DNA of 64,000 bases from positions 663,501-727,500 of the forward strand of contig NC_014836.1 of NCBI RefSeq assembly GCF_000177635.2. Reading direction: 5' to 3'. Source of the stretch: Desulfurispirillum indicum S5. Its GTDB lineage: Bacteria > Chrysiogenota > Chrysiogenetes > Chrysiogenales > Chrysiogenaceae. Below the pieces are notes generated by a model. It had not been told where the DNA came from, ran no database searches, and was given only the letters and a program-made list of their open reading frames with translations. A program made the translations under genes and the position numbers. Shown piece after piece: positions 1-64,000 of the stretch. Position 1 is the stretch's first letter. Every line of letters begins with the position of its first letter.

Positions 1-1638
1 TTCCATGGCTTTGGTGACACCCTGGACGCCTTCCTGAATGCTGCCGACGATCTGGATAATTTCCCGGGTGGAGTCTGTGCTGCGTTCGGCCAGTTTGCGG
101 ACTTCGTCGGCCACGACGGCGAACCCTCTTCCGGCGTCACCGGCTCTGGCTGCCTCAATGGCGGCGTTGAGAGCCAGCAGGTTGGTCTGGTCGGCGATAT
201 CGTTGATGGCCTGAATGATTTCCTCGACGCGGCGGCTCTTCTCTTCCAGAGATTGGGCCATTTCCGTGGCCTGCTCGACCTCACCGGCAATGCTTTCCAT
301 CTCCCGCCGCGATTCAGATACCACCGCTCCGCCCTGTTGAGCAGCTTCATGGGAATTCTGAGAATACTGCTGCACTTCATTGATGGCCTGGGTAACGCTG
401 CGGGCTGTCTCGTTCATCTCCCGGATAGCTGAGGCAATCTGGGAAACGCTCTCAGACTGGTTGACCATGCTGTGGGACATTTGTGTCGAAGCGCTGCTGA
501 GTTCTTCGCTGGCGGAAGCAACCCCTTCAGAAGAGGCCCGTACATTGGCAATCGTATCGTGGAGCTTGGCGACAAATATATTGAACCAGTGGGCAACCTG
601 ACCGATTTCATCGCGTCCGCGCACTTCCAGGCGCGCGGTGAGGTCGCCATCTCCCTGGGCGATGTCCTGCAGGGCTTCCGCCGCGCGGACCAGTGGACGA
701 CTGATGGAGTGGGCGATGACGTAGATGACGATGGCGATGAACAGGAGCATGATAACCACTACGGCGATGATGGTGTTGAGTATGGCGTAGGAGGTTTCCA
801 TGAAATGACTGGAGGGGATGGAGACCGCAAAGCTCCAGCCAGGTGATGATGGCACCGGGGAGTAGATCAGGGTGCGCTCTATGCCATCGGGCTCCTGGTA
901 TGTCCCTCTGCCGGGATTCTGTCGCAGCATTCCGGCGGCAGCCTGCTCCAGGTTGCGAAAGCCCTTTTCTCCGGCGCTGTTTACCTTCAGGGCCAGGCGA
1001 TATTCCGCATTCGGGTGGGCAAAGACCTGGCCGGTACCATCCACCAGCCACCCCTGGTTATGGGGAGCGATGGTGATATTGTCGGCAATGCGCGAAAGGG
1101 TCTGGGTATTGATGGAGGCAAAGATCAGCCCGGTCACATCACCTTCATAGTTGGTGACAGCGTGGGCTACGGCCACGATGACGTTGCCGGTGCTGCGGGC
1201 CAGAAAAGGGTTGGTCAGCAGGCGATCCTCAATGCGATCTCTGATGATGCGGGTGTAGTAGAAGCGGTCAGAGAGGTCGGTGACCGTTCCATTGTGATAG
1301 TAGCCCATGCCGTCTTTGTCCGTATAGAGCAGAACTTCGTATTCACTGCTCAGGGAGCGTCCGTAGTACTGCAGAAAGCTGGCGATTTCATCGGTGTTCC
1401 CTTCACGGAAGACTGGCATGCGCGCCAGGCTGCCAATCAGATTATGGTGCCCGTCAAGCCATTTGCCGATCTCCTGGGCTTTTGAGCTCACTACCTCGTG
1501 GGTCAGCTCCTGTTCAAGGGGCACAACCCTGCTGGTAACCTGGTAGACAACGACGACGGCCATGAGAATACACAGCGCAGCAATAGCAACACCAAACTGA
1601 ATCATCATTTTGGCGGTCAGCTTCATTGACCGGAACAT
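1..1638 (-). CDS. methyl-accepting chemotaxis protein (C-terminus beyond window)
   Basis: A transmembrane chemoreceptor that should signal through CheW/CheA to the flagellar motor. The frame is open from an ATG at 1638 (GAGG seven bases upstream) to the window edge, 546 codons. It has a first membrane helix at about residues 11-33, a periplasmic sensor of about 250 residues resembling a double-Cache fold, and a second helix at about 288-309. A HAMP segment follows, then a coiled-coil signalling domain whose conserved hairpin ([20 protein letters not shown]) lies near 470-490. The last part of the signalling domain is cut off by the window. The ligand cannot be read from sequence. The family call is firm; the sensor type is inferred. 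Confidence 0.93.
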
Positions 1639-1943
1639 AACAACCTCGCACTATTTGTATCAATATTCTTGTGGTTCGGGAGAGGAAACCGCAATGGGCA
1701 TGCTACCCATTTGACCTGGAAAAAAATCACCTTTTTGGTGGATGGTGCAAAGTGGGAGTTGTACAACAAAAAACCTGAAGTGGAATGCAGATTCAAGGGA
1801 GAAAGTATCGTTAAGTAGTTGTGTGAATGTGCGTTACATCACTTGAGACATTCATGTGACATGGGCGTCAGGTTGATAGTAGTTCCTTGTTGTACAGAAA
1901 GTGGCTTGAGGGGAAATGTTACAAGATGCCGCAGCGGGCGGCT
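1639..1943. other. intergenic, 305 bases, no gene seen
   Basis: Lies between two minus-strand genes and must hold the chemoreceptor promoter. A short inverted repeat (ATGGG/CCCAT) sits at about 1694-1711. No convincing sigma-28 or sigma-70 promoter was found and no ORF looks coding. Confidence 0.5.
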
Positions 1944-4304
1944 TTACTCGGGGAGCGTTCTGGCGATAAGGACGACACTGATGTCGTCGGGAATGATCCC
2001 GTTATCAAATCTTGCCAATGCTCTGGAAAAGTCGGCCATGATGTCTTCCAGATGGTGATGCCTGGCGAAGGAATCGTGGAGATTCTCTGTGGTGTAGCCG
2101 GTGCTTTCACAGAGGGCATCGGAGTAGAGCAGGATGCTGTATTCCGAGGGCAGCTTCAGGGAGCTGCTGCGCAGTGGCAGACTGTGCCTGGTGAATGGGG
2201 GGTTGTTCCCACGGGCCGTCGTAATGGTCTGGCTGGCGCTGTCCTTGACCAGGATGGGGTACATGCCGCAACTGATGTACTCCAGGGTGTTTTCAGCCTG
2301 ATCCAGGCAGGCGAAGGTAAAGGAGATAAGCTCTTCTTTGACCATGTACTGGCAGATATGACGGGTGTAGGCGTGGGCAACCTCAGTGAAGTGAAAGGTG
2401 TTAGTGGCGAGGGCACTCTGCAGCAGGGTATGCAGATGGGAAGCTGAGAGAAGCGAGGTGACCGAAGCGCTCAGTCCTTTGCCCATGCTGTCTATGATAT
2501 AGAAGAAAGTGCGCTGGTCGTTGATGCGGTAGATGCCGTAGATATCGCCGCTGAGTATCTCCTGTGGCTGATAGTGAACCTGGCAGTGGATGCCGCTGAG
2601 CAGGGCGGAATCATTATGAATGATGAGCTGTTCCTTGGCAAAGGCATCGCGCTGTTGCTGCTCATCGTGATCACGTTTGGCCTTCAGGGCAAAAAACTCC
2701 TTTTCGCGCTGACGCTGCTCCTGCTCAATCTTGTGCTGGAGCTCGTGGCGGGTGCGAATGTGCTGGGCGTAATATTCCAGGTGTCTGCGCAGTTGCTGAA
2801 CCTCCAGGGGCTTTTTGACAAAACGGTTGATGCCGGCGTCAATGGCCTCAAGGATAAGGTCGCGATCAGAGTAGGCGGTGAGCAGGATGATGGGAGTGTT
2901 GGTGTCTTCCCTTCGGATCTGGTGAGCCATCTCCAGGCCAGTCATGCGGGGCATCTGGATGTCGCTGATAATGATGTCGGGCTTGTGCTGATGGTAGGTG
3001 TTGAGCCCTTCAAGGCCATTCGTGGCCACAAAGACGGTTCTGGTCATGGGCAGGCGGTTCAGAATGCGGCGGTACAGCTCCAGGGAGCCTTCATCATCGT
3101 CCACCAGCAGCAGGCGGATATCGCCCTTATGGGTATCTTCGTGGCTGAGGGGCCTGAGATCATCAAGACTCAGGTTGCTGACGGGTGCCATGCCTGTGAG
3201 CAGAGTGGCCTTGCGCCCGCTGTGTGAATAGTAGATGCCGTCACAGTAATCCTTGACGCAGTAGATGCCTCGACCGCGGTAAGTGTGGCTGCTCAGGCTG
3301 CGGGCCCGGCCCGTATAGGGTTGGTAGTCAAAGCCGCTGCCCGAATCCTCCACCTGGATCATCAGGAGATTCTGGGTGGCAAAGACCTCTACCGAGACGC
3401 TGATGGTGCCCGTGGCCTGCAGGCCCTGGGTGTGCAGGAAAGATTCGTAATCCTCCTGGCGGATCAGCTCCTCTTTGCGATCGCTGCCGATGCCGAGAAT
3501 GCCATGCTCAAAGGCATTGAACAATACCTCATGGAATGCAAAGGCGGCCTGATCAATTTTTTCCCGGGGCAGCTGGAGTTCCTCCAGGGTTTGCTGCAGC
3601 TGATCTTCCATTGTGCTCAGGTCTTCAAGGGTGAACTGTTTTTGGGTGAGGTGCAGGCAGTGTTGCGCTGCTTCATGGCTCAGGAAGTTCATGGCAATGC
3701 AGGAGAGCTTACTGGTATCGCCTGGCAGCTCCGGTGAGCTCAGCAGTTCAAAGACGTGGCGGGGGAGGTGGATGCGGTGGAAGTTCCGGGCAACAATCTC
3801 CAGCGCGTCATCGGCATTGCACAGGATAATGCTTTCCACCTCCTGGAGGGGGCAGACCTGGACTCGGAAGAGCGCCTCCGGGTTGGTAAAGTCCTCCTGC
3901 TGGTCCATGGACCAGAAAATCTGCTGGGAGCGGTTGCTCAGGAGTATGCGGTGGCTGCTGAAGTTGGCCAGGACAATATTGCTGTCCTTTTCGTTGATGA
4001 GGAAAAAAATGCCCTGATGACCGCTGTGCAATTCATCCATGCAGCGATAGCGCAGCGAAGTGAGGAAACCGGTCAGGGTGAAACGCCTGTCGGTGGAATG
4101 CCACTGCTCAAAAGAATTGCTGACCATGTGCATGAGCCCGGGGTCGCTGAGCAGGCAGCCGAAGGTGAAGGAGTCTCCTTTGGCGATAAAGATGTCCTCA
4201 GTGCCTTCGCGGGAATAGCTGTCCACGATATAGGTGCCGTGGAAAGCGCAGAGGCTCTCCTGTTGGGGCGGGATATCTGAAAGCACAGAGGTGAAAGAAT
4301 ACAT
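1944..4304 (-). CDS. HATPase / receiver / SpoIIE-type PP2C phosphatase signalling protein
   Basis: A large cytoplasmic signalling protein of 786 residues from the ATG at 4304; the frame stays open to 4415. In order: an N-terminal region of about 200 residues that looks like a degenerate PP2C/SpoIIE fold; a GHKL ATPase of the anti-sigma kinase kind at about 245-380 (N box HEVLFNAFEHG, then DSGSGF and RGRGIY); a receiver domain at about 390-510 (VDDDE, phospho-acceptor Asp near 448 in SDIQMP, then TAYS and KKP); a charged coiled coil at about 515-575; and a SpoIIE phosphatase to the end (LSGDIYG, DSMGKG, SCGMYP, YSDAL, PDDIS). These are the parts of a partner-switching system that controls an STAS anti-anti-sigma protein. 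One STAS gene lies at 8.7-9.0 kb. The start is uncertain because no candidate has a strong ribosome binding site. Confidence 0.85.
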   Translation of the reverse strand: MYSFTSVLSDIPPQQESLCAFHGTYIVDSYSREGTEDIFIAKGDSFTFGCLLSDPGLMHMVSNSFEQWHSTDRRFTLTGFLTSLRYRCMDELHSGHQGIFFLINEKDSNIVLANFSSHRILLSNRSQQIFWSMDQQEDFTNPEALFRVQVCPLQEVESIILCNADDALEIVARNFHRIHLPRHVFELLSSPELPGDTSKLSCIAMNFLSHEAAQHCLHLTQKQFTLEDLSTMEDQLQQTLEELQLPREKIDQAAFAFHEVLFNAFEHGILGIGSDRKEELIRQEDYESFLHTQGLQATGTISVSVEVFATQNLLMIQVEDSGSGFDYQPYTGRARSLSSHTYRGRGIYCVKDYCDGIYYSHSGRKATLLTGMAPVSNLSLDDLRPLSHEDTHKGDIRLLLVDDDEGSLELYRRILNRLPMTRTVFVATNGLEGLNTYHQHKPDIIISDIQMPRMTGLEMAHQIRREDTNTPIILLTAYSDRDLILEAIDAGINRFVKKPLEVQQLRRHLEYYAQHIRTRHELQHKIEQEQRQREKEFFALKAKRDHDEQQQRDAFAKEQLIIHNDSALLSGIHCQVHYQPQEILSGDIYGIYRINDQRTFFYIIDSMGKGLSASVTSLLSASHLHTLLQSALATNTFHFTEVAHAYTRHICQYMVKEELISFTFACLDQAENTLEYISCGMYPILVKDSASQTITTARGNNPPFTRHSLPLRSSSLKLPSEYSILLYSDALCESTGYTTENLHDSFARHHHLEDIMADFSRALARFDNGIIPDDISVVLIARTLPE

Positions 4305-4420
4305 GGCGGCCCCGGAAATGTTTCCTGGTTGATGATTTTCAGGGCGAATCATGCCATGTATTGTTTTTTTTCGCAATGATTCTTGATTTTTTCTCATTTT
4401 CAGTGATATCACCATCAGTA

Positions 4421-4430
4421 TGCTATTATG
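4421..4430 (+). promoter_or_regulatory. possible extended -10 promoter of mltB
   Basis: TGCTATTAT has the TGnTATnnT form of an extended -10 box, 78 bases before the mltB start and without an obvious -35. Weak evidence. Confidence 0.3.
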
Positions 4431-4507
4431 CGGGTTTAGCGCGAAAAGCGGAGCCCGTGTTCCCGGATTTCGTCAACGCCATGTACCCGTGAAAGAGGTT
4501 CGGTGCC

Positions 4508-5755
4508 ATGACTCTGCAAAGGTCTTTTTCGTTGTTGCTTGCAGGCATTCTGCTTCTGGTTCATCAGCCCGTTCAGGCCAGCACGGCCCAGGACTTTGAT
4601 GCCTGTCTCTCCCATCTGCGTACCAAGGCACTGGACGCTGGTCATGCCCATGACACCCTGAATCAGGTGCTCTCTTCCGTCACGTTCAACCAGCGCATCG
4701 TGGAGCTGGATCGCTCCCAGGCCGAATTTACCGAAACCTTTCTGCAGTATCTGGACCGCCGGGTGAGCGTGGATCGGGTGGAGAAGGGGAGACAGCTTCT
4801 GAGAGAGCACCGGGTACTCCTGCAGCGTATTGCCGATGAGTATGGAGTGCGTCCCGAGTATATCATAGCCTTCTGGGGTATGGAGACCAACTTCGGTACC
4901 TATTTCGGCAAAACGCCGGTCTTTGATGCCGTGGTTACTCTGGCCTGTGATGGGCGGCGTGGTGAATTCTTCACCAATCAGTTTTTCAGCGCCCTGCGTA
5001 TCCTGGAAGAAGGGCATATCGACATGGAACAGATGAAGGGCTCCTGGGCAGGTGCCATGGGGCACACCCAGTTTATGCCCTCCACCTTTCTCTCCTACGC
5101 GGTGGACTATGATGGCAATGGCAGGAAAGACCTCTGGAACAGTCTGCCCGACGCCTTTGCCTCGGCGGCCAATTATCTCAGTGCCATGGGGTGGCAGGAT
5201 GGACGTCGTTGGGGTCGCGAGGTGATTCTGCCCCGTGGTTTTGATTATTCACAGGCCGATATCGAACGCTCACAGCCCCTGTTGCACTGGCGCAAGCTGG
5301 GAGTGCGCCAGGTGGATGGCCGCCTGGTGCCCGATCTGGATTTTTCCGCTACCATAGTTCTGCCCCAGGGGCATCGCGGACCGGCCTTTATCGTGTACGA
5401 TAACTTTCATCTTATCATGCGCTGGAATCGCTCGCTTCACTATGCCCTGGCTGTGGGGTACATGGCAGACCGCGTGGCCGGCATGGGGCAATTGCACGCC
5501 AAACGACCGGCAGACAGCAATGAAGGTCGCCTCAGTCGGGGCGAAGTGCTGGAACTGCAGCAACGCCTGGCAGCCCTCGGACTCTATGACGCAGAGGCCA
5601 CTGGACGCATTGGAGCTCAGACTCGCAATGCCGTTCGCCAGTTTCAGCAGATGGTGAAGGTGCCCGCCGATGCCTATCCGACTCATGCTCTGCTGGAGCA
5701 GCTGCGTCAGCGCCAGCAGGACGTGACGGTGGAGCTGAGCAGGGTTGATCCCTGA
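4508..5755 (+). CDS. mltB: lytic murein transglycosylase, MltB family
   Basis: Cleaves the MurNAc-GlcNAc bond of peptidoglycan in the periplasm, leaving 1,6-anhydro ends. The 415-residue product starts with a signal peptide (hydrophobic core LLLAGILLLV, cleavage near VQAS; no lipobox Cys, so probably soluble). The SLT_2-type catalytic domain spans about 25-330 with the catalytic Glu near 126 in FWGMETNFG, followed by the family motifs AMGHTQFMPST and YDGNGRKDLW. A C-terminal PG_binding_1 domain (about 345-400, LQQRLAALGLYD) anchors it to the wall. It is transcribed divergently from the signalling gene upstream and ends at a strong bidirectional terminator. Family assignment is secure. Confidence 0.95.
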   Translation: MTLQRSFSLLLAGILLLVHQPVQASTAQDFDACLSHLRTKALDAGHAHDTLNQVLSSVTFNQRIVELDRSQAEFTETFLQYLDRRVSVDRVEKGRQLLREHRVLLQRIADEYGVRPEYIIAFWGMETNFGTYFGKTPVFDAVVTLACDGRRGEFFTNQFFSALRILEEGHIDMEQMKGSWAGAMGHTQFMPSTFLSYAVDYDGNGRKDLWNSLPDAFASAANYLSAMGWQDGRRWGREVILPRGFDYSQADIERSQPLLHWRKLGVRQVDGRLVPDLDFSATIVLPQGHRGPAFIVYDNFHLIMRWNRSLHYALAVGYMADRVAGMGQLHAKRPADSNEGRLSRGEVLELQQRLAALGLYDAEATGRIGAQTRNAVRQFQQMVKVPADAYPTHALLEQLRQRQQDVTVELSRVDP

Positions 5756-5785
5756 CAGGCTGCTGAAAAAACCTTTCTGCGCCCA

Positions 5786-5823
5786 ATAAAAAAAGTCCCG
5801 CCCATTCGGGCGGGACTTTTTTA
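5786..5823. terminator. bidirectional intrinsic terminator, mltB / aspC
   Basis: Perfect 10-base stem AGTCCCGCCC / GGGCGGGACT with loop ATTC, flanked by an A run and a T run. It can end both mltB (plus) and the aspC operon (minus). Confidence 0.93.
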
Positions 5824-5847
5824 TTTCTTTCTGAAGGAGGCGGGATC

Positions 5848-7056
5848 TTACTGCAGGTCGCGCACAGCCTTTTCGATGCGATCCAGACCTTCCATGATGG
5901 CAGGCATGCCCATGGCATAGCTCAGGCGCATAAAGCCCTCTGCGCCAAAGGCGATACCAGGGACAACGGCCACCAGGGCTTCGCTGATCAGATACTCGGC
6001 AAAATCAGAGGAGTCCTTGATGAGCATTCCCTGCTTGGACGTCTTGCCAAAGAGGGCGCTGATGTTGGGGAAGCAGTAGAAGGCCCCCTGGGGACGCAGA
6101 CAGCTGATGCCGGGGATAGCGTTGAAGCGGTCAACGATATACTTGCGGCGCTCGTCGAAGGCGCTTACCAGAGGCTTGATCAGCTCCTGTGGTCCCATGA
6201 GGGCGGCAATGGCGCCATCCTGGGCAAAGCTGGTGGGGTTGGTGGTGGACTGGGACTGAATATTGGCAATGGCCTTGATCAGTGTTTCGTTGGCGGCAGC
6301 ATAGCCTATGCGCCAGCCAGTCATGGCCCACTCTTTGGACAGTCCGTTAACGACAATGGTGCGCTGACGGATCTCATCGCCCAGGCTGGCAATGGAGTAG
6401 GACTCAAAGCCATCATAGACGAGTTTTTCGTATATTTCGTCGCTGATGCACAGGATATCGTGCTTCACAATGACATCTGCCAGCGCCTTGAGGGCGTCCT
6501 TGCTGTAGCCGGAGCCGGTGGGGTTGCTGGGTGAGTTGATGACAACGGCTTTGGTTTTTGGCGTAATAGCCTTTTCCAGCTGGGCTGGGGTCATGCAGAA
6601 GTTATCGGCTTCCTCGGTTTCCACGATAACGGGAGTCGCTCCGCAGATCAGGGCCATGTCCGGGTAGCTGACCCAGTAGGGAGCCGGGATAATAATCTCA
6701 TCACCAGGGTTGAGCAGCGCCATGTAAATGTTGAACAGGGTGTGTTTGGCGCCGACGTTGACGGTGATATTGCTGCGGGTGTAGGTCAGGTTATTGTCAC
6801 GCTTGAACTTGTGGATGATGGCGTCTTTGAGCTCCACCATGCCGTCAGCGGGGGTGTACTTGGTGTTTCCGGATACCAGCGCCTTGATGGCGGCGTACTT
6901 GATGTGGTCAGGGGTGTCGAAATCGGGTTCCCCTGCGCCGAAGCCGATAACGTTGTGTCCGTCGGCCTTCATCTGCTTCGCCTTGGTGCTGATGGCGATG
7001 GTTGGAGATTCCTTGATGGCCTTGACGCGTTCGGAAAGTCGGGACTGGATGTCCAT
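5848..7056 (-). CDS. aspC: aspartate aminotransferase, class I
   Basis: PLP-dependent transfer of the amino group between aspartate and 2-oxoglutarate, linking oxaloacetate and glutamate pools. The 402-residue length is normal for the gamma subgroup. Visible motifs: GAGEPDFDTP near the N-terminus, SNPTG in the substrate loop, SDEIYEKLVYDG, and the PLP lysine in NGLSKEWAMTGWRIGYA (about residue 236). It is the last gene of the operon ispB-STAS-maf-rsmD-coaD-aspC, eleven bases after coaD, and ends before the 5.8 kb terminator. Exact specificity (aspartate versus other amino acids) cannot be settled from sequence. Confidence 0.93.
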   Translation of the reverse strand: MDIQSRLSERVKAIKESPTIAISTKAKQMKADGHNVIGFGAGEPDFDTPDHIKYAAIKALVSGNTKYTPADGMVELKDAIIHKFKRDNNLTYTRSNITVNVGAKHTLFNIYMALLNPGDEIIIPAPYWVSYPDMALICGATPVIVETEEADNFCMTPAQLEKAITPKTKAVVINSPSNPTGSGYSKDALKALADVIVKHDILCISDEIYEKLVYDGFESYSIASLGDEIRQRTIVVNGLSKEWAMTGWRIGYAAANETLIKAIANIQSQSTTNPTSFAQDGAIAALMGPQELIKPLVSAFDERRKYIVDRFNAIPGISCLRPQGAFYCFPNISALFGKTSKQGMLIKDSSDFAEYLISEALVAVVPGIAFGAEGFMRLSYAMGMPAIMEGLDRIEKAVRDLQ

Positions 7057-7067
7057 GGTGAAGCCTC

Positions 7068-7559
7068 CTATACGGGTGGTCTTGTGAAAAAAGTATCTAT
7101 ATCGTCGAATACAGCTTCGGGGACGAACTTTCTGTAGTCGCCCCGCATTTGTCCGATTTCCCGGACGATGTTTGATGAGAGGAATATATACTCCTGTCTG
7201 GGCATAAGGAAAAGGGTTTCTACTTCCGGCGAGAGCTGTCGATTCATAAGCGCAAGCTGAAGCTCGTATTCAAAATCACTTATGGCTCGCAGTCCTCTGA
7301 TAACATGCTTTATTTCTTTTTTCGCCAGATAATCGATGAGAAGGTTGGAAAAGCCTTCCACCTTCACATTGGGAAGGTGTGAAGTGCTTTTTTCGATCAT
7401 GGCAATACGCTCCTCAAAGGGGATGAGGGGGCGTTTGCGGTCGTTACGGGCCACGGCCACCGTGAGGGTTTTGAATATATCGGCCCCACGCTCAATGATG
7501 TCCAGATGTCCGTTGGTGATGGGATCAAAGGTTCCCGGATATACTGCTGCCTGACGCAT
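7068..7559 (-). CDS. coaD: phosphopantetheine adenylyltransferase
   Basis: Fourth step of coenzyme A synthesis: 4'-phosphopantetheine plus ATP gives dephospho-CoA. The 163-residue product has the nucleotidyltransferase signature YPGTFDPITNGHLDI at the N-terminus, RNDRKRPLIPFEER in the middle, and FLSSNIVREI near the end, all at family spacing. Sits in the housekeeping operon, eight bases after rsmD. No anomalies seen. Confidence 0.97.
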   Translation of the reverse strand: MRQAAVYPGTFDPITNGHLDIIERGADIFKTLTVAVARNDRKRPLIPFEERIAMIEKSTSHLPNVKVEGFSNLLIDYLAKKEIKHVIRGLRAISDFEYELQLALMNRQLSPEVETLFLMPRQEYIFLSSNIVREIGQMRGDYRKFVPEAVFDDIDTFFTRPPV

Positions 7560-7567
7560 GATAGTCC

Positions 7568-8116
7568 TTATGTGTGCTGAAGTCGGATAAAGAAGCTCAG
7601 GGCATTCTTTCCATAGGCGCGTTGGTCGTGAAGTTCAAAGCCGCTGGCCGCGGCCACAGGTTCTCTGCTGCGATGTTCAAGTACCAGAAGTCCATCGGTT
7701 GCCAGGACGCTGCTGTTGGCCACTTTTTCCATGACCTCGCCATAATAGTGTGTCTGGTCAAAGGGTGGGTCGACAAAAATCACATCAAAGCTTTGGGGTG
7801 ATCGTGCCAGGTATGCCAGAGCGTCACCACGCTGCACGGTTACCTGCTCCTGCAGGCGACAGTGCTGGATGTTCTGCTCGACACAGCGCAGGGCCAGGGG
7901 GGATTTTTCCACAATCACGACACTGGCGCCCCGGCTGGCGGCTTCCAGCCCAACGGCCCCGCTGCCGCCGAAGAGGTCAAGAAAACGTTTTCCCTGGAGG
8001 TTCTGCCCCAGCAGGTTGAAGAGGTTCTCCCGTACCGCGTCGGCCGTCGGCCGTACGGCGTCGCCCTTTGGCGCGCTCAGGCGCATTCCCCTGCGCGTTC
8101 CACTGATAATACGCAC
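7568..8116 (-). CDS. rsmD: 16S rRNA (guanine(966)-N2)-methyltransferase
   Basis: SAM-dependent methylation of G966 of 16S rRNA. Motifs: RIISGTRRGMRL at the start, RPTADAVRENLFN, SAM motif FLDLFGGSGAVGLEA, and catalytic VDPPFD. I place the start at GTG 8116, which gives an N-terminus (RIISGTRRG) matching the family and leaves one base after the maf stop. A longer frame from a TTG at 8140 overlaps maf by 23 bases and adds a basic extension. Cotranscribed with maf and coaD. Confidence 0.92.
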   Translation of the reverse strand: MRIISGTRRGMRLSAPKGDAVRPTADAVRENLFNLLGQNLQGKRFLDLFGGSGAVGLEAASRGASVVIVEKSPLALRCVEQNIQHCRLQEQVTVQRGDALAYLARSPQSFDVIFVDPPFDQTHYYGEVMEKVANSSVLATDGLLVLEHRSREPVAAASGFELHDQRAYGKNALSFFIRLQHT

Positions 8117-8117
8117 G

Positions 8118-8696
8118 TTACGCTTCTGCCTTTCCCTCAAAAAAACCCTGGGCTGCCATCATCTGATAAAGATGTGACCGGCTCAAACCAACCACATTAT
8201 CATAACACCCATCAATGCTTTCCACAAGAACAGCGCCGCTGCCCTGGATGCCATAGCCGCCAGCCTTGTCCAGGCCATCGGCAGAGGCGACATAGTTATC
8301 CACCATCGCGGTGGTGAGCTTGCGAAAGCGCACGCTGGTGCAGACGGCGTGGAGAAATATCTGGTTCAGGGGAGCGTTGAGCAGGGCAATGCCTCCGTAG
8401 ACCCTGTGCGCCCGCCCAGAGAGCATCTGCAGCATCTGGCGGTTTTCTTCGCGGTCGCGGGGCTTGCCCAGGATAATGTCGTCAATGGTGACGATCGTAT
8501 CAGCAGCGATAATCCACTGATCTGCCGGAAGCACAACCGCCCGGGCTTTCATTTCGCCGAGGCGGGTGACCAGCTGCATGGGATCAGATTCATCCAGGCA
8601 TTCATCCACATGGGGTGGTCTGATGACAAAGGGAATTCCGAAGGTGCGCAGCAGCTCCGAACGACGCGGCGAGGCTGATGCGAGAACCAGACTCAA
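8118..8696 (-). CDS. maf: Maf-family nucleoside triphosphate pyrophosphatase
   Basis: House-cleaning hydrolase of non-canonical or modified NTPs (dTTP/UTP or m7GTP type), linked historically to septum formation. The 192 residues carry the family signature LASASPRRSELL, the acidic motif AADTIV, and GKPRDREE. The start codon overlaps the stop of the STAS gene by four bases (ATGA), so translation is probably coupled. The MafA versus YceF-like subtype is not resolved. Confidence 0.95.
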   Translation of the reverse strand: MSLVLASASPRRSELLRTFGIPFVIRPPHVDECLDESDPMQLVTRLGEMKARAVVLPADQWIIAADTIVTIDDIILGKPRDREENRQMLQMLSGRAHRVYGGIALLNAPLNQIFLHAVCTSVRFRKLTTAMVDNYVASADGLDKAGGYGIQGSGAVLVESIDGCYDNVVGLSRSHLYQMMAAQGFFEGKAEA

Positions 8697-9055
8697 GGCA
8701 TCTCCCGCAGAGCTTCGAGGGCCTCACCCCTTGAGGGGAAAATCTTGAAGACCTTGTCAAGGCGCACCATTTTAAAGAGATCCAGCAAGGCCGTGCTGAG
8801 CTGGGCACAGGCAAGCTGCCCCTTGACATTCTGCTGGTGGCGGTGGGCCAGGATGATCTCCTTGATGCCGGAGCTGTCGATGAACACGACCTTTTCAAAG
8901 GAGAGCAAGAGCTTCCTGGGGTTGTGTTCGCGGTACACTTCTTTAAGGAAATCATTAAAGGCCATGTTGGATCGCGGGTTGTTGAGATCTTCGCCGATGG
9001 TGACGACGACCACGTCGTCAATGGTCTCAACACTGTGCTGGTTTGGGCTGCTCAC
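8693..9055 (-). CDS. STAS-domain anti-sigma factor antagonist
   Basis: A 120-residue single-domain STAS protein (SpoIIAA/RsbV type). The phospho-acceptor motif FIDSSGIKEI is present (Ser near residue 60), so it could be phosphorylated by a GHKL kinase and dephosphorylated by a PP2C phosphatase. It lies inside a biosynthetic operon, 32 bases after ispB and overlapping maf by four bases, with no kinase beside it. The HATPase-REC-SpoIIE protein at 1.9-4.3 kb is the nearest candidate partner; this is inference. Confidence 0.88.
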   Translation of the reverse strand: MSSPNQHSVETIDDVVVVTIGEDLNNPRSNMAFNDFLKEVYREHNPRKLLLSFEKVVFIDSSGIKEIILAHRHQQNVKGQLACAQLSTALLDLFKMVRLDKVFKIFPSRGEALEALREMP

Positions 9056-9087
9056 GGGCCACTCTCCTGTATGAAAAAGGTTAACGT

Positions 9088-10068
9088 TTATAATTGACGG
9101 TTGATGACGTAGTCGGCAACCACATGGAGGCAGTCGCGATAGATTCCTGCCGGGAGAACTTCCGCAGCTTTGCGGGCCTTGTCGAGGAACGAGTAGGCCA
9201 CATCCATGGAGTGGCGTCGTATGTCGTACGTGTCCATCAGGCCGATCACAAAGGAGAGATCCTCCGCAGTGGGAATCATCTGTTGCTCAATCAGCTTCTC
9301 CAGGCGGTCCTTCTCCTCTTCTGATGCCAGGTCGCGCAACTTGATGACGGGAATGGTCATCTTGCCTTCCTTGAGGTCGGTGCCTATGGTCTTGCCAAGC
9401 GTACTCGCATCTCCCATATAGTCAAGGATGTCATCGATGAGCTGAAAGGCCATGCCGATATTGTAGCCGAAGTCCCACAGGGCGTCGGCCATCTCTTCGC
9501 TGAGATCGGGAGCCGTATAACCTCCGCACTTGGCGCAGGCGGCGATCAGGATCGCCGTCTTGTGTTCGATGATCTGGAAGTAATCCTCCAGGGTGACGGA
9601 AAAGTCAAAGGACTTGACCAGCTGGAAAACTTCCCCTTCACTCATGAGAGTGGTGACGTCGGAAAGGGTCTTCTGCACACGGGGATCGCCATCAGCGACC
9701 AGCACCTGGAATGCCTTGGAGTAGAGGTAGTCCCCCACCAGGATAACCATTTCGTTGCCGAACTTGAAGTTGGCAGAGTCCCGCCCTCTGCGCACGCAGG
9801 CTTCATCAATGACGTCGTCGTGCAGCAGGGTGGCCGTATGGATATACTCAATGATGCCGCCGATTTTGATGGCGCGCCTTTCATCTCCGCCACAGAGCTT
9901 GGAGGTCAGGAGAACCAGCAGCGGACGTATGCGCTTGCCTCCGCTTTGGAAGATATATTCCCCCACTTCTTGGACCCGGCGTACCCGGCTGGTGAGATTG
10001 GACTGAATTTCCTGTTCGATCTCTGCAACCTGAGGTTTCAGCAGGGCGTACACATCGGCAATGTTCAT
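9088..10068 (-). CDS. ispB: polyprenyl (octaprenyl-type) diphosphate synthase
   Basis: Chain-elongating trans-prenyltransferase that makes the side chain of a respiratory quinone. Both aspartate-rich motifs are present: LLHDDVIDEA (first, about residue 80) and LIDDILDYMG (second), plus GGKRIRP. Start chosen at ATG 10068, which has AGGAG ten bases upstream and gives the usual 326 residues; the frame is open for 22 more codons through the promoter region. It heads the minus-strand operon. Chain length cannot be judged exactly. Confidence 0.94.
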   Translation of the reverse strand: MNIADVYALLKPQVAEIEQEIQSNLTSRVRRVQEVGEYIFQSGGKRIRPLLVLLTSKLCGGDERRAIKIGGIIEYIHTATLLHDDVIDEACVRRGRDSANFKFGNEMVILVGDYLYSKAFQVLVADGDPRVQKTLSDVTTLMSEGEVFQLVKSFDFSVTLEDYFQIIEHKTAILIAACAKCGGYTAPDLSEEMADALWDFGYNIGMAFQLIDDILDYMGDASTLGKTIGTDLKEGKMTIPVIKLRDLASEEEKDRLEKLIEQQMIPTAEDLSFVIGLMDTYDIRRHSMDVAYSFLDKARKAAEVLPAGIYRDCLHVVADYVINRQL

Positions 10069-10104
10069 GGAAGTGTTCTCCTGTAGAATAAAAAAAATCA
10101 CAGT

Positions 10105-10134
10105 ATAGTACAGGATTTCAAAAACTTGTGTCAA
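10105..10134 (-). promoter_or_regulatory. sigma-70 type promoter of the ispB operon
   Basis: On the minus strand TTGACA (10134-10129), an 18-base spacer, then TACTAT (10110-10105), about 37 bases before the ispB start. Confidence 0.7.
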
Positions 10135-10197
10135 TTATTCCCTGATTTGGCCCGTAAGTTACAAAAGCCGCACAAGGAAAGCCACGGAAAAAACCCG

Positions 10198-10226
10198 TTG
10201 ACACCAAACAAGGCGCGCACTATCAT
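10198..10226 (+). promoter_or_regulatory. sigma-70 promoter of the DUF1858 gene and tRNA-Arg
   Basis: Consensus TTGACA at 10198-10203, exactly 17 bases, then TATCAT at 10221-10226. The next features downstream are the DUF1858 gene and tRNA-Arg. Confidence 0.75.
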
Positions 10227-10283
10227 GGGCTCCGTTTTGCGACCTTACTCAACGTTATCCGAAACTTCATGGGAGATACCCTT

Positions 10284-10487
10284 ATGAGCGAAGCCAAAAT
10301 CAGCAAGGAAATGAGTATTATAGATATCGTACAGCAGTACCCCCAGACCGTTGAGGTCTTCGCCAGCTTTGGCCTTGGGTGCCTGGGCTGCGCCGCTGCC
10401 CGTTTCGAAACCCTGGCTCAGGGTGCCGGAGCACATGGCATTGATGTGGACGAGTTGCTGGAAGCGCTGAACAACGCCGTAGACTAA
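10284..10487 (+). CDS. DUF1858-domain small protein
   Basis: A 67-residue protein from ATG 10284 (GGGAG upstream); an alternative ATG lies 15 bases earlier. It matches the DUF1858 pattern: a short helical start (IVQQYPQTVEVFASFG) and a paired-cysteine motif GCLGCAAA. In the family this domain is found alone or fused to iron-sulfur or hybrid-cluster related proteins and is suggested to bind a cofactor or partner; the function is not established. Nine bases separate it from tRNA-Arg, so both may share one transcript. Confidence 0.85.
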   Translation: MSEAKISKEMSIIDIVQQYPQTVEVFASFGLGCLGCAAARFETLAQGAGAHGIDVDELLEALNNAVD

Positions 10488-10496
10488 GTCACCTAC

Positions 10497-10572
10497 GCCC
10501 CTGTAGCTCAATGGATAGAGTAGCTGGCTTCGAACCAGTTGGTTGCGTGTTCGAATCGCGCCGGGGGCGCCA
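10497..10572 (+). tRNA. tRNA-Arg (anticodon TCG)
   Basis: Full cloverleaf of 76 bases: acceptor GCCCCTG pairs with CGGGGGC, D arm TAGCTCAATGG, anticodon loop CTTCGAA on a CTGG/CCAG stem, T loop TTCGAAT, discriminator G and encoded CCA. Anticodon TCG reads CGA, arginine. Confidence 0.95.
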
Positions 10573-10586
10573 TAATGAAAGACATA

Positions 10587-10620
10587 AAACGCCGGTGATC
10601 ATTGATCGCCGGCGTTTTTT
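10587..10620. terminator. intrinsic terminator after tRNA-Arg
   Basis: Stem ACGCCGGTGATCA / TGATCGCCGGCGT (one mismatch) followed by six T on the plus strand. The flanking A run lets it serve zupT on the minus strand as well. Confidence 0.88.
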
Positions 10621-10649
10621 CGTTGAGATTCCATTCGCCGCAAAGGCTC

Positions 10650-11486
10650 TCACCAGGTTTCAAACATGACCAGACTCAGGGCCATGACGAACATGCCCCC
10701 CATCAGGCCGATGATGGCCGAATGGGCGGTGCCGTACAGACGCGCGGTGGGCAGGAGCTCGTCGAAGGAAATGTAGATCATGATGCCCGCCACCATGGCG
10801 AAGACAATTCCCAGGGTCGCCTCGGACAGAAAGGGCGCCAGCAGGGCGAAGCCGATAATGGCGCCCACAGGCTCGGCCAGCCCTGAGCCCGTAGCGTACC
10901 AGAAGGCTTTCTTGCGGCTTCCCGTGCTGTGGTAGATGGGGAGCGCCACGGCAACCCCTTCGGGGATATTGTGGATAGCGATGGCAATGGCAATGGGGAT
11001 GGCGATGGATGGGTCCACCATGGCGACCGTGAAGGTGGCAAAACCCTCGGGGAAGTTGTGGATGGCCACGGCCAGGGCCGTGAAAACGCCGGTACGTTTC
11101 AGGGCACGGGCTTTCTGGGCTCGCACCTCCTCTTCGCCGCCGATGAATTCCGACTCCTTCTTGAGCTCATGGGGGTTGACATCCTTGGGGATGAAGCTGT
11201 CGATGGCGGCGCTGAGAGCTATGCCGGCAAACAGGGCCGCCGTGGCCAGGGCGTAGCCGTAGTCGGCGCTGTAGTGCTCGGTAAAAGCTTCTATGGCTTC
11301 AGGAAAGATCTCCACAAAGGAGACGTAGATCATGACGCCGGCGGAAAAGCCCAGCCCCAGGGAGAGTCCGACGGTGCTCGTCGTACGTACGAACAGGGCA
11401 ATCACCCCGCCGACGGAGGTGGCGAGACCGGCCAGCAGGGTCAGGGAAAAGGCGAAGATGAAATGGGGATGGGTGAGGAATTCCAT
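10650..11486 (-). CDS. zupT: ZIP-family divalent metal importer (ZupT)
   Basis: An inner-membrane transporter that takes up zinc and other divalent metals. The 278-residue protein has about eight hydrophobic segments. The two metal-binding motifs HNFPEG and HNIPEG lie in adjacent helices, as in ZupT, with a charged loop (KKESEFIGGEEEVRAQKARALK) between helices 3 and 4. It follows tex by 24 bases in the same direction and is the last gene of the bcp-small ORF-tex-zupT unit. Substrate range beyond zinc is unknown. Confidence 0.92.
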   Translation of the reverse strand: MEFLTHPHFIFAFSLTLLAGLATSVGGVIALFVRTTSTVGLSLGLGFSAGVMIYVSFVEIFPEAIEAFTEHYSADYGYALATAALFAGIALSAAIDSFIPKDVNPHELKKESEFIGGEEEVRAQKARALKRTGVFTALAVAIHNFPEGFATFTVAMVDPSIAIPIAIAIAIHNIPEGVAVALPIYHSTGSRKKAFWYATGSGLAEPVGAIIGFALLAPFLSEATLGIVFAMVAGIMIYISFDELLPTARLYGTAHSAIIGLMGGMFVMALSLVMFETW

Positions 11487-11510
11487 CTTGTGCTCCAGAG
11501 TACCAGGAAA

Positions 11511-13700
<2,190 letters not shown>

Positions 13701-13707
13701 AAGGAGA

Positions 13708-13890
13708 TTACCTCTGCTTGCGGTCTTTTTCTTTTATGGCGTCAAGAGCCTTGTTGGCCGGATGGTTGGGATCGGCGAAGCGGATCTTCCCGAAGAGTAC
13801 GCAGCCCGGATATCCTGGCTGACAGGGCTTTGCCGGCCGGATGGCGCACTGATCATTCTGGTTGTGGGGGCAGGACCAGCCGGCGGACAT
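13708..13890 (-). CDS. small cysteine-rich protein between bcp and tex
   Basis: A 60-residue ORF with a strong ribosome binding site (GAGGAG, 5 bases before ATG) lying in the stop region of bcp, and ending seven bases before tex. It has four cysteines, two as CPHNQNDQC and two as CQPGYPGC, followed by a basic C-terminus (DAIKEKDRKQR). The spacing and ribosome binding site argue that it is translated. The cysteines could bind a metal or a cluster. I do not recognise a named family. Confidence 0.65.
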   Translation of the reverse strand: MSAGWSCPHNQNDQCAIRPAKPCQPGYPGCVLFGKIRFADPNHPANKALDAIKEKDRKQR

Positions 13891-13899
13891 GGCAGCTCC

Positions 13900-14361
13900 T
13901 CAATGGCCCAGAGCCCGCAGCAGCTCAGCCGCGTGCTCTTTGGGTTTTACCTTGGGGAAGACGTGCTCTATGGTGCCCTGTTCGTCGAGAATGAAGGTCA
14001 TGCGGAATATTCCCATATACGTGCGGCCGTACATGGACTTTTCGCCCCAGGCACCGAAGGCTTCGGCCAGCCTGTGTTCCGTGTCGGCCAGGAGGGGGAA
14101 TGGCAGGGACTGTTTTTCGCGAAAATTGCGGTGGCTTCTGGTCGAGTCGGGGCTGACTCCAAAGAGCAGCGCTCCCGTTGCCGAGATGGCGGACCAGTTG
14201 TCGCGGATACCGCAGGCCTGGGTGGTGCAGCCGGGGGTGCTGTCCTTGGGGTAGAAATAGAGAACCACCTTCTGACCCAGCAGGTCACCCAGGCAGATTT
14301 CACGGTCATCCTGATCCTTGACACATATATCCAGTGGAGCTTTGTCGCCGACGTTGAGCAT
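13900..14361 (-). CDS. bcp: thiol peroxidase Bcp / PrxQ
   Basis: Thioredoxin-dependent reduction of hydrogen peroxide and organic hydroperoxides in the cytoplasm. The 153-residue product has the AhpC/TSA fold with the peroxidatic Cys in STPGCTTQAC (about residue 45) and a second Cys five residues later, the atypical 2-Cys PrxQ layout. FYPKD and GVSPDS are also present. It starts the unit that continues into the small Cys-rich gene, tex and zupT. Confidence 0.95.
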   Translation of the reverse strand: MLNVGDKAPLDICVKDQDDREICLGDLLGQKVVLYFYPKDSTPGCTTQACGIRDNWSAISATGALLFGVSPDSTRSHRNFREKQSLPFPLLADTEHRLAEAFGAWGEKSMYGRTYMGIFRMTFILDEQGTIEHVFPKVKPKEHAAELLRALGH

Positions 14362-14520
14362 GGGGCCTCCTGGTCTGAGCAGGGTATTGGCAGGCGCGCT
14401 GGCGTCTGCCGATGCGCATTCTTACCACTGCGGTCAGGGTTTTGCAATCGGTGAAGCACAGGAGGCAGCGGGGATGGGCGCCGGCAGATCGTCGCGGCGA
14501 GTTCCCCTTTCAGCAGGCTG

Positions 14521-15489
14521 TCAGCTCAGGCCAGTCAGGCTGAGCCCGAAAACCCCCAGGCTGATGGTCAGAGTGCCAAGAACAGTGGTCAGGGCAATGA
14601 TGTTGGCTGCCAGGGACGCATTGCCCCCCATGGAGCGGGCCATGACGTAACTGGCGGCTGCGGTGGGGCAGGCAAAGATAAGAAAGAGCACCCCCAGGGT
14701 CATGCCACTGTAGCCCAGCAGCCAGGCACCAAAAAGCATGGGGGCGGGCAGGATGATCAGCTTGTAGGCGGTGGCCATCAGGGCGGTGCCCGAGGTGGCG
14801 CGCAGTACCTTCAGGTCGAGGGCGGCTCCAACGCAGAGCAGTGCCAGGGGCAGGGTCATGGAGGCCAGGGAATCGGCGGTTTTCATGACCACGCCGGGCA
14901 GGGAGAGTTGCCACAGGGACGCGGGTATGGCCAGCGTGACGGCAATGATCAGGGGGTTGCGCAGCATGTCCCGAAGCATGAAGAGCCAGCGTGTTCCCGT
15001 GGTTTCACGCCACATGTTCAGGGCGATGACCGAGAGCATATTATACTGCACCACCAGGGCGGCCATCAGAATGGAAGTCAGGGCCATGCCCGGTTCTCCG
15101 TATTGATTGCCAGCCAGGGCCAGGGCCAGAATTCCCAGGTTGCCGCGAAAGGCTCCCTGGACGAAGACACCGCGATCGGCGGCAGACGGGAGCCTTCTGG
15201 CATGCCACAGCAGCCAGAGAAAACCCAGGAGGGTCACCAGGATCGCGTATGCCAGCAGGCCCGGCACAAAGACCATGGTCAGGTCGGTGCGCAGCAGGCT
15301 CAGGAAGACCAGCAGGGGCAGGGTGACTTTGAATACCAGCCCCGAGGCAGTCTGGTTGAATTCATCGGTTATCAGGTTTGTGCGGCGCAGGAGGAGGCCC
15401 AGGAAGACCAGCAGGAAAACCGGTGCGGTTATCTGCTGCGTGAAAAGGAGGGTTTCAAGCAGTCCTGCGGAAGGCGATGGTGCCGCCAT
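14521..15489 (-). CDS. AEC-family (auxin efflux carrier-like) transporter
   Basis: A 322-residue inner-membrane protein with about ten hydrophobic segments in two halves (PVFLLVFLGLLLRR at the start, GVLFLIFACPTAAASYVMA in the second half). Bacterial AEC members export or exchange small carboxylates such as malate. The ATG overlaps the stop of the outer-membrane protein gene upstream by one base (ATGA), so the two are translationally coupled. Substrate unknown. Confidence 0.88.
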   Translation of the reverse strand: MAAPSPSAGLLETLLFTQQITAPVFLLVFLGLLLRRTNLITDEFNQTASGLVFKVTLPLLVFLSLLRTDLTMVFVPGLLAYAILVTLLGFLWLLWHARRLPSAADRGVFVQGAFRGNLGILALALAGNQYGEPGMALTSILMAALVVQYNMLSVIALNMWRETTGTRWLFMLRDMLRNPLIIAVTLAIPASLWQLSLPGVVMKTADSLASMTLPLALLCVGAALDLKVLRATSGTALMATAYKLIILPAPMLFGAWLLGYSGMTLGVLFLIFACPTAAASYVMARSMGGNASLAANIIALTTVLGTLTISLGVFGLSLTGLS

Positions 15490-16661
15490 CAGAATTTCTT
15501 GTCATAGCGGGCCAGGATGCCGATTCCGTCGTGATCCGTGTCGGGGGAGTAGTCCACCTGGAGGGTCAGGCGTCCTGCCAGCAGCGATGGGATGGAGAGA
15601 CCGGCAGAAGCGCCGAGAATGGTGCCGCTGCCATTGGTGGTGCCATCGCCGGAGCTGTTGCTGATGGAAGCGGCAGTTACCTCCCAGAAACCCACGATAA
15701 AAGAGTTGTCGAAGCGCATCAGGTTCTGGGAGTAGAAGAGACTGCCCAGATAGTAGCTCTTGGCGGCGATTTCATCGTGAAACCAGCCGGGAATGCGGGG
15801 GTAGTGTTCCTGGTGGGAGATGTCGCCGCCCAGACGGAATTTGTTGTCGCGGTCGAGCCCGCTGCTCAGGCCCATCATGAAGCGGTAGCCCAGAGTATAG
15901 CGGGGGTAGTTATTGTATCCGCGCATCAGGAGCGTATACTTGCCGAAACTTTTCCCCGGTGCTCCGTAGCCTCCGGCTGCTCCCCAGGTCTTGTTTTCGG
16001 AGCGTTGCCCCTGCTCGATCTCGAGGAGAGCCACATGGGAAGTTTTGGGCTGGTAGTGCATGTTCTCGGTCAGTCTCCCTGCAATCAGGCGGCCGCGCAG
16101 GTGGTAGGTACTGCCATCAGCTGGTGCCAGGAAACCATCGCCAACGGCGTCTTCGTCTTCGGGGTCGGGTGCTTCCCCGGTGGTGCCGCCATAGCTGGCT
16201 GAGGTCAGGCCGAAGGCCAGCTCGCCACGGATGTGGGGGGCGAAGTGCATCCCGCGTCCCAGCTCCACATGGCTGAGCTGGCGGGTATACTGCTCTTCGC
16301 GGACTTTATTGCCATCGCTGTACTCCACCATGTCCTGTTTGGTAAGATGGGATGAGAGCGTCAGGATGGTGTAGGGGGAGTAGGGGACGTATCCCCGATC
16401 AGTGAGGCGGATGATGAGCTCGTCGGGGTTGAGGTGCAGGGAGAAGCCATCCCCTGATCCCAGAACATCATCATTGTCGTAGCTGATGTGTCCAGTGAAC
16501 TGTGAGTCGCCGTCCCCCTGGGGGATATAGCCGCCGAGGGAGCCGTGGAAGCCGATATTGGGGTTGTCAGGATCGTAGGTTGACACCGAGGCGCTGTGGG
16601 CGGGAATGCTCAGGGCGCAGGTGATGAGAGATCCGGTAAAAAGCAGAACGATTCTGTGCAT
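15489..16661 (-). CDS. predicted outer-membrane beta-barrel protein
   Basis: A 390-residue protein from ATG 16661 (GGGAG ten bases upstream). A signal peptide (core VLLFTGSLITCAL, cleavage near AHSA) is followed by alternating amphipathic strands rich in Gly, Tyr and Asn. It ends in ...GILARYDKKF; a terminal Phe is the usual barrel sorting signal. An acidic loop (EAPDPEDEDAVGDG) lies at about 135-150. No named family recognised. Coupled to the AEC carrier downstream, which suggests outer and inner membrane partners for one solute. The reading frame extends upstream past the signal peptide, but that part looks non-coding. Confidence 0.75.
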   Translation of the reverse strand: MHRIVLLFTGSLITCALSIPAHSASVSTYDPDNPNIGFHGSLGGYIPQGDGDSQFTGHISYDNDDVLGSGDGFSLHLNPDELIIRLTDRGYVPYSPYTILTLSSHLTKQDMVEYSDGNKVREEQYTRQLSHVELGRGMHFAPHIRGELAFGLTSASYGGTTGEAPDPEDEDAVGDGFLAPADGSTYHLRGRLIAGRLTENMHYQPKTSHVALLEIEQGQRSENKTWGAAGGYGAPGKSFGKYTLLMRGYNNYPRYTLGYRFMMGLSSGLDRDNKFRLGGDISHQEHYPRIPGWFHDEIAAKSYYLGSLFYSQNLMRFDNSFIVGFWEVTAASISNSSGDGTTNGSGTILGASAGLSIPSLLAGRLTLQVDYSPDTDHDGIGILARYDKKF

Positions 16662-16676
16662 AGGAGCATACTCCCT

Positions 16677-17423
16677 GTGAATGCGAATGTCCGTTATCAT
16701 AACCACATAGCCAGTGAGTTGCAATGCTATTTTGTGGACTCCCACGTGCATCTTCCGCGCTGTCACGGGGTAGATGCAGCCTACCGTGATCACCCCTGTC
16801 TGGTGCCGGCGGTGGAGGGGGAAGACAATCGCTTCCTGATTCAGCGCTATGGGCGCGCGTCCATAGCCCTTGGCTATCATCCCCGCATGGCCTGTCATGC
16901 CATTGACTGGGAATCCATGGCTGATCTGCTTGGGAGTGGCGGATTTGCCGCCATTGGCGAATGTGGACTGGATAAGCGTCTTGGCAATCTGCCCCGCCAG
17001 ATGGAAGTCTTTGAGCGTCAGATTTGCCTTGCCCGTGACTTTGATCTGCCTCTGATTATTCACTGCGTCGGCCACCAGGATGTGCTGCTGGCGCTCCATC
17101 GTCACTACCGTTTCCGGGGGGTGCTGCATGCCTTTCACTGGCGTCACCTGCCGCCCCCTCTGTTGACGGGCGATCTGTTTTTTGGCTATTGTTGCAGGCT
17201 GCCACTGACCGCCAGGGCACAGACGCTCTTTGCCTCCCTGCCTCTGGATCGCATCCTGGTGGAAACCGATGGCGACGAACACACGGGGGCGCGCTGGTCG
17301 GACCTGATCGAAGCCTATGGGCGCCTGGCCAGGATGAAAGGCCTGCCCCTGCCTGAAGCTGCGCGCCAGATCAGCGACAACTACCACAGGCTGCTTGCCG
17401 CAGAAGCAGGTTTTCTGCGATGA
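16677..17423 (+). CDS. TatD-family metal-dependent hydrolase
   Basis: An amidohydrolase-fold enzyme; TatD relatives are metal-dependent DNases or deacylases. Motifs: VDSHVHLPRC (first metal site), LGYHPRMA, IGECGLD, PLIIHCVGH, HAFHW, and VETDGDEH near the end. From GTG 16677 it is 248 residues, close to the usual 255-265; a TTG at about 16719 would place the metal motif nearer the N-terminus as in most relatives. It starts 16 bases from the divergent barrel-protein start. DSHVH in place of the common DTHCH is a minor variation. Confidence 0.87.
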   Translation: MNANVRYHNHIASELQCYFVDSHVHLPRCHGVDAAYRDHPCLVPAVEGEDNRFLIQRYGRASIALGYHPRMACHAIDWESMADLLGSGGFAAIGECGLDKRLGNLPRQMEVFERQICLARDFDLPLIIHCVGHQDVLLALHRHYRFRGVLHAFHWRHLPPPLLTGDLFFGYCCRLPLTARAQTLFASLPLDRILVETDGDEHTGARWSDLIEAYGRLARMKGLPLPEAARQISDNYHRLLAAEAGFLR

Positions 17424-17430
17424 ACGCTGT

Positions 17431-17588
17431 AGCAGGCTGCTGAAAAACCCTCATCTGCGGCGTTGCTCGCCGTCGCTCGTCACTGCAACGTACGGGGAGT
17501 ACGCTTCATTCGGCGCTCCGCGAGCGCCTTGCATCTGAGCATTTTTCCATTGCCGGCGTATTTTGAGGTACTTCAGCAAGCTGTTAGA
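17431..17588 (+). repeat. repeat family A, full copy (MITE-like)
   Basis: 158 bases with imperfect terminal inverted repeats, AGCAGGCTGCTGAA at one end and AACAGCTTGCTGAA (reverse strand) at the other. The inside holds complementary pieces such as TACGGGGAGTACG. A near-full copy lies in opposite orientation at 29659-29814 and partial copies at 35.8, 38.0, 46.7 and 51.4 kb. It sits directly upstream of tcdA. Confidence 0.85.
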
Positions 17589-17609
17589 ATATTTCCGGAG
17601 GAGTTTTCC

Positions 17610-18377
17610 GTGTCCGTATCCCCGACGAATGACCGTGCCAGTGCCCTTTTTTCCCGCAGTCAGATACTGATCGGCAGTGATTGTCAGAAGCGTTTGCAGC
17701 AAAGCTCCATGGTGGTATTCGGCCTGGGTGGAGTGGGGTCATTTGTAACGGAAGCCCTGGCTCGTTCCGGAGTGGGGCGATTGACCATTGTGGATTTTGA
17801 CGATGTGGCCGAGAGCAACATTAACCGCCAAATTTACGCCCTGCGCTCCACCCTGGGGCAGCCCAAGGCGGTGGTGGCGCAGCAACGCATTGGCGACATT
17901 AACCCTGATTGTGAAGTACGAGCGGTGACAGCCTTCCACCGTGGGGATATTCTTTCTGTAGATGGAGTTGCCGATGCAGATGTCGTTCTCGACTGCATTG
18001 ATTCCTTTTCGCCAAAACTGTACCTGATACGCTCTTTGCTGGAGCAGCAAAAAACCTTTCTCAGCAGCATGGGCGCCGCTGGAAAGCTTGACCCTGCAAT
18101 GGTGAGACTGGGGACCATGGCGCAGACCAGCATTTGCCCCATGGCCCGGCGTCTGCGGAAGTTTCTGCGAAAAAATCAGTGCTCTCTCCATTTTCCAGTG
18201 GTATACTCCGTCGAGAATCCCTGTTACGCTATGCCCCTGGTGGCAGCACCCACCGGCATTGGCCGTGAACGGGTGCAGCAGGGCAGTATGGTCTTTGTCC
18301 CTGCGGTATTTGGAATGCATATGGCCAGTTGGGCCTGCCGGCAGATTATTCACAACCAAAATCAGCAGAGTGTGTAA
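17610..18377 (+). CDS. tcdA: ThiF/E1-like tRNA threonylcarbamoyladenosine dehydratase
   Basis: ATP-dependent cyclisation of t6A37 to ct6A in tRNAs. GTG 17610 has an excellent ribosome binding site (GGAGGAG) and gives 255 residues; the frame remains open upstream but only through repeat A, so that part is not coding. Motifs: dinucleotide/ATP loop VFGLGGVGSFVTEALARSG, DFDDVAESNINRQ, DCIDSF, SSMGAAGKLDP. The stop overlaps the lnt start (TAATG). The family is clear; the TcdA assignment rests on length and motif pattern rather than on MoeB or ThiF. Confidence 0.9.
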   Translation: MSVSPTNDRASALFSRSQILIGSDCQKRLQQSSMVVFGLGGVGSFVTEALARSGVGRLTIVDFDDVAESNINRQIYALRSTLGQPKAVVAQQRIGDINPDCEVRAVTAFHRGDILSVDGVADADVVLDCIDSFSPKLYLIRSLLEQQKTFLSSMGAAGKLDPAMVRLGTMAQTSICPMARRLRKFLRKNQCSLHFPVVYSVENPCYAMPLVAAPTGIGRERVQQGSMVFVPAVFGMHMASWACRQIIHNQNQQSV

Positions 18378-19891
18378 TGTCTTACGTATTCGCCATTCTC
18401 TCGGCTCTTCTCACCATAGCAGCCTTTGAACCCCTGGGATATCACTGGCTCGCCTGGATCGCCCTGATCCCCCTTCTGGTAGCCATTCAGATTGCCAAAC
18501 GCCCGTTTGTGACAGGCTTTTTGTGGGGAGTGGTTTTCTTTACCGCCTCCCTGCACTGGATACCCCATATATTCAATACCTACGCGCTTTCCAATCACCT
18601 GTTCGGCGTTCCTGCCATGTTGCTGCTCAGTGCCTACCTGGCGATCTTTCCGGCAATCTTTGCCTGGGGAATACGACAGATTGTGACATCAAATCACCAC
18701 TCCCTGTGGACGGCTGTGCAGGTGGCCAGTCTCTTTGTGGCGCTGGAATTTCTGCGTGGCACTCTGTTCACGGGTTTTCCCTGGAATCTCCTGGGTTACT
18801 CGGTGCTGAATTTTGACTACATTTCCCAGGTGCTGCGAGTGGTGGGGGTCTATGGCCTTGGTTTTATCGTGGTCTTCATAAACTATACCCTCTATGTGCT
18901 TCTGGTGAAGTCGTTTCGTCCCAATATGACCTACCTTTTCCTCGGTTGCGGCGCGCTTCTCGGTGTGACGGTTTTTTACAGCGCCTGGGTTATTGGTGTG
19001 GAGGAGACCTTTGAATATGACAGTATCCCGGTGCGCGTGGTTCAGGGGAATATCGACCAGTTTCAGAAGTGGGATGATGAGTATGCAGAAGCCAATCTTG
19101 AGCGCCATATCAGCCTCTCGCGTCACGAGGATTTTTCATCAGGCCTGCTTGTCTGGCCGGAGTCTGCGCTTCCCTTTTTCTTTAACTCTGACCATCCGGG
19201 CAAGCAGCGGGTTACGCGACTGGTGCGTGAACTGCAGAGCACGCTCATCACCGGCGCCCTCTTCTACGAAAGCAAAGAAGATGGAACCATGAGCTACTAT
19301 AACAGTGCTGCTGTGCTGGACGCGGAAGGACAGTTGGTCGATCGTTATGATAAGATTCACCTGGTCCCTTTTGGCGAGTACACGCCCTTCAAGGAGACGC
19401 TGCTGCCCTTTGTGGAGAAGTTCGTCATGGGTGAAGATTACTCGTCGGGAACCCAGTGGCGCGCCCTGCAGACCCCCCATGGTCGGGCGGGAACGTTTAT
19501 CTGCTTTGAGTCCATTTTTCCCGAGCTGGTGGCGCGAGTCACCCGTGAAGCCGATTTTCTGGTGAATATCACCAATGATGCCTGGTTTGGCGAAACCTGG
19601 GCTCCTTATCAGCACCTGGCTATGGCCAGGGCCCGAGCTATCGAGAATGGAAAGTTCCTCATCCGCAACTCCAATTCCGGTATTACGGCGGTCTATGATC
19701 AGTTCGGGCGGGTTGTGGAGCACATTCCTCTGCAGAGTTCAGGAGCGTTCAGTGTGGATGTGGATATCATTCCCCGCATAACCCTTTTTAACCGTTATCC
19801 CTATCTCTTTCCTGTTTTCGCCCTGTTGGTGACGGTTTTTGGTGCCATGGATTCCTGGCGCGGACGGCGGCGCAAGAAGCTGAGCCTCTGA
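18377..19891 (+). CDS. lnt: apolipoprotein N-acyltransferase
   Basis: Third step of lipoprotein maturation: transfers an acyl chain from phospholipid to the N-terminal Cys at the inner membrane. The 504-residue protein has an N-terminal block of about six to eight membrane helices and a periplasmic nitrilase-fold domain. The catalytic triad is visible: Glu in WPESALPFF, Lys in YDKIHLVPFGEYTPF, Cys in FICFESIFPE. A last membrane helix precedes the basic tail GRRRKKLSL. Start overlaps the tcdA stop. Confidence 0.96.
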   Translation: MSYVFAILSALLTIAAFEPLGYHWLAWIALIPLLVAIQIAKRPFVTGFLWGVVFFTASLHWIPHIFNTYALSNHLFGVPAMLLLSAYLAIFPAIFAWGIRQIVTSNHHSLWTAVQVASLFVALEFLRGTLFTGFPWNLLGYSVLNFDYISQVLRVVGVYGLGFIVVFINYTLYVLLVKSFRPNMTYLFLGCGALLGVTVFYSAWVIGVEETFEYDSIPVRVVQGNIDQFQKWDDEYAEANLERHISLSRHEDFSSGLLVWPESALPFFFNSDHPGKQRVTRLVRELQSTLITGALFYESKEDGTMSYYNSAAVLDAEGQLVDRYDKIHLVPFGEYTPFKETLLPFVEKFVMGEDYSSGTQWRALQTPHGRAGTFICFESIFPELVARVTREADFLVNITNDAWFGETWAPYQHLAMARARAIENGKFLIRNSNSGITAVYDQFGRVVEHIPLQSSGAFSVDVDIIPRITLFNRYPYLFPVFALLVTVFGAMDSWRGRRRKKLSL

Positions 19892-19975
19892 CAGGCTGTT
19901 GAAAGCCCCTCTCTGAGGTGCTGGGGGAGTATGTTTCACTCCTGTGCAGACGCCTTGTTCCGGGGTTTTCACTGA
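19891..19975. repeat. degenerate fragment of repeat family A
   Basis: Begins GACAGGCTGTTGAAAG directly after the lnt stop and shows worn versions of the internal blocks. Resemblance to 17431-17588 is partial. Confidence 0.45.
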
Positions 19976-20071
19976 GCCCTTTCTTTCTTGTGGGTGCCAC
20001 GCCTTGTCGCGTCTCACTTCAATTTCTGGTGTTTTCAGTCGCCGTCAGTCTGCCTGGAGAGTATATACATC

Positions 20072-21418
20072 ATGATCCTTGATGAACAGCTGGTGCGCCA
20101 GCGCATAATGCCTTTGATGAGTGTGGTGATTTTTTTCGCCGTTCTGAACGGGGTGACCTTTAACATAGCAATCCCCGACATTGCCGCCGAATTCTCCGTT
20201 TCTCCCTCCACGGTCAGCTGGGTTATCACTGCCTATGTGGTGATCTTTGCCTTCGGCTCGGTGGTCTACGCCCGGCTGGTTGATCAATTTTCCCTGCGAT
20301 CCATTATCACGTTCGGCCTGATTGTTTTCTGTGCGGGCTCCTTGCTGGGTTTTTTTGCTTCATCCTTTCCGCTGCTGATACTTGCGCGTATTATTCAGGC
20401 AGTCGGAGCCTCGGGGATACCAGCCCTTGGCATGCTGCTGGCGACCCTCTATTTCCCCTCCCACCTTCGAGGTGCCATGCTGGGGGTCATCGCTTCGACC
20501 GTTGCCTTTGCTTCCGGCGTTGGTCCGGTTCTGGGTGGCTTTGTGGCAGGGCAGTTCCACTGGCACTTCCTCTTCCTGATACCATTGGTGCTGCTGCCGG
20601 TGATTCCCCTGCTTTACGTGTCCTTGCCCCTGGATGAATCCCATGTGCGAAAACCCTTTGATTTCATGGGTGCGTTGCTGCTGGGCGCTTTTGTGGGGGC
20701 ATTGCTGGTGGCGCTGACCCAGGCGTCATGGCCCGCCCTGCTGCTTGCCGCGCCTTTGCTGGCAGCAGCGGTGTGGCATATGCGCCGCGTCGAGTATCCC
20801 TTCATCGCTCCACAGCTTTTTACCATTGCCAGGTACAGAGGCGGTGTGATCGCGGCCTTGCTGGTGATGGCGACGGTTTTTGGCATGCTCTTCGCCGTTC
20901 CTATTATGGTGCGACAGGTATATGACCTCTCTACCATGGCCATAGGCGTGTTCATGTTTCCTGCGGCCATGAGCGCGGCCGTGGCGGGATGGCTGTCTGG
21001 CAGGGCGGCCGGTCGCATCGGCTCAAACCGGGTGGTGCGGGTGGGATACCTGTTCCTGATCGTGGGGTACCTGTGCCTGGGTGCTTCTGCCGGCCTGGGT
21101 GTGGTGTTGAGCGCCCTGTGTCTCATTGCGGGCCACTGCGGTTTTTCCATCGTGCACTCCTCCCTGGCGGGCAGTATCTCCGGCGTGCTGCCACGGGAGC
21201 TCACCGCAGTGGGAATGGGTTTCTTTAATCTGATCTTTTTTATTTCCGGTGCCTTTGGCACGGCGGCAACCGGTATCATGCTCAATATTCTGCATCCTGA
21301 GCGTGCCAGCGCCTACATGATAACTTTTGGCGGATTTTTCCTGCTGGCGCTGCTCTCCCTGGTGCTCTTTGCCCGCACCTTTCCCTTCTCCGAAGGGGCG
21401 ACGGCAAAAAGCAGTTGA
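20072..21418 (+). CDS. MFS transporter (drug/proton antiporter type)
   Basis: A 448-residue inner-membrane protein with about 12-14 hydrophobic segments. Motif A is seen as ARLVDQFSLRS between the second and third helices, and the antiporter motif C as GVGPVLGG in the fifth helix. This favours a drug or metabolite exporter related to Tet/EmrB-like proteins. Start at ATG 20072 chosen because it directly precedes the first hydrophilic helix; the frame extends upstream without a better site. Substrate unknown. The next promoter overlaps its stop codon. Confidence 0.87.
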   Translation: MILDEQLVRQRIMPLMSVVIFFAVLNGVTFNIAIPDIAAEFSVSPSTVSWVITAYVVIFAFGSVVYARLVDQFSLRSIITFGLIVFCAGSLLGFFASSFPLLILARIIQAVGASGIPALGMLLATLYFPSHLRGAMLGVIASTVAFASGVGPVLGGFVAGQFHWHFLFLIPLVLLPVIPLLYVSLPLDESHVRKPFDFMGALLLGAFVGALLVALTQASWPALLLAAPLLAAAVWHMRRVEYPFIAPQLFTIARYRGGVIAALLVMATVFGMLFAVPIMVRQVYDLSTMAIGVFMFPAAMSAAVAGWLSGRAAGRIGSNRVVRVGYLFLIVGYLCLGASAGLGVVLSALCLIAGHCGFSIVHSSLAGSISGVLPRELTAVGMGFFNLIFFISGAFGTAATGIMLNILHPERASAYMITFGGFFLLALLSLVLFARTFPFSEGATAKSS

Positions 21419-21443
21419 CAGCAGGGGTCGAAGCGTATAAGTA
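21415..21443 (+). promoter_or_regulatory. promoter of rpsF-ssb-rpsR
   Basis: TTGACA at 21415-21420, overlapping the stop of the MFS gene, with TAAGTA at 17 bases or TATAAG at 15 bases spacing. It is the only good candidate for the ribosomal operon. Confidence 0.6.
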
Positions 21444-21518
21444 TGTTGGGTTTTGAAGAAATGACCTCGCTGGCTACGCAAAAATAGCCGGCAATTCCAT
21501 GAGGAGGAATGTGCATTC

Positions 21519-21956
21519 ATGAAGAAGTACGAACTTATGTTCATCCTGAAGCCCGAGCTTGATGAACAGCAGCTTGCCGATTACATCGCCCGTGTTGACG
21601 GCATTATCGCCCGTTACGAAGGAACCATCGACAAGTTTGAAAACTGGGGCAAGAAGAAGCTTGCCTATGAAATCGACAACAAATCATTTGGTTTCTACTA
21701 CCTCTACCACCTCAGCTGCGCTTCTGCTCTGATTGACGAGCTGGAGCGGAACTTCAAGATAAGCGACGAAATGATGCGCTTTATCTCTCTGCGTCTGGAC
21801 AAGAAGGCTCTCGAAGCGCTGAGCAAAGCCGAGCAGTCCAAGGCCGCCGCCGCCCAGGCCCAGACAGCCCAGTATGCGGCTTCCGTAAGTGCCGAGGAAC
21901 CAGAATCAGAAGATGCAGAAGCGCCCGCTGCTGCCCAGGAAGAAAGTGAGGCCTAG
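21519..21956 (+). CDS. rpsF: 30S ribosomal protein S6
   Basis: Binds 16S rRNA as a dimer with S18. The 145 residues include the S6 core (MKKYELMFILKPEL, NWGKKKLAYEI, FYYLYHL, RNFKISDEMMRF) and an unusually long Ala/Glu-rich acidic tail of about 45 residues. Preceded by AGGAGG. The operon order rpsF-ssb-rpsR is conserved in many bacteria. Confidence 0.97.
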   Translation: MKKYELMFILKPELDEQQLADYIARVDGIIARYEGTIDKFENWGKKKLAYEIDNKSFGFYYLYHLSCASALIDELERNFKISDEMMRFISLRLDKKALEALSKAEQSKAAAAQAQTAQYAASVSAEEPESEDAEAPAAAQEESEA

Positions 21957-21958
21957 TC

Positions 21959-22417
21959 ATGTCCTCATTTAATAAGGTCATTCTGGTTGGCAATCTGACC
22001 CGGGATCCCGAACTGCGATTCATCCCCTCCGGCGCTGCTGTGGCAACGCTCGGACTGGCCGTGAACAATCCGCGGGCGGATAACGAGACCTTATTTGTCG
22101 ATGTGACGGTATGGAATAAAGTAGCAGAAAACTGCTCCAAGTTTTTGTCCAAAGGTTCGCCAGTCCTGGTGGAAGGTCGTCTGATCTACCGCACCTGGGA
22201 TGACAAGAACACCGGACAGAAGCGTGGAAAACATGAAATTGTGGCTGAAACCGTGCAGTTTCTGCGTGGTGGAAGCGGCGGTGGCCGTGGTGAGGGTGGA
22301 AGCTCTCAGCAGGATGGCTACAGCGATTTTGACCAGAGCTATGAGCCCCCATCCCAGGGCAAGGGCCGCCAGGCCATGCCACCTGTGGATATGCCCGATG
22401 ACGATATTCCCTTTTGA
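21959..22417 (+). CDS. ssb: single-stranded DNA-binding protein
   Basis: Coats single-stranded DNA in replication and repair. The 152 residues comprise an OB fold (SFNKVILVGNLTRDPELR, then FVDVTVWNKVAENCSKFLSKG), a Gly-rich linker, and the acidic partner-binding tip MPDDDIPF at the C-terminus. The gene starts two bases after the rpsF stop. Confidence 0.97.
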   Translation: MSSFNKVILVGNLTRDPELRFIPSGAAVATLGLAVNNPRADNETLFVDVTVWNKVAENCSKFLSKGSPVLVEGRLIYRTWDDKNTGQKRGKHEIVAETVQFLRGGSGGGRGEGGSSQQDGYSDFDQSYEPPSQGKGRQAMPPVDMPDDDIPF

Positions 22418-22442
22418 TTATCTGTAGCAAGGAGATACGACT

Positions 22443-22814
22443 ATGACTGAAAATACCACTGCCACTGAAAATACCAATGCTTCCCAGGAGCAGCAACCCC
22501 GTTCACGTGCCCAGTACAGCAACCGCCCCGGTGGTGGAACCGGCCGACCTGCTGGCGGTGCCGGTGGACCCCGCCGCTCTTTCCAGGGTGGTCGCCGTCG
22601 CTTTGGCCGCAAGAAGGTCTGTGCTTTCTGTGCCGAGAAGGTCGACTACATCGACTACAAAGATGTCAAGCGCCTGCGCACCTTCATTACCGAGCGCAGC
22701 AAAATCAAACCCCGCCGCATGACCGGCACCTGTGCCAAGCACCAGCGTTCGCTGGCCACAGCTATCAAACGTTCCAGAATGATGGCGCTGCTGCCGTTCA
22801 CTGCCCTGCGTTAA
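22443..22814 (+). CDS. rpsR: 30S ribosomal protein S18 with long N-terminal extension
   Basis: The S18 core is in the second half ([53 protein letters not shown]). It keeps the CxxC plus Cys pattern of zinc-binding S18 proteins. At 123 residues it is about 45-50 longer than the common 75-residue form; the extra part is a Ser/Thr/Asn-rich start followed by a Gly/Arg-rich stretch. A good ribosome binding site (AAGGAG) precedes the first ATG, so the extension is probably translated. Confidence 0.95.
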
Positions 22815-22836
22815 GCGTTGCGGGAATAGCATTTTC

Positions 22837-22865
22837 AGGCGGGTAGTTTCTACTCGCCTTTTTCT
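22837..22865 (+). terminator. intrinsic terminator of rpsF-ssb-rpsR
   Basis: Ten-base stem AGGCGGGTAG / CTACTCGCCT with a TTT loop, followed by a T run. Confidence 0.88.
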
Positions 22866-22883
22866 ATTTACGGGGAGTGTTTT

Positions 22884-24245
22884 GTGTTTCGGAAAAAAAA
22901 CAAAATCCATTTTGTCGGTATTGGTGGCATAGGAATGAGTGGCATCGCCGAGGTGCTCCTGAACCTGGACTACCACGTCAGTGGTTCCGATATCCGGCAA
23001 AGTGCCACCACGGCCCGCCTGGAGTCTCTGGGCGCCAGAATATACTATGGACACGCCCACTCCAATATCACCGACGCCCATGTGGTGGTGACGTCCAGCG
23101 CGGTGAGCAAGGAAAATCCGGAAGTTGCAGAAGCCCGTCGCAAGCGCATACCAGTTATCAGCCGTGCCGAGATGCTGGCAGAGCTGATGCGCATGAAGCA
23201 TGGCGTCCTGATAGCCGGTGCCCATGGAAAAACCACCACCACCAGCCTGGTGGCGACGGTTCTCACCGATGCGGGACTCGACCCCACAGTGGTCATTGGT
23301 GGTCGTCTCAATAAAATCAAAAGTAACGCCAAGCTGGGCCAGGGTGACCTGATTGTCGCGGAAGCCGACGAGAGCGATGGCTCATTCATGCACTTGCCTC
23401 CTGTGCTTTCGGTGGTAACCAATATCGACAAGGAGCACATGGATCACTATGGTTCCATGGAAAACCTGAAAAACACCTTTCTGAAGTTCATCAACAAGAC
23501 CCCATTTTTTGGTGTCAGCTTTGTCTGCCTGGACGATGAGCACATCCAGGACATTCTGCCGCGCATCGAACGCAGCCACGTCACCTATGGCCTGAACACC
23601 AATGCCGATATTTTTGCCCACCATATCCGTCGCACGAACGGGTGCCAGCGCTTCGATGTCAACTATAACGGTCGAGAGCTGGGCGAATTCCGCCTGTGCC
23701 TGCCGGGCGTTCACAATGTGGTCAACAGTCTGCCGGTCATTGGCATTGCCCTGGAATTCGAGGTTCCCGTCGATACCATCCGCCATTCCCTGGAGCACTT
23801 TGCCGGAGTACACCGCCGTTTTGAAATTACCGGTCATATGAATGGTTTTGCCGTGGTCGATGATTATGGTCATCACCCCACGGAGATCATGGCCGTGCTC
23901 AAAGCCGCCCGTGAGTGGTACAGTGGCAAGGTGATCGCCATTTTCCAGCCCCACCGTTACAGCCGGGTGCGGGAGCTCTATGAGGACTTCACGAAGTCCT
24001 TCTATGACGCTGATGAAGTGATTGTGGCCGATATCTATCCGGCTGGTGAAGCCCCCATTCCCGGCCTGAACTCCCAGAAGATCGCCCAGGAGATCAAGGC
24101 CCGTGGTCACAAGCAGGTCACCCATATGGCCGGCTTTGACGAAATTGTCGCCTACCTGAAGGCGCAGCACTGCGAAGACGGCGCCATCATCACCCTGGGT
24201 GCCGGCAACGTCAATACCATCTGCTCCTTGCTTGTCACGCCCTGA
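22884..24245 (+). CDS. murC: UDP-N-acetylmuramate--L-alanine ligase
   Basis: ATP-dependent addition of L-Ala to UDP-MurNAc in the cytoplasm. The 453 residues show the N-terminal Rossmann motif FVGIGGIGMSGIAE, the ATP loop GAHGKTTTTS, ADESDGS, the conserved N-x-x-x-D-H region (TNIDKEHMDHYG), and DDYGHHPTE in the C-terminal domain. Followed by murB eleven bases later. Confidence 0.97.
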   Translation: MFRKKNKIHFVGIGGIGMSGIAEVLLNLDYHVSGSDIRQSATTARLESLGARIYYGHAHSNITDAHVVVTSSAVSKENPEVAEARRKRIPVISRAEMLAELMRMKHGVLIAGAHGKTTTTSLVATVLTDAGLDPTVVIGGRLNKIKSNAKLGQGDLIVAEADESDGSFMHLPPVLSVVTNIDKEHMDHYGSMENLKNTFLKFINKTPFFGVSFVCLDDEHIQDILPRIERSHVTYGLNTNADIFAHHIRRTNGCQRFDVNYNGRELGEFRLCLPGVHNVVNSLPVIGIALEFEVPVDTIRHSLEHFAGVHRRFEITGHMNGFAVVDDYGHHPTEIMAVLKAAREWYSGKVIAIFQPHRYSRVRELYEDFTKSFYDADEVIVADIYPAGEAPIPGLNSQKIAQEIKARGHKQVTHMAGFDEIVAYLKAQHCEDGAIITLGAGNVNTICSLLVTP

Positions 24246-24255
24246 GGAACCGGTC

Positions 24256-25134
24256 GTGCGGGTATTGCGCAACAGCTCCAGTGCTCCCTGCAGCTCGCTG
24301 CGGGCCGGGGGCGTGGTGCCGCTGCTCTACCTTCCCCAGACCATGGAGGAGTGTGTGCAGATCCTGCAGCGGCATCCCTCCATCCCCGTGCTTGGGCGGG
24401 GCAGCAATACCGTCCTTTCCGCGCGCAATCCGGTGCCAGCGCTCCTGGTGGCCAGCCAGCTTGACCACATCAGCATCAGCGATGAAACCCTTGTAGCCAA
24501 GACCGGTACCATGCTGGCACGCCTTGCGACCCTGGCCGTACGTCAGGGCTATGGCGGGTTTGCACCACTGGCCGGTATTCCCGGCACCATCGGCGGTGCA
24601 CTGGTGATGAATGCGGGCTGCTATGGCGTGCATATCAGCGATCGCCTGCTGTGGGTGGAAATCTGGCGGGACGGCGAGATCGTCTGCCTGCAGCGTCATC
24701 AGATGGAGTTCGGCTACCGCTGCAGCTCCTTTGATCCGGCCAGGGAAGTGATTCTGCGCGCCGCCTTCGACATCTCCCTGCGCGTCGATGAGAGCCAGCA
24801 GCTTCGCCAGTGTCTGGAGCGCAAGAAAGCCTCACAACCCACCAGCCTCCCCTCCCTTGGCTCCGTATTTCGCAACCCCTCTGCTTCGGTGTCCAGCTGG
24901 CAGCTCCTGGAAAAGTGCGAGTTGAAGGGCATGCGGCTCGGCAGTATGCAGATCAGTGAAAAACACGCCAACTTTATCGTCAACCTCGAGCGCGGCAGCG
25001 CCTGGCCCGATGACTATGTCGTCCTGGCCCGTATGGCGGCCAACCGCGTATATCAGCGCACCGGGATACTTCTTGAGCCCGAATTCCGCTACCTCAGCAA
25101 GGAAGGGTACTTCTATGGAAAAGAAATTCTTTGA
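24256..25134 (+). CDS. murB: UDP-N-acetylenolpyruvoylglucosamine reductase
   Basis: FAD- and NADPH-dependent reduction giving UDP-MurNAc. GTG 24256 with GAGGA upstream gives 292 residues starting MRVLRNSSSAPCSSLRAGG, which matches the family; the longer frame runs into murC. Motifs: VLGRGSNT (FAD binding), GFAPLAGIPGTIGGALVMNAG, YRCSSFD, and SLGSVFRNP with the catalytic Ser. The catalytic Glu region is EKHANFIVN. The end overlaps the next gene by 20 bases. Confidence 0.95.
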   Translation: MRVLRNSSSAPCSSLRAGGVVPLLYLPQTMEECVQILQRHPSIPVLGRGSNTVLSARNPVPALLVASQLDHISISDETLVAKTGTMLARLATLAVRQGYGGFAPLAGIPGTIGGALVMNAGCYGVHISDRLLWVEIWRDGEIVCLQRHQMEFGYRCSSFDPAREVILRAAFDISLRVDESQQLRQCLERKKASQPTSLPSLGSVFRNPSASVSSWQLLEKCELKGMRLGSMQISEKHANFIVNLERGSAWPDDYVVLARMAANRVYQRTGILLEPEFRYLSKEGYFYGKEIL

Positions 25135-26980
25135 CGACCTGCAGAAGCTCTACGACCTCTCCCACCAGCAGTACGTGAAACGGGCCAGCTGGTACCGGGT
25201 GCTGGACGGCGAGTTTCCGGCCCGTCGACAGCAGATAGACGCTTTTCTCACCTCCATTGACCTGGAACCAACCCGTGAGCACCGTCTGGCAATCCTCACC
25301 CGCCTGATCCACCTGCGCACCGATGCACTGGTGCAGGCCCTGAAGCAGGCCGGACACGATCAGCCCCACATCAACCGGGCGAAGGCCGAAGCCTATGCCT
25401 GGAGCGCCCGCCTTCACCAGGACGACCACCGGGCTCTGCTGGAACATGTGGACGAGCAGAAGCTGCTGACGCCCTACTACCGGGCTTTTCTGCACGGTGT
25501 GCATCGCACCGGCCTGGAGTTCAGCCACTGGCATCCCCAGTGGACGCGCCATATCATCGAAACCGTCAACCCCAGCCTTGAAGAGGAACACGGCTCGGAG
25601 GCCGTCCTGTGGCTGCGGGAGCAGGGACTGCTGGACCCGGGACATGACGGGGAAGAGGCCGACCGCTGCTACTCTGCGCTGGTGAAACAGGGACAGCGGT
25701 GGCACAGCCTCGCCTATGCCGAAGTGTTTCCCACCCAGATACAGCGCATTGTGGCCAGTCTGCACCAGTTTATGGATGAACTGGCCCGCAACACTGATGG
25801 GGTTTTCGGCCTGGAGCTTGTGCACCGGCATTATCTTCAGGCGCTGGTGGATGCTTTCAGCGAGCGGGATACCGCACAGCTGGTCCGCCGCTGGGCCCAT
25901 GTGGATCGCTGCTGGATGGCCGACAGCGGCCCGCTGCAGATCGGTCATCCCCTGGAATACTACGAGGATCACTACCGCAAGGCCGTGGCGCCGGAGTGGG
26001 ATCTGCGTATGATCAATCCCGCCCTGCAGGAAGAAAATCATCGCCAGCAACAGGTGCAGGCGATGTTTGACCAGCTGAGCCAGCAACTGCAGGCCCATGG
26101 GCACCCAGCCATCAGGGCCAGCCAGGAAAACCTGCGCCGCACCCGGCTCTTTCTCGGCCGCCCCCTGCTCTACTATGGCTCCGACCTGGAAGGGCTCTTT
26201 TCGGCCCAGGTGGTTCCCAACGACGAGGTAATCAGTGCCAGCTGCGGAAAAAAAATATTCGCCTTTGCCGATATGGTGCTGGAGGCCCAGCGCAGCCGAC
26301 CCTTTATGAAGATCCACCGCCTGGTTTACGGTGATGATTTTGAACAGCGCTTCCGCCACTACCTCTTCTGTCAGCCCGGTCAGTGGCACCAGGTGTACGA
26401 CGCCCTGACTGTCGGCCACGAGTATGGCCATGTGCTCTGGATGGATGCCGAGACGGAAACCGCCATGAACCGCACGGGCAACTTCAAGAATATTGAGGAG
26501 TTCAAGGCCACCGCAGGGGGGCTGGTGACCCTCTTCGAGCAACAGGCTGACGATACGCAGCTGATCGCCCGCGCCGTCGATGACACCATCCGGCGCAGTG
26601 TCGGGCTGATTGCCTGGATGGAAAGCGATGAAGTACTGCCCTACTACGTGGAGGGCCTGCTGCACCTGCACGGCCTCTTTGCGAGCGGAATCCTGAGCTT
26701 TCAGGGCCAGCAGCTGCGCATCTGCACCGAGAGTGCCACCATTGGCACCCTTGTCAGCTGGTATCAGGACATCTACCGGCGCCTGGCACGGCACTACCTC
26801 GCAAAGCAGGACGCCATGGAGTTCCTGCAGGAATACGTCTGCCGGGAAGAAAAACGCCTGCTTCCCAGGCAGGAGCAGGCGCGCCGTTTCGTGGAATATT
26901 ACTGGAAGCTGTACCAGGAATCAGGCTGCGTCGTGGACGATGAGGATCACCCCGATCGCTGGCGCGCACTGAGCCAGTAG
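25115..26980 (+). CDS. CiaB-like protein with HExxH metalloprotease-type motif
   Basis: A 621-residue soluble protein from ATG 25115, which overlaps murB by 20 bases. Most of it is helical without signal peptide or membrane segments. Near residue 435 it has VGHEYGHVLW, an HExxH zinc-binding motif, followed by FKNIEEFKATAGGLV, which supplies acidic residues that could complete a gluzincin-type site. Length and these motifs resemble the invasion protein CiaB family of Campylobacter and relatives. I am moderately sure of that family and regard the name as misleading for a free-living bacterium. Cotranscription with murC-murB hints at a wall-related or peptidase role. Confidence 0.7.
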   Translation: MEKKFFDDLQKLYDLSHQQYVKRASWYRVLDGEFPARRQQIDAFLTSIDLEPTREHRLAILTRLIHLRTDALVQALKQAGHDQPHINRAKAEAYAWSARLHQDDHRALLEHVDEQKLLTPYYRAFLHGVHRTGLEFSHWHPQWTRHIIETVNPSLEEEHGSEAVLWLREQGLLDPGHDGEEADRCYSALVKQGQRWHSLAYAEVFPTQIQRIVASLHQFMDELARNTDGVFGLELVHRHYLQALVDAFSERDTAQLVRRWAHVDRCWMADSGPLQIGHPLEYYEDHYRKAVAPEWDLRMINPALQEENHRQQQVQAMFDQLSQQLQAHGHPAIRASQENLRRTRLFLGRPLLYYGSDLEGLFSAQVVPNDEVISASCGKKIFAFADMVLEAQRSRPFMKIHRLVYGDDFEQRFRHYLFCQPGQWHQVYDALTVGHEYGHVLWMDAETETAMNRTGNFKNIEEFKATAGGLVTLFEQQADDTQLIARAVDDTIRRSVGLIAWMESDEVLPYYVEGLLHLHGLFASGILSFQGQQLRICTESATIGTLVSWYQDIYRRLARHYLAKQDAMEFLQEYVCREEKRLLPRQEQARRFVEYYWKLYQESGCVVDDEDHPDRWRALSQ

Positions 26981-27005
26981 CGAAGGAGGCACGCGTCGGC
27001 AGGCC

Positions 27006-27878
27006 CTATGAGCGACCCACCAGGGTGATGTTGCGCGCCTCGGGATTATCGCCGTTGGCTGCTTTGACCAGTTCAAATTCGAAAATCAGATTACGATCAG
27101 GCAGGTGACGCGGATTGATGTCGGAAGCCAGGTTCGAATCGCGGAAGTAGGCCGTGCGGTAGGGCGAGTCCTCGCGGCGGGAGTCGGTGATCCACAACCC
27201 GGAGCTGACCTTCTGCAGAAATCGCATGAAACCGAAGTTCTGGCTGTCATCGTGGTGGTAGCAGAAGCCTCGCACCCGCGAGCCAAGTTCTCCCCACTGA
27301 TTGCTGCGGCGATCCACCGAGTCGATGGGCAGCAGGTTCGGAATCAGGTAGCCGGACATGAACATGTCGGACTCTTTTTTCAGATCCGATGAAATATTCT
27401 GGAACGCCATGGTCTCGACACGGCAGCCCTTGTTCTGCAGCGCCCGCACCACCTGCACAAAGTCGCCATCACCCGTGACCAACAGGACGCGGTCGAGGTT
27501 TTCCGACTGCAGCAGCGCGTCCACCGCCATGTCCAGATCGGCGTTGGCCTTGCCAAAACGGTTGCCGCTCTCATCCACATACCACTTCACCGGTTTTTCA
27601 ATAACCTTGTAGCCGAAATCCCGCAAAATAGCGTAGAAGTTGGTCATTTTGTATTTGTAGGGGGCATCCTTGGAGGCGCGATCCACATCAAAACTGACAT
27701 AGGCGTTCAGGCGTACCAGCTCAGCGCCATCGCGGCAGGCAAACTCCCGCAGCACTTCGTAGCGCATGCCGTAACCGCCATTGCGCACCAGGTTGGCCAC
27801 ATCAACATAGACACCCACCTTCGCGTTGGACTTGGAGAGCCCCGGGGGAATGTCGGAAGAAAAGCTCATCATTGCCAT
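27006..27878 (-). CDS. NYN-domain (LabA/DUF88) nuclease with C-terminal cold-shock-like domain
   Basis: Residues about 18-190 form a NYN/PIN-like fold: VGVYVDVANLVRNG (first acidic site), KANADLDMAVDALL, LLVTGDGDFVQVVRAL, AFQNISSDLKKESDMF. Such proteins are predicted metal-dependent RNases. Residues about 200-285 resemble a cold-shock OB fold, with NFGFMRFL in the first RNA-binding strand, a middle YRTAYFRDSNL, and an ending FEFELVKAANGDNPEARNITLV like the last strands of CspA. The pairing suggests an RNase that recognises single-stranded RNA. It is monocistronic and converges on the murC unit. Confidence 0.82.
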   Translation of the reverse strand: MAMMSFSSDIPPGLSKSNAKVGVYVDVANLVRNGGYGMRYEVLREFACRDGAELVRLNAYVSFDVDRASKDAPYKYKMTNFYAILRDFGYKVIEKPVKWYVDESGNRFGKANADLDMAVDALLQSENLDRVLLVTGDGDFVQVVRALQNKGCRVETMAFQNISSDLKKESDMFMSGYLIPNLLPIDSVDRRSNQWGELGSRVRGFCYHHDDSQNFGFMRFLQKVSSGLWITDSRREDSPYRTAYFRDSNLASDINPRHLPDRNLIFEFELVKAANGDNPEARNITLVGRS

Positions 27879-28324
27879 TATCTGTCCTTTCGGTGAAGTA
27901 CATCTGAAGTTTCACTTCTTGTTATATTGACTTAAGACATTGTTGTCCTGATGTTTACCGCGCGGAAACTGTATTGCATTTTGCATGTTTGATTCATCTG
28001 GTATTCCACCACTTCCTGTGAGTGTCCCGTTCGGGTCTTGCCAGCCAGGCGTCGCACTCACCGGACGGCTGAGAAGGACAGCACTGGGGGCCGCTTCCCA
28101 GCCATTTTTTGCGGGAAAAAAGTGGCAAAGAAAAAACGAGAAAAAGGGCTTTGTGCTTCAAACAACGCAGTTTATGCAGAACCAAATGTCCCCTTCCTGC
28201 ATGGCATCGGAATCCATACCGACACTCAGCTGTTTCGGGGGTACGAAACTTGAGTACATGAGTTATAGAAGCAGCCGTGCAGGAAAAGCAAGCAAAGAAA
28301 AACAGAAAAGCGCCGCATAATTCC
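27879..28324. other. intergenic, no gene; holds repeat D copy
   Basis: Long ORFs here run antisense to tRNA-Ala and look spurious. A block at 28021-28075 (GTCTTGCCAGCCAGGCGTCG and flanks) recurs inverted at 41088-41142. The rest shows nothing recognisable. Confidence 0.5.
28021..28075 (+). repeat. repeat family D, copy 1
   Basis: Same block as 41088-41142 in inverted orientation (GGTCTTGCCAGCCAGGCG, CGCACTCACCGGACGG). Confidence 0.75.
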
Positions 28325-28353
28325 TTGACAATCCCCTGTGCAGCCTGTATAGA
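28325..28353 (+). promoter_or_regulatory. sigma-70 promoter of tRNA-Ala
   Basis: Consensus TTGACA, 17-base spacer, TATAGA; the tRNA begins 12 bases after the -10 box. Confidence 0.85.
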
Positions 28354-28365
28354 TACAAACCGTTT

Positions 28366-28441
28366 GGGGCTATGGCGCAGCTGGGAGCGCGCTTGAATGG
28401 CATTCAAGAGGTCGGGGGTTCGATCCCCCCTAGCTCCACCA
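28366..28441 (+). tRNA. tRNA-Ala (anticodon GGC)
   Basis: 76 bases: acceptor GGGGCTA pairs with TAGCTCC (one G-T), anticodon stem CTTGA/TCAAG with loop ATGGCAT, T loop TTCGATC, discriminator A and encoded CCA. The accessory island begins after it. Confidence 0.95.
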
Positions 28442-28456
28442 TTAAAAAGATAAATC

Positions 28457-28500
28457 CCGTGCACTAACAGTATCTGGCTAGCGCACGGGTTTTCTTTTTC
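28457..28500 (+). terminator. terminator of tRNA-Ala
   Basis: Stem CCCGTGC / GCGCACGGG around a 17-19 base loop, followed by TTTTCTTTTT. Confidence 0.65.
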
Positions 28501-29147
28501 TGCGTGTTGTTGTCGATTTACGCCGCTTCCAGGGCATCGACTCTGCCCTGATCACCTCACCTTTTCAGGGAACACTCGCACCCCGCTTCTCTTTCGCCTG
28601 TATACCAAGACGCACGATGCGCCGACTGAACGCATATAGTGCGGGCCGAAAGACAGAGAAGTCATAGATAGCAAAGCGTAAAATTCTCCGTATCCTTACC
28701 CCATTCCCGGGACCTTGTCCAGACTCCTGCATTTTTCCTGCAACCACTGTTTGGCGATCTCATCGGTAAACGGGTTGATGCTCTTTATGATTCCATCAAA
28801 CAGCTCATTGATGTCCATGGTCGGCTCGACTGTTTGTCCGATTTTCGTTGATAATTCTGATAGCCTCCCTGATTACTTATCGGGTGGTTTCAAGATGTGT
28901 TGGTTCAGGTCGCATTACAAATTGGGTATTCTTTGCAGATTATTCGGCCAAAATGGCACATGGCCTTTAGTGTCGATTGAATAGGGTAAATTCAGCCAAA
29001 ATCGTCAAAGAGCGTTTGACTTCGCACGACTAACTTATATAGTAAGGAGGTTTTGCAGTTTTGGGGTGCGTCCAGCACTCTCCCGTTTCGCCTCTGGTAG
29101 ACGTGACGGCAAACCAAAACGCCCGTGGAGTTTTAAGCATAGACGAG
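28501..29147. other. probable decayed DNA, no confident gene
   Basis: No ORF here has a ribosome binding site or recognisable product, apart from the doubtful 40-codon frame at 28696-28818. The stretch lies between tRNA-Ala and the restriction-system remnants and is probably eroded accessory DNA. Confidence 0.45.
28696..28818 (-). CDS. possible 40-residue ORF or gene remnant
   Basis: The frame MDINELFDGIIKSINPFTDE... is protein-like (amphipathic helices, no rare bias) and ends at VPGMG. It lacks a clear ribosome binding site. It may be the start of a once longer gene. Family unknown. Confidence 0.25.
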   Translation of the reverse strand: MDINELFDGIIKSINPFTDEIAKQWLQEKCRSLDKVPGMG

Positions 29148-29348
29148 ATGGAAGATCGCTGGTAGTCGATAACTGAGATCTGCAAGTATCTTAGGGTAAG
29201 TAATGTCAATGTGTACAAGTGGATCGACACGCATGGCATTCCTGCGCACCGCATGGGACGCTTCTGGAAGTTCAAGAAAAGCCATGTGGATGCCTGGGTC
29301 GAATCTGGTGGCGCGGCGGAACCTGGACTGGGAACGGAAAAACCATGA
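29148..29348 (+). pseudogene. broken excisionase-type HTH protein of a type I R-M locus
   Basis: A frame of 67 codons with TAG as codon 6 (29163-29165). Read through, it gives MEDRW-stop-SITEICKYLRVSNVNVYKW..., then PAHRMGRFWKFKKSHVDAWV, a MerR/excisionase-type helix-turn-helix. Small HTH proteins of this form commonly precede hsdR. Its end overlaps the hsdR fragment start (ATGA), supporting a former operon. An ATG downstream of the TAG could still give a shortened product. Confidence 0.7.
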
Positions 29349-29658
29349 GCTACAACGAACAGGAGGCCTGTTTCTATCTGATTGAGCCTGTATTGCGGGA
29401 AAAGGATACAACAGCCACCAGTGGCTCAAGATGGAGACCCCCGCTCCGGTGGAGCCGACTGGTCTGAAAGGCCGCCGACGTAAGGGGGCAGACCGCACCG
29501 ACTATCTACTCTGCGTGCAGGCGGGCGATATGCCGAAAGCTTTGCCAATGGGCGTGCTCGAAGCAAAAAAGGAGACGGAATATCTCCTTATGGGCATGCA
29601 GCAGGCCAAGGGTATGCCGATTGCCAGCGCTTCGGGGTGAATATGTGTCCACCATATC
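29345..29658 (+). pseudogene. hsdR: N-terminal fragment of type I restriction enzyme subunit R, frameshifted
   Basis: Begins MSYNEQEACFYLIEPVLREK, then shifts frame near 29400 (one base appears lost) into SHQWLKMETPAPVEP, GRRRKGADRTDYLL and VLEAKKE. These match the PD-(D/E)XK N-terminal domain of EcoEI-type HsdR (catalytic ...EAK). A second shift near 29610 leads to YADCQRFGVN, and the gene then stops at repeat A. The helicase and the rest of the enzyme are absent. Confidence 0.8.
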
Positions 29659-29814
29659 AACAGCTTGCTGAAATACCTCAAAAGACGCAGGCAATTGAAA
29701 AATGCTCAGGTGCAAGGCGCTCGCGGAGCAAGGAATGAAGCGTACTCCCCGTACGTTGCAGTGACGCGCGACGGCGAGCAACACCGCAGATGAGGGTTTT
29801 TCAGCAGCCTGCTA
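29659..29814 (-). repeat. repeat family A, full copy at a deletion junction
   Basis: 156 bases, reverse orientation of 17431-17588, both terminal inverted repeats present. It separates the hsdR 5' fragment from a 3' scrap of another restriction gene. Confidence 0.85.
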
Positions 29815-29816
29815 AA

Positions 29817-29908
29817 CTCCGCAGCAGATTATCGGCAGCATCGAACAGCAGGGACGGGTCGTCACGGAATCGCTGGCTAGGCTGGCAAAGCTGTTGGCTG
29901 CAGAGTGA
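29817..29908 (+). pseudogene. C-terminal scrap, probably of hsdS or hsdM
   Basis: In one frame the DNA right after repeat A reads QQIIGSIEQQGRVVTESLARL then AKLLAAE and a stop, a helical C-terminus as found at the end of type I specificity or modification subunits. The subunit assignment is tentative. No ATG precedes it. Confidence 0.4.
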
Positions 29909-30005
29909 GCTGGAGACGAAAGTACTTTGGGTTAATAACGTTTGCGGTAACCGCATATGCCGGACACTGTGGACGGCACGGCAATAAAGACAGGAGAGAG
30001 GAAAT

Positions 30006-31409
30006 ATGTTGAAAGAATTACGAATTCAAAACTTCAAAGGCTGGAAGGATACCGGCACCATTCGTATGGCTCCCATCTCCCTGTTTTTTGGTGCTAACAG
30101 CTCTGGCAAATCCAGTATTGGCCAGTTCCTGATGATGCTGAAGCAGACCGTGGAGTCACCGGACAGAAAGGCGGTTTTCTATCCGGGTGGCAAAAACTCG
30201 GCAGTTCAGCTTGGATCTTATCAGGAGATGGTTTTTCGCCGCGATCCGGAAAATAAGATCATCTTTGACTATCGGTGGTCGTTGCCGGATATACTGAAGT
30301 TCAAAGACCCGGTGACCGGTCAAACCTTTTCTGGCGATAATCTCGCTTTTCATGGCAAAGTTGGTTTAGGGGATAAGGACCAGCACACCCTTGTGCTTGA
30401 TCAACTGAAATACGAGTTGCTTGAGGAAGAGGAATCCCGACTGTCCATCGGCATGGAGCGAAAATCGGACACCAAGTCCGAGTATAAAGTCGATGCGACC
30501 AATTACCCGTTGAAACGCAAGCAGGGGCGTGCATGGTCACCCGGCGCACCGGTCCGGTTTTACGGTTTTCCTGATGAGGTGGTTGCCTATCACCAGAATG
30601 CGGATTTCGTTCAGGCTTTGAATTTGCGCCATGAAAAATTCTACCGTTCACTCTGTTATCTTGGGCCGCTGCGCACCAAGGCGGAACGTCTGTATTCATG
30701 GACCGGTATGGAGCCTGAAAGTGTCGGCTATGCTGGGGAAAATACCGTCGCGGCGATTCTTGCGGCACGAAACCGGAAAATCAGTCTGGGCTACAAAAGG
30801 CCAGCCAAACCATTTGAGGAGATCATTGCCCTCAAGCTCAAGGAAATGGGACTGATCGAGGAATTCAAGGTCAACCCGATATCGGAGCAGCGGCAGGAGT
30901 ACGAGGTAAAGGTCCGCACCAAGGGGTCGAGAGACTGGGTCGATCTTCCGGACGTCGGTTTTGGCATATCCCAGGTGCTGCCGGTTCTGGTGCAGTGTTT
31001 CTATGCTCCGGCCGGGTCGATCATCCTTATGGAACAGCCGGAGATCCACCTGCATCCGAATGCGCAATCGGCGCTGGCCGATGTGATGATCGATGTCATC
31101 AACTCTAGAGAAAACGGGTCGGACAGGGATATTCAGTTGGTTATCGAGACCCACTCGGAGCATTTCCTGCGTCGCCTGCAGCGCCGTATCGCCGAAGATG
31201 CCGTCCCACAGGAAAAGGTATCGGCCTATTTCGCCAATATCGCCAGGACGCCCGCGACCCTGGAGCCGTTGCAAATCGATATCTTCGGCAACATCCAGAA
31301 TTGGCCGGAGAACTTCTTCGGCGATGAAATGGGCGACATCACCGAGCAGGCAAAGGCCGCCATGAAGAAGCGGATGCAGAAAACCGAAAAGCCGGAGGCC
31401 TCCGCATGA
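30006..31409 (+). CDS. AAA ATPase with DUF3696 C-terminus (conflict-system sensor)
   Basis: A 467-residue SMC/OLD-like ATPase. Walker A is GANSSGKSS (about 29-37), the signature region follows PDVGFGISQVLP, Walker B is IILMEQPEIHLHP (about 338-350), and the H-loop is ETHSEHFLRRL. The C-terminal part (LEPLQIDIFGNIQNWPENFF) is characteristic of DUF3696 proteins. Ribosome binding site AGGAGAGAGG precedes the ATG. First gene of a tight operon; its stop overlaps the start of the PIN-like gene (ATGA). ATPases of this class act as invader sensors in many two-gene defence systems (OLD-, PARIS-, Septu-like); a role here is inferred. Confidence 0.87.
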   Translation: MLKELRIQNFKGWKDTGTIRMAPISLFFGANSSGKSSIGQFLMMLKQTVESPDRKAVFYPGGKNSAVQLGSYQEMVFRRDPENKIIFDYRWSLPDILKFKDPVTGQTFSGDNLAFHGKVGLGDKDQHTLVLDQLKYELLEEEESRLSIGMERKSDTKSEYKVDATNYPLKRKQGRAWSPGAPVRFYGFPDEVVAYHQNADFVQALNLRHEKFYRSLCYLGPLRTKAERLYSWTGMEPESVGYAGENTVAAILAARNRKISLGYKRPAKPFEEIIALKLKEMGLIEEFKVNPISEQRQEYEVKVRTKGSRDWVDLPDVGFGISQVLPVLVQCFYAPAGSIILMEQPEIHLHPNAQSALADVMIDVINSRENGSDRDIQLVIETHSEHFLRRLQRRIAEDAVPQEKVSAYFANIARTPATLEPLQIDIFGNIQNWPENFFGDEMGDITEQAKAAMKKRMQKTEKPEASA

Positions 31410-31936
31410 GCCTGCCCAAGAAATGCCTGGTGGATACCAATGTGCCCAAGACGGCCAATCTCGCCACCCAGCCGGACGCGGACTCCGACGTATCCGATGC
31501 CTGCGTGCTGGCCTGCGTCGAGGCGGTTGAATATGTCATTAAAAAGCGTGGCCTGATCATCGATGCGGGAGACGAAATTTTCAATGAGTACCGGCAGCAG
31601 CTCTCCATGAAGGGACAACCCGGCATGGGCGATGCCTTTATGAAATGGGTGAACGACCACCGGTATAACCCTGAATATTGCGACAGAGTGGCCATCACCA
31701 GCAATGGCGACTCATACGAAGAGTTTCCCACGCATGACGATCTGAACGATTTCGACAGATCGGACCGCAAGTTTGTCGCCGCAGCCAACGCCCACGTGGA
31801 GAAGCCGCCCATATTGCAGGCCACAGACAGTAAATGGTGGGGATGGAAGGATGCCCTGGCTGAGGTTGGGATTACCGTTCAGTTCCTTTGCCCGGAATAC
31901 ATCGAAGCCAAATATACCGAGAAGATGGGGACGTGA
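31406..31936 (+). CDS. PIN-like nuclease partner of the DUF3696 ATPase
   Basis: A 176-residue protein with a PIN-type pattern: CLVDTNVPKT (Asp 10), IDAGDEIFNEY (acidic residues at about 53-61), FDRSDRKFVAAA (Asp 117/120), and a late acidic position at ATDSKWWGW (Asp 141). PIN proteins are metal-dependent RNases. The fold call is from motif reading, not a search. It overlaps the ATPase gene by four bases and the RNA ligase gene by four bases (GTGA), so the three are made together. Confidence 0.7.
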   Translation: MSLPKKCLVDTNVPKTANLATQPDADSDVSDACVLACVEAVEYVIKKRGLIIDAGDEIFNEYRQQLSMKGQPGMGDAFMKWVNDHRYNPEYCDRVAITSNGDSYEEFPTHDDLNDFDRSDRKFVAAANAHVEKPPILQATDSKWWGWKDALAEVGITVQFLCPEYIEAKYTEKMGT

Positions 31937-32619
31937 AAGAGGACTTTTTCAAATTTCCCTCAACGCCTCATCTGGCGACCATGCCGGGAGTTGACATCAG
32001 GGGTGATAAGGTTCTGACAGAATCAGAACGCGATGCATTCCTGACGCATGAGGTGACGGTAGAAGAAAAAGTAGACGGCGCAAACATGGGGCTCTCGTTT
32101 GATGCGCATGGAAATATCCGTGCCCAGAACAGGGGGGCTTATTTGCATTTGCCCTGCTCGGGACAGTGGAAAAAACTCGGCGAATGGTTGGCGATCCACA
32201 CCGATACGCTTTTCGAGCACCTCTCTGACCGGTACATCCTGTTTGGCGAGTGGTGTTATGCCCAGCATTCGATTTTCTATGATCGCTTGCCCGACTGGTT
32301 TCTTGCTTTCGATATTTATGACCGAGAGGCAGGTCGGTTTCTGGCCACGGCGCGCCGGGATCGGCTATTATATGAGATGCATATCCCCAAAGTGCCAGGC
32401 ATTGCACGCGGGCGGTTCACCTATCCCGAAATTCAGAAACTCTTATCGCAATCAAAGCTGACCGATCAGCCTGCTGAAGGGATTTATCTGCGAATTGATC
32501 ACGGTGACTGGCTTGAACAACGGGCCAAACTTGTTCGCCCCACATTTATCCAGGCGGTCGAGCAGCACTGGTCGCGCTCCGCCATCAGGCCGAATCGGCT
32601 AACGCATGATATCCTATGA
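31933..32619 (+). CDS. RNA ligase (Rnl2-type nucleotidyltransferase)
   Basis: ATP-dependent ligase or nick sealer of 228 residues from GTG 31933. All nucleotidyltransferase motifs are visible: motif I EKVDGANMG (adenylated Lys about 46), Ia RAQNRG, III LFGEWCYA, IIIa FLAFDIYD, IV EGIYLRI, and V RAKLVRP. No extra C-terminal domain, so it is a minimal enzyme. The frame continues upstream but GTG overlapping the PIN-gene stop is the natural coupled start. Its pairing with a predicted RNase suggests cleave-and-reseal chemistry or repair of the host RNA; inferred. Confidence 0.87.
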   Translation: MKEDFFKFPSTPHLATMPGVDIRGDKVLTESERDAFLTHEVTVEEKVDGANMGLSFDAHGNIRAQNRGAYLHLPCSGQWKKLGEWLAIHTDTLFEHLSDRYILFGEWCYAQHSIFYDRLPDWFLAFDIYDREAGRFLATARRDRLLYEMHIPKVPGIARGRFTYPEIQKLLSQSKLTDQPAEGIYLRIDHGDWLEQRAKLVRPTFIQAVEQHWSRSAIRPNRLTHDIL

Positions 32620-32914
32620 AAAAATCGAGCAAGAAAAACCGACCTGGACCGATCTCAAGTGCCAGCTTGCCGATCTCGACCGTCCAGCGCTGCTGGGCCT
32701 GATTCAGGACCTGTGCGCCGCCAGCAAGAACAATCAGGCTTTTCTCCATGCCCGCTTCGCCCTGGGCGAGGATGTGCTCGAACCGTACAAGTTCACCATT
32801 GACCGCTGGGTTTACCCGGATGTCATGCGCAATCAGGATATCTCGGTTGCCAAGGCCAAGAAGGCAATCTCTGATTACAGGAAAGCCATAGCTCGGCTAC
32901 TGCGGCATGGATGA
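32606..32914 (+). CDS. DUF6155-like protein, N-terminal part
   Basis: 102 residues, overlapping the RNA ligase end by 14 bases. The helical text (WTDLKCQLADLDRPALLGLI, AKKAISDYRKAI) resembles DUF6155 proteins. After RKAI the sequence leaves the family and soon stops, while the expected continuation appears in another frame in the next ORF. Either a recent frameshift or deletion split one gene, or two polypeptides are made. Function unknown. Confidence 0.55.
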   Translation: MISYEKIEQEKPTWTDLKCQLADLDRPALLGLIQDLCAASKNNQAFLHARFALGEDVLEPYKFTIDRWVYPDVMRNQDISVAKAKKAISDYRKAIARLLRHG

Positions 32915-33107
32915 CGAGGGTTATTTCAATGCACTGGTGCGCATGTTCGAGCAGGCGCTGAAGGCGATTACGGCGCTTGAGCCAGGCCAGAAGGAAGACT
33001 TTGTCGAGCGGCTTGAACGTGTCCGGCACAAAGGCCACAACTGGGGCTGGGGCGTTGGCGATGATATGGACAATCTGATGGTGGAGTATGGATTTGCCGA
33101 AGAGTGA
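32907..33107 (+). CDS. DUF6155-like protein, C-terminal part
   Basis: 66 residues (MDDEGYFNALVRMFEQALKA..., GHNWGWGVGDDMDN) in a different frame from the ORF above and overlapping it by eight bases. It looks like the C-terminal half of the same family, with the central segment missing. No clear ribosome binding site. Its end overlaps the primase-helicase start by 20 bases. Confidence 0.5.
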   Translation: MDDEGYFNALVRMFEQALKAITALEPGQKEDFVERLERVRHKGHNWGWGVGDDMDNLMVEYGFAEE

Positions 33108-35505
33108 CAAGAGCCTGAATGAACAAGATGAACTTCGGCGTCTGCGCGAGGAGAACGCCCGCCTCAAAAATCTGCTGACCCAGCACGGTATCGCTTGGGA
33201 AGAACCTGCCATCCCTGAACCTGTCCCCGACCCACCTGAATTCATATCAGTCCCAACCCAGTTCACCACCGACGACAAGATCGCCCTGTTCCGCCGGCTT
33301 TTTCGGGGGCGGGAGGATGTCTATCCGCAGCGCTGGGACTCGGCCAAGGGCACGTCAGGCTATTCACCAGCCTGTGGTAACGAGTGGAAGCCCGGCATCT
33401 GCCACAAGCCTCGGGTGAAATGCGGCGACTGCAACCAGCGCCAATTGCTGCCGGTGACCGATCAGGTGATCTATGACCATTTGGCAGGGAAACAGACCAT
33501 CGGCGTCTATCCACTCCTGAGCGACGACAGCTGCTGTTTTTTGGCGGTTGACTTCGATGAGGCCGACTGGCGGGAGGATGCCAAAGCTTTCATGCAATCC
33601 TGTCGCGAACTCGGCATTCCGGCGTCGCTGGAGATTTCCCGCTCCGGAAATGGCGCTCACGCCTGGATCTTTTTTGCCGAGCCGGTTCCGGCCCGCGAGG
33701 CCCGGCAGCTCGGGACCGCACTGATCAGCCACACCTGCGACCGCACCCGGCAATTATCCCTGGCCAGCTACGATCGGCTGTTTCCCAACCAGGACACCAT
33801 GCCCAAGGGTGGCTTCGGCAATCTGATCGCGCTGCCCCTGCAGAAACAGCCGAGGGAATCAGGGCGCAGCGTCTTCGTTAATGAACAATTGCAACCCCAT
33901 TCGGACCAGTGGGCTTTTCTGTCATCCATCCGCCCCATGTCCCGGCGGGACCTGGAAGACGCCATCCTGCGGGCCAGCGGCAGCCGCCATCCCCTGGATG
34001 TGGCCTTTGCCGCCGAGGAAGAAGACAGCAAGCCATGGCAGCGTCCTTCACCTGTGCCCGCCCGGATTGCTGGCCCATTGCCGGAATCGCTGACCCTGGT
34101 GCTGGCCAACCAGATTTTTATCGCCAAAGCCGATCTGCCACAACCGCTGGCCAACCGCCTGATCCGCCTCGCCGCCTTCCAAAATCCCGAGTTTTACAAG
34201 GCCCAGGCCATGCGCCTGCCGGTATGGAACAAGCCGCGCATCATCGGCTGCGCCGAGAATTTCCCCCAGCATATCGGCCTGCCCCGTGGCTGCCTCGATG
34301 CGGCACTCGACCTGTTGCAGGAGAATGACATCCATCCGGAGCTGCAGGACGAGCGCTTGGCCGGACGGAAAGTGACGGCCAAGTTCACCGGGACCTTGCG
34401 CAAGGACCAGAAGGCAGCGGTACGGGAGATGCTCAAACACGATGTCGGCGTGCTCTGCGCCCCGACAGCCTTCGGCAAGACCGTCACTGCAGCAGCCCTG
34501 ATCGCCCGGCGCAAGGTCAGTACACTGGTGCTGGTCCATCGCACTGAACTGCTGCGCCAATGGCAGGAACGGTTGACCGGATTTCTTGAATTTCCGAAAG
34601 GAAGTTTGGGTGTCATCGGCGGCGGCAAGAAAAAACCGTCCGGCAAGATCGACATCGCCGTCATGCAGTCACTGTCACGGCGCGAAGACCTGGGCGAACT
34701 GCTCGACCCGTACGGCCAGATCATCATCGATGAATGCCACCACCTGTCGGCGTTTTCCTTCGAGGCGATCCTCAAACAAGCCAAGGCGAAATTCGTGGTG
34801 GGCCTGACCGCCACGCCCATACGCCGCGACGGGCATCAGCCAATCATCTTCATGCAGTGCGGGCCGATCCGTCACAGCGCCGCCAGACCGGAAACCGTCC
34901 CGACGCAACTGGAAGTCTGGCCGAAAATGATACCTGCGCCTGAAATCCCGCCGGACTCGCCAATTCAGGATGTGTTCCGCATCCTCGCGGGCGATGCGAG
35001 CCGCAACCAGTGTATTGTCGGGGATGTGCTGGCCGCCTACCGCTCAGGGCGAAAGGTGTTGGTGCTTACCGAGCGAACGGATCATCTGCCGCTGTTGCAG
35101 GAGGCGCTGGGGAATGAGGTCGAACACTGCTTTGTCCTGCATGGCCGATTGTCGAAGAAACAGCGAACGGAAGTGTTTGCCGAGCTGGAGGCATTGGATG
35201 AGTCAGCCCCGAGGGTACTACTCGCCACCGGCCGCCTGATCGGCGAGGGCTTCGACCATCCGCCGCTCGACACTCTTGTGCTGGCTATGCCGATCTCCTG
35301 GAAGGGAACCTTGCAGCAATACGCAGGGCGTTTGCACCGTGAGCATGTCGACAAACAGGATGTGCGCATCTATGATTACGCCGAGACCGATCAGCCGCAA
35401 CTCGCCCGAATGTGGGACAAACGCCAACGCGGTTACCGGGCCATGGGATACGAAATTAAACCGATGGAGGGCGTTATTTTAGGAAACGGTAACATATCAG
35501 AATAG
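33088..35505 (+). CDS. AEP-TOTE primase / DEAD-like helicase fusion
   Basis: An 805-residue protein. Residues 13-35 are a coiled coil (DELRRLREENARLKNLL). About 58-290 is an archaeo-eukaryotic-type primase of the TOTE conflict-system kind: a four-Cys cluster (Cys 96, 105, 112, 115) probably binding zinc, catalytic AVDFDEAD (Asp 155/157) and SGNGAHAW (186-193). From about 440 a superfamily 2 helicase follows: APTAFGKT (about 457), IIDECHH (about 547), LTATPIRRDG, and C-terminal LLATGRLIGEGFDHPP and YAGRLHRE. The combination suggests priming or repair on unwound nucleic acid. Last gene of the operon. Confidence 0.87.
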   Translation: MDLPKSDKSLNEQDELRRLREENARLKNLLTQHGIAWEEPAIPEPVPDPPEFISVPTQFTTDDKIALFRRLFRGREDVYPQRWDSAKGTSGYSPACGNEWKPGICHKPRVKCGDCNQRQLLPVTDQVIYDHLAGKQTIGVYPLLSDDSCCFLAVDFDEADWREDAKAFMQSCRELGIPASLEISRSGNGAHAWIFFAEPVPAREARQLGTALISHTCDRTRQLSLASYDRLFPNQDTMPKGGFGNLIALPLQKQPRESGRSVFVNEQLQPHSDQWAFLSSIRPMSRRDLEDAILRASGSRHPLDVAFAAEEEDSKPWQRPSPVPARIAGPLPESLTLVLANQIFIAKADLPQPLANRLIRLAAFQNPEFYKAQAMRLPVWNKPRIIGCAENFPQHIGLPRGCLDAALDLLQENDIHPELQDERLAGRKVTAKFTGTLRKDQKAAVREMLKHDVGVLCAPTAFGKTVTAAALIARRKVSTLVLVHRTELLRQWQERLTGFLEFPKGSLGVIGGGKKKPSGKIDIAVMQSLSRREDLGELLDPYGQIIIDECHHLSAFSFEAILKQAKAKFVVGLTATPIRRDGHQPIIFMQCGPIRHSAARPETVPTQLEVWPKMIPAPEIPPDSPIQDVFRILAGDASRNQCIVGDVLAAYRSGRKVLVLTERTDHLPLLQEALGNEVEHCFVLHGRLSKKQRTEVFAELEALDESAPRVLLATGRLIGEGFDHPPLDTLVLAMPISWKGTLQQYAGRLHREHVDKQDVRIYDYAETDQPQLARMWDKRQRGYRAMGYEIKPMEGVILGNGNISE

Positions 35506-35934
35506 AAGCGATTGCTATTGGGTTTGCTTGCAGAGAAGAGGAATAACTTAACTTTCGCACCCCCGAAACGGCAGGTTGCCTGCACCAACCCTGATGCCAT
35601 GCTGTAATGGCGGCAATGGTTCTCCACAGACTGTGTCGCTTGACATTCCGGTTCCATTACTGAGGAGTTTTCCTTCGTTCGCTTGCCTGAAACTGGGACT
35701 GCAACCAACCGCCCTCCCTGGCTTTGAGTTTACGGTTGCCGCCGTCATGGCGGCAACCCTGTGGGTCCATAGCGTTATGCAGGCAATTGAAAAGCTCTCA
35801 GGTGCAAGGCGCAAGCAAGGTGAGGAGTGAGGCGTACTTCCTGTACGTCGCAGCGACGAGCACTGGCGAGCAATGCCGCAGATCAGGCTTTTCAGCAGCC
35901 TGTTAAGGAGTAACCTATCTTATGACCCTTGCAT
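35506..35934. other. intergenic with repeats, no gene
   Basis: Contains a block at 35590-35620 (CCCTGATGCCATGCTG...) that recurs at 40771-40808, and a partial repeat A at 35777-35907. ORFs are short and unconvincing. Confidence 0.5.
35777..35907 (-). repeat. repeat family A, partial copy
   Basis: About 130 bases matching 29659-29814 from GCAGGCAATTGAAAA to CAGCAGCCTGTT; the first terminal repeat is missing. Confidence 0.8.
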
Positions 35935-36849
35935 TTATCGCTGTTGTATTTGGTCTCGCGCTGCTTGTCTGGAGCTTTGGGCTGCAGGGTTTATGTCAGG
36001 AAATACCTCCTGAAGCAGTCGCAGAATCTCCTGATCTCCCGTGATATACATCAGACCGAAGTACACCTGGAGGTCATCCTGGCGCTCCAGCTTCCTCACA
36101 TCGGAGTAGGGGGCATCGGGGTGGGCCATGAAGAGGTCAGCCTCCGCCATTTCTTTCAGCAGTTCCTGCAGGTTTTCGTGTAACTCGGCATCGGTGCGGC
36201 CCCACAGCAGAACAGGCACCAGTATGCTCTCTTCTTTGGGGGTGATCGCCAGCTGCAGCTCGCGGGCCAGCGCCATCAGCTCATCGGCCTCAAGCCAGGC
36301 TTCCTGAGGGGCAATACTGCTCTCATCCTCGGTTATGGGTGCAGGCTCCCGATGCACCTGCTCGGGTGTGCGGCCGGAAACCCCGCCACCCTGCCCTGAC
36401 GGGCCGACGCGGGTATCGTAAAATTCGATACTGATATGCTGGGGCGGGTTGCGCATGCTGGCGATGAAAGCCGCGTCAAGCAGATCCGACAGGGTCTGGG
36501 CTTCCATGGGCAGATTGCCCGTGAACGACTGTGCCATCATGAGAAGTTCACGGGCACCGTCCTGGCGGAGAGCTCCCATCAGCTCACGTATCTCCGTGGC
36601 GTCGAGCTGGCCACCGGTTCGCGTATCGTAAAAGGCTACGCCGATATAGCGGGGGGGAATCTGCATGTTCGCCGTCACCCCGGCGTCAAAAATCCGGCCG
36701 ATGGTTTCGCCGTCAAGCTGCCCCTGGCTTTCCATCAGAATGCGCGCCGCGTCAAAGGGGCTTGGCGCGTTCTCGTCCGACAGGCTGAGTGGCGCACCGG
36801 CAAGGAGCGTAAGGACGAGGGTGCTTAGAGCTTGTCCATAAATAATCAT
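35935..36849 (-). CDS. unknown exported protein with two internal repeats; start supplied by IS
   Basis: 304 residues. A hydrophobic segment (ALSTLVLTLLAGAPLSLS) looks like a signal peptide. Two similar blocks of about 65 residues follow, each ending in a strand-like IGVAFYDTRTG / ISIEFYDTRVG preceded by IPPRY / NPPQH. The second half is acidic and helical. No family recognised. The first seven codons (MIIYGQA) lie inside the end of the IS5-family element, so the original N-terminus has been replaced. Before insertion a TTG start giving MTACSEYLSTLV was possible. Confidence 0.6.
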   Translation of the reverse strand: MIIYGQALSTLVLTLLAGAPLSLSDENAPSPFDAARILMESQGQLDGETIGRIFDAGVTANMQIPPRYIGVAFYDTRTGGQLDATEIRELMGALRQDGARELLMMAQSFTGNLPMEAQTLSDLLDAAFIASMRNPPQHISIEFYDTRVGPSGQGGGVSGRTPEQVHREPAPITEDESSIAPQEAWLEADELMALARELQLAITPKEESILVPVLLWGRTDAELHENLQELLKEMAEADLFMAHPDAPYSDVRKLERQDDLQVYFGLMYITGDQEILRLLQEVFPDINPAAQSSRQAARDQIQQR

Positions 36850-36910
36850 TGACCATCATGATAGTTTGCTATAGAATGATTCAGTGAGAGATCATTCATG
36901 GCGGTGATTT

Positions 36911-37399
36911 ATGTCTAAAGTGCAATCATGGGAAGTCTCAGATGCTTTCTGGCAAAGAGTTGAGCCTTTGCTGCCAATCCAGCAAAGAGATCTTGACAAG
37001 GTCTACAAGCGCAAGCCTGGTGGTGGGCGCAAGCGACTTAACCCCAGGAAGGCGTTTTCCGGCATTGTCTATGTTCTGCGCACCGGTTGTCAGTGGAAAG
37101 CGATACCCAAGGAGCAGTTTGGTTGCGCCAGTGCCGTGCACAAGTACTTCATTGAGTGGAGTAAGGCCGGTGTATTCGAAGCTATTTGGCGTCAAGGGCT
37201 GGCTGAGTACGACGAGATGGAGGGAATTGCCTGGGAGTGGCAAAGCATAGATGGCGGAATGTACAAAGCACCAATGGCTCTTGAAACCGTAGGGAAGAAC
37301 CCGACGGATCGGGGAAAAAAACGGGAGCAAGCGTCATGTCCTGGTGGACGGTCGTGGCGTCCCGTTGTCCATCGTCGTAACCGGAGCGAACCGGCATGA
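36911..37399 (+). CDS. IS5-family transposase, first frame
   Basis: 162 residues with the DUF4096-type N-terminus (WEVSDAFWQRVEPLLP, GGRKRLNPRKAFSGIVYVLRTG) and the first catalytic Asp in SIDGGMYKAP. At a run of seven A (about 37315-37321) the family sequence moves to the other frame. Losing one A gives TDRGKNGSKRHVLVDGRG exactly, so the product is made by slippage or the gene is damaged. Confidence 0.85.
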   Translation: MSKVQSWEVSDAFWQRVEPLLPIQQRDLDKVYKRKPGGGRKRLNPRKAFSGIVYVLRTGCQWKAIPKEQFGCASAVHKYFIEWSKAGVFEAIWRQGLAEYDEMEGIAWEWQSIDGGMYKAPMALETVGKNPTDRGKKREQASCPGGRSWRPVVHRRNRSEPA

Positions 37400-37748
37400 T
37401 GTGAGCCAGCTTGAAGCTGTTCTTGATGGCGTAGTCTTCGAGAAGCCTGCAGAGCAGGAGCAGCATCTTTGCGCAGATTGTGGCTACAAGGGAAAGCAGG
37501 CGCTCAGCAGCATTCTTCAGCGCGGATACATACCCCATGTAAAGCAGCGAAAAGAAGAGATCGAGGACAAGAAGCGTGACCCATCAAAGAAGGCGAGGCG
37601 CTGGATAGTGGAAGCATCTATTTCCTGGTTCAACCGTTTCAGGAAGATTCATGTGCGCTTTGAGAAGCTTGAGGTCACTCACTACGGGTTGACGTGTCTT
37701 GCGGCAGCCATAATCACATACAGGAAAATCGGCGTAATTTATGGATAA
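37344..37748 (+). CDS. IS5-family transposase, second frame
   Basis: 134 residues from an internal ATG; the true product is a fusion with the first frame. It holds the second catalytic Asp (TGANRHDV) and the Glu of the DDE triad in RRWIVEASISWFNRFRKI, reaching the right terminal repeat. Confidence 0.85.
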   Translation: MDGRGVPLSIVVTGANRHDVSQLEAVLDGVVFEKPAEQEQHLCADCGYKGKQALSSILQRGYIPHVKQRKEEIEDKKRDPSKKARRWIVEASISWFNRFRKIHVRFEKLEVTHYGLTCLAAAIITYRKIGVIYG

Positions 37749-37752
37749 GTTC

Positions 37753-38017
37753 TAAATACTCCGAACAGGCGGTCAAGGATCTTCACGGATTCAACAGCGT
37801 CGATCGCCAGCTCATTGTCAAAAAAATCCATTATTTGCGGGATAACTTCAATTCTCTGAAGCAGACCAGGAAAGTCACTGAACTGAAGGGAAGCCGCTTC
37901 TCCGGGCAATATCGCTTTATCGTAGCCCGCAAGATTCGGGTGCTTTTTCGCGTTGATGGCGATGTGTTGACGCTCCTGGTGTTGCGGGTTGGCCTGCGCA
38001 AGTCCATTTACACGTGA
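37753..38017 (+). pseudogene. RelE/ParE-type toxin, 5' end displaced by the IS
   Basis: Encodes KYSEQAVKDLHGFNSVDRQL..., then KGSRFSGQYRFIVARKIRVLF and LLVLRVGLRKSIY, a RelE/ParE mRNA-interferase or gyrase-poison fold. The first two codons (GTG CTT at 36821) are separated by the IS. Read from inside the IS (ATG 37694) a hybrid of 107 residues is possible. No antitoxin gene is visible downstream, where repeats begin. Confidence 0.75.
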
Positions 38018-38091
38018 CAGGCTGCTGAAAAGCCTCACGCACGCCTTGCACCTGAGAACTTCTCAATTGCCTGTGTGTTTTGAGGTATTGA
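38017..38091 (+). repeat. repeat family A, internally deleted copy
   Basis: GACAGGCTGCTGAAAAGCC followed directly by the GCACCTGAGAACTTCTCAATTG segment and TTTTGAGGTATTGAAAG; the middle is missing. It abuts repeat B. Confidence 0.75.
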
Positions 38092-38400
38092 AAGACACTT
38101 TCTTTAAAATTATCTTTTCAGAAAAGACAATCTCCTCTCGCAAAGCCGCTGAGAACGCAAAGAAGATGGGCAGCCAAATCAGTTAAACTTGTATTTTTCT
38201 CTGCGTCTTCGCGACTTGAGTGAGCGCAGCGAACGGGCGTGAGATCCTGCCTTTCCATTCGCGTTCATTCGCGTCTATTCGCGGTAACTTCCGTGTCTTC
38301 CGTGATTTCCGTGGTTAAGCTCTTCCGGTTTCCCCTCCCCACAGTCTTTGCGTGAAATTTCCCCCATTTGTGCATGTTCGCGTTCATTCGTGGTTCATAA
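38092..38400 (-). repeat. repeat family B, reverse copy
   Basis: Reverse complement of the 46.3-46.7 kb and 51.0-51.4 kb units, with blocks CTTTTCAGAAAAGACAATC, GCAGCCAAATCAGTTAAAC and the ATTCGCGTTCATTCGCGTC string. Junction with repeat A is the same as at 46.7 and 51.4 kb. Confidence 0.85.
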
Positions 38401-38704
38401 TGTCTCTTGAAGCCTTGACGGCCTTTTCCCCATTCGTGGTTCCATTCGAAGACGAGGTGGTCCACCTGGCCGGTGGGGCTGATGATGAGTTCAGCGGCGG
38501 TGGCGTGGAACTCTTCTTCAGCGTCCATGGTGTCGCCAGATGCTGGAAAGCGGCTCTTTCTGGCCGGGTGCAATGCTTCCGGCTTTCATGGCTGCAGCGT
38601 GTGCCGCTATGGGTGTTGCCGATAGTGCTGTGGGGCTGGTAAGATGGCGCAACTGGCGGCGTATTGAAGACGGGCTGGTCTGAATTTCTTTTCCGGGAGT
38701 GCCC
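38401..38704. other. no confident gene
   Basis: On the minus strand a frame reading EEEFHATAAELIISPTGQVD and FEWNHEWG looks partly protein-like but runs into repeat B and has no plausible start. Probably remnant DNA. Confidence 0.35.
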
Positions 38705-39058
38705 ATGAGCACTATGCATGTCGAAACCTTTCTCAATGATCTGCAAAACCACAGCGAATCGCAGTACGCGCTTGTGAGGGCGTTGCGAGAAACGGTGCTG
38801 GCGGTTTGCCAGGGGAGTGGCGAAGAGATGAAGTACGGGGGCATCCTTTTCAGCGGGGCTGAACCGTTCTGCGGTATTTTTGCCTATACGGGTCATGTTT
38901 CGCTGGAGTTCAGTCGGGGGGCGATGCTGCCCGATCCCCACGGCGTTCTGGAGGGTGGCGGCAAACTGCGTCGTCATATCAAACTGCGCGCGCTTCAGGA
39001 TATTGCGGATCGGCATGTTGCTGAATATGTGCAGGCTGCCTTTGGGTTGCAGGGGTAA
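38705..39058 (+). CDS. DUF1801-family protein
   Basis: 117 residues from ATG 38705 (GGAG upstream). The pattern VRALRETVLAV, EEMKYGGILFSG, CGIFAYTGHVSLEF, and HIKLRALQDI is that of YdhG/DUF1801 proteins, small SRPBCC-unrelated folds of unknown activity. It is followed five bases later by the acyltransferase gene, so these two and the flavin-type gene form a unit. Confidence 0.8.
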   Translation: MSTMHVETFLNDLQNHSESQYALVRALRETVLAVCQGSGEEMKYGGILFSGAEPFCGIFAYTGHVSLEFSRGAMLPDPHGVLEGGGKLRRHIKLRALQDIADRHVAEYVQAAFGLQG

Positions 39059-39063
39059 GCGCG

Positions 39064-40038
39064 ATGGACCGGAGTACTTTGCCAACCACTGCTGGGTCGA
39101 ATGCTGCCTGGGAAGCTCCTGCTGCGGGAGGGTCTTTCCTGCTGGGTGTTCTGAGTTCCCTTGCGCTGCTGTTGTATACGCTGTTTCTGGGAGCGTTCCT
39201 CTATGTCTTTATCCTGTTGCGCCTGATTCTGCCGCAAGGTCTGGCCAGGGGTGTGGCCAATCCCATGGTCGAGGCCACTGCGGGTTTGTGGGTGCGGGGT
39301 ATTCTGTGGTGGCTGAACCATGTGTACCGGGTTCAGTGGGATATTCAGGGGTTGAGTCGCATTGGTCGGCGGGAGTGGTTTCTGATTAATGCCAATCACC
39401 AGAGCTGGGTGGATATTTTTGTGCTCTACGCCCTCTATCTGGGCAAGGTGCCGCTTTTGAAGTTTTTTATCAAACGGGAGCTCGCCTATCTGCCGATTGT
39501 GGGGCAGGCGTGGTGGGCGCTGGACTTTCCCTTTATGCGCCGTTACTCCCGTGAGTATCTGGCCCGGTATCCGGAAAAGGCCGGGAAGGATCTGGAGCAG
39601 ACGCGCAGGGCCTGCGAGAAGTTTTCCCAGGTGCCCACCAGTGTGATGAACTTCCTGGAGGGTACCCGCTTCACCGAGCAGAAGCGCAGGCGCACACAGT
39701 CGCCTTTCCAGTACCTGCTGAAGCCTAAGGCCGGTGGTCTGGCCTTTGCGATTCAGTCCCTGGGGGATCGGTTCAGTGCTTTGACCAATGTGACCATTTA
39801 CTATCCTGACGGGATTCCCACTTTCTGGGCGATGATGTGCGGTGCGTTTCGCCGCTGTGTGGTGCGCATTGATGAGAAGCCGATTCCGGCGCACTTCAGT
39901 CAGGGCGACTACGGGAGCGATCCTCTGTTGCGTCAGGAGATTCAGCAGTGGGTAACGGATATCTGGCAGGAGAAGGATGAGCAGCTGCGACAGCTGCATG
40001 AAGAGCATAGCCGGCGTCTACCGGCTGCAGGGGGGTGA
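39064..40038 (+). CDS. lysophospholipid acyltransferase (PlsC/YihG type)
   Basis: A 324-residue inner-membrane protein with an N-terminal hydrophobic segment (about 25-55), then the HX4D motif NHQSWVDIF, the substrate block RRYSREYL, and FLEGTRFTEQKRR (motif III, as in YihG). It should acylate a lysophosphatidic acid-like acceptor. YihG-like proteins act as extra 1-acyl-G3P acyltransferases. Gap to the next gene is two bases. Confidence 0.9.
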   Translation: MDRSTLPTTAGSNAAWEAPAAGGSFLLGVLSSLALLLYTLFLGAFLYVFILLRLILPQGLARGVANPMVEATAGLWVRGILWWLNHVYRVQWDIQGLSRIGRREWFLINANHQSWVDIFVLYALYLGKVPLLKFFIKRELAYLPIVGQAWWALDFPFMRRYSREYLARYPEKAGKDLEQTRRACEKFSQVPTSVMNFLEGTRFTEQKRRRTQSPFQYLLKPKAGGLAFAIQSLGDRFSALTNVTIYYPDGIPTFWAMMCGAFRRCVVRIDEKPIPAHFSQGDYGSDPLLRQEIQQWVTDIWQEKDEQLRQLHEEHSRRLPAAGG

Positions 40039-40040
40039 AC

Positions 40041-40517
40041 ATGCGTCGCACAGATCGGCAGATTCACGATGGTGAAATGGTGGAGAGTATTCTGCGTCAG
40101 GCGCAGGTGTGTCACCTGGCCCTGGTGGATCGGGGGGCGCCCTATCTGGTCGCTCTGAACTATGGGTTCCACTTTCAAGAAAACCAGTTGACGCTGTATT
40201 TTCACTGTGCGCGGGATGGGCGCAAGCTTGATATTCTGCGGAGTAACGATTCAGGGTACTTTTTCATCGACACCGATCACCGTCTGGTGGAAGGGCAGAG
40301 CGCCTGTCAGTGGAGCATGAAATACCGCAGTGTTGCCGGTTCCGGGCGCGTTGAGACGGTTGATGACGAAGTCCTCAAGGTGGAGGGGTTGCTGCGCATT
40401 ATGGAGCACCACTCTGGACGGACGGACTTCGAGTTTGACAGCCGGGTGCTGGAGCACGTGCTGGTGCTGCGTATGCGTGTGGATGCCTTCACGGCCAAGA
40501 GCAACCATCCGGCGTGA
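40041..40517 (+). CDS. pyridoxamine 5'-phosphate oxidase-like flavoprotein (NimA-like)
   Basis: 158 residues. The split-barrel FMN fold is indicated by CHLALVDRGAPYLVALNYG, LYFHCARDGRKLDIL, WSMKYRSVAGSGR, and an Arg/Val-rich end (VLVLRMRVDAFTAKSN). Related proteins bind FMN or F420 and include nitroimidazole-resistance NimA. Start ATG 40041 follows GGGGGG; a GTG two codons earlier is possible. Confidence 0.87.
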   Translation: MRRTDRQIHDGEMVESILRQAQVCHLALVDRGAPYLVALNYGFHFQENQLTLYFHCARDGRKLDILRSNDSGYFFIDTDHRLVEGQSACQWSMKYRSVAGSGRVETVDDEVLKVEGLLRIMEHHSGRTDFEFDSRVLEHVLVLRMRVDAFTAKSNHPA

Positions 40518-40703
40518 GGTCTGTTGCGCGGGTGGCTTTTCGCGCATCGTGTCTGCGCAGAATCTGCTCACCTGGGCAAAATTCAACCATTCAGTTGTTT
40601 TTTGCCGCCAGGTAACCTGTTGTCAATGAAGGGTTTTTGTTTTGGCATCCCATATGCAATACTCTCTGGCAACTCTCCTTCCTTCCATAGATCCCCCTTT
40701 CCT

Positions 40704-40733
40704 TCCCCTCTGCCCATTTGGCAGAGGGTTTTT
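40704..40733 (+). terminator. intrinsic terminator
   Basis: Nine-base stem CCCTCTGCC / GGCAGAGGG, loop CATTT, then TTTTTT. It would end the DUF1801-acyltransferase-PNPOx transcript, about 190 bases past its last gene. Confidence 0.8.
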
Positions 40734-40842
40734 TCTGTTATCTCTCAACGTTCGCATCTCCGACGGCACCGACCCTGATGCCATGCTGAAATGGCGGAAA
40801 TGGTTCTGCGCTGACGGCGTCGCTTGAGTACGTTGCAGCAAC

Positions 40843-41060
40843 GAGCGACTGCTCAAAAACGAAGAGATTTTCACACAAAGCCCACAAAGGCGCAAAGAAA
40901 GGCAAAGGGAAAAGCAGTTTCCACCGCGAATGAACGCGAATATACACGAATGGGGGGAAATTTCACGCAAAGACTGTGGGGAGGGGAAACCGGAAGAGCT
41001 TAACCACGGAAATCACGGAAGACACGGAAGTTACCGCGAATAAACGCGAATGGAGAGGCA
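40843..41060 (+). repeat. repeat family B, partial copy
   Basis: Runs from GCGACTGCTCAAAAACG through CACAAAGGCGCAAAGAAAGG, the GCGAATGAACGCGAAT block and ACCACGGAAATCACGG to GCGAATAAACGCGAATGG. The downstream half seen at 46.5 and 51.3 kb is absent. Confidence 0.85.
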
Positions 41061-41338
41061 GAAACAGGCCGTTCCCCCCTGAGCCCGTCCGGTGAGTGCG
41101 ACGCCTGGCTGGCAAGACCCGAAGGGACACTCACAGGAAGTGAGTGGTTCGGCAGCACTGCAGGGAGGCAGTGTCTGCCGGATCTCCAGAACAGGCGAGC
41201 CAACGATCCGGAAGTACGGGTGTTCGGGGGGCGCGTTTTTCGTTCTTTTTGCGCGGTCAAAAAGGACAGTATCCGTACGCGTGGTAAACATCAGATCAAT
41301 GACGCCTGAAACCAGGATGGCAAGATGCAAAACTCCAG
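41061..41338. repeat. repeats D and C, no gene
   Basis: 41088-41142 is an inverted copy of 28021-28075. 41186-41275 (CTCCAGAACAGGCGAGC... GCGCGGTCAAAAAGGACAG) recurs at 51648-51735 and in part at 46755-46795. Confidence 0.7.
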
Positions 41339-42091
41339 TTATTTCCACAGCTCCTGTATGGGGGTTTCAGGTGAAAAGTGGTGGGCGATCTGGGCCTGCA
41401 GCAGCTCTGCTGTGGCCAGGGCATCGGTCAGGGCGTGGTGGGGGCGGTAGTGGGGCAGGTTGCAGCGAGCGCGACTGGCGGCCAGCCGTATGGAGACGGG
41501 TTTTCTGCCCAGCAGGCGGGCCAGCAGCCCCGGAGGTTTCTGGCGGTGCAGCCGCGCTTCCAGCTCCATGGTGTCGATGACGGGGAACTGGATGCCCTCG
41601 CCGATACGGGCTTTCAGGGCTGCGTCCAGGAAGCTGCGTTCAATTCCCCGGTGGTGGACGACCATGACATGGCCGGCCATGGCTTCCAGAAGTTCATCAA
41701 GGATTCGCGCCAGATCAGGAGCCGTGGCGACGTCGGAATGGGTGATGCCGTGCACGACGATGGACTGGCTTTCCAGCTGTACCCGTGGCTTGACAATCCA
41801 GTGACGCGCCTCGGCACAGCGGATGCGCTGCAGGCTCATGGGCACGAGGCCGATGCTGACAATGCCGTGGCGCTTCGGGTCAAAGCCTGTGGTTTCAAAG
41901 TCCAGGGCCAGCAGGGGCACCTGGGAGATGGGGGTGTCGCCATCCACCACCCCGGCGCCATAAAAGGCCTGAAGGCGCTGATCGCGAGCTTTCGCCGCCA
42001 GGGCGCGCAAACGGGTGGGCCAGTCGGGCGCGGTGGTCTCCACCTGATTGAGTTGTGGTTCCTCTTTGCGTGGCGAAGGCAGGTAGAACAT
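41339..42091 (-). CDS. DEDDh 3'-5' exonuclease (DNA polymerase III epsilon-like)
   Basis: 250 residues with the exonuclease motifs LALDFETTGFD (ExoI, Asp and Glu), VVHHRGIERSFLD (ExoII) and HHALTDALATAELL (ExoIII, His and Asp). The N-terminal 60 residues are a family-specific extension. It follows the CBS/DUF294 gene by ten bases in the same direction. An epsilon-like exonuclease paired with a DUF294 protein is a recurrent arrangement; substrate unknown. Confidence 0.88.
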   Translation of the reverse strand: MFYLPSPRKEEPQLNQVETTAPDWPTRLRALAAKARDQRLQAFYGAGVVDGDTPISQVPLLALDFETTGFDPKRHGIVSIGLVPMSLQRIRCAEARHWIVKPRVQLESQSIVVHGITHSDVATAPDLARILDELLEAMAGHVMVVHHRGIERSFLDAALKARIGEGIQFPVIDTMELEARLHRQKPPGLLARLLGRKPVSIRLAASRARCNLPHYRPHHALTDALATAELLQAQIAHHFSPETPIQELWK

Positions 42092-42101
42092 GGGGTGCCC
42101 T

Positions 42102-43982
42102 TCAGTTGACGCGACCGGGCTGGTAGCGGAATTTCAGGAATTTCTGGGCGTTGCTGAGAATCTGAAAGGCATCCTTGAGGTTCTTGCGCTCAAAGTCGGA
42201 GAGCTGTTCAGGAACAACACTGTTGTCGGGCTCCTCTGCTTCCTGAAGAGACAGTGCCTGGTGGCGGATGCGCACCATGGCGATGAATTCCAGGGCGTCA
42301 CGCAGGTCGGGCCCGCGCCCGCTGGGCAGGATGCCGGCGTCTATGATGTCGCTGAGGCGCTCAAAGGAGTTGCGGGCCTGGGAACCGATTGCCAGGCTGT
42401 GCACCCGGATCAGGTCTGTCAGGGGAGCGGTACCACGCCGCTTGATATTGATGGAGTTGCTGTGCTTGCCATCCTGCTCCATGACAAAATCTTTAAAAAA
42501 GCCGAGGGGTGGGGTGCGTCCCAGGGCATTGCGGGCCATGCAGGCCAGGAAGCGGGAGCTGCGCCTGGCGCGGTGGGCGATCAGGTCGTTGAGCTGGTCG
42601 GCCCACTGGGTTTTCCCCCATACTCCCTCCAGGTCAAAGAATATGGAGCTGTTGAGCAGGAACTGGGGGGTGGGCTTGTCGATCCAGTCACGAAAACAGG
42701 CTTCCCACACCTGCAGGGGCTGACGCCACTGCCTGTTGGTGGCCATGATGCCGCCGGTGCAGTAGGTGTAGCCACAGGCAGCCAGCCCATCGCTGACAAA
42801 GGCGGCCAGCTTCTGGAAGTACTCGTCGTGCTGCTGCGGGTCGAAATGGTTGTCGAGGATCAGGGCGTTGTCCTGGTCGGTGACAATGGTCTGTTCGTCG
42901 CGGGCCATGGAGCCCAGCGCCAGGAAGCAGTAGGGCACTGGTGGTGGTCCCAGCTGTTCTTCGGCCAATTCCAGCAGCCGTTGCTTGAAGCTGCGGCCAA
43001 TAACCGCCATGGCGCTGCCGATCATGCGGGAGTTGGCATCTTCGTTCACCATGCGCAGGAAGCAGGAGCGCACATCGGCACGCAAGGACTGCAGGCCTTC
43101 CACGTCGTTCTGGCGGAAGATGCTGCTGACCACAAAGAGGCTGTTCTGTGACTCATAGCGAATGATGTCGGATATGGCCACGACGCCGATGGGTCTGTGG
43201 TTTTTCAGCACCGGCAGGTGGTGGACGTTGTGGCGCAGCATCAGCAGCATCGCCTCAAAGACCAGTTGATTGTGTTCAACGGTGACCAGCTCTGTGGACA
43301 TGATCTGCGCTACGGGTGTGCTGTAGTCCAGACCGGGCGTGACCAGGCGGTTGCGGATATCGCGATCGGTGATGATGCCCGCCATGGGGGAAGTGTTCTC
43401 GCGGTTTTCTGCCGTGTCATTCACGATCAGCAGCGAAGAGACCGACTCTTCGGACATCTTCTGACAGGCCTGCTGCGCGGTGGCCTGGACGCCGATAACC
43501 ACCGGATCGCGCTGCACCAGGGTCAGTACCTTGGCCGTCATCAGCTCGTTGGCATCCTCCCGGCGCGAAACAGCCTGACGCAGGCGCGTGCGATCCTCAA
43601 TTTCCACAAAGTCGGCAAAGAGTTCAAATTGTTCGAAGAGTTCGCTGAAAACCGGTTCCGGGATCAGGTAGATCAGGGAATCCTCAAGGGCAGTGGCGGG
43701 AAAGCGCACCCGGCGGTTGCGCAGCAGCCCGAACTCTCCAAAAATGCCCCCTTCACTGAGGCGGTTATAGAGTTCGCCATTGCGACGGAAAATTTCCACC
43801 GCGCCGCTGCGCACCACGTGCAGGGCATCAATCTCCTGGCCAAATTCCAGGATGGGTGTTCCCGCCTTGAAGTAGCTGATTTCCACCCTGCTGGCCACTC
43901 CAGCCAGAACCTCTTCGGGCAGATCCCGAAAGGGCTGGTGGGAACGCAGAAAATCCAGAATCTCCAGGTGTTCAACTTCCAC
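42102..43982 (-). CDS. cNMP-binding / CBS / DUF294 putative nucleotidyltransferase
   Basis: 626 residues from GTG 43982 (GGGGG upstream), about 24 bases after the BCCT stop; the open frame extends upstream into that gene. In order: a cyclic-nucleotide-binding domain at about 10-130 (GEFGLLRNRRVRFPATA), two CBS motifs at about 155-290 (GIITDRDIRNRLV, GVVAISDIIRYE), a DUF294 nucleotidyltransferase-like domain (LALGSMARDEQTIVTDQDNALI, like GlnE/GlnD cores) and its C-terminal partner domain. In homologues it is linked to solute uptake genes and may regulate the transporter in response to nucleotides. Confidence 0.88.
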   Translation of the reverse strand: MEVEHLEILDFLRSHQPFRDLPEEVLAGVASRVEISYFKAGTPILEFGQEIDALHVVRSGAVEIFRRNGELYNRLSEGGIFGEFGLLRNRRVRFPATALEDSLIYLIPEPVFSELFEQFELFADFVEIEDRTRLRQAVSRREDANELMTAKVLTLVQRDPVVIGVQATAQQACQKMSEESVSSLLIVNDTAENRENTSPMAGIITDRDIRNRLVTPGLDYSTPVAQIMSTELVTVEHNQLVFEAMLLMLRHNVHHLPVLKNHRPIGVVAISDIIRYESQNSLFVVSSIFRQNDVEGLQSLRADVRSCFLRMVNEDANSRMIGSAMAVIGRSFKQRLLELAEEQLGPPPVPYCFLALGSMARDEQTIVTDQDNALILDNHFDPQQHDEYFQKLAAFVSDGLAACGYTYCTGGIMATNRQWRQPLQVWEACFRDWIDKPTPQFLLNSSIFFDLEGVWGKTQWADQLNDLIAHRARRSSRFLACMARNALGRTPPLGFFKDFVMEQDGKHSNSINIKRRGTAPLTDLIRVHSLAIGSQARNSFERLSDIIDAGILPSGRGPDLRDALEFIAMVRIRHQALSLQEAEEPDNSVVPEQLSDFERKNLKDAFQILSNAQKFLKFRYQPGRVN

Positions 43983-44005
43983 GGTGTCCCCCACAAAAAC
44001 GTCTG

Positions 44006-45637
44006 TTACGTACCGCGTGGCTCCGATGCCAGCCCTTTGACCAGAGAGACGCAGGCGATCAGCAGCAGAATCGTAAAGGGAAAGCCGGTGGACACCGCCA
44101 TGGCCTGCAGAGCCACCAGACCACCACCTACCAGCAGCGCGATGGCTACCAGCCCTTCGAACGTGCACCAGAAAACGCGCTGGGGCGTGGGCGCGTCAAT
44201 TTTTCCGCCTGCGGAAATCACATCAATGACCAGGGAACCGGAGTCTGAAGAGGTGATAAAGAAGACCACCACCAGGATAATTGCCACAAATGAAGTGATC
44301 TGGGCCAGAGGCAGCACATCCAGCATGGTGAAGAGCTGCAGGGGCAGGCCCGCCGATGCCACCGCTTCGTAACCCTGTTGTGCATACTGATGAATGGCTG
44401 TGCCTCCGAAAACACTCATCCAGAGTATGCAGGCTGTGGAAGGGATGATCAGCACGGAAATGAGAAATTCGCGCACCGTGCGCCCACGGGAGACCCTGGC
44501 AATGAACATTCCCACAAAGGGCGACCAGGAAATCCACCACGCCCAGTAGAAGGCCGTCCAGCCCTGGGAGAAGTTTGCGTCCTCGCGCCCGATGGGATTT
44601 GCCAGGGCCGGCAGATACTGGAAGTAGGCAACGATATTGGCGAAGAAGCCGCTCAGGATGAGCATGGTCGGGCCCACGATGATCACAAAGAGCAGCAGCA
44701 GAGTCGCCAGGGTCATATTAATCTGGGAGAGGCGCTTGACCCCGGCATCCAGCCCGGCCACAACCGAGACCAGCGCGATAGCCGTAATGCCGATAACCAG
44801 GAGCACCTGGGTTGTTACCCCTTCGGGGAGTCCAAACAGATAGTGCAGACCGGCACTGGCCTGGGAGGCTCCGAGGCCAAGGGATGTGGCCAGACCAAAA
44901 AGCGTGGCCAGAATTGCCAGAATATCAATCACATGGCCCGGCCAGCCCCACACCCGCTCGCCCAGCAGCGGGTAGAAAACCGAGCGCATGGTCAGGGGCA
45001 ACCCCTTGTTGAAGGCGAACAGGGCCAGCCCCAGCGCCAGAACAGAATAAATTGCCCAGGGATGCAGCGCCCAGTGGTAAATAGTGGCCGCCATGCCCAG
45101 GCGCTGAGCCTCTGCCGCATCTCCGGCAGCCCCACCCAGGGGAGACCAGTCAGTGCGCACACCATTTTCCACCGAAGTGCCCCCAAAGGCTGTGGTGAAG
45201 TGGGAAATGGGTTCCGAAACCCCATAAAACATCAGGCCGATACCCATGCCCGCCGCGAAAAGCATCGAGAACCAGCCCAGATAAGAGTAATCAGGCTTGG
45301 CCTCAGTGCCGCCCAGGCGAACTTTTCCCAGGGGTGAGACGATGAGGAACAGGCAGAGCAGTACGAAAATATTGCCCGCGCTGATAAAAAACCAGTCGAG
45401 GTGAGCTGTCAGCCATCCGCGCAGACCGCTGAAAAGGGGCTCCACATGATTCTGAAATGCCAGAGTCAGCACCACGAAAGCGATAACCCCCAGACCGGAA
45501 ATGGCAAAAACCCGGTTGTGAATATCCAGGCCGAATGGCCCCAGGTTGATGACCACATTGTCCTGGCCGACCTGGTAGTCCGTGTCGATGGGATTGACTT
45601 CGCCATCGGGCGCCATGGGATCTCGTTCATCTTGCAT
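44006..45637 (-). CDS. BCCT-family transporter (betaine/choline/carnitine type)
   Basis: A 543-residue inner-membrane transporter with about 12 helices. Motifs: MGIGLMFYGVSEP (substrate and sodium region, here Tyr where many have Trp), the aromatic box region FYWAWWISWSPFVGMFIARVSRGRT, and SSDSGSLVIDVIS. Likely imports a quaternary amine as osmoprotectant or nitrogen/carbon source; specificity not determined. First gene of the three-gene unit with DUF294 and exonuclease. Start ATG 45637 follows AGGAGG. Confidence 0.93.
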   Translation of the reverse strand: MQDERDPMAPDGEVNPIDTDYQVGQDNVVINLGPFGLDIHNRVFAISGLGVIAFVVLTLAFQNHVEPLFSGLRGWLTAHLDWFFISAGNIFVLLCLFLIVSPLGKVRLGGTEAKPDYSYLGWFSMLFAAGMGIGLMFYGVSEPISHFTTAFGGTSVENGVRTDWSPLGGAAGDAAEAQRLGMAATIYHWALHPWAIYSVLALGLALFAFNKGLPLTMRSVFYPLLGERVWGWPGHVIDILAILATLFGLATSLGLGASQASAGLHYLFGLPEGVTTQVLLVIGITAIALVSVVAGLDAGVKRLSQINMTLATLLLLFVIIVGPTMLILSGFFANIVAYFQYLPALANPIGREDANFSQGWTAFYWAWWISWSPFVGMFIARVSRGRTVREFLISVLIIPSTACILWMSVFGGTAIHQYAQQGYEAVASAGLPLQLFTMLDVLPLAQITSFVAIILVVVFFITSSDSGSLVIDVISAGGKIDAPTPQRVFWCTFEGLVAIALLVGGGLVALQAMAVSTGFPFTILLLIACVSLVKGLASEPRGT

Positions 45638-45859
45638 GCAGCGTACCTCCTGTGAAAAGTATGATATCTGCCCGCAGATGGGCAGTCAGAGCAGTGGAAG
45701 AAAGGAAAGTGTTTCTGCAAAAGAGGTTACGCGCAAATGGTCAAGGGGTCAAGCGTTTTTCCGCCAGCTGCAGGAAAAGAAAAGGGATAGGGTGAAGAAG
45801 ATGACGCATGCGCAGGAGTCGGTTGGACATTGATGACGGCAGATTCGCCAGATACGTCG
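45638..45859. other. upstream region of the BCCT operon, no gene
   Basis: Must contain the BCCT promoter; none is clear. Repeat B begins at its far side. Confidence 0.4.
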
Positions 45860-46140
45860 CAGCGGCGAGCGACTGCTCAAAAACGAAGAGATTTTCACAC
45901 AAAGCCCACAAAGGCGCAAAGAAAGGCAAAGGGAAAAGCAGTTTCCACCGCGAATGAACACGAATATGCACGAATGGGGAAATTTCACGCAAAGACTGTG
46001 GGGAGGGGAAACCGGAAGAGCTTAACCACGGAAATCACGGAAGACACGGAAGTTACCGCGAATAGACGCGAATGGAAAGGCAGGATCTCACGCCCGTTCG
46101 CTGCGCTCACTCAAGTCGCGAAGACGCCAAGGAAAAGCAG
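45860..46140 (+). repeat. repeat family B, tandem copy 1
   Basis: Starts GCGGCGAGCGACTGCTC and runs through ACGCGAATGGAAAGGCAGG to the CACTCAAGTCGCGAAGACGCC end. Confidence 0.88.
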
Positions 46141-46312
46141 CAACGAGCGACTGCTCAAAAACGAAGAGATTTTCACACAAAGCCCGCAAAGGCGCAAAGA
46201 AAGGCAAAGGGAAAAGCAGTTTCCACCGCGAATGAACACGAATAAACGCGAATGGGGGAGAAAACCATCAAGACAGGTTTCTCGCCAAGCCGCGAAGTCG
46301 CCAAGGAAAAGC
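46139..46312 (+). repeat. repeat family B, tandem copy 2 (short)
   Basis: Repeats the first part of the unit, then changes to a GAAAACCATCAAGACAGGTTTC segment also found at about 51000-51045. Confidence 0.85.
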
Positions 46313-46702
46313 AGCGACGAGCGACTGCTCAAAAACGAAGAGATTTTCACACAAAGCCCACAAAGGCGCAAAGAAAGGCAAAGGGAAAAGCAGTTTCCAC
46401 CGCGAATGAACACGAATATGCACGAATGGGGAAATTTCACGCAAAGACTGTGGGGAGGGGAAACCGGAAGAGCTTTAACCACGGAAATCACGGAAGAAAC
46501 AGAAGTTACCGCGAATAAACGCGAATAAACGCGAATGGAAAGGCAGGATCTCACGCCCGTTCGCTGCGCTCACTCAAGTCGTGAAGACGCAAAGAAAAAT
46601 ACAAGGTTAACTGATTTGGCTGCCCATCTTCTTTGCGTTCTCAGCGGCTTTGCGAGAGGAGATTGTCTTTTCTGAAAAGATAATTTTAAAGAAAGTGTCT
46701 TT
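46313..46702 (+). repeat. repeat family B, tandem copy 3 (long)
   Basis: The longest copy, reaching the CTGATTTGGCTGCCCATC and GAAAAGATAATTTTAAAG segments, where repeat A begins. Confidence 0.88.
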
Positions 46703-46874
46703 CAGTACCTTAAAACACGCAGGCAATTGAAAAGTTCTCAGGTGCAAGGCGAGCAACGAGCCGGAAAAACGGGCGCTCGGGGGGCGCGTAACTTCAGTCG
46801 CAAGTTGAGTATTTTGTTGCAGATGCTATTTCCTGGCCGTAGCGCACGGGCTGATGCGCTGCCAGGTACAGCAT
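46703..46874 (-). repeat. repeat A and C fragments
   Basis: CAGTACCTTAAAACACGCAGG and CAATTGAAAAGTTCTCAGGTG are repeat A. CGGGCGCTCGGGGGGCGCG is repeat C. The remaining 80 bases show nothing recognisable. Confidence 0.65.
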
Positions 46875-47552
46875 CTATGCCAGTGAACCGCCGTTTGCAA
46901 GCGTCTCCCGTTCCTCGCGGTCCAGCAGATCAAGACTCAGACGGTTGCCGGAAAACTTCAGGGCCATGTCCGCAAATTCGGGATCGGGGTTATTTTCCGG
47001 GTCAGGGAAGCCCATGGATTTCAGGAAGTCGAAAATAGCTGTTATTGACCTCTCTTCCTGGGCAGGGTCAGGGTGCTCGTAATTGTGTGCGACAAATAAG
47101 AGGAATTTTGTGTATTGTAACGTTTCACTGACAAGGCTGCGAATGGTCTGATCACGGAAGACTGGTTCATCACTGTCGAGCATATCAAAGAGATTCACGG
47201 CTGCTTTTTCATCTCCCAATACTCGGGCAGTGTCACCGCTCATCACCAGGTAGAACGGATCGCGCTCACCATCTCCAAGGATTTCCTGTATTCTTTCGGC
47301 AATCAATTCCAGGTTCTGTTCAATCGTGCCAGCGATGTTTATGATCTGATTGCCACAAGGCATATCAATGCGCGCAGGCATTTTCTTTGCCGCGATTTCC
47401 GCGTCATAGCGTTCCAATGCTTCCAGACTCAGTTGAACATCGTCCTGACACTGCGCCCGCTGGGCCTGGATTTCCGGCGGAGAGTATGCCTGTCTTGCTG
47501 ACGAGTAGCCGTGAAGGGGGGAGTAGATATTGATGCCGCTGATGATTGACAT
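46875..47552 (-). CDS. unknown protein, 225 residues
   Basis: Starts MSIISGINIYSPLHGYSSARQAYSP after a good ribosome binding site (GGAGG, before ATG 47552). The rest is acidic and helical (LSLEALERYDAEIAAKK, VNLFDMLDSDEPV, TAIFDFLKSMGFPDPENN). No signal peptide, membrane segment or known domain. The short N-terminal Ser/Tyr-rich stretch recalls small surface or motility-related orphan proteins. Isolated between repeats and a divergent-looking upstream region. Confidence 0.6.
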   Translation of the reverse strand: MSIISGINIYSPLHGYSSARQAYSPPEIQAQRAQCQDDVQLSLEALERYDAEIAAKKMPARIDMPCGNQIINIAGTIEQNLELIAERIQEILGDGERDPFYLVMSGDTARVLGDEKAAVNLFDMLDSDEPVFRDQTIRSLVSETLQYTKFLLFVAHNYEHPDPAQEERSITAIFDFLKSMGFPDPENNPDPEFADMALKFSGNRLSLDLLDREERETLANGGSLA

Positions 47553-47815
47553 GGTGCGTCCTCCGAATGCAGGGTTGGTTTGCAGGCTTCACTTTTCGCA
47601 CTGATGCAAACCTTGCAATTCACCTGCCATATTGATCGATGGAGTACATGTTGATGGTTGGGGCTGATGTGTGAATGATTGCTCGTTTTGCTGTAATGTT
47701 ATTTGAGTGAGCAACTTAGCCTGCAGTGATTTTTCTCTTATTTTTGATTTTACATAGTCGAGCCTGCCGTTTGTTTCCGGCAGGCTCGACGAATGAAGCG
47801 CGAAAATTATTCTGC

Positions 47816-48409
47816 TCAGTTAATGTTTTCCGGCCAGAAGGTGTAGTAAACAGTGACGGAATTATTATTTACCACCGGCGGATTGTACAGCGGTGCGCCT
47901 TCCACGAGGGCATTAACCATATACACAAAAAGTGCGCCATTGCCCGCCATGAAATCATAGACACTCAGGTTTTGAAGTGTCCCCTGATGTGCTGGCAATG
48001 GTATCATGTACCATAGCCCATCCCAATAGTGTTGGAATGCCAGGTAAGCCTCAAAGTACCAATCCCAGTCGTTCAGGGTAGAGCTATAATGATAGTCGGC
48101 ATGGCTTACCATAGCTTGAGGAGGCACATAGGTCAGGGGCATAAGGGGGCCAACAAAATACTGCTGTTTGGCTGTATAGACGGTAGTTCCTGACGAAGAT
48201 CTGCTCCAATATCCTTGGACAGATGAGATGGACGCATCGCCGTCATTCTGTCTCAGGTTTTCCTGCTGCGCTCGCTCCAATGCCTCGATCAGGGCGGGAT
48301 CCTCGATTCTGATGGGCTCGATGGGTGGTGGCTTCATCTCGCCGCCATGGGCGGTTGCGGCAAGGAACATGATGGTCAACAGGGTGAGAATCCAGGGAAA
48401 CTTTTGCAT
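47816..48409 (-). CDS. unknown secreted protein, 197 residues
   Basis: Signal peptide MQKFPWILTLLTIMFLAATA with cleavage near HGGE. The mature part begins with a Pro-rich helix-forming region and continues with an aromatic-rich, strand-like domain (YHYSSTLNDWDWYFEAYLAF, QHYWDGLWYMIP, SVTVYYTFWPENIN). No cysteine in the mature part. Family not recognised; periplasmic or extracellular. Confidence 0.65.
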   Translation of the reverse strand: MQKFPWILTLLTIMFLAATAHGGEMKPPPIEPIRIEDPALIEALERAQQENLRQNDGDASISSVQGYWSRSSSGTTVYTAKQQYFVGPLMPLTYVPPQAMVSHADYHYSSTLNDWDWYFEAYLAFQHYWDGLWYMIPLPAHQGTLQNLSVYDFMAGNGALFVYMVNALVEGAPLYNPPVVNNNSVTVYYTFWPENIN

Positions 48410-48861
48410 AACTCTTCCTCCAGTGGTTTATGGTGAATAGATTTCGGCCTACCGGAAAGAATTTCTTTCCCTCCTCCTTTCTTTTCATTTTTCTGTGGTT
48501 AGTCAGTATTGATATAGTTTAGCTGAAATTATTTTAACTTCAACTACCCGAACGGGTACATTTGTCGGGTTAAGTTTAAAGGGCTGCTTTAGGGAGGTGT
48601 GTCCTTTGGACGTGACCAGTCAGGGTCCGCGGGCCAAATGGAAGCGGGAAAGGTATTTATCTCTTGTGAGGGCGCAAGGGAAGTAATGGGAAAGAATGCA
48701 AGAAGAGTCTTCCGCTCCGCGTGCTTCGCGTCTCAAGTGAGCGTAGCGAACGGGCGAGATATTGCCTTTTTCTGTGGCTGATTCTGTTGCCTTGGTGGCC
48801 TGTGTGAGACGGGCTTTTCCTCGTGCCTGCACCATGAGTGGTCAGGAACCGTAAAGAGTTG
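48410..48861. other. intergenic, no gene
   Basis: The upstream half must serve the secreted-protein gene. Around 48700-48770 there is a worn piece related to repeat B (TTCGCGTCTCAAGTGAGCG). Confidence 0.4.
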
Positions 48862-49593
48862 CTACTGGATGAGCCCGGCGCGGAGGGCCTTGGCTATGGC
48901 GTGGTGGCGATTCACGGCATCGAGTTTCTGATAGATGCGCTTCAGGTGGTATTTGACGGTGTCGCGAGAGATGGCGAGGATCATGGAGATTTCTTCTGTG
49001 GATTTTCCCTCGGCTGTCCAGAACAGGAGTTCGCGTTCGCGCTCACTGAGGTTTGTGTCTGGTATGTCCTGGCGGTGGGCAATGCGGACACTGGCGCTGT
49101 GGATCAGCGGGGCCAGCAGGGGGAGCACCCGGCATGCCAGGGAGGAAATTGCGTGGATCTGTTGTCTGGAGCCAGCCAGGCTGATGAGTGTGCGATTGCC
49201 TGCTCCGTAGCCGATACTGATGCCGTCGGTCAGTCCGTGGCGGCTGGCTTCCAGGAGTGCGGGATTCGGTGAGTGCCGGTTTTGTGTCTGGCTCCAGCGC
49301 AGAGGCTCAGGAGAGCGTCTGACCTGCTGAAAGACGGGGTCGGTACGCCAGAGTTTCCTGACGACATAGGTTTCCAGCCATGGCTCAGGGCACTGATGCT
49401 GAACCAGCGTCTGAAACAGGGGTTGCTCTTCCTGGAATTCCACCAGGCAGATGATGGCGCAGGTAAAATCCAGGCAGTTTCCCAGAGTACTCAGCAGTGA
49501 GTGCATGCTGTCCTGGTCTTCTATGTTCAGGGCCTGTTGGATGGCCGTGCAGGCCAGCAGCAGGTCACTTCTGGAAAGTTCGCGGAGGCTCAT
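48862..49593 (-). CDS. LuxR-family regulator with autoinducer-binding-type domain (solo)
   Basis: 243 residues. The N-terminal half has the Autoind_bind pattern: WLETYVVRKLWRTDPV then PLRW, matching the conserved Trp, Tyr, Asp-Pro and Trp positions of acyl-homoserine lactone receptors. The C-terminal GerE helix-turn-helix is at about 178-235 (LSERERELLFWTAEGKSTEE, DTVKYHLKRIYQKL, RHHAIAKAL). No LuxI-type synthase gene is in the window, so it may be a solo responding to outside signals or a different ligand. Confidence 0.87.
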   Translation of the reverse strand: MSLRELSRSDLLLACTAIQQALNIEDQDSMHSLLSTLGNCLDFTCAIICLVEFQEEQPLFQTLVQHQCPEPWLETYVVRKLWRTDPVFQQVRRSPEPLRWSQTQNRHSPNPALLEASRHGLTDGISIGYGAGNRTLISLAGSRQQIHAISSLACRVLPLLAPLIHSASVRIAHRQDIPDTNLSERERELLFWTAEGKSTEEISMILAISRDTVKYHLKRIYQKLDAVNRHHAIAKALRAGLIQ

Positions 49594-49715
49594 GGGGATT
49601 GTCTCCGGAGCGTTCAGCTCTCAGGAGGCTATTGCCCTCCTCTGGCTGTAAATTGCGCTCAATTTCTGCTTTCCTGCTGGCTGCGCGGTATTTGAGTGCA
49701 GCAAGCAGAATTTTG

Positions 49716-50690
49716 TCAGATCGGCTGATACTCCCGCTCGTACAGCTCGAAGTAGCGCATCTCGTCATAGAGCAATTCGATATTATCTGCCAGAAAGTGC
49801 TCATCGCTGAAAACTTTCCACTTGTGTTCATTTCCGCCAAAAAAACCAATCTGTGACATTTTGGCAATCATGGCCTCCCGCACATCGTGGTAGTCGCTGG
49901 GGTCGAAGAACTCCCAGGGGGCGGATTTGACAGCCATCCAGAAAGCATTGCCTATCTGCTGGCTGTCGCCGGACTCCAGGGCGTTGTTCATACGGTGCAG
50001 GATGGCCGGGTTCACCTGGTCCATGGTCTTGTGCTCCTGGGAGCCCAATCTGAACTCACCCTCCAATAAGTTCTCCACTGCATAGGGAGACAGGGACTGC
50101 TTGTCGAGCACGTAGCTTCCGCTGCTGTCACGGACAAAGTTTCCCTCACCGTCGGTCAGGAACTTATAGTCCCAGAATTCCTGGGGGGTGGCGAAGTGCT
50201 TTTCCGGGGTGGTGCTGAATGCCCGCACGCCCCCTTGAATGCTTTTAAAGAGGCGTTGCCGGTCGCTGTCGGGATCGGGTTCATAGAGAAAGTGGTCGTA
50301 GTATTCCATCAGGTCTTCGGGGGTGAGGGCCGCCAGCATCTTCTCATCAATATCCAGGTTACGCGCCAGACGCTTCAATTCCACCTGCTGCAGGGATTCC
50401 ATGCGCTCCCTGGCTTCCGCCAGGATTTCCGGGTCGATGTTCAGGGGGTTGTTCTGCCCTTTGGCATGGGCGTGGGCCTGTATCATGCTCTGTTCCATGA
50501 GGTTCATGCGCTTTGCCTGGCGCAGGGCCTGCTGGCTGAAGGAGGCACTATCTGCGCCGATGCGTTCCACGGCGTTGCCCGTGCGCAGGCTGGCGTTCAG
50601 GCTCATGGTGGCAGGGGTTTTGGGAGTGGAAAAGAGGTTGGGCAGAATTGCCGACAGGATACCGGCGGAAGCTTTCTGTATGCCGTCCAT
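49716..50690 (-). CDS. unknown protein, 324 residues
   Basis: Starts MDGIQKASAGILSAILPNLFS after a GGAG-type ribosome binding site. Its N-terminal 100 residues are helical with Gln/Met-rich stretches (QQALRQAKRMNLMEQSMIQA). The C-terminal two thirds are acidic with aromatic residues (PEDLMEYYDHFLYEP, SAPWEFFDPSDYHDVREA). No signal peptide. The N-terminus resembles in style that of the unknown gene at 46875-47552, but I cannot show homology. Confidence 0.6.
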   Translation of the reverse strand: MDGIQKASAGILSAILPNLFSTPKTPATMSLNASLRTGNAVERIGADSASFSQQALRQAKRMNLMEQSMIQAHAHAKGQNNPLNIDPEILAEARERMESLQQVELKRLARNLDIDEKMLAALTPEDLMEYYDHFLYEPDPDSDRQRLFKSIQGGVRAFSTTPEKHFATPQEFWDYKFLTDGEGNFVRDSSGSYVLDKQSLSPYAVENLLEGEFRLGSQEHKTMDQVNPAILHRMNNALESGDSQQIGNAFWMAVKSAPWEFFDPSDYHDVREAMIAKMSQIGFFGGNEHKWKVFSDEHFLADNIELLYDEMRYFELYEREYQPI

Positions 50691-51046
50691 GGCGTTACTC
50701 CTTGCTGTTCCTGGTTACCGGGAGGAGATATTTACTGCAACATTCATAACTCTAATTATTTTCCCTGAAAAATCAACTACCTGTTTGGGTAACGCGCTCG
50801 TAACTTTGCCCTGCTGGCCATGTGTGCGCTTTGGGAGATATTCTGAGCTTGCTCTTTTCAAGGGCGATGTTGAGGGGGTGGAGGATTGCAGGGCAGATTT
50901 CGGAAGACTACCTGGAAGGGCAGCTAAGGTCTCCGGTGGGGAAAAGAGGTTGGCCGGAACTGCCGGCAGGATACCGGCGAAGGCTTTTCAGCAGCCTGTC
51001 AAGGCAGGTTTCTCGCCAAGCCGCGAAGTCGCCAAGGAAAAGCAGC
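50691..51046. other. intergenic, repeat fragments, no gene
   Basis: Ends with AGGCTTTTCAGCAGCCTGTC, a piece of repeat A, and the AAGGCAGGTTTCTCGCCAAGC segment also near 46270. Confidence 0.5.
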
Positions 51047-51412
51047 AACACACGACTGCTCAAAAACGAAGAGATTTTCACACAAAGCCCACAAAGGCGC
51101 AAAGAAAGGCAAAGGGAAAAGCAGTTTCCACCGCGAATGAACACGAATATGCACGAATGGGGATATTTCACGCAAAGACTGTGGGGAGGGGAAACCGGAA
51201 GAGCTTAACCACGGAAATCACGGAAGACGCGGAAGTTACCGCGAATAGACGCGAATGGAAAGGCAGGATCTCACGCCCGTTCGCTGCGCTCACTCAAGTC
51301 GCGAAGACGCAGAGAAAAATACAAGTTTAACTGATTTGGCTGCCCATCTTCTTTGCGTTCTCAGCGGCTTTGCGAGAGGAGATTGTCTTTTCTGAAAAGA
51401 TAATTTTAAAGA
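51047..51412 (+). repeat. repeat family B, long copy
   Basis: Nearly the same as 46313-46702 from CTCAAAAACGAAGAGATTTTC to GAAAAGATAATTTTAAAGAAAG; then repeat A follows as at 46.7 kb. Confidence 0.88.
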
Positions 51413-51652
51413 AAGTGTCTTTCAATACCTCAAAACACACAGGCAATTGAAAAGTTCTCAGGTGCAAGGCGCAGGCAAGGTGAGGTACGGGCTGAAACAG
51501 ACCCTCGAAAATATCCAGGATCGGACAAGATGCCATAAAAAACTTGACTGGAATAAACCAGGAGTGAGGCGTACTTCCTGTACGTCGCAGTGACGAGCGA
51601 TGCCCTGCAACGCAGCAGATTGGCCTCTTTGAGCAGCCTGCTGCCGGATCTC
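51413..51652 (-). repeat. repeat family A copy interrupted by about 85 unrelated bases
   Basis: Left part to GGTGAGG, then an unrelated stretch (GAAACAGACCCTCGAAAATA...), then the right part from GAGTGAGGCGTACTTCC to AGCAGCCTGCTG. Confidence 0.75.
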
Positions 51653-51735
51653 CAGAACAGGTGAGCAAACGATCCGGATAAACGGGCGTTCGGGGGGCGC
51701 GTTTTTGCGACCTTTTTGCGCGGTCAAAAAGTGCG
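51648..51735 (+). repeat. repeat family C, copy 2
   Basis: Matches 41186-41275 (CTCCAGAACAGG, CGGGGGGCGCGTTTTT, GCGCGGTCAAAAAG). Confidence 0.75.
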
Positions 51736-51790
51736 TAATTTGAATCATGGCATGATTTTGACGCTAACTGATATGAAAAGTATAAAAATA

Positions 51791-51824
51791 AAAAGCCGGG
51801 GTGCAATCTGCACCCCGGCTTTGT
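51791..51824 (-). terminator. terminator of iorAB
   Basis: Perfect stem AAAGCCGGGGTGCA / TGCACCCCGGCTTT with a short loop; reading on the minus strand it follows the iorB stop and is trailed by T residues. Confidence 0.9.
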
Positions 51825-51829
51825 GTCTG

Positions 51830-52420
51830 TTACAGCACCATGGCCTGATAGCCAAGTTCGAAGGCTTCGGTGTTGATGCCGATGGTTGCCTTGGGTACTT
51901 TTTCCTTGATGACTTCAATCCACAGGGATTTGTCGTAGTCGGGCAGCATGCGTGCCAGGGCTCCCACCAGCACGATATTAGCGGCTTTGGCGGTTCCGGC
52001 TTTCACGGCCAGTCCTGAGGCGTCCAGGCGGAAGCAGGCGTTGAAGTTTTCATCCAGAAAAGCGTCCAGCCCCTGGGGGTATTTGTCCAGGCCCACGTTG
52101 ACGTTGGTGGGGAAGATTTCGGTGTCGTTGACGACGCAGACGGTCTTCTTCGATACCAGGCTCTGCCAGCGCAGGGTTTCCATCTTCTCGAAGGAGAGCA
52201 GGAAGTCGGCTTCGCCTTCGCGGATCAAAGGAGAGTGCACTTCCTTGCCGATGCGCACGTGGCTGACTACGGAGCCGCCGCGCTGGGCCATGCCGTGGAC
52301 TTCGCTTTTTTTGACGTCCAGTCCCTTGCGCAGGGCCACTTCGCTGAGAATCTCACTGGTGAGCAGGATGCCTTGTCCGCCCACACCGGCCAGCAGTATA
52401 TTTACGACTTTTTCTGACAT
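51830..52420 (-). CDS. iorB: indolepyruvate ferredoxin oxidoreductase, beta subunit
   Basis: 196 residues from ATG 52420 (GAGGA upstream); the longer frame is not needed. It is the gamma-type domain of 2-oxoacid:ferredoxin oxidoreductases: NILLAGVGGQGILLTSEIL, SEVHGMAQRGGSVVSHVR, and DFLLSFEKMETLR. With IorA it oxidises aryl pyruvates (from Trp, Phe, Tyr) to aryl-acetyl-CoA, reducing ferredoxin. Seven bases after iorA. Confidence 0.95.
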   Translation of the reverse strand: MSEKVVNILLAGVGGQGILLTSEILSEVALRKGLDVKKSEVHGMAQRGGSVVSHVRIGKEVHSPLIREGEADFLLSFEKMETLRWQSLVSKKTVCVVNDTEIFPTNVNVGLDKYPQGLDAFLDENFNACFRLDASGLAVKAGTAKAANIVLVGALARMLPDYDKSLWIEVIKEKVPKATIGINTEAFELGYQAMVL

Positions 52421-52427
52421 GGGTTCC

Positions 52428-54203
52428 TCACTTGTTTTCGGGTTTTTTGATGGCGTCGGTCGGGCATTCGTACATGCAGATTTCACAGCCGGTGCACATG
52501 GTGGTGTCGATGGTGACGACTTTCAGGCTGGCGTTCCATACCAGGGCAGGGCAGCCTACGTTCAGGCAGGCGCCGCAGCCGATGCACTCTTTTATATCCA
52601 CATGCAGGGCGGGCTTGATGATGTCCTTGAAGGCCAGGACGCACTCGCGCTCCACGATGATGACGCTGAGCTCGTCGCGGTTGACTTCGCGGTTGGCCAG
52701 GGTGAAGAGGGCGGGGGTGTCGAAGGCGTCGGCTTTGTAGACGTGTTTGATGCCGATGGCACGACAGAGGCCTTCCATGTCCACGTTGCTGGTGGGTTCG
52801 CCCATGAGGGTGTTGCCGTAGCCGGGGTTGCCCTGCTGGCCGGTCATGGCGGTGATGCGGTTATCCAGGATAAAGACGGTGGATGTGGAGCGGTTGTAGA
52901 CCATGTTGATCAGGCCGTTGATGCCGGTGTGCAGGAAGGTGGAGTCGCCAATGACGGCTACGACTTTGCGTCGCTCTTCCTCTGGCAGCACGCGGTCCAT
53001 GCCGTGGGCTACGCCGATGCTGGCTCCCATGCAGACGCAGGTGTGGATGGAGTCCAGGGGTTTGTTCACGCCCAGGGTGTAGCAGCCGATGTCGCCACTG
53101 ACAAAGAGGCCCAGGCGCTTCATGACGGTGAAGCTGCCACGGTGGGGGCAGCCGGGGCAGAGTACGGGGGGGCGGGGTGGCAGTTTATGGGCGGGGACGT
53201 CGGAGGTGCCAGTGGCCAGTCCGAGTCCACGGGCGACGCGGTCGGGGTTCAGTTCTCCGGTAATGCCGAAGAGTTCCTTGCCCTTGCAGGCGAAGCCCAG
53301 GCGCTTGACGGTGTGCTCCAGGTAGGGTTCCAGTTCTTCGACTACGATGACTTCGTCTACACTGCGGCAGAAGTCCTCGATGAGTTTTTCGGGCAGCGGG
53401 TGGGTCATGCCCAGCTTCAGGATGCTCCACTCGGCGGGTACCACTTCCTGTACGTAGGAGTGGCTGACGCCGGAGGTGATGATGCCGATTTTTTTTTCGC
53501 CCCGCTTCCACTGGTTCAGCTCGCTGGTGTTGCCGTGCTCGGCCATGCGCAGCAGGGAGGCTTCCAGCACTTCGTGGCGCATGCGGGCGTAGGCGGGGAT
53601 CATGACATATTTCAGGGGATTGTATTCTGTGGAGTAGGTGCGTTCACCCAGATCGGCGGGGGAGCTGAGCTTCACCACGCCCTTGCCGTGGTTGATGCGG
53701 GTGGTGGTGCGTACCAGCACGGGAATGTCGAACTGTTCACTCAGTTCAAAGGCCGCGCGGGTGTAGTGGTAGGCTTCGTTGGGATCGGAGGGCTCCAGCA
53801 TGAGGATCTTGGCCGCACGGGCGTAGTGGCGGCTGTCCTGTTCGTTCTGGCTGGAGTGCATGCCGGGGTCGTCGGCGCAGATGATCACCAGTCCACCGCG
53901 CACGCCGGTGTAGGCGGCGGTGAAGAGGGGGTCGGCGGCCACGTTCAGGCCCACGTGCTTGGTGGTACACAGGGTGCGGGCTCCGGCGAAGGAGGCGCCG
54001 ATGCACACTTCCAGGGCGACCTTTTCGTTGGGGGCCCATTCGCAGTAGAGGCCGCCATTTTTGGCGATATTTTCGATGATTTCGGTACTTGGAGTACCCG
54101 GGTAGCCAGCAGCCAGCGCAACACCGGCATCACGGGCTGCCAGGGCAATGGCTTCATTGCCGGAAAGCAGCATGGTCTTGGATTGGGTCGGTTGTGAAGT
54201 CAT
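52428..54203 (-). CDS. iorA: indolepyruvate ferredoxin oxidoreductase, alpha subunit
   Basis: 591 residues from ATG 54203. It has the pyrimidine-binding part first (LLSGNEAIALAARDAGVALA, GYPGTPSTEI), the TPP-binding part in the second half (CPGCPHRGSF, GDIGCYTLG, GDSTFLHTGINGLINMVYN) and two [4Fe-4S] motifs at the C-terminus (CIGCGACLNVGCP and CTGCEICMYECP). Oxygen-sensitive enzymes of this type point to anaerobic growth on amino acids. The frame runs on to 54977 but that part is the region of the divergent thioredoxin-like gene. Confidence 0.96.
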   Translation of the reverse strand: MTSQPTQSKTMLLSGNEAIALAARDAGVALAAGYPGTPSTEIIENIAKNGGLYCEWAPNEKVALEVCIGASFAGARTLCTTKHVGLNVAADPLFTAAYTGVRGGLVIICADDPGMHSSQNEQDSRHYARAAKILMLEPSDPNEAYHYTRAAFELSEQFDIPVLVRTTTRINHGKGVVKLSSPADLGERTYSTEYNPLKYVMIPAYARMRHEVLEASLLRMAEHGNTSELNQWKRGEKKIGIITSGVSHSYVQEVVPAEWSILKLGMTHPLPEKLIEDFCRSVDEVIVVEELEPYLEHTVKRLGFACKGKELFGITGELNPDRVARGLGLATGTSDVPAHKLPPRPPVLCPGCPHRGSFTVMKRLGLFVSGDIGCYTLGVNKPLDSIHTCVCMGASIGVAHGMDRVLPEEERRKVVAVIGDSTFLHTGINGLINMVYNRSTSTVFILDNRITAMTGQQGNPGYGNTLMGEPTSNVDMEGLCRAIGIKHVYKADAFDTPALFTLANREVNRDELSVIIVERECVLAFKDIIKPALHVDIKECIGCGACLNVGCPALVWNASLKVVTIDTTMCTGCEICMYECPTDAIKKPENK

Positions 54204-54467
54204 TGACGGTATGTCTCCTTGTATTAATGTCTTGGAGCAAAATTGCGCAATCATAATGGAAAATCTGCCACAGGGCAACTCAAACAGGTCGGTTGCATCG
54301 GAAAGATATGACGGGTATGATGCGGGGTATTCTGAGAGGTGACGGAACACCCACATCTGTGCGTTGCTTGTCACGCCCAAGCCCGGGGAGCGGATTTTCC
54401 CTCTCTTGCACCGGGGTGTTTCAATGACCTGCTCTTTCAGCGGAATGCAAATTATACGGGGGAACCT

Positions 54468-54947
54468 ATGGCTCGACTTGTGCTGATATGTATACTGTTT
54501 TTCTTTCTGGCAACGCCAGCCATGGCGCTGGTTGGTCAGGAAGCTTATGAAATACGGACTCGCGACCTTATCAGCGCAGAGGAGATCAGCCTGGGGAAGT
54601 ACCGAGGCACGCCGGTTTATCTGGTGTTCTTCTATACCCTCTGTCAACCCTGCCAGCGGGAGATGCAGCGCATCGTGGACAATCGCTATGCCTTTGAACA
54701 GAGCGGAATCCAGGTCATCGGCATTGCCATGGATCGCTGGGAGGAGGATGTGAAGGCATATATCAAGGACAAGGGGATATTTTTCCCCGTTGGCCTTGCC
54801 AATCCTTCCATAGCCATGCTCTATGAGGATGTGCGCATTGTTCCCTTCACCTACCTGATCGGCGGGGATGGCGTTGTCAAAGCCCAGTACATGGGCAGAA
54901 TCCCCGATGACAAGTTTTCCCAGATGCTGGAGCAGGTCGCTCCCTGA
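54468..54947 (+). CDS. exported thioredoxin-like (TlpA/AhpC-TSA) protein
   Basis: 159 residues from ATG 54468 (GGGGGAA upstream). A signal peptide (ARLVLICILFFFLATPAMA) precedes a redoxin fold with FFYTLCQPCQREM, a CxxC active site; GIAMDRWEEDVKAY and the cis-Pro region VRIVPFTYLIGGDG follow. It probably reduces or carries electrons to disulfides in periplasmic proteins such as cytochrome c. Possibly membrane-tethered by an uncleaved signal. Confidence 0.88.
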   Translation: MARLVLICILFFFLATPAMALVGQEAYEIRTRDLISAEEISLGKYRGTPVYLVFFYTLCQPCQREMQRIVDNRYAFEQSGIQVIGIAMDRWEEDVKAYIKDKGIFFPVGLANPSIAMLYEDVRIVPFTYLIGGDGVVKAQYMGRIPDDKFSQMLEQVAP

Positions 54948-55018
54948 CCGAAATACTTCCTCGCGATATGCTGCCATGTCGCTCCCTGTGACACCGAACC
55001 TGAACCCAGGAGGTAAGA

Positions 55019-55792
55019 ATGGAATTCGTCAGCTCCCTTGGCACCATGCACTATGACTTTCACGGTGAGAGCTCCCAGACCATTGTCCTGATCCACGGTT
55101 TTCCCCTGCAGAGTGCCATGTGGAAACCCCAGATTCAACCCCTGATCAAGGCAGGTTTTTCTGTGCTGATTCCCGATCTTCCCGGTTTTGGCCTCTCCCG
55201 TTACCAACGAGCCCTTTCCATTGATCAGATGGCCGATGAAATCTACTCACTGACCCAGACCATGGGCATTGAACCCTTGTGCGTTGGCGGAATGTCCATG
55301 GGGGGCTATGTGGCTCTCTCTCTGGCGGAACGGTATCCCCAGTGCGCCTCCAGGCTGGCCCTGATCGTCACCCGCGCTGAAGGCGACAGTGAGGAAGGGC
55401 GTAAGGGTCGTTACGACCTTGCCGACAAGGCCCGTGAAGAAGGCATTGCCGCAGTGGCTGACGTCTTCATTGAAAAGGTCATGGGGGACGGAAGCCGAAA
55501 GCTGCGCGATGATGTCTACGCCATGATGTGTGGAGCCTCGGTGGAAGGCGCTGCCAATGCCCTGGCTGCCATGGCCGAGCGTGCCGACCGCGTGAAGTCG
55601 CTGTCAAAAATTACGGTGCCAAGCCTGGTTATGTGGGCTGAAAAGGATAAGGCCATGCCAGCGGAAGCTGCCGCAACCATGCTGGCCAAATTGCCAAACG
55701 CCAGTGAAGCCAGGCTGCCCGGAGGGCATATGGTGAATATGGAGCATCCCGATGAGTTCAACCGGGCGCTGGTGGAGTTCCTGCGCGCCTGA
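55019..55792 (+). CDS. alpha/beta hydrolase
   Basis: 257 residues after a strong ribosome binding site (AGGAGG). The oxyanion region is HGFPLQSAMWKPQ, the nucleophile elbow GMSMGG (Ser near 98), the acid in MWAEKDKAMP and the His in LPGGHMVNMEHP, so the triad is complete. Sequence is closest in style to MhpC/BioH-like esterases and 3-oxoadipate enol-lactonases; substrate unknown. Confidence 0.9.
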   Translation: MEFVSSLGTMHYDFHGESSQTIVLIHGFPLQSAMWKPQIQPLIKAGFSVLIPDLPGFGLSRYQRALSIDQMADEIYSLTQTMGIEPLCVGGMSMGGYVALSLAERYPQCASRLALIVTRAEGDSEEGRKGRYDLADKAREEGIAAVADVFIEKVMGDGSRKLRDDVYAMMCGASVEGAANALAAMAERADRVKSLSKITVPSLVMWAEKDKAMPAEAAATMLAKLPNASEARLPGGHMVNMEHPDEFNRALVEFLRA

Positions 55793-55808
55793 TCGACCCA
55801 CTTCCCAC

Positions 55809-55844
55809 AAGCCCCTTCTCCCTGCAGTGGCGAAGGGGCTTTTC
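55809..55844 (+). terminator. terminator-like hairpin before ung
   Basis: Stem AAGCCCCTTC / GAAGGGGCTT with a 13-base loop, then TTCC; the T tail is short. Confidence 0.6.
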
Positions 55845-55862
55845 CGCGAAAATGGAGTGCCC

Positions 55863-56564
55863 ATGTCCTTTGATTTCACCCTCCCTGACAGCTGGAAGGC
55901 GCATCTCGCCCCTTTGCTTCAGGAACCGCAATGCCAGCGATTGTCCCAGTATCTGGCCCAGCGCTGTCAGCAGAATATTCCCATGTATCCCCCACGGGAA
56001 GACATCTTCCGCGCCTTCAGGCTGACTCCCTGGGATCAGGTGAAAGTCGTCATCGTCGGCCAGGATCCGTACCATGGTCCCGGTCAGGCAAATGGACTCG
56101 CCTTCTCCGTCAGTTCCGGTGTGGCGCTGCCGCCATCCCTGCGCAATATCTACAAGGAAATTCAGGCCGATACCGGGTCCGAACCCCCCGTTGACGGCGA
56201 TCTGCAGTGGTGGGCGCGGCAGGGGGTGCTGCTGCTGAACCGGGTTCTGACCGTGGAAGCCGGCAAGGCCAACTCCCATCGCAATAAAGGTTGGGAGCGT
56301 TTTAGTGAAGGCGTGCTGCGCGCCCTGAGCACGCAGAAGCAGGGAGTGATCTTTGTGCTGTGGGGACAGCCAGCCCAGCAGCTTCAGGCCAGCATCGACC
56401 AGGACAGGCATCACATACTCACAGCGCCTCATCCATCGCCCCTCTCGGCCTATCGCGGCTTTCTGGGATGTGGCCACTTCAGCCGCATCAACGCGATTCT
56501 GCAGCAACAGGGGCAGCAGCCCATTGACTGGGGCGGGAGTGCTGATTCAGCGCAAAAACCGTAA
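55863..56564 (+). CDS. ung: uracil-DNA glycosylase, family 1
   Basis: Removes uracil from DNA as the first step of base excision repair. 233 residues with the water-activating motif GQDPYHGPGQANGLAFSV, the uracil-binding LLLNRVLTVEAGKANSH, and the DNA-insertion loop HPSPLSAYRGF. ATG 55863 with GGAG seven bases before; length is normal. No inhibitor or phage genes nearby. Confidence 0.97.
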   Translation: MSFDFTLPDSWKAHLAPLLQEPQCQRLSQYLAQRCQQNIPMYPPREDIFRAFRLTPWDQVKVVIVGQDPYHGPGQANGLAFSVSSGVALPPSLRNIYKEIQADTGSEPPVDGDLQWWARQGVLLLNRVLTVEAGKANSHRNKGWERFSEGVLRALSTQKQGVIFVLWGQPAQQLQASIDQDRHHILTAPHPSPLSAYRGFLGCGHFSRINAILQQQGQQPIDWGGSADSAQKP

Positions 56565-56628
56565 GCCGGGTGTGCTGGAAATGCTCATGCGGACCCGGCA
56601 CGCGAGCCGCCAGCGGAGGCAGGCCATC

Positions 56629-57204
56629 CTATTTGACCGTAACCGCCCCGCAGGTGTGTTCCTGCAGCGCCGCCAGAAAATGCTCCAGCTCCTGCTGCTC
56701 CCCCTCAAGGCGCACTGTCACCCTCTGGCCATAGGAAAACTGCATTTGAATGCCCTGGGCCTCCCCCATGCGCCGCGTCAGGGACTCGTGGGCAAAATCC
56801 AGCTCAATGGTAGCAGACGCCAGAACCCTTACCCGCTCCAGCACCGCACCCTTCAGAGCATCGCTTACCGCCTGGGTGTACGCACGCACCAGCCCGCCAG
56901 CGCCCAGCTTGACCCCGCCGAAATAGCGCACCACCGTTGCCAGCACAGAGTCCAGCTCCTTGTGCTGCAGCACATTCAGCATGGGGCTGGCCGCCGTTCC
57001 CCCCGGCTCACCATCATCGGACATGCGCACCTGGCCACCAACCAGCAGGCAGTGGCACACATGGGCCGCCCCCGGATGCTGTTGCCGAAGCGCGGCCAGA
57101 CGCTGCAGCCCGTCCTCCAGGCTCAGCACCGGCTCGACCCGACCCAGGAAACGGGAGTTTTTAATATTCAGCTCGCAGGTAACCGGCTGCTGCAGGGTGT
57201 GCAA
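56629..57204 (-). CDS. YigZ/IMPACT-family protein
   Basis: 191 residues: an N-terminal UPF0029 domain (SRFLGRVEPV, HVCHCLLVGGQVRMSDDGEP, GTAASPMLNVL, VRYFGGVKLGAGGLVRAYTQAV) and a smaller C-terminal ferredoxin-like DUF1949 domain. Related proteins are involved in translation or stress regulation, though the biochemical role is not clear. Convergent with ung. Confidence 0.93.
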   Translation of the reverse strand: MHTLQQPVTCELNIKNSRFLGRVEPVLSLEDGLQRLAALRQQHPGAAHVCHCLLVGGQVRMSDDGEPGGTAASPMLNVLQHKELDSVLATVVRYFGGVKLGAGGLVRAYTQAVSDALKGAVLERVRVLASATIELDFAHESLTRRMGEAQGIQMQFSYGQRVTVRLEGEQQELEHFLAALQEHTCGAVTVK

Positions 57205-57287
57205 TGCAAAACTCCAGACAGGGGATTTTGTCAGAGGGTAGCATGTTCAGCGTTATAATGAAGTATTTTCAGGAGTAGCCTGTGCAG

Positions 57288-57321
57288 TGCGGAGAATAGG
57301 CTTGCATTCTCCGCATTTTTT
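57288..57321 (+). terminator. hairpin with T tract before the Fic gene
   Basis: Stem TGCGGAGAAT / ATTCTCCGCA with an eight-base loop, then TTTTT; a third copy of TGCGGAGAAT follows at 57321, so an alternative hairpin is possible. There is no plus-strand gene immediately upstream, so it could be an attenuator for the Fic gene. Confidence 0.6.
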
Positions 57322-57407
57322 GCGGAGAATATGGTCGATGATCTGTTGAAAAAGCCACAAATCAGGCAATGGATGCAATGCCGCTCATCTCCACATTACG
57401 GTGAATC

Positions 57408-58508
57408 ATGTATATCTGGCAAAGGGAAGACTGGCCCACGTGGCACTATAATCTGGATACGCTGACAGAAACCCTTTCGCGGGTGCGCTACCAGCAGGGG
57501 ATTCTGCTGGGGAAAATGGCGCATATCGGGTTTGACCTGCGGGAAAGCGCCTGGATGGAAACGCTTACCCAGGACGTAGTCCATACCAGCGAAATTGAAG
57601 GGGAAATCCTCAACCCTCAACAGGTTCGCTCCTCCGTTGCCAGGCGGTTGGGAATCGACCATGGAGGACTCGTCCCCTCCAGCCACCACGTGGATGGCGT
57701 GGTGGAAATGATGCTGGATGCCACCCAAAATTACCATCTGCCCCTGACAAATGGGCGACTTCACGCGTGGCACGGGGCTCTTTTCCCCACTGGCCGCAGC
57801 GGGCTTGTAACCATTCCGACAGGTGCCTGGCGCACCGATGAAAATGGCCCCATGCAGGTGGTTTCGGGATACTATGGGCGAGAGAAGGTTCATTACGAAG
57901 CGCCACCGGCTTCGGTGGTTCCCGGTGAAATGGAGCGATTCCTGGCGTGGCACGCCTCCCATGGCGATCAGGAACCCCTCATACGGGCGGCCATCGCCCA
58001 CCTGTGGTTTGTGACCATCCACCCCTACGCCGATGGCAATGGCCGCATTGCCCGCGCCATAGGCGACATGGCCCTCGCCCACTGCGAAAACACACCTCAG
58101 CGCTTTTACAGCCTTTCCAGCCAGATACTCATTCAGCGCAAGGAATACTATGACATCCTGGAAGCTACCCAGAAAGGCTCCATGGACATTACCCCCTGGA
58201 TTCGCTGGTTTCTGGATTGCCTGGAAGCTGCCATCATCGCCGCAGAGCACACCCTGCAACATATCCTGCAGCGCCAGAAATTCTGGGCCAATAACGCCCA
58301 CATCCCCCTCAATCAACGCCAGCAAGCCATGCTGCAGCGGCTGCTTGAACCCGGATTTGAAGGCAAACTCACCACCAGCAAGTGGGCAAAAATGGCAAAG
58401 TGTTCCCAGGATACGGCGCATCGGGATATTCTTGATTTAATGGACAAGGGGCTATTGCGGAAGAGTGGTAGCGGAGGGCGGAGTACAAGCTACCTGTGCA
58501 GCTTTTGA
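57408..58508 (+). CDS. Fic-family AMPylase, class II
   Basis: Transfers AMP (or another NMP) to hydroxyl groups of a target protein. 366 residues. The N-terminal domain (IWQREDWPTWHYNLDTL) is DUF4172-like. The inhibitory helix TSEIEG (about 60-65, Glu 64 as the obstructing residue) marks a class II, self-inhibited protein. The core motif HPYADGNGRIAR starts near residue 204. A winged helix ends the protein (WAKMAKCSQDTAHRDILDLM). Target unknown; may be regulatory or toxin-like. Confidence 0.93.
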   Translation: MYIWQREDWPTWHYNLDTLTETLSRVRYQQGILLGKMAHIGFDLRESAWMETLTQDVVHTSEIEGEILNPQQVRSSVARRLGIDHGGLVPSSHHVDGVVEMMLDATQNYHLPLTNGRLHAWHGALFPTGRSGLVTIPTGAWRTDENGPMQVVSGYYGREKVHYEAPPASVVPGEMERFLAWHASHGDQEPLIRAAIAHLWFVTIHPYADGNGRIARAIGDMALAHCENTPQRFYSLSSQILIQRKEYYDILEATQKGSMDITPWIRWFLDCLEAAIIAAEHTLQHILQRQKFWANNAHIPLNQRQQAMLQRLLEPGFEGKLTTSKWAKMAKCSQDTAHRDILDLMDKGLLRKSGSGGRSTSYLCSF

Positions 58509-58554
58509 CTCGCCAATAGCTGAGTGAGCGGGATTGCTCCCTGGGAAGGAGATA

Positions 58555-58950
58555 ATGAAACCACGAATGAACACAAATAAACACGAATTGATATGCAAAG
58601 ATGAGGTATATCAAATTGTTGGCTGTGCGCTGGAAGTGCTCAACACACTCGGTCATGGTCTATAGGAAAAGCCCTATGAAAACGCCCTCGTCGTCGAATT
58701 TCGGCGACAGGATATTCCCTATGCGCAACAACCCAGATTCCCGGTTATCTACAAATCAGTGAATGTGGGAGAGTATATACCCGACCTGATCGTCTTTGAC
58801 AAAATCATTGTCGACACCAAAACCATTGAGAAAATCGGCAATGTCGAAAAAGCCCAGATGATCAATTATCTCAAGATTAGTGGCCTGCGTGTCGGACTGA
58901 TCCTTAATTTCAAACATGCCAAGCTCGAATGGCAGCGACTTGTCCTGTGA
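58555..58950 (+). pseudogene. GxxExxY-family protein interrupted by an amber codon
   Basis: 131 residues after AAGGAG, with one in-frame TAG (58663-58665) in the signature region, GHGL-stop-EKPYENAL. Beyond it the PD-(D/E)XK-like core is intact: VGEYIPDLIVFDKIIVDTKT (Asp, Asp-x-Lys) and NYLKISGLRVGLILNFKHAKL. The gene is flanked by inverted CCACGAAT-type repeats (start region 58560-58588, end region 58953-58984). Function of the family is not known. The stop could be a real lesion or a sequencing error. Confidence 0.8.
58559..58588 (+). repeat. left CACGAAT repeat of the GxxExxY cassette
   Basis: Contains ACCACGAATGAACACAAAT and AAACACGAATT within the first codons of the gene. Its inverse lies at 58955-58986. 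Confidence 0.75.
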
Positions 58951-58954
58951 AAAA

Positions 58955-58986
58955 TATTCGTAAACATTCGTGCCTATTCGTGGTTG
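58955..58986 (-). repeat. right CACGAAT repeat of the GxxExxY cassette
   Basis: Read on the minus strand AACCACGAATAGGCACGAAT then GTTTACGAATA; it mirrors the left copy around the gene. Confidence 0.75.
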
Positions 58987-59143
58987 CAAAATTAAATCCG
59001 TATTCCAAGCCCCTCGAATTCCAGAGGTTGTAAAAGCTGGCCGGTCTTTGTTTGCAAGCTGCTGGTGGCAAAATCAAACAGGATCAAAAAGCACTAATCA
59101 GCAACAGGTTTCTGCGCTGCCTGAGAAGACCTTCATTCATATT

Positions 59144-60058
59144 TCAACCCTCCCCATACAACCTTCTTAATTCATCCACATCCAATTTTTTCATGGCAAG
59201 GAATGCCTGGGTAATCTGATCCTGCTTTGCGGGGTCTTGCAGCATGGCATCCAGCGCGCGGGGCACGATCTGCCATGACAGGCCGTAGCGGTCTTTGAGC
59301 CAGCCGCACTGTTCGACTTCGGGTACGGCGGAGAGTTTTTCCCAGTGGGCGTCGATCTGCTGCTGGGTGTCGCAGTACACCAGAAGCGATATGGCTTCGT
59401 TGAAGGTAAAGGAGTGTTCGTGGGCGCTGTCCATTGCGCTGAACCACTGGTTTTCCAGCATGAAGTCGGTAAACATGATGGTCCCTGCCTGGTCGGGTTC
59501 TGCGCCTGCGGGGTGGCGGGCAACGATTCCCCGTCTGGTGTGGTGAAAGATGGAGAGGTAGAAGTCACTGGCTTCTTCGGCTTTGCCGCACATATCGCCG
59601 GTAAAGAGCAGCATGGGAGTGATGAAGGGGCGCTCTTCTCCTTCCGGGTCGGTCAGCATCAGCTGCCAGGAGAGGCCGTATCTGTCCTGTATCCAGCCGT
59701 AGCGCTGACTGAAGGGGTACGAGCCGAGGGGCATGAGCGCGGTTCCCCCATCCGAGAGGGCGTTCCACAGGGTGTCCAGCTGCTGGCTCGCCTGGGGATT
59801 CTGCGATGGGTCGAAGTTCAGGAGGAAGGAGATGGACGGGTTGAAGCGGAAGTGGGGTCCGGCACTGATGGCGGCGAAGGCGTAGCCGGAAATCTCGAAG
59901 GAGACGGTTTCCACATCGCCCGATGGAGTGCCGTGCAAGGTGGTGGAACTGATGATGCTGGCATCGGGAAAGATGGAGCAGTAAAATTCCGCTGCCTCTT
60001 TGGCTTCCTTGTCGAACCACAGCTGGGGGACTATTTTCTGCTGGGTCGTGGTTATCAC
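59144..60058 (-). CDS. duplicated VOC (PhnB-like) protein
   Basis: 304 residues made of two PhnB/3-dmu-9_3-mt-type glyoxalase-fold halves: VPQLWFDKEAKEAAEFYCSIF with WIQDRYGLSWQLM in the first, and PMLLFTGDMCGKAEEASDFY with WLKDRYGLSWQIVP in the second. Fusions like this act as glyoxalase-like or resistance-type proteins; the reaction is not known. Lies before the GNAT gene on the same strand with a 42-base gap. Confidence 0.9.
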   Translation of the reverse strand: MITTTQQKIVPQLWFDKEAKEAAEFYCSIFPDASIISSTTLHGTPSGDVETVSFEISGYAFAAISAGPHFRFNPSISFLLNFDPSQNPQASQQLDTLWNALSDGGTALMPLGSYPFSQRYGWIQDRYGLSWQLMLTDPEGEERPFITPMLLFTGDMCGKAEEASDFYLSIFHHTRRGIVARHPAGAEPDQAGTIMFTDFMLENQWFSAMDSAHEHSFTFNEAISLLVYCDTQQQIDAHWEKLSAVPEVEQCGWLKDRYGLSWQIVPRALDAMLQDPAKQDQITQAFLAMKKLDVDELRRLYGEG

Positions 60059-60100
60059 GGGCCTCCTTTGGGGGTTGTTGTCTGTCTCTTCAGCGATTGT

Positions 60101-60544
60101 TCAGCTCTGAGCCACCTGCTGCGAAGTGTAGCGCATGGTGTATTCAGGGTGGCCGGTATGCTCATCCTTTTGCTCGCTGATCACCTGGAAGCCTTGGGCC
60201 AGATAGAATCGGCAGCTGGCTTTATTCTCCTTGTAGACGTTCAGTACCAGCTCTGTTCGCTGGCTTTTGGCGTGGGCCAATAATGCTTTGCCGATTCCCT
60301 GGCCCTGCAGCTCCGGTTGCACAAAGATGGCAGCCAGGGTGTTGCCATGCAAGGCGTAGAATCCGACCACCAGGGAGTTTCGCTCATAGACGGCCACTTC
60401 CGAGGCGGGCAGGTAGGTGTGGCGCATGCTTTCCACCTGGGATTGCCAGAATGCAGGGTCAACGAAATTGTGGGCCTTGATGGAGGCTGCAAGCCAGATA
60501 TCCAGTACGGCGTCCATGTCCTTGTGGATGCAGGTTCGTATCAT
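60101..60544 (-). CDS. GNAT-family N-acetyltransferase
   Basis: 147 residues with the acetyl-CoA loop VQPELQGQGIGKALLAHAK and C-terminal NKASCRFYLAQGFQVISEQ, closest to the YjaB-like group. It probably acetylates a small amine or protein. Followed by the VOC gene; a shared transcript is likely. Confidence 0.9.
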   Translation of the reverse strand: MIRTCIHKDMDAVLDIWLAASIKAHNFVDPAFWQSQVESMRHTYLPASEVAVYERNSLVVGFYALHGNTLAAIFVQPELQGQGIGKALLAHAKSQRTELVLNVYKENKASCRFYLAQGFQVISEQKDEHTGHPEYTMRYTSQQVAQS

Positions 60545-60572
60545 TGCAATGCTCCGAAAAACAAGTTGCGAG

Positions 60573-61955
60573 TCAGATTTTCTCTCTCAATTCCATCAAC
60601 CGTTGGCCGTTTTCCCTGGCTGTCTGGCGGAAGTTGTCGGTTATGCGTGAGTCCTCCGCTGCCTCCAGCCAGAACCCTATGGCGGCATGGCAGGCGGTCA
60701 ACCAGGTTTGCTGCTGGCGTGGCAGGGGCAGTGGGGGTTCAAACTGGCGCGGGGGAACTTCGCCGCCTGCCAGGGGTGCGTAGAGCATGGGGAGCATGTC
60801 GTAGCTTGGGGCCAGCTGCAGCGTTCCCTGTTGTGGGCGGAAGCTCAGGTTGCCCAGGTGCATGTCGCTGTTGGCAATCAGCTTGCCGTACCACCACTGG
60901 AGGTGGATGGAATCCCTCTGTGCGTTGCTTATCAGCCCTGCCCGGCACAGCTCGTCGGCCTGCTGTGTCCAGTCGGCGGGAGCTTTGCCAAGCAGGGCAG
61001 CATTGACAATTTCCAGGCTGATCAGGGGGCTGCGGCCAAACGGTCCATGGCGGTCGAAGCGTTCCACTTCAAGAAACGTCCGATTGTTATGGCGCAGGAT
61101 GCGACTTGGGGCGGCGATCTGACCGGGTAATTCCTGGATATGCTGCAGGGCCAGATGCTCGCATACCAGCAGGTCGCGCCAGCGCGTAACGGCTGCCGAA
61201 TTCTCGGCGCCGGAAAACTTCACAATAACATGGGGAGTGGCGCTGCCCGTCAGCTCGCGCATGGCGGTGAATTTTGGGAATTCACCGGCGATGCTGGAGT
61301 CAGTATCGCCAGAACTGAGGGCCTGTTCAGCCAGGCTGACGTACTGCTCTTCCAGCTCTGCTGGCTTGATGGGCGAAACCGGATTCAGCTTGCCCTGCTG
61401 CCAGCGTTCGCAGGCGGGATCACCCACGATGAGGTTGCCGCTGAGGTCACTGCCCTTTTGCATGAGCACATGTAAAAGCTGATCATCGGTCCACAGGAGG
61501 GGGTTATCCGGCACTTCCAGAGCCTGGTGAACGGCGCGGGCAAAGCTGCGCCCCATGAACCCCTGGGGTTGGAGGTGATAGAGCGGATAGGGGAGGCCAT
61601 CCCACCAGCCTTGGCGCTGTTCATCGTCCACTGGCCAGTGACTGCCCTCCAGGGGCATCCAGCAACCGCCTGGATAAACAGGGATCAGCGTAGACAAAGG
61701 GCTTATCCGGCCCTGTTCGTCAATCTGATACACGGGGATATCGGTCAGGGTTCCCCGCAGGGGACGACGCAGGGCGTAGCGCGTACGCCTGGCCTTGCCG
61801 GTTATCAGGATGGATGATTGCCGTTCATTGAGGAGGCGATGGAGAGTGGCCAGGCTGATGTTCAGCGTGCTGGCAAGCTCAGCGGCGCTGATACCTGCCT
61901 CCCTGGACAGTACGTGATTCAGTCGCTCCCTTGCCTGTTGATTCCGGGTAGGCAT
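60573..61955 (-). CDS. HipA-family kinase, YjjJ type
   Basis: 460 residues. An N-terminal winged helix-turn-helix (residues about 10-60, ISAAELASTLNISLATLHRL), then a HipA-like kinase: HVIVKFSGAE (ATP Lys), VERFDRHG, catalytic ANSDMHLGNLSF, and metal site APSYDMLPMLY. YjjJ proteins carry their own DNA-binding domain in place of a separate HipB. In E. coli YjjJ is reported to be toxic on overexpression. The HipB-like gene at 62346-62651 is about 390 bases upstream on the same strand but separated by repeats. Confidence 0.92.
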   Translation of the reverse strand: MPTRNQQARERLNHVLSREAGISAAELASTLNISLATLHRLLNERQSSILITGKARRTRYALRRPLRGTLTDIPVYQIDEQGRISPLSTLIPVYPGGCWMPLEGSHWPVDDEQRQGWWDGLPYPLYHLQPQGFMGRSFARAVHQALEVPDNPLLWTDDQLLHVLMQKGSDLSGNLIVGDPACERWQQGKLNPVSPIKPAELEEQYVSLAEQALSSGDTDSSIAGEFPKFTAMRELTGSATPHVIVKFSGAENSAAVTRWRDLLVCEHLALQHIQELPGQIAAPSRILRHNNRTFLEVERFDRHGPFGRSPLISLEIVNAALLGKAPADWTQQADELCRAGLISNAQRDSIHLQWWYGKLIANSDMHLGNLSFRPQQGTLQLAPSYDMLPMLYAPLAGGEVPPRQFEPPLPLPRQQQTWLTACHAAIGFWLEAAEDSRITDNFRQTARENGQRLMELREKI

Positions 61956-62345
61956 GCTGACCTCGTTGAGAAGATTCTTGAGAAGATTTATGGTTCTTTA
62001 TGTGTTTTATGTCAATGCTTTATTTGAAATTCAAATGTATTTATGATGCGATTTGTGAGGTGATATCTCTCGCCCGTTCGCTGCGCTCACCGGGGACGCC
62101 GGGAGCGCCAAGGAAATACAAGGGAATTGATTTGGCCAGCCATCGTCTCTGCGTTCTCTGCGGCTTGGCGAGAGGAAATTATCTTTTATGCATTCAAAAA
62201 CCCTGAATGATTCGAGGCAGACAAACTCTGGGAAACTTGCCACAGAGGCCACTGAGAGCAGCTGTCTTTCTTCGTGAATTTCGTGCGAGGGAAATTTCCC
62301 TCCAGCGGAGGGGAACTGGGTGTTCGGCTGAGTTGCAGCCTTTTT
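61956..62345. other. intergenic with worn repeat B, no gene
   Basis: 62060-62190 contains CGCCCGTTCGCTGCGCTCAC, GATTTGGCCAGCCATCG and CGGCTTGGCGAGAGGA, degenerate versions of repeat B. Near 62345 there is an ATCTGCGTCCATCTGCG string that runs into the end of the HipB-like gene. Confidence 0.55.
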
Positions 62346-62651
62346 TCAAAATCTGCGTCCATCTGCGAAAATCTGCGGAGAGAAAGTTTCCGCGCTATTC
62401 CCCTGCCACTCTTCCTTTGCGCGTGCCTGGTCCTGCCGTGGCCGTAGATTCAGATAGAGATCCAGTGCTGCCAGCAGGGAGTAGAGGGTTTCAATGCGCA
62501 TGCCGCGAGTATTGTTCTCTGCATGGGAGACTGTGGACTGCTTGACGCCTGCCAGTTTGGCAAGCTCCTCCTGGGTGAGTCCTTTGGCTTTGCGCAGGGC
62601 CTGAAGCGTTTTGCCCAGGTATTCGGGCGTTGGGGCGAAGAACTGTGTCAT
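62346..62651 (-). CDS. HipB-like XRE-family transcriptional regulator
   Basis: 101 residues with an XRE helix-turn-helix at about 10-65 (LGKTLQALRKAKGLTQEEL, KQSTVSHAENNTRGMRIETL) and ALDLYLNLRPR after it, as in HipB and related antitoxins. The last 15 residues (ETFSPQIFADGRRF) are encoded by a repeat of the ATCTGCG type and probably replace the original C-terminus. No toxin gene is directly adjacent. Confidence 0.85.
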   Translation of the reverse strand: MTQFFAPTPEYLGKTLQALRKAKGLTQEELAKLAGVKQSTVSHAENNTRGMRIETLYSLLAALDLYLNLRPRQDQARAKEEWQGNSAETFSPQIFADGRRF

Positions 62652-62736
62652 AGATACCTCCTATCCTCCGCAAGGGATAAAGCAAGTTTATCCCCTTCAG
62701 GGGATACGCGTCAACAATGAACAACACGCAGCACAC

Positions 62737-62774
62737 AACCTGACAATCTGTTGTGTCAGGTTTGTGACATGTCA
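62737..62774. promoter_or_regulatory. NifA activator site with inverted repeats upstream of nifH
   Basis: TGT at 62754-62756, ten bases, ACA at 62767-62769 fits the NifA site TGT-N10-ACA, 53 bases before the -24 element. It overlaps a perfect 9-base inverted repeat AACCTGACA / TGTCAGGTT (62737-62762) and the palindrome TGACATGTCA (62765-62774). Confidence 0.7.
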
Positions 62775-62821
62775 GCTTTGCGCTTTTGCGTTATCTATTT
62801 TTGCATAAGAGTTTGCAGTGT

Positions 62822-62837
62822 TGGCATCGCCTTTGCT
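62822..62837 (+). promoter_or_regulatory. sigma-54 promoter of nifH
   Basis: TGGCATC-GCCT-TTGCT has the invariant GG (62823-62824) and GC (62835-62836) ten bases apart, matching the -24/-12 consensus TGGCACG-N4-TTGCW. About 70 bases before the nifH start. Confidence 0.87.
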
Positions 62838-62841
62838 TTAG

Positions 62842-63786
<945 letters not shown>

Positions 63787-63796
63787 GGAGGACGAA

Positions 63797-64000
63797 ATGT
63801 CAGTTGTAGATAAAGAACAATCCCAGGCGCTGATCGAGGAGATTCTGCAGGAATATCCGGAAAAGGCCCTGAAAAGTCGCAAGAAGCATATGACGGTGGT
63901 GGAGCCGGGCGCAGATGAAAAGTGCGGCGTCAGCTCCAACCGTAAGAGTATTCCCGGTGTCATGACCATTCGCGGCTGCGCCTACGCTGGCTCCAAGGGC
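63797..64000 (+). CDS. nifD: nitrogenase MoFe protein alpha chain (5' part)
   Basis: The first 68 codons are in the window. After [20 protein letters not shown] there is [20 protein letters not shown] and AYAGSKG, the P-cluster Cys region of NifD. The SSNRKS and GCAYAG motifs favour the molybdenum enzyme over vanadium or iron-only forms. GAGGAGG precedes the ATG. Coupled to nifH. Confidence 0.96.

Follow-up and report, generated by a model that had tools for sequence, protein, structure and literature searches.

A candidate anti-phage cassette of an ATPase, a PIN-like protein and an RNA ligase lies beside a separate primase-helicase module in Desulfurispirillum indicum S5

The window analysed here, a 64,000-nucleotide stretch of Desulfurispirillum indicum S5 (NC_014836.1, positions 663,501 to 727,500), carries two neighbouring modules that travel separately: a three-gene cassette that is a variant of the candidate defence system HEC-03 with an RNA ligase as third component, and a primase-helicase gene next to its broken small partner gene. 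On the + strand, the cassette encodes an ATPase (positions 30006 to 31409; 467 residues), a PIN-like probable nuclease (31406 to 31936; 176 residues) and an ATP-dependent RNA ligase (31933 to 32619; 228 residues, GTG start). It is followed, on the same strand, by the DUF6155-like gene 4 (32606 to 33107) and by a gene for an AEP-TOTE primase and SF2 helicase (33088 to 35505; 805 residues), which we group with gene 4 and not with genes 1 to 3. A preliminary description of this DNA had listed five co-directional frames. Its coordinates, the ATGA overlap between the ATPase and PIN-like genes, the GTGA overlap between the PIN-like and ligase genes and the 14-base overlap of the ligase gene with the gene 4 start at 32606 were all correct, but gene 4 is not intact. 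Its open frame of 102 residues (32606 to 32914) ends early and the rest lies in another frame (32907 to 33107), to which the reported 20-base overlap with the primase gene belongs. The tally for this locus is four intact genes and one broken gene. The catalytic residues named in the preliminary description (D10 of the PIN-like protein, K46 of the ligase and D155 of the primase) were likewise correct.

The ATPase is an AAA_15/AAA_21 protein with a DUF3696 tail (9e-9) and matches the PADLOC model HEC-03B at 1.3e-130. It is also AriA-like (8e-28), with HEC-03B, NsnB (4e-57) and PDC-M55A all scoring above the AriA profile. The key positions of its Walker A motif GANSSGKSS (residues 29 to 37) and of its H-loop ETHSEH are kept in at least 95% of 49 homologues. 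The ATPase gene adjoins HEC-03A in every readable locus; in one of these (L080) it is interrupted by an insertion. Because the PIN-like frame is still open beside this interrupted gene, activation of the PIN-like protein is a likelier role for the ATPase than mere restraint.

The second gene product matches HEC-03A (1.2e-32) and is a probable PIN-class nuclease, an assignment based on motif and topology and not on a significant fold match. Across 53 homologues, the acidic residues D10, E61, D117 and D120 are present in 100% and D141 in 98%; these four or five residues stand in PIN order and are co-linear with those of 22 PIN proteins in hhalign. Structure prediction, proposed in the preliminary description as a check, gave an AF2 model (pLDDT 95) with a PIN-like order of strands and helices but no significant match in Foldseek, in which the best PIN-type hit was 2mdt (prob 0.23, E = 0.39). 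The hhalign comparison with real PIN proteins scored 24, where shuffled comparisons reached 15.5 at most, but it spanned eight columns only and was carried by the DTN motif only; the comparison set was PF01850, and the PIN_3 family yielded too few proteins. Searches of Pfam, of PDB sequences and by profile with A1 returned no match.

The third gene product has the nucleotidyltransferase fold and motifs I to V of an Rnl-type ATP-dependent RNA ligase, with K46xDG, E106, E182 and K199 invariant, and its earlier identification as an RNA ligase was confirmed by Pfam RNA_ligase (PF09414, 2.9e-33). The best fold matches in Foldseek were RNA ligases throughout (E = 4e-7 to Naegleria and archaeal RNA ligases and 1.4e-6 to T4 Rnl2), and the trypanosome editing ligase REL1 was among the matches. 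Some profile matches carry a DNA ligase annotation. The protein consists of the nucleotidyltransferase domain only, with no C-terminal or OB domain in its sequence or model. Since such a domain is usually needed for full RNA sealing, the predicted ligase may by itself stop partway through the reaction and need a partner to complete it.

In 27 of the 34 ligase loci the genes stand in the order ATPase, PIN-like protein, ligase; a survey of conserved neighbourhoods, as had been suggested, recovered the three genes but not the five-gene set as a unit. Four-base overlaps join ATPase to PIN-like gene in 33 of 43 cases and PIN-like gene to ligase in 31 of 43. The distances of the cassette genes co-vary (Spearman 0.82 to 0.88), and dN/dS values of 0.04 to 0.26 indicate purifying selection on all intact genes, with conserved active-site motifs. 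Among the 29 readable HEC-03A loci gathered from four large taxonomic samples without the ligase as query, the ligase lies directly downstream in 22 and is absent in seven, which argues that it is accessory to an ATPase-PIN core. Lone ligases occur (L034, L057 and L062), whereas every readable HEC-03A locus has a neighbouring ATPase. The cassette is carried by both plasmids and chromosomes, in about ten phyla, and a search of viruses found no ligase cassette.

The defence setting that had been proposed for the locus was borne out by the relatives of the cassette. In nine loci (L043 and its cluster-mates) it is inserted into BREX, flanked by PglX on one side and BrxH/PglZ/BrxA on the other, in L112 it follows PglZ-BrxL, type I R/S genes lie upstream in L038, L044 and L058, and an HmaB-like methylase is co-located in L117. 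Genes 1 to 3 form a conserved travelling cassette within anti-phage systems and have a predicted protective role. The cassette also adjoins helicase-methylase systems. An HNH gene in Acinetobacter (L071) was considered as a swapped third gene and dropped, as another locus (L123) carries ligase and HNH together; the HNH gene is probably part of the adjacent helicase-methylase system. In the window itself, what is left of a type I restriction locus (29139 to 29660, + strand) lies upstream, as had been noted: an HTH_17 protein (Pfam, 4.2e-14) and a frameshifted HsdR N-terminus, which had no Pfam match but was identified by a tblastn match (1e-8) with a protein annotated as a type I R subunit. Flanking 155-bp direct repeats were ruled out as mobile-element ends, since they belong to a dispersed repeat family with 40 copies or more.

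We see a little less than an even chance that genes 1 to 3 form a mobile anti-phage cassette that works on the lines of PARIS, its effector a PIN RNase where PARIS has AriB, and with an RNA ligase of its own. The ATPase would sense infection and then license the PIN-like protein; a sensor ATPase with a PIN effector had been suggested before and is supported here, while we infer the gating. The PIN-like protein would cut RNA, its presumed substrate, by metal-dependent hydrolysis and leave 5'-phosphate and 3'-OH ends; the target may, at a guess, be tRNA or another stable RNA. AriB, the effector of such an ATPase, leaves these ends (PMC12409363), and ATP-dependent ligases require them, whereas other ends need healing enzymes (PMC7824862). 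Because the ends expected from a PIN protein match the substrate of an Rnl-type ligase without end-healing, the ligase would limit or reverse the damage, re-sealing the RNA with no kinase or phosphatase step. As an antidote or reset, it could mop up leaky cuts in healthy cells or permit recovery after activation, for which the action of RtcB against MazF, cited in PMC5408214, offers a precedent of a ligase reversing a toxin RNase. We tentatively propose a self-reversing immune RNase, in which an ATPase-gated PIN protein cuts host or phage RNA and a ligase encoded in that operon rejoins the pieces, so that the arrest would be reversible and not suicidal; on this proposal two or more ATPase/PIN-like pairs (HEC-03 and PDC-M07) have acquired the ligase module. 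Irreversible growth arrest is the presumed outcome of many immune RNases, and the main known role of RNA ligases is as a phage counter-weapon (T4 Rnl1 against PrrC). If the proposal is true, a host defence operon whose nuclease and ligase keep their active sites across about ten phyla would place cutting and repair under one switch, and the cell's own reversal of abortive infection would become testable in one small gene set.

The ligase might instead be part of the attack, capping (adenylylating) the 5'-phosphates made by the PIN-like protein or misjoining fragments, so that cut RNA is beyond repair. The missing C-terminal and OB domains fit this reading, as the nucleotidyltransferase domain of T4 Rnl2, taken alone, adenylylates but is poor at sealing 5'-phosphate ends. 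However, REL1 also lacks a C-terminal domain and receives its OB fold from a partner. The seven of 29 ATPase-PIN loci without ligase further imply that the core effect is independent of it, and intact solitary ligases are tolerated (L034, L057 and L062; an argument from three or four loci), leaving an attacking ligase unlikely. A DNA-based scheme, with the PIN-like protein nicking DNA in the manner of OLD-family nucleases and the ligase sealing nicks in the cell's own DNA, appears improbable. PIN folds do include DNA flap nucleases. The DNA ligase annotations mentioned above and the frequent pairing of AriA-clan ATPases with DNA-cutting Toprim nucleases (PMC12409363) point in the same direction, but both the Pfam match and the best fold matches of the ligase are to RNA ligases, and the neighbours of the cassette supply DNA-targeting enzymes of their own. 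A low probability also attaches to a repair cassette that mends RNA broken by phage or toxin nucleases, the PIN-like protein merely trimming ends. Rnl-type ligases do act in phage RNA repair (PMC7824862); yet here the ligase is the dispensable gene while ATPase and PIN-like protein stay together, no end-healing enzyme (kinase, phosphatase, Hen1 or RlaP) was encountered among the neighbours scanned, and the cassette is embedded in BREX and restriction operons.

Genes 4 and 5 are an independent two-gene module that landed downstream of the cassette. Gene 5 encodes a full-length AEP-TOTE primase (PF22548, 6.4e-105) fused to an SF2 helicase (ResIII, 2.7e-26), with the primase motif VDFDEAD beginning at residue 154 and D155 as its first Asp. 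The gene 4 homologue in L032 is intact (183 residues), and the window copy has suffered deletions of 1 base and of about 59 to 60 bases. The match to DUF6155 has E = 0.023 yet is full-length, across residues 13 to 174, and the earlier DUF6155-like label stands. This pair also occurs without the cassette (L164/L193 and L167/L194), relatives of the primase-helicase appear in 339 plasmid records, and AEP-TOTE was found in 65 of 247 Desulfobacterota genomes as against 8 of 395 for HEC-03A. The primase adjoins the cassette in three of 34 ligase loci, and one more (L112) was found later. A single five-gene system, as first described, in which the primase-helicase re-primes PIN and ligase products, is largely refuted and very improbable: the genes overlap or almost touch, all intact ones are under purifying selection and the primase also lies beside the cassette in L032, L033, L040/L083 and L112, but most cassette loci lack it, its pair with gene 4 occurs alone, and gene 4 is broken in the window, a stub in L112 and absent in L040.

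Genes 1 and 2 match HEC-03B and HEC-03A of HEC-03 (PADLOC Hma-embedded candidate 03) over their full length and are adjacent. The preliminary description placed its gene set in no named defence system; these two genes were already named, whereas the ligase has no PADLOC model. Loci of the window type differ from HEC-03 by the added ligase, and the systems that house them here are for the most part BREX and type I. The ligase supplies a third component for a catalogued but unexplained candidate; a literature search, with the preprint defining HEC candidates outside its scope, turned up no experimental study of what HEC-03 does and none of an ATPase-PIN-ligase set. PARIS is a two-gene combination of a sensor ATPase, of the clan to which the cassette ATPase belongs, and a nuclease, as is predicted for the ATPase-PIN pair, and 5'-phosphate and 3'-OH products like those of AriB are expected from the cassette effector. 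In contrast, AriB is a Toprim/DUF4435 protein and the cassette effector is PIN-like, matching HEC-03A only and not AriB; the cassette ATPase carries DUF3696, and the ligase is extra. Menshen (NsnABC) shares an ATPase match through NsnB, whose partners are DUF262 and OLD-nuclease proteins (PMC10952713); membership was ruled out, as genes 2 and 3 match no Nsn model at E<=0.1. The PADLOC candidate PDC-M07 (A and B) also pairs an ATPase with a small PIN-like protein, but both families are distinct from those of the cassette, and gene 2 of the window has no PDC-M07B match. In one locus (L063), a ligase of the cassette family lies directly downstream of this candidate ATPase/PIN-like pair (PDC-M07A, 2.6e-167; PDC-M07B, 1e-44).

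The ATPase gene (window positions 30006-31409) encodes AAA_15, AAA_21 and DUF3696 domains and matches the PADLOC model HEC-03B (1.3e-130) ahead of NsnB (4e-57), PDC-M55A (2.5e-52) and AriA (8e-28). The next gene (31406-31936), which had zero Pfam matches, matches HEC-03A (1.2e-32). From these two sequence matches, genes 1 and 2 are therefore assigned to the catalogued candidate HEC-03, where HEC stands for "Hma-embedded candidate" (group described in PMC12988326). Gene 3, from a GTG start at 31933 to 32619, encodes an RNA_ligase protein (2.9e-33) for which PADLOC holds no model. As proposed in the preliminary description, these three intact genes are coupled, through an ATGA overlap between ATPase and PIN-like genes and a GTGA overlap between PIN-like and ligase genes. 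Gene 4 starts at 32606 and its frame closes at 32914, the remainder (32907-33107) lying in a different frame; it is broken, since, compared with the intact 183-residue copy at locus L032, a single base is missing close to its start and some 59-60 bases are missing internally. With that copy as query, the DUF6155 match was weak (0.023) yet spanned the whole length. Gene 5 (33088-35505) encodes an AEP-TOTE primase (6.4e-105) with an SF2 helicase, and the 20-base overlap described at its start exists, but with the out-of-frame remainder rather than an intact gene 4. Across the four intact genes, dN/dS was 0.04-0.26.

In 53 homologues of the gene 2 protein, D10, E61, D117 and D120 are invariant, and D141 is 98% conserved. 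Its AlphaFold model (pLDDT 95) has the alternating strand/helix order expected for PIN, and Foldseek returned no significant match for it. In hhalign comparisons with 22 real PIN proteins, the acidic residues were roughly co-linear; the local score of 24 (shuffled maximum, 15.5) was carried by the DTN motif alone. Gene 2 is probably PIN-like. The modelled ligase resembles RNA ligases from Naegleria and archaea as well as T4 Rnl2 (4e-7 to 1e-6), and K46xDG, E106, E182 and K199 are invariant, even in solitary copies (L034, L057 and L062). The gene functions initially guessed were largely right.

Genes 1-3 are a real, conserved and mobile cassette, a candidate defence system in which an RNA ligase is added to HEC-03. 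With the ligase as query, about 85,000 species genomes yielded 34 loci, 27 of which keep the order ATPase-PIN-ligase (ligase identity, 48-94%). Cassette loci span Pseudomonadota, Desulfobacterota, Synergistota, Verrucomicrobiota, Cloacimonadota, Nitrospirota, Chlorobiota and Spirochaetota, and plasmid cassettes (Azotobacter, Aeromonas, Tistrella and Rhodococcus) add Actinomycetota. Four-base overlaps join ATPase to PIN in 33 and PIN to ligase in 31 of the 43 distinct cassettes, and the three proteins have correlated distances (Spearman 0.82-0.88). No other HEC-03A carrier was found among 49 genomes sampled from the phylum of the window's genome (2.93 Mb, one contig); the window cassette was therefore acquired by transfer. 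HEC-03A was also sought in about 1,550 genomes from four taxonomic samples, and was present in 8/395 from the Desulfobacterota phylum, 6/369 from the class of a Nitrosomonas relative, 7/388 Verrucomicrobiota and 12/395 from the phylum of a Chlorobiaceae relative, prevalences that are slightly high because the samples were centred on cassette-bearing genomes. Centre genomes excepted, these loci were chosen independently of the ligase. Once L092 (chance-level match) and L076, L103 and L104 (contig ends) were left out, the ligase was next in 22 of 29 loci and absent from seven (L074, L075, L077, L081, L082, L091 and L100). This label clustered on the ATPase tree (3-4 changes), so ligase gain or loss is rare.

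All five genes had been read as one operon. A five-gene single system was rejected, as the primase adjoins only 3 of the 34 ligase loci (L032, L033 and L040) and genes 4-5 occur without the cassette; the conserved unit is genes 1-3, and genes 4-5 are another module. Gene 4 adjoins two of the 34. It is reduced to a stub in L112 and absent from L040. An intact DUF6155-like gene and primase with the same short overlap follow a type I locus at L164/L193, and a primase with an adjoining gene 4 homologue follows a small toxin-antitoxin-like pair at L167/L194, both without the cassette. AEP-TOTE occurs in 65/247 Desulfobacterota genomes and related primase-helicases on 339 plasmid records, making them far commoner than HEC-03A.

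The cassette of Akkermansia glycaniphila (L043) lies between PglXI and BrxH-PglZ-BrxA, and clustering revealed eight more in a like BREX arrangement (L035, L039, L041, L045, L052, L054, L064 and L120). PglZ-BrxL is directly upstream in L112, and type I restriction genes are upstream in L038, L044 and L058; neighbours include an HmaB-like methylase and helicase (L117) and a type III methylase (L109). The type I restriction remains noticed beside the window cassette were confirmed, with HTH_17 and a broken HsdR identified. The Aeromonas plasmid cassette is followed by a recombinase gene and a run of metallophosphoesterase/GASH genes (L070:11778-18599), possibly another defence system. A DUF3800 gene (2.8e-13) lies downstream of a ligase-less HEC-03 pair (L108:3502-4206), and another precedes the cassette on the Azotobacter plasmid (L066). 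At L080/L115, a ~315-base insertion resembling a transposase remnant interrupts the HEC-03 ATPase, with PIN and ligase intact.

PIN enzymes are metal-dependent. ATP-dependent RNA ligases require 5'-P/3'-OH ends, and metal-independent RNase cuts need healing enzymes first (PMC7824862). On these grounds, PIN and ligase would form a matched cut-and-seal pair, making healing enzymes unnecessary; no such enzyme turned up in the neighbouring genes that were scanned. The closest worked example for the cassette mechanism is PARIS, in which the AriA ATPase holds AriB and frees it when it senses a phage protein; tRNA is then cleaved by AriB, with 5'-P/3'-OH ends as the result (PMC12409363). A ligase acting as antidote or reset fits the evidence better than one acting as effector, because the ligase is optional, every readable HEC-03A locus has an adjacent ATPase, and solitary ligases exist; a precedent is found in RtcB, which reverses cleavage by MazF (PMC5408214). 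Weighing against the antidote or reset role, the ligase lacks any C-terminal or OB domain, and PIN stays open in L080 although the ATPase is split. This same locus suggests an ATPase that switches PIN on instead of just restraining it. At L063, the ligase lies downstream of a second pair, PDC-M07A (2.6e-167) and PDC-M07B (1e-44), of which PDC-M07B shows a PIN-like acidic pattern; this single locus suggests that the ligase is an add-on module for ATPase/PIN-like pairs.

Around the window operon, a ~155-bp dispersed repeat (GTGCAAGGCG...TTTTTCAGCAGCCTGCTAA) occurs at 29660-29815, 35779-35906 and 38017-38089; the genome holds at least 40 copies (80-100% identity), six of them close together at 551.8-559.6 kb. 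Just downstream of the operon, an IS5-family transposase (36911-37748) is split across two frames. A NYN-domain protein (27006-27878, minus strand; PADLOC NYN match) adjoins tRNA-Ala (28366-28441), and a full-length member of the DUF7897/"invasion protein CiaB" family (6e-202; NCBIfam, 1e-207) is encoded at 24956-26980 in this genome, which is not Campylobacter-like.
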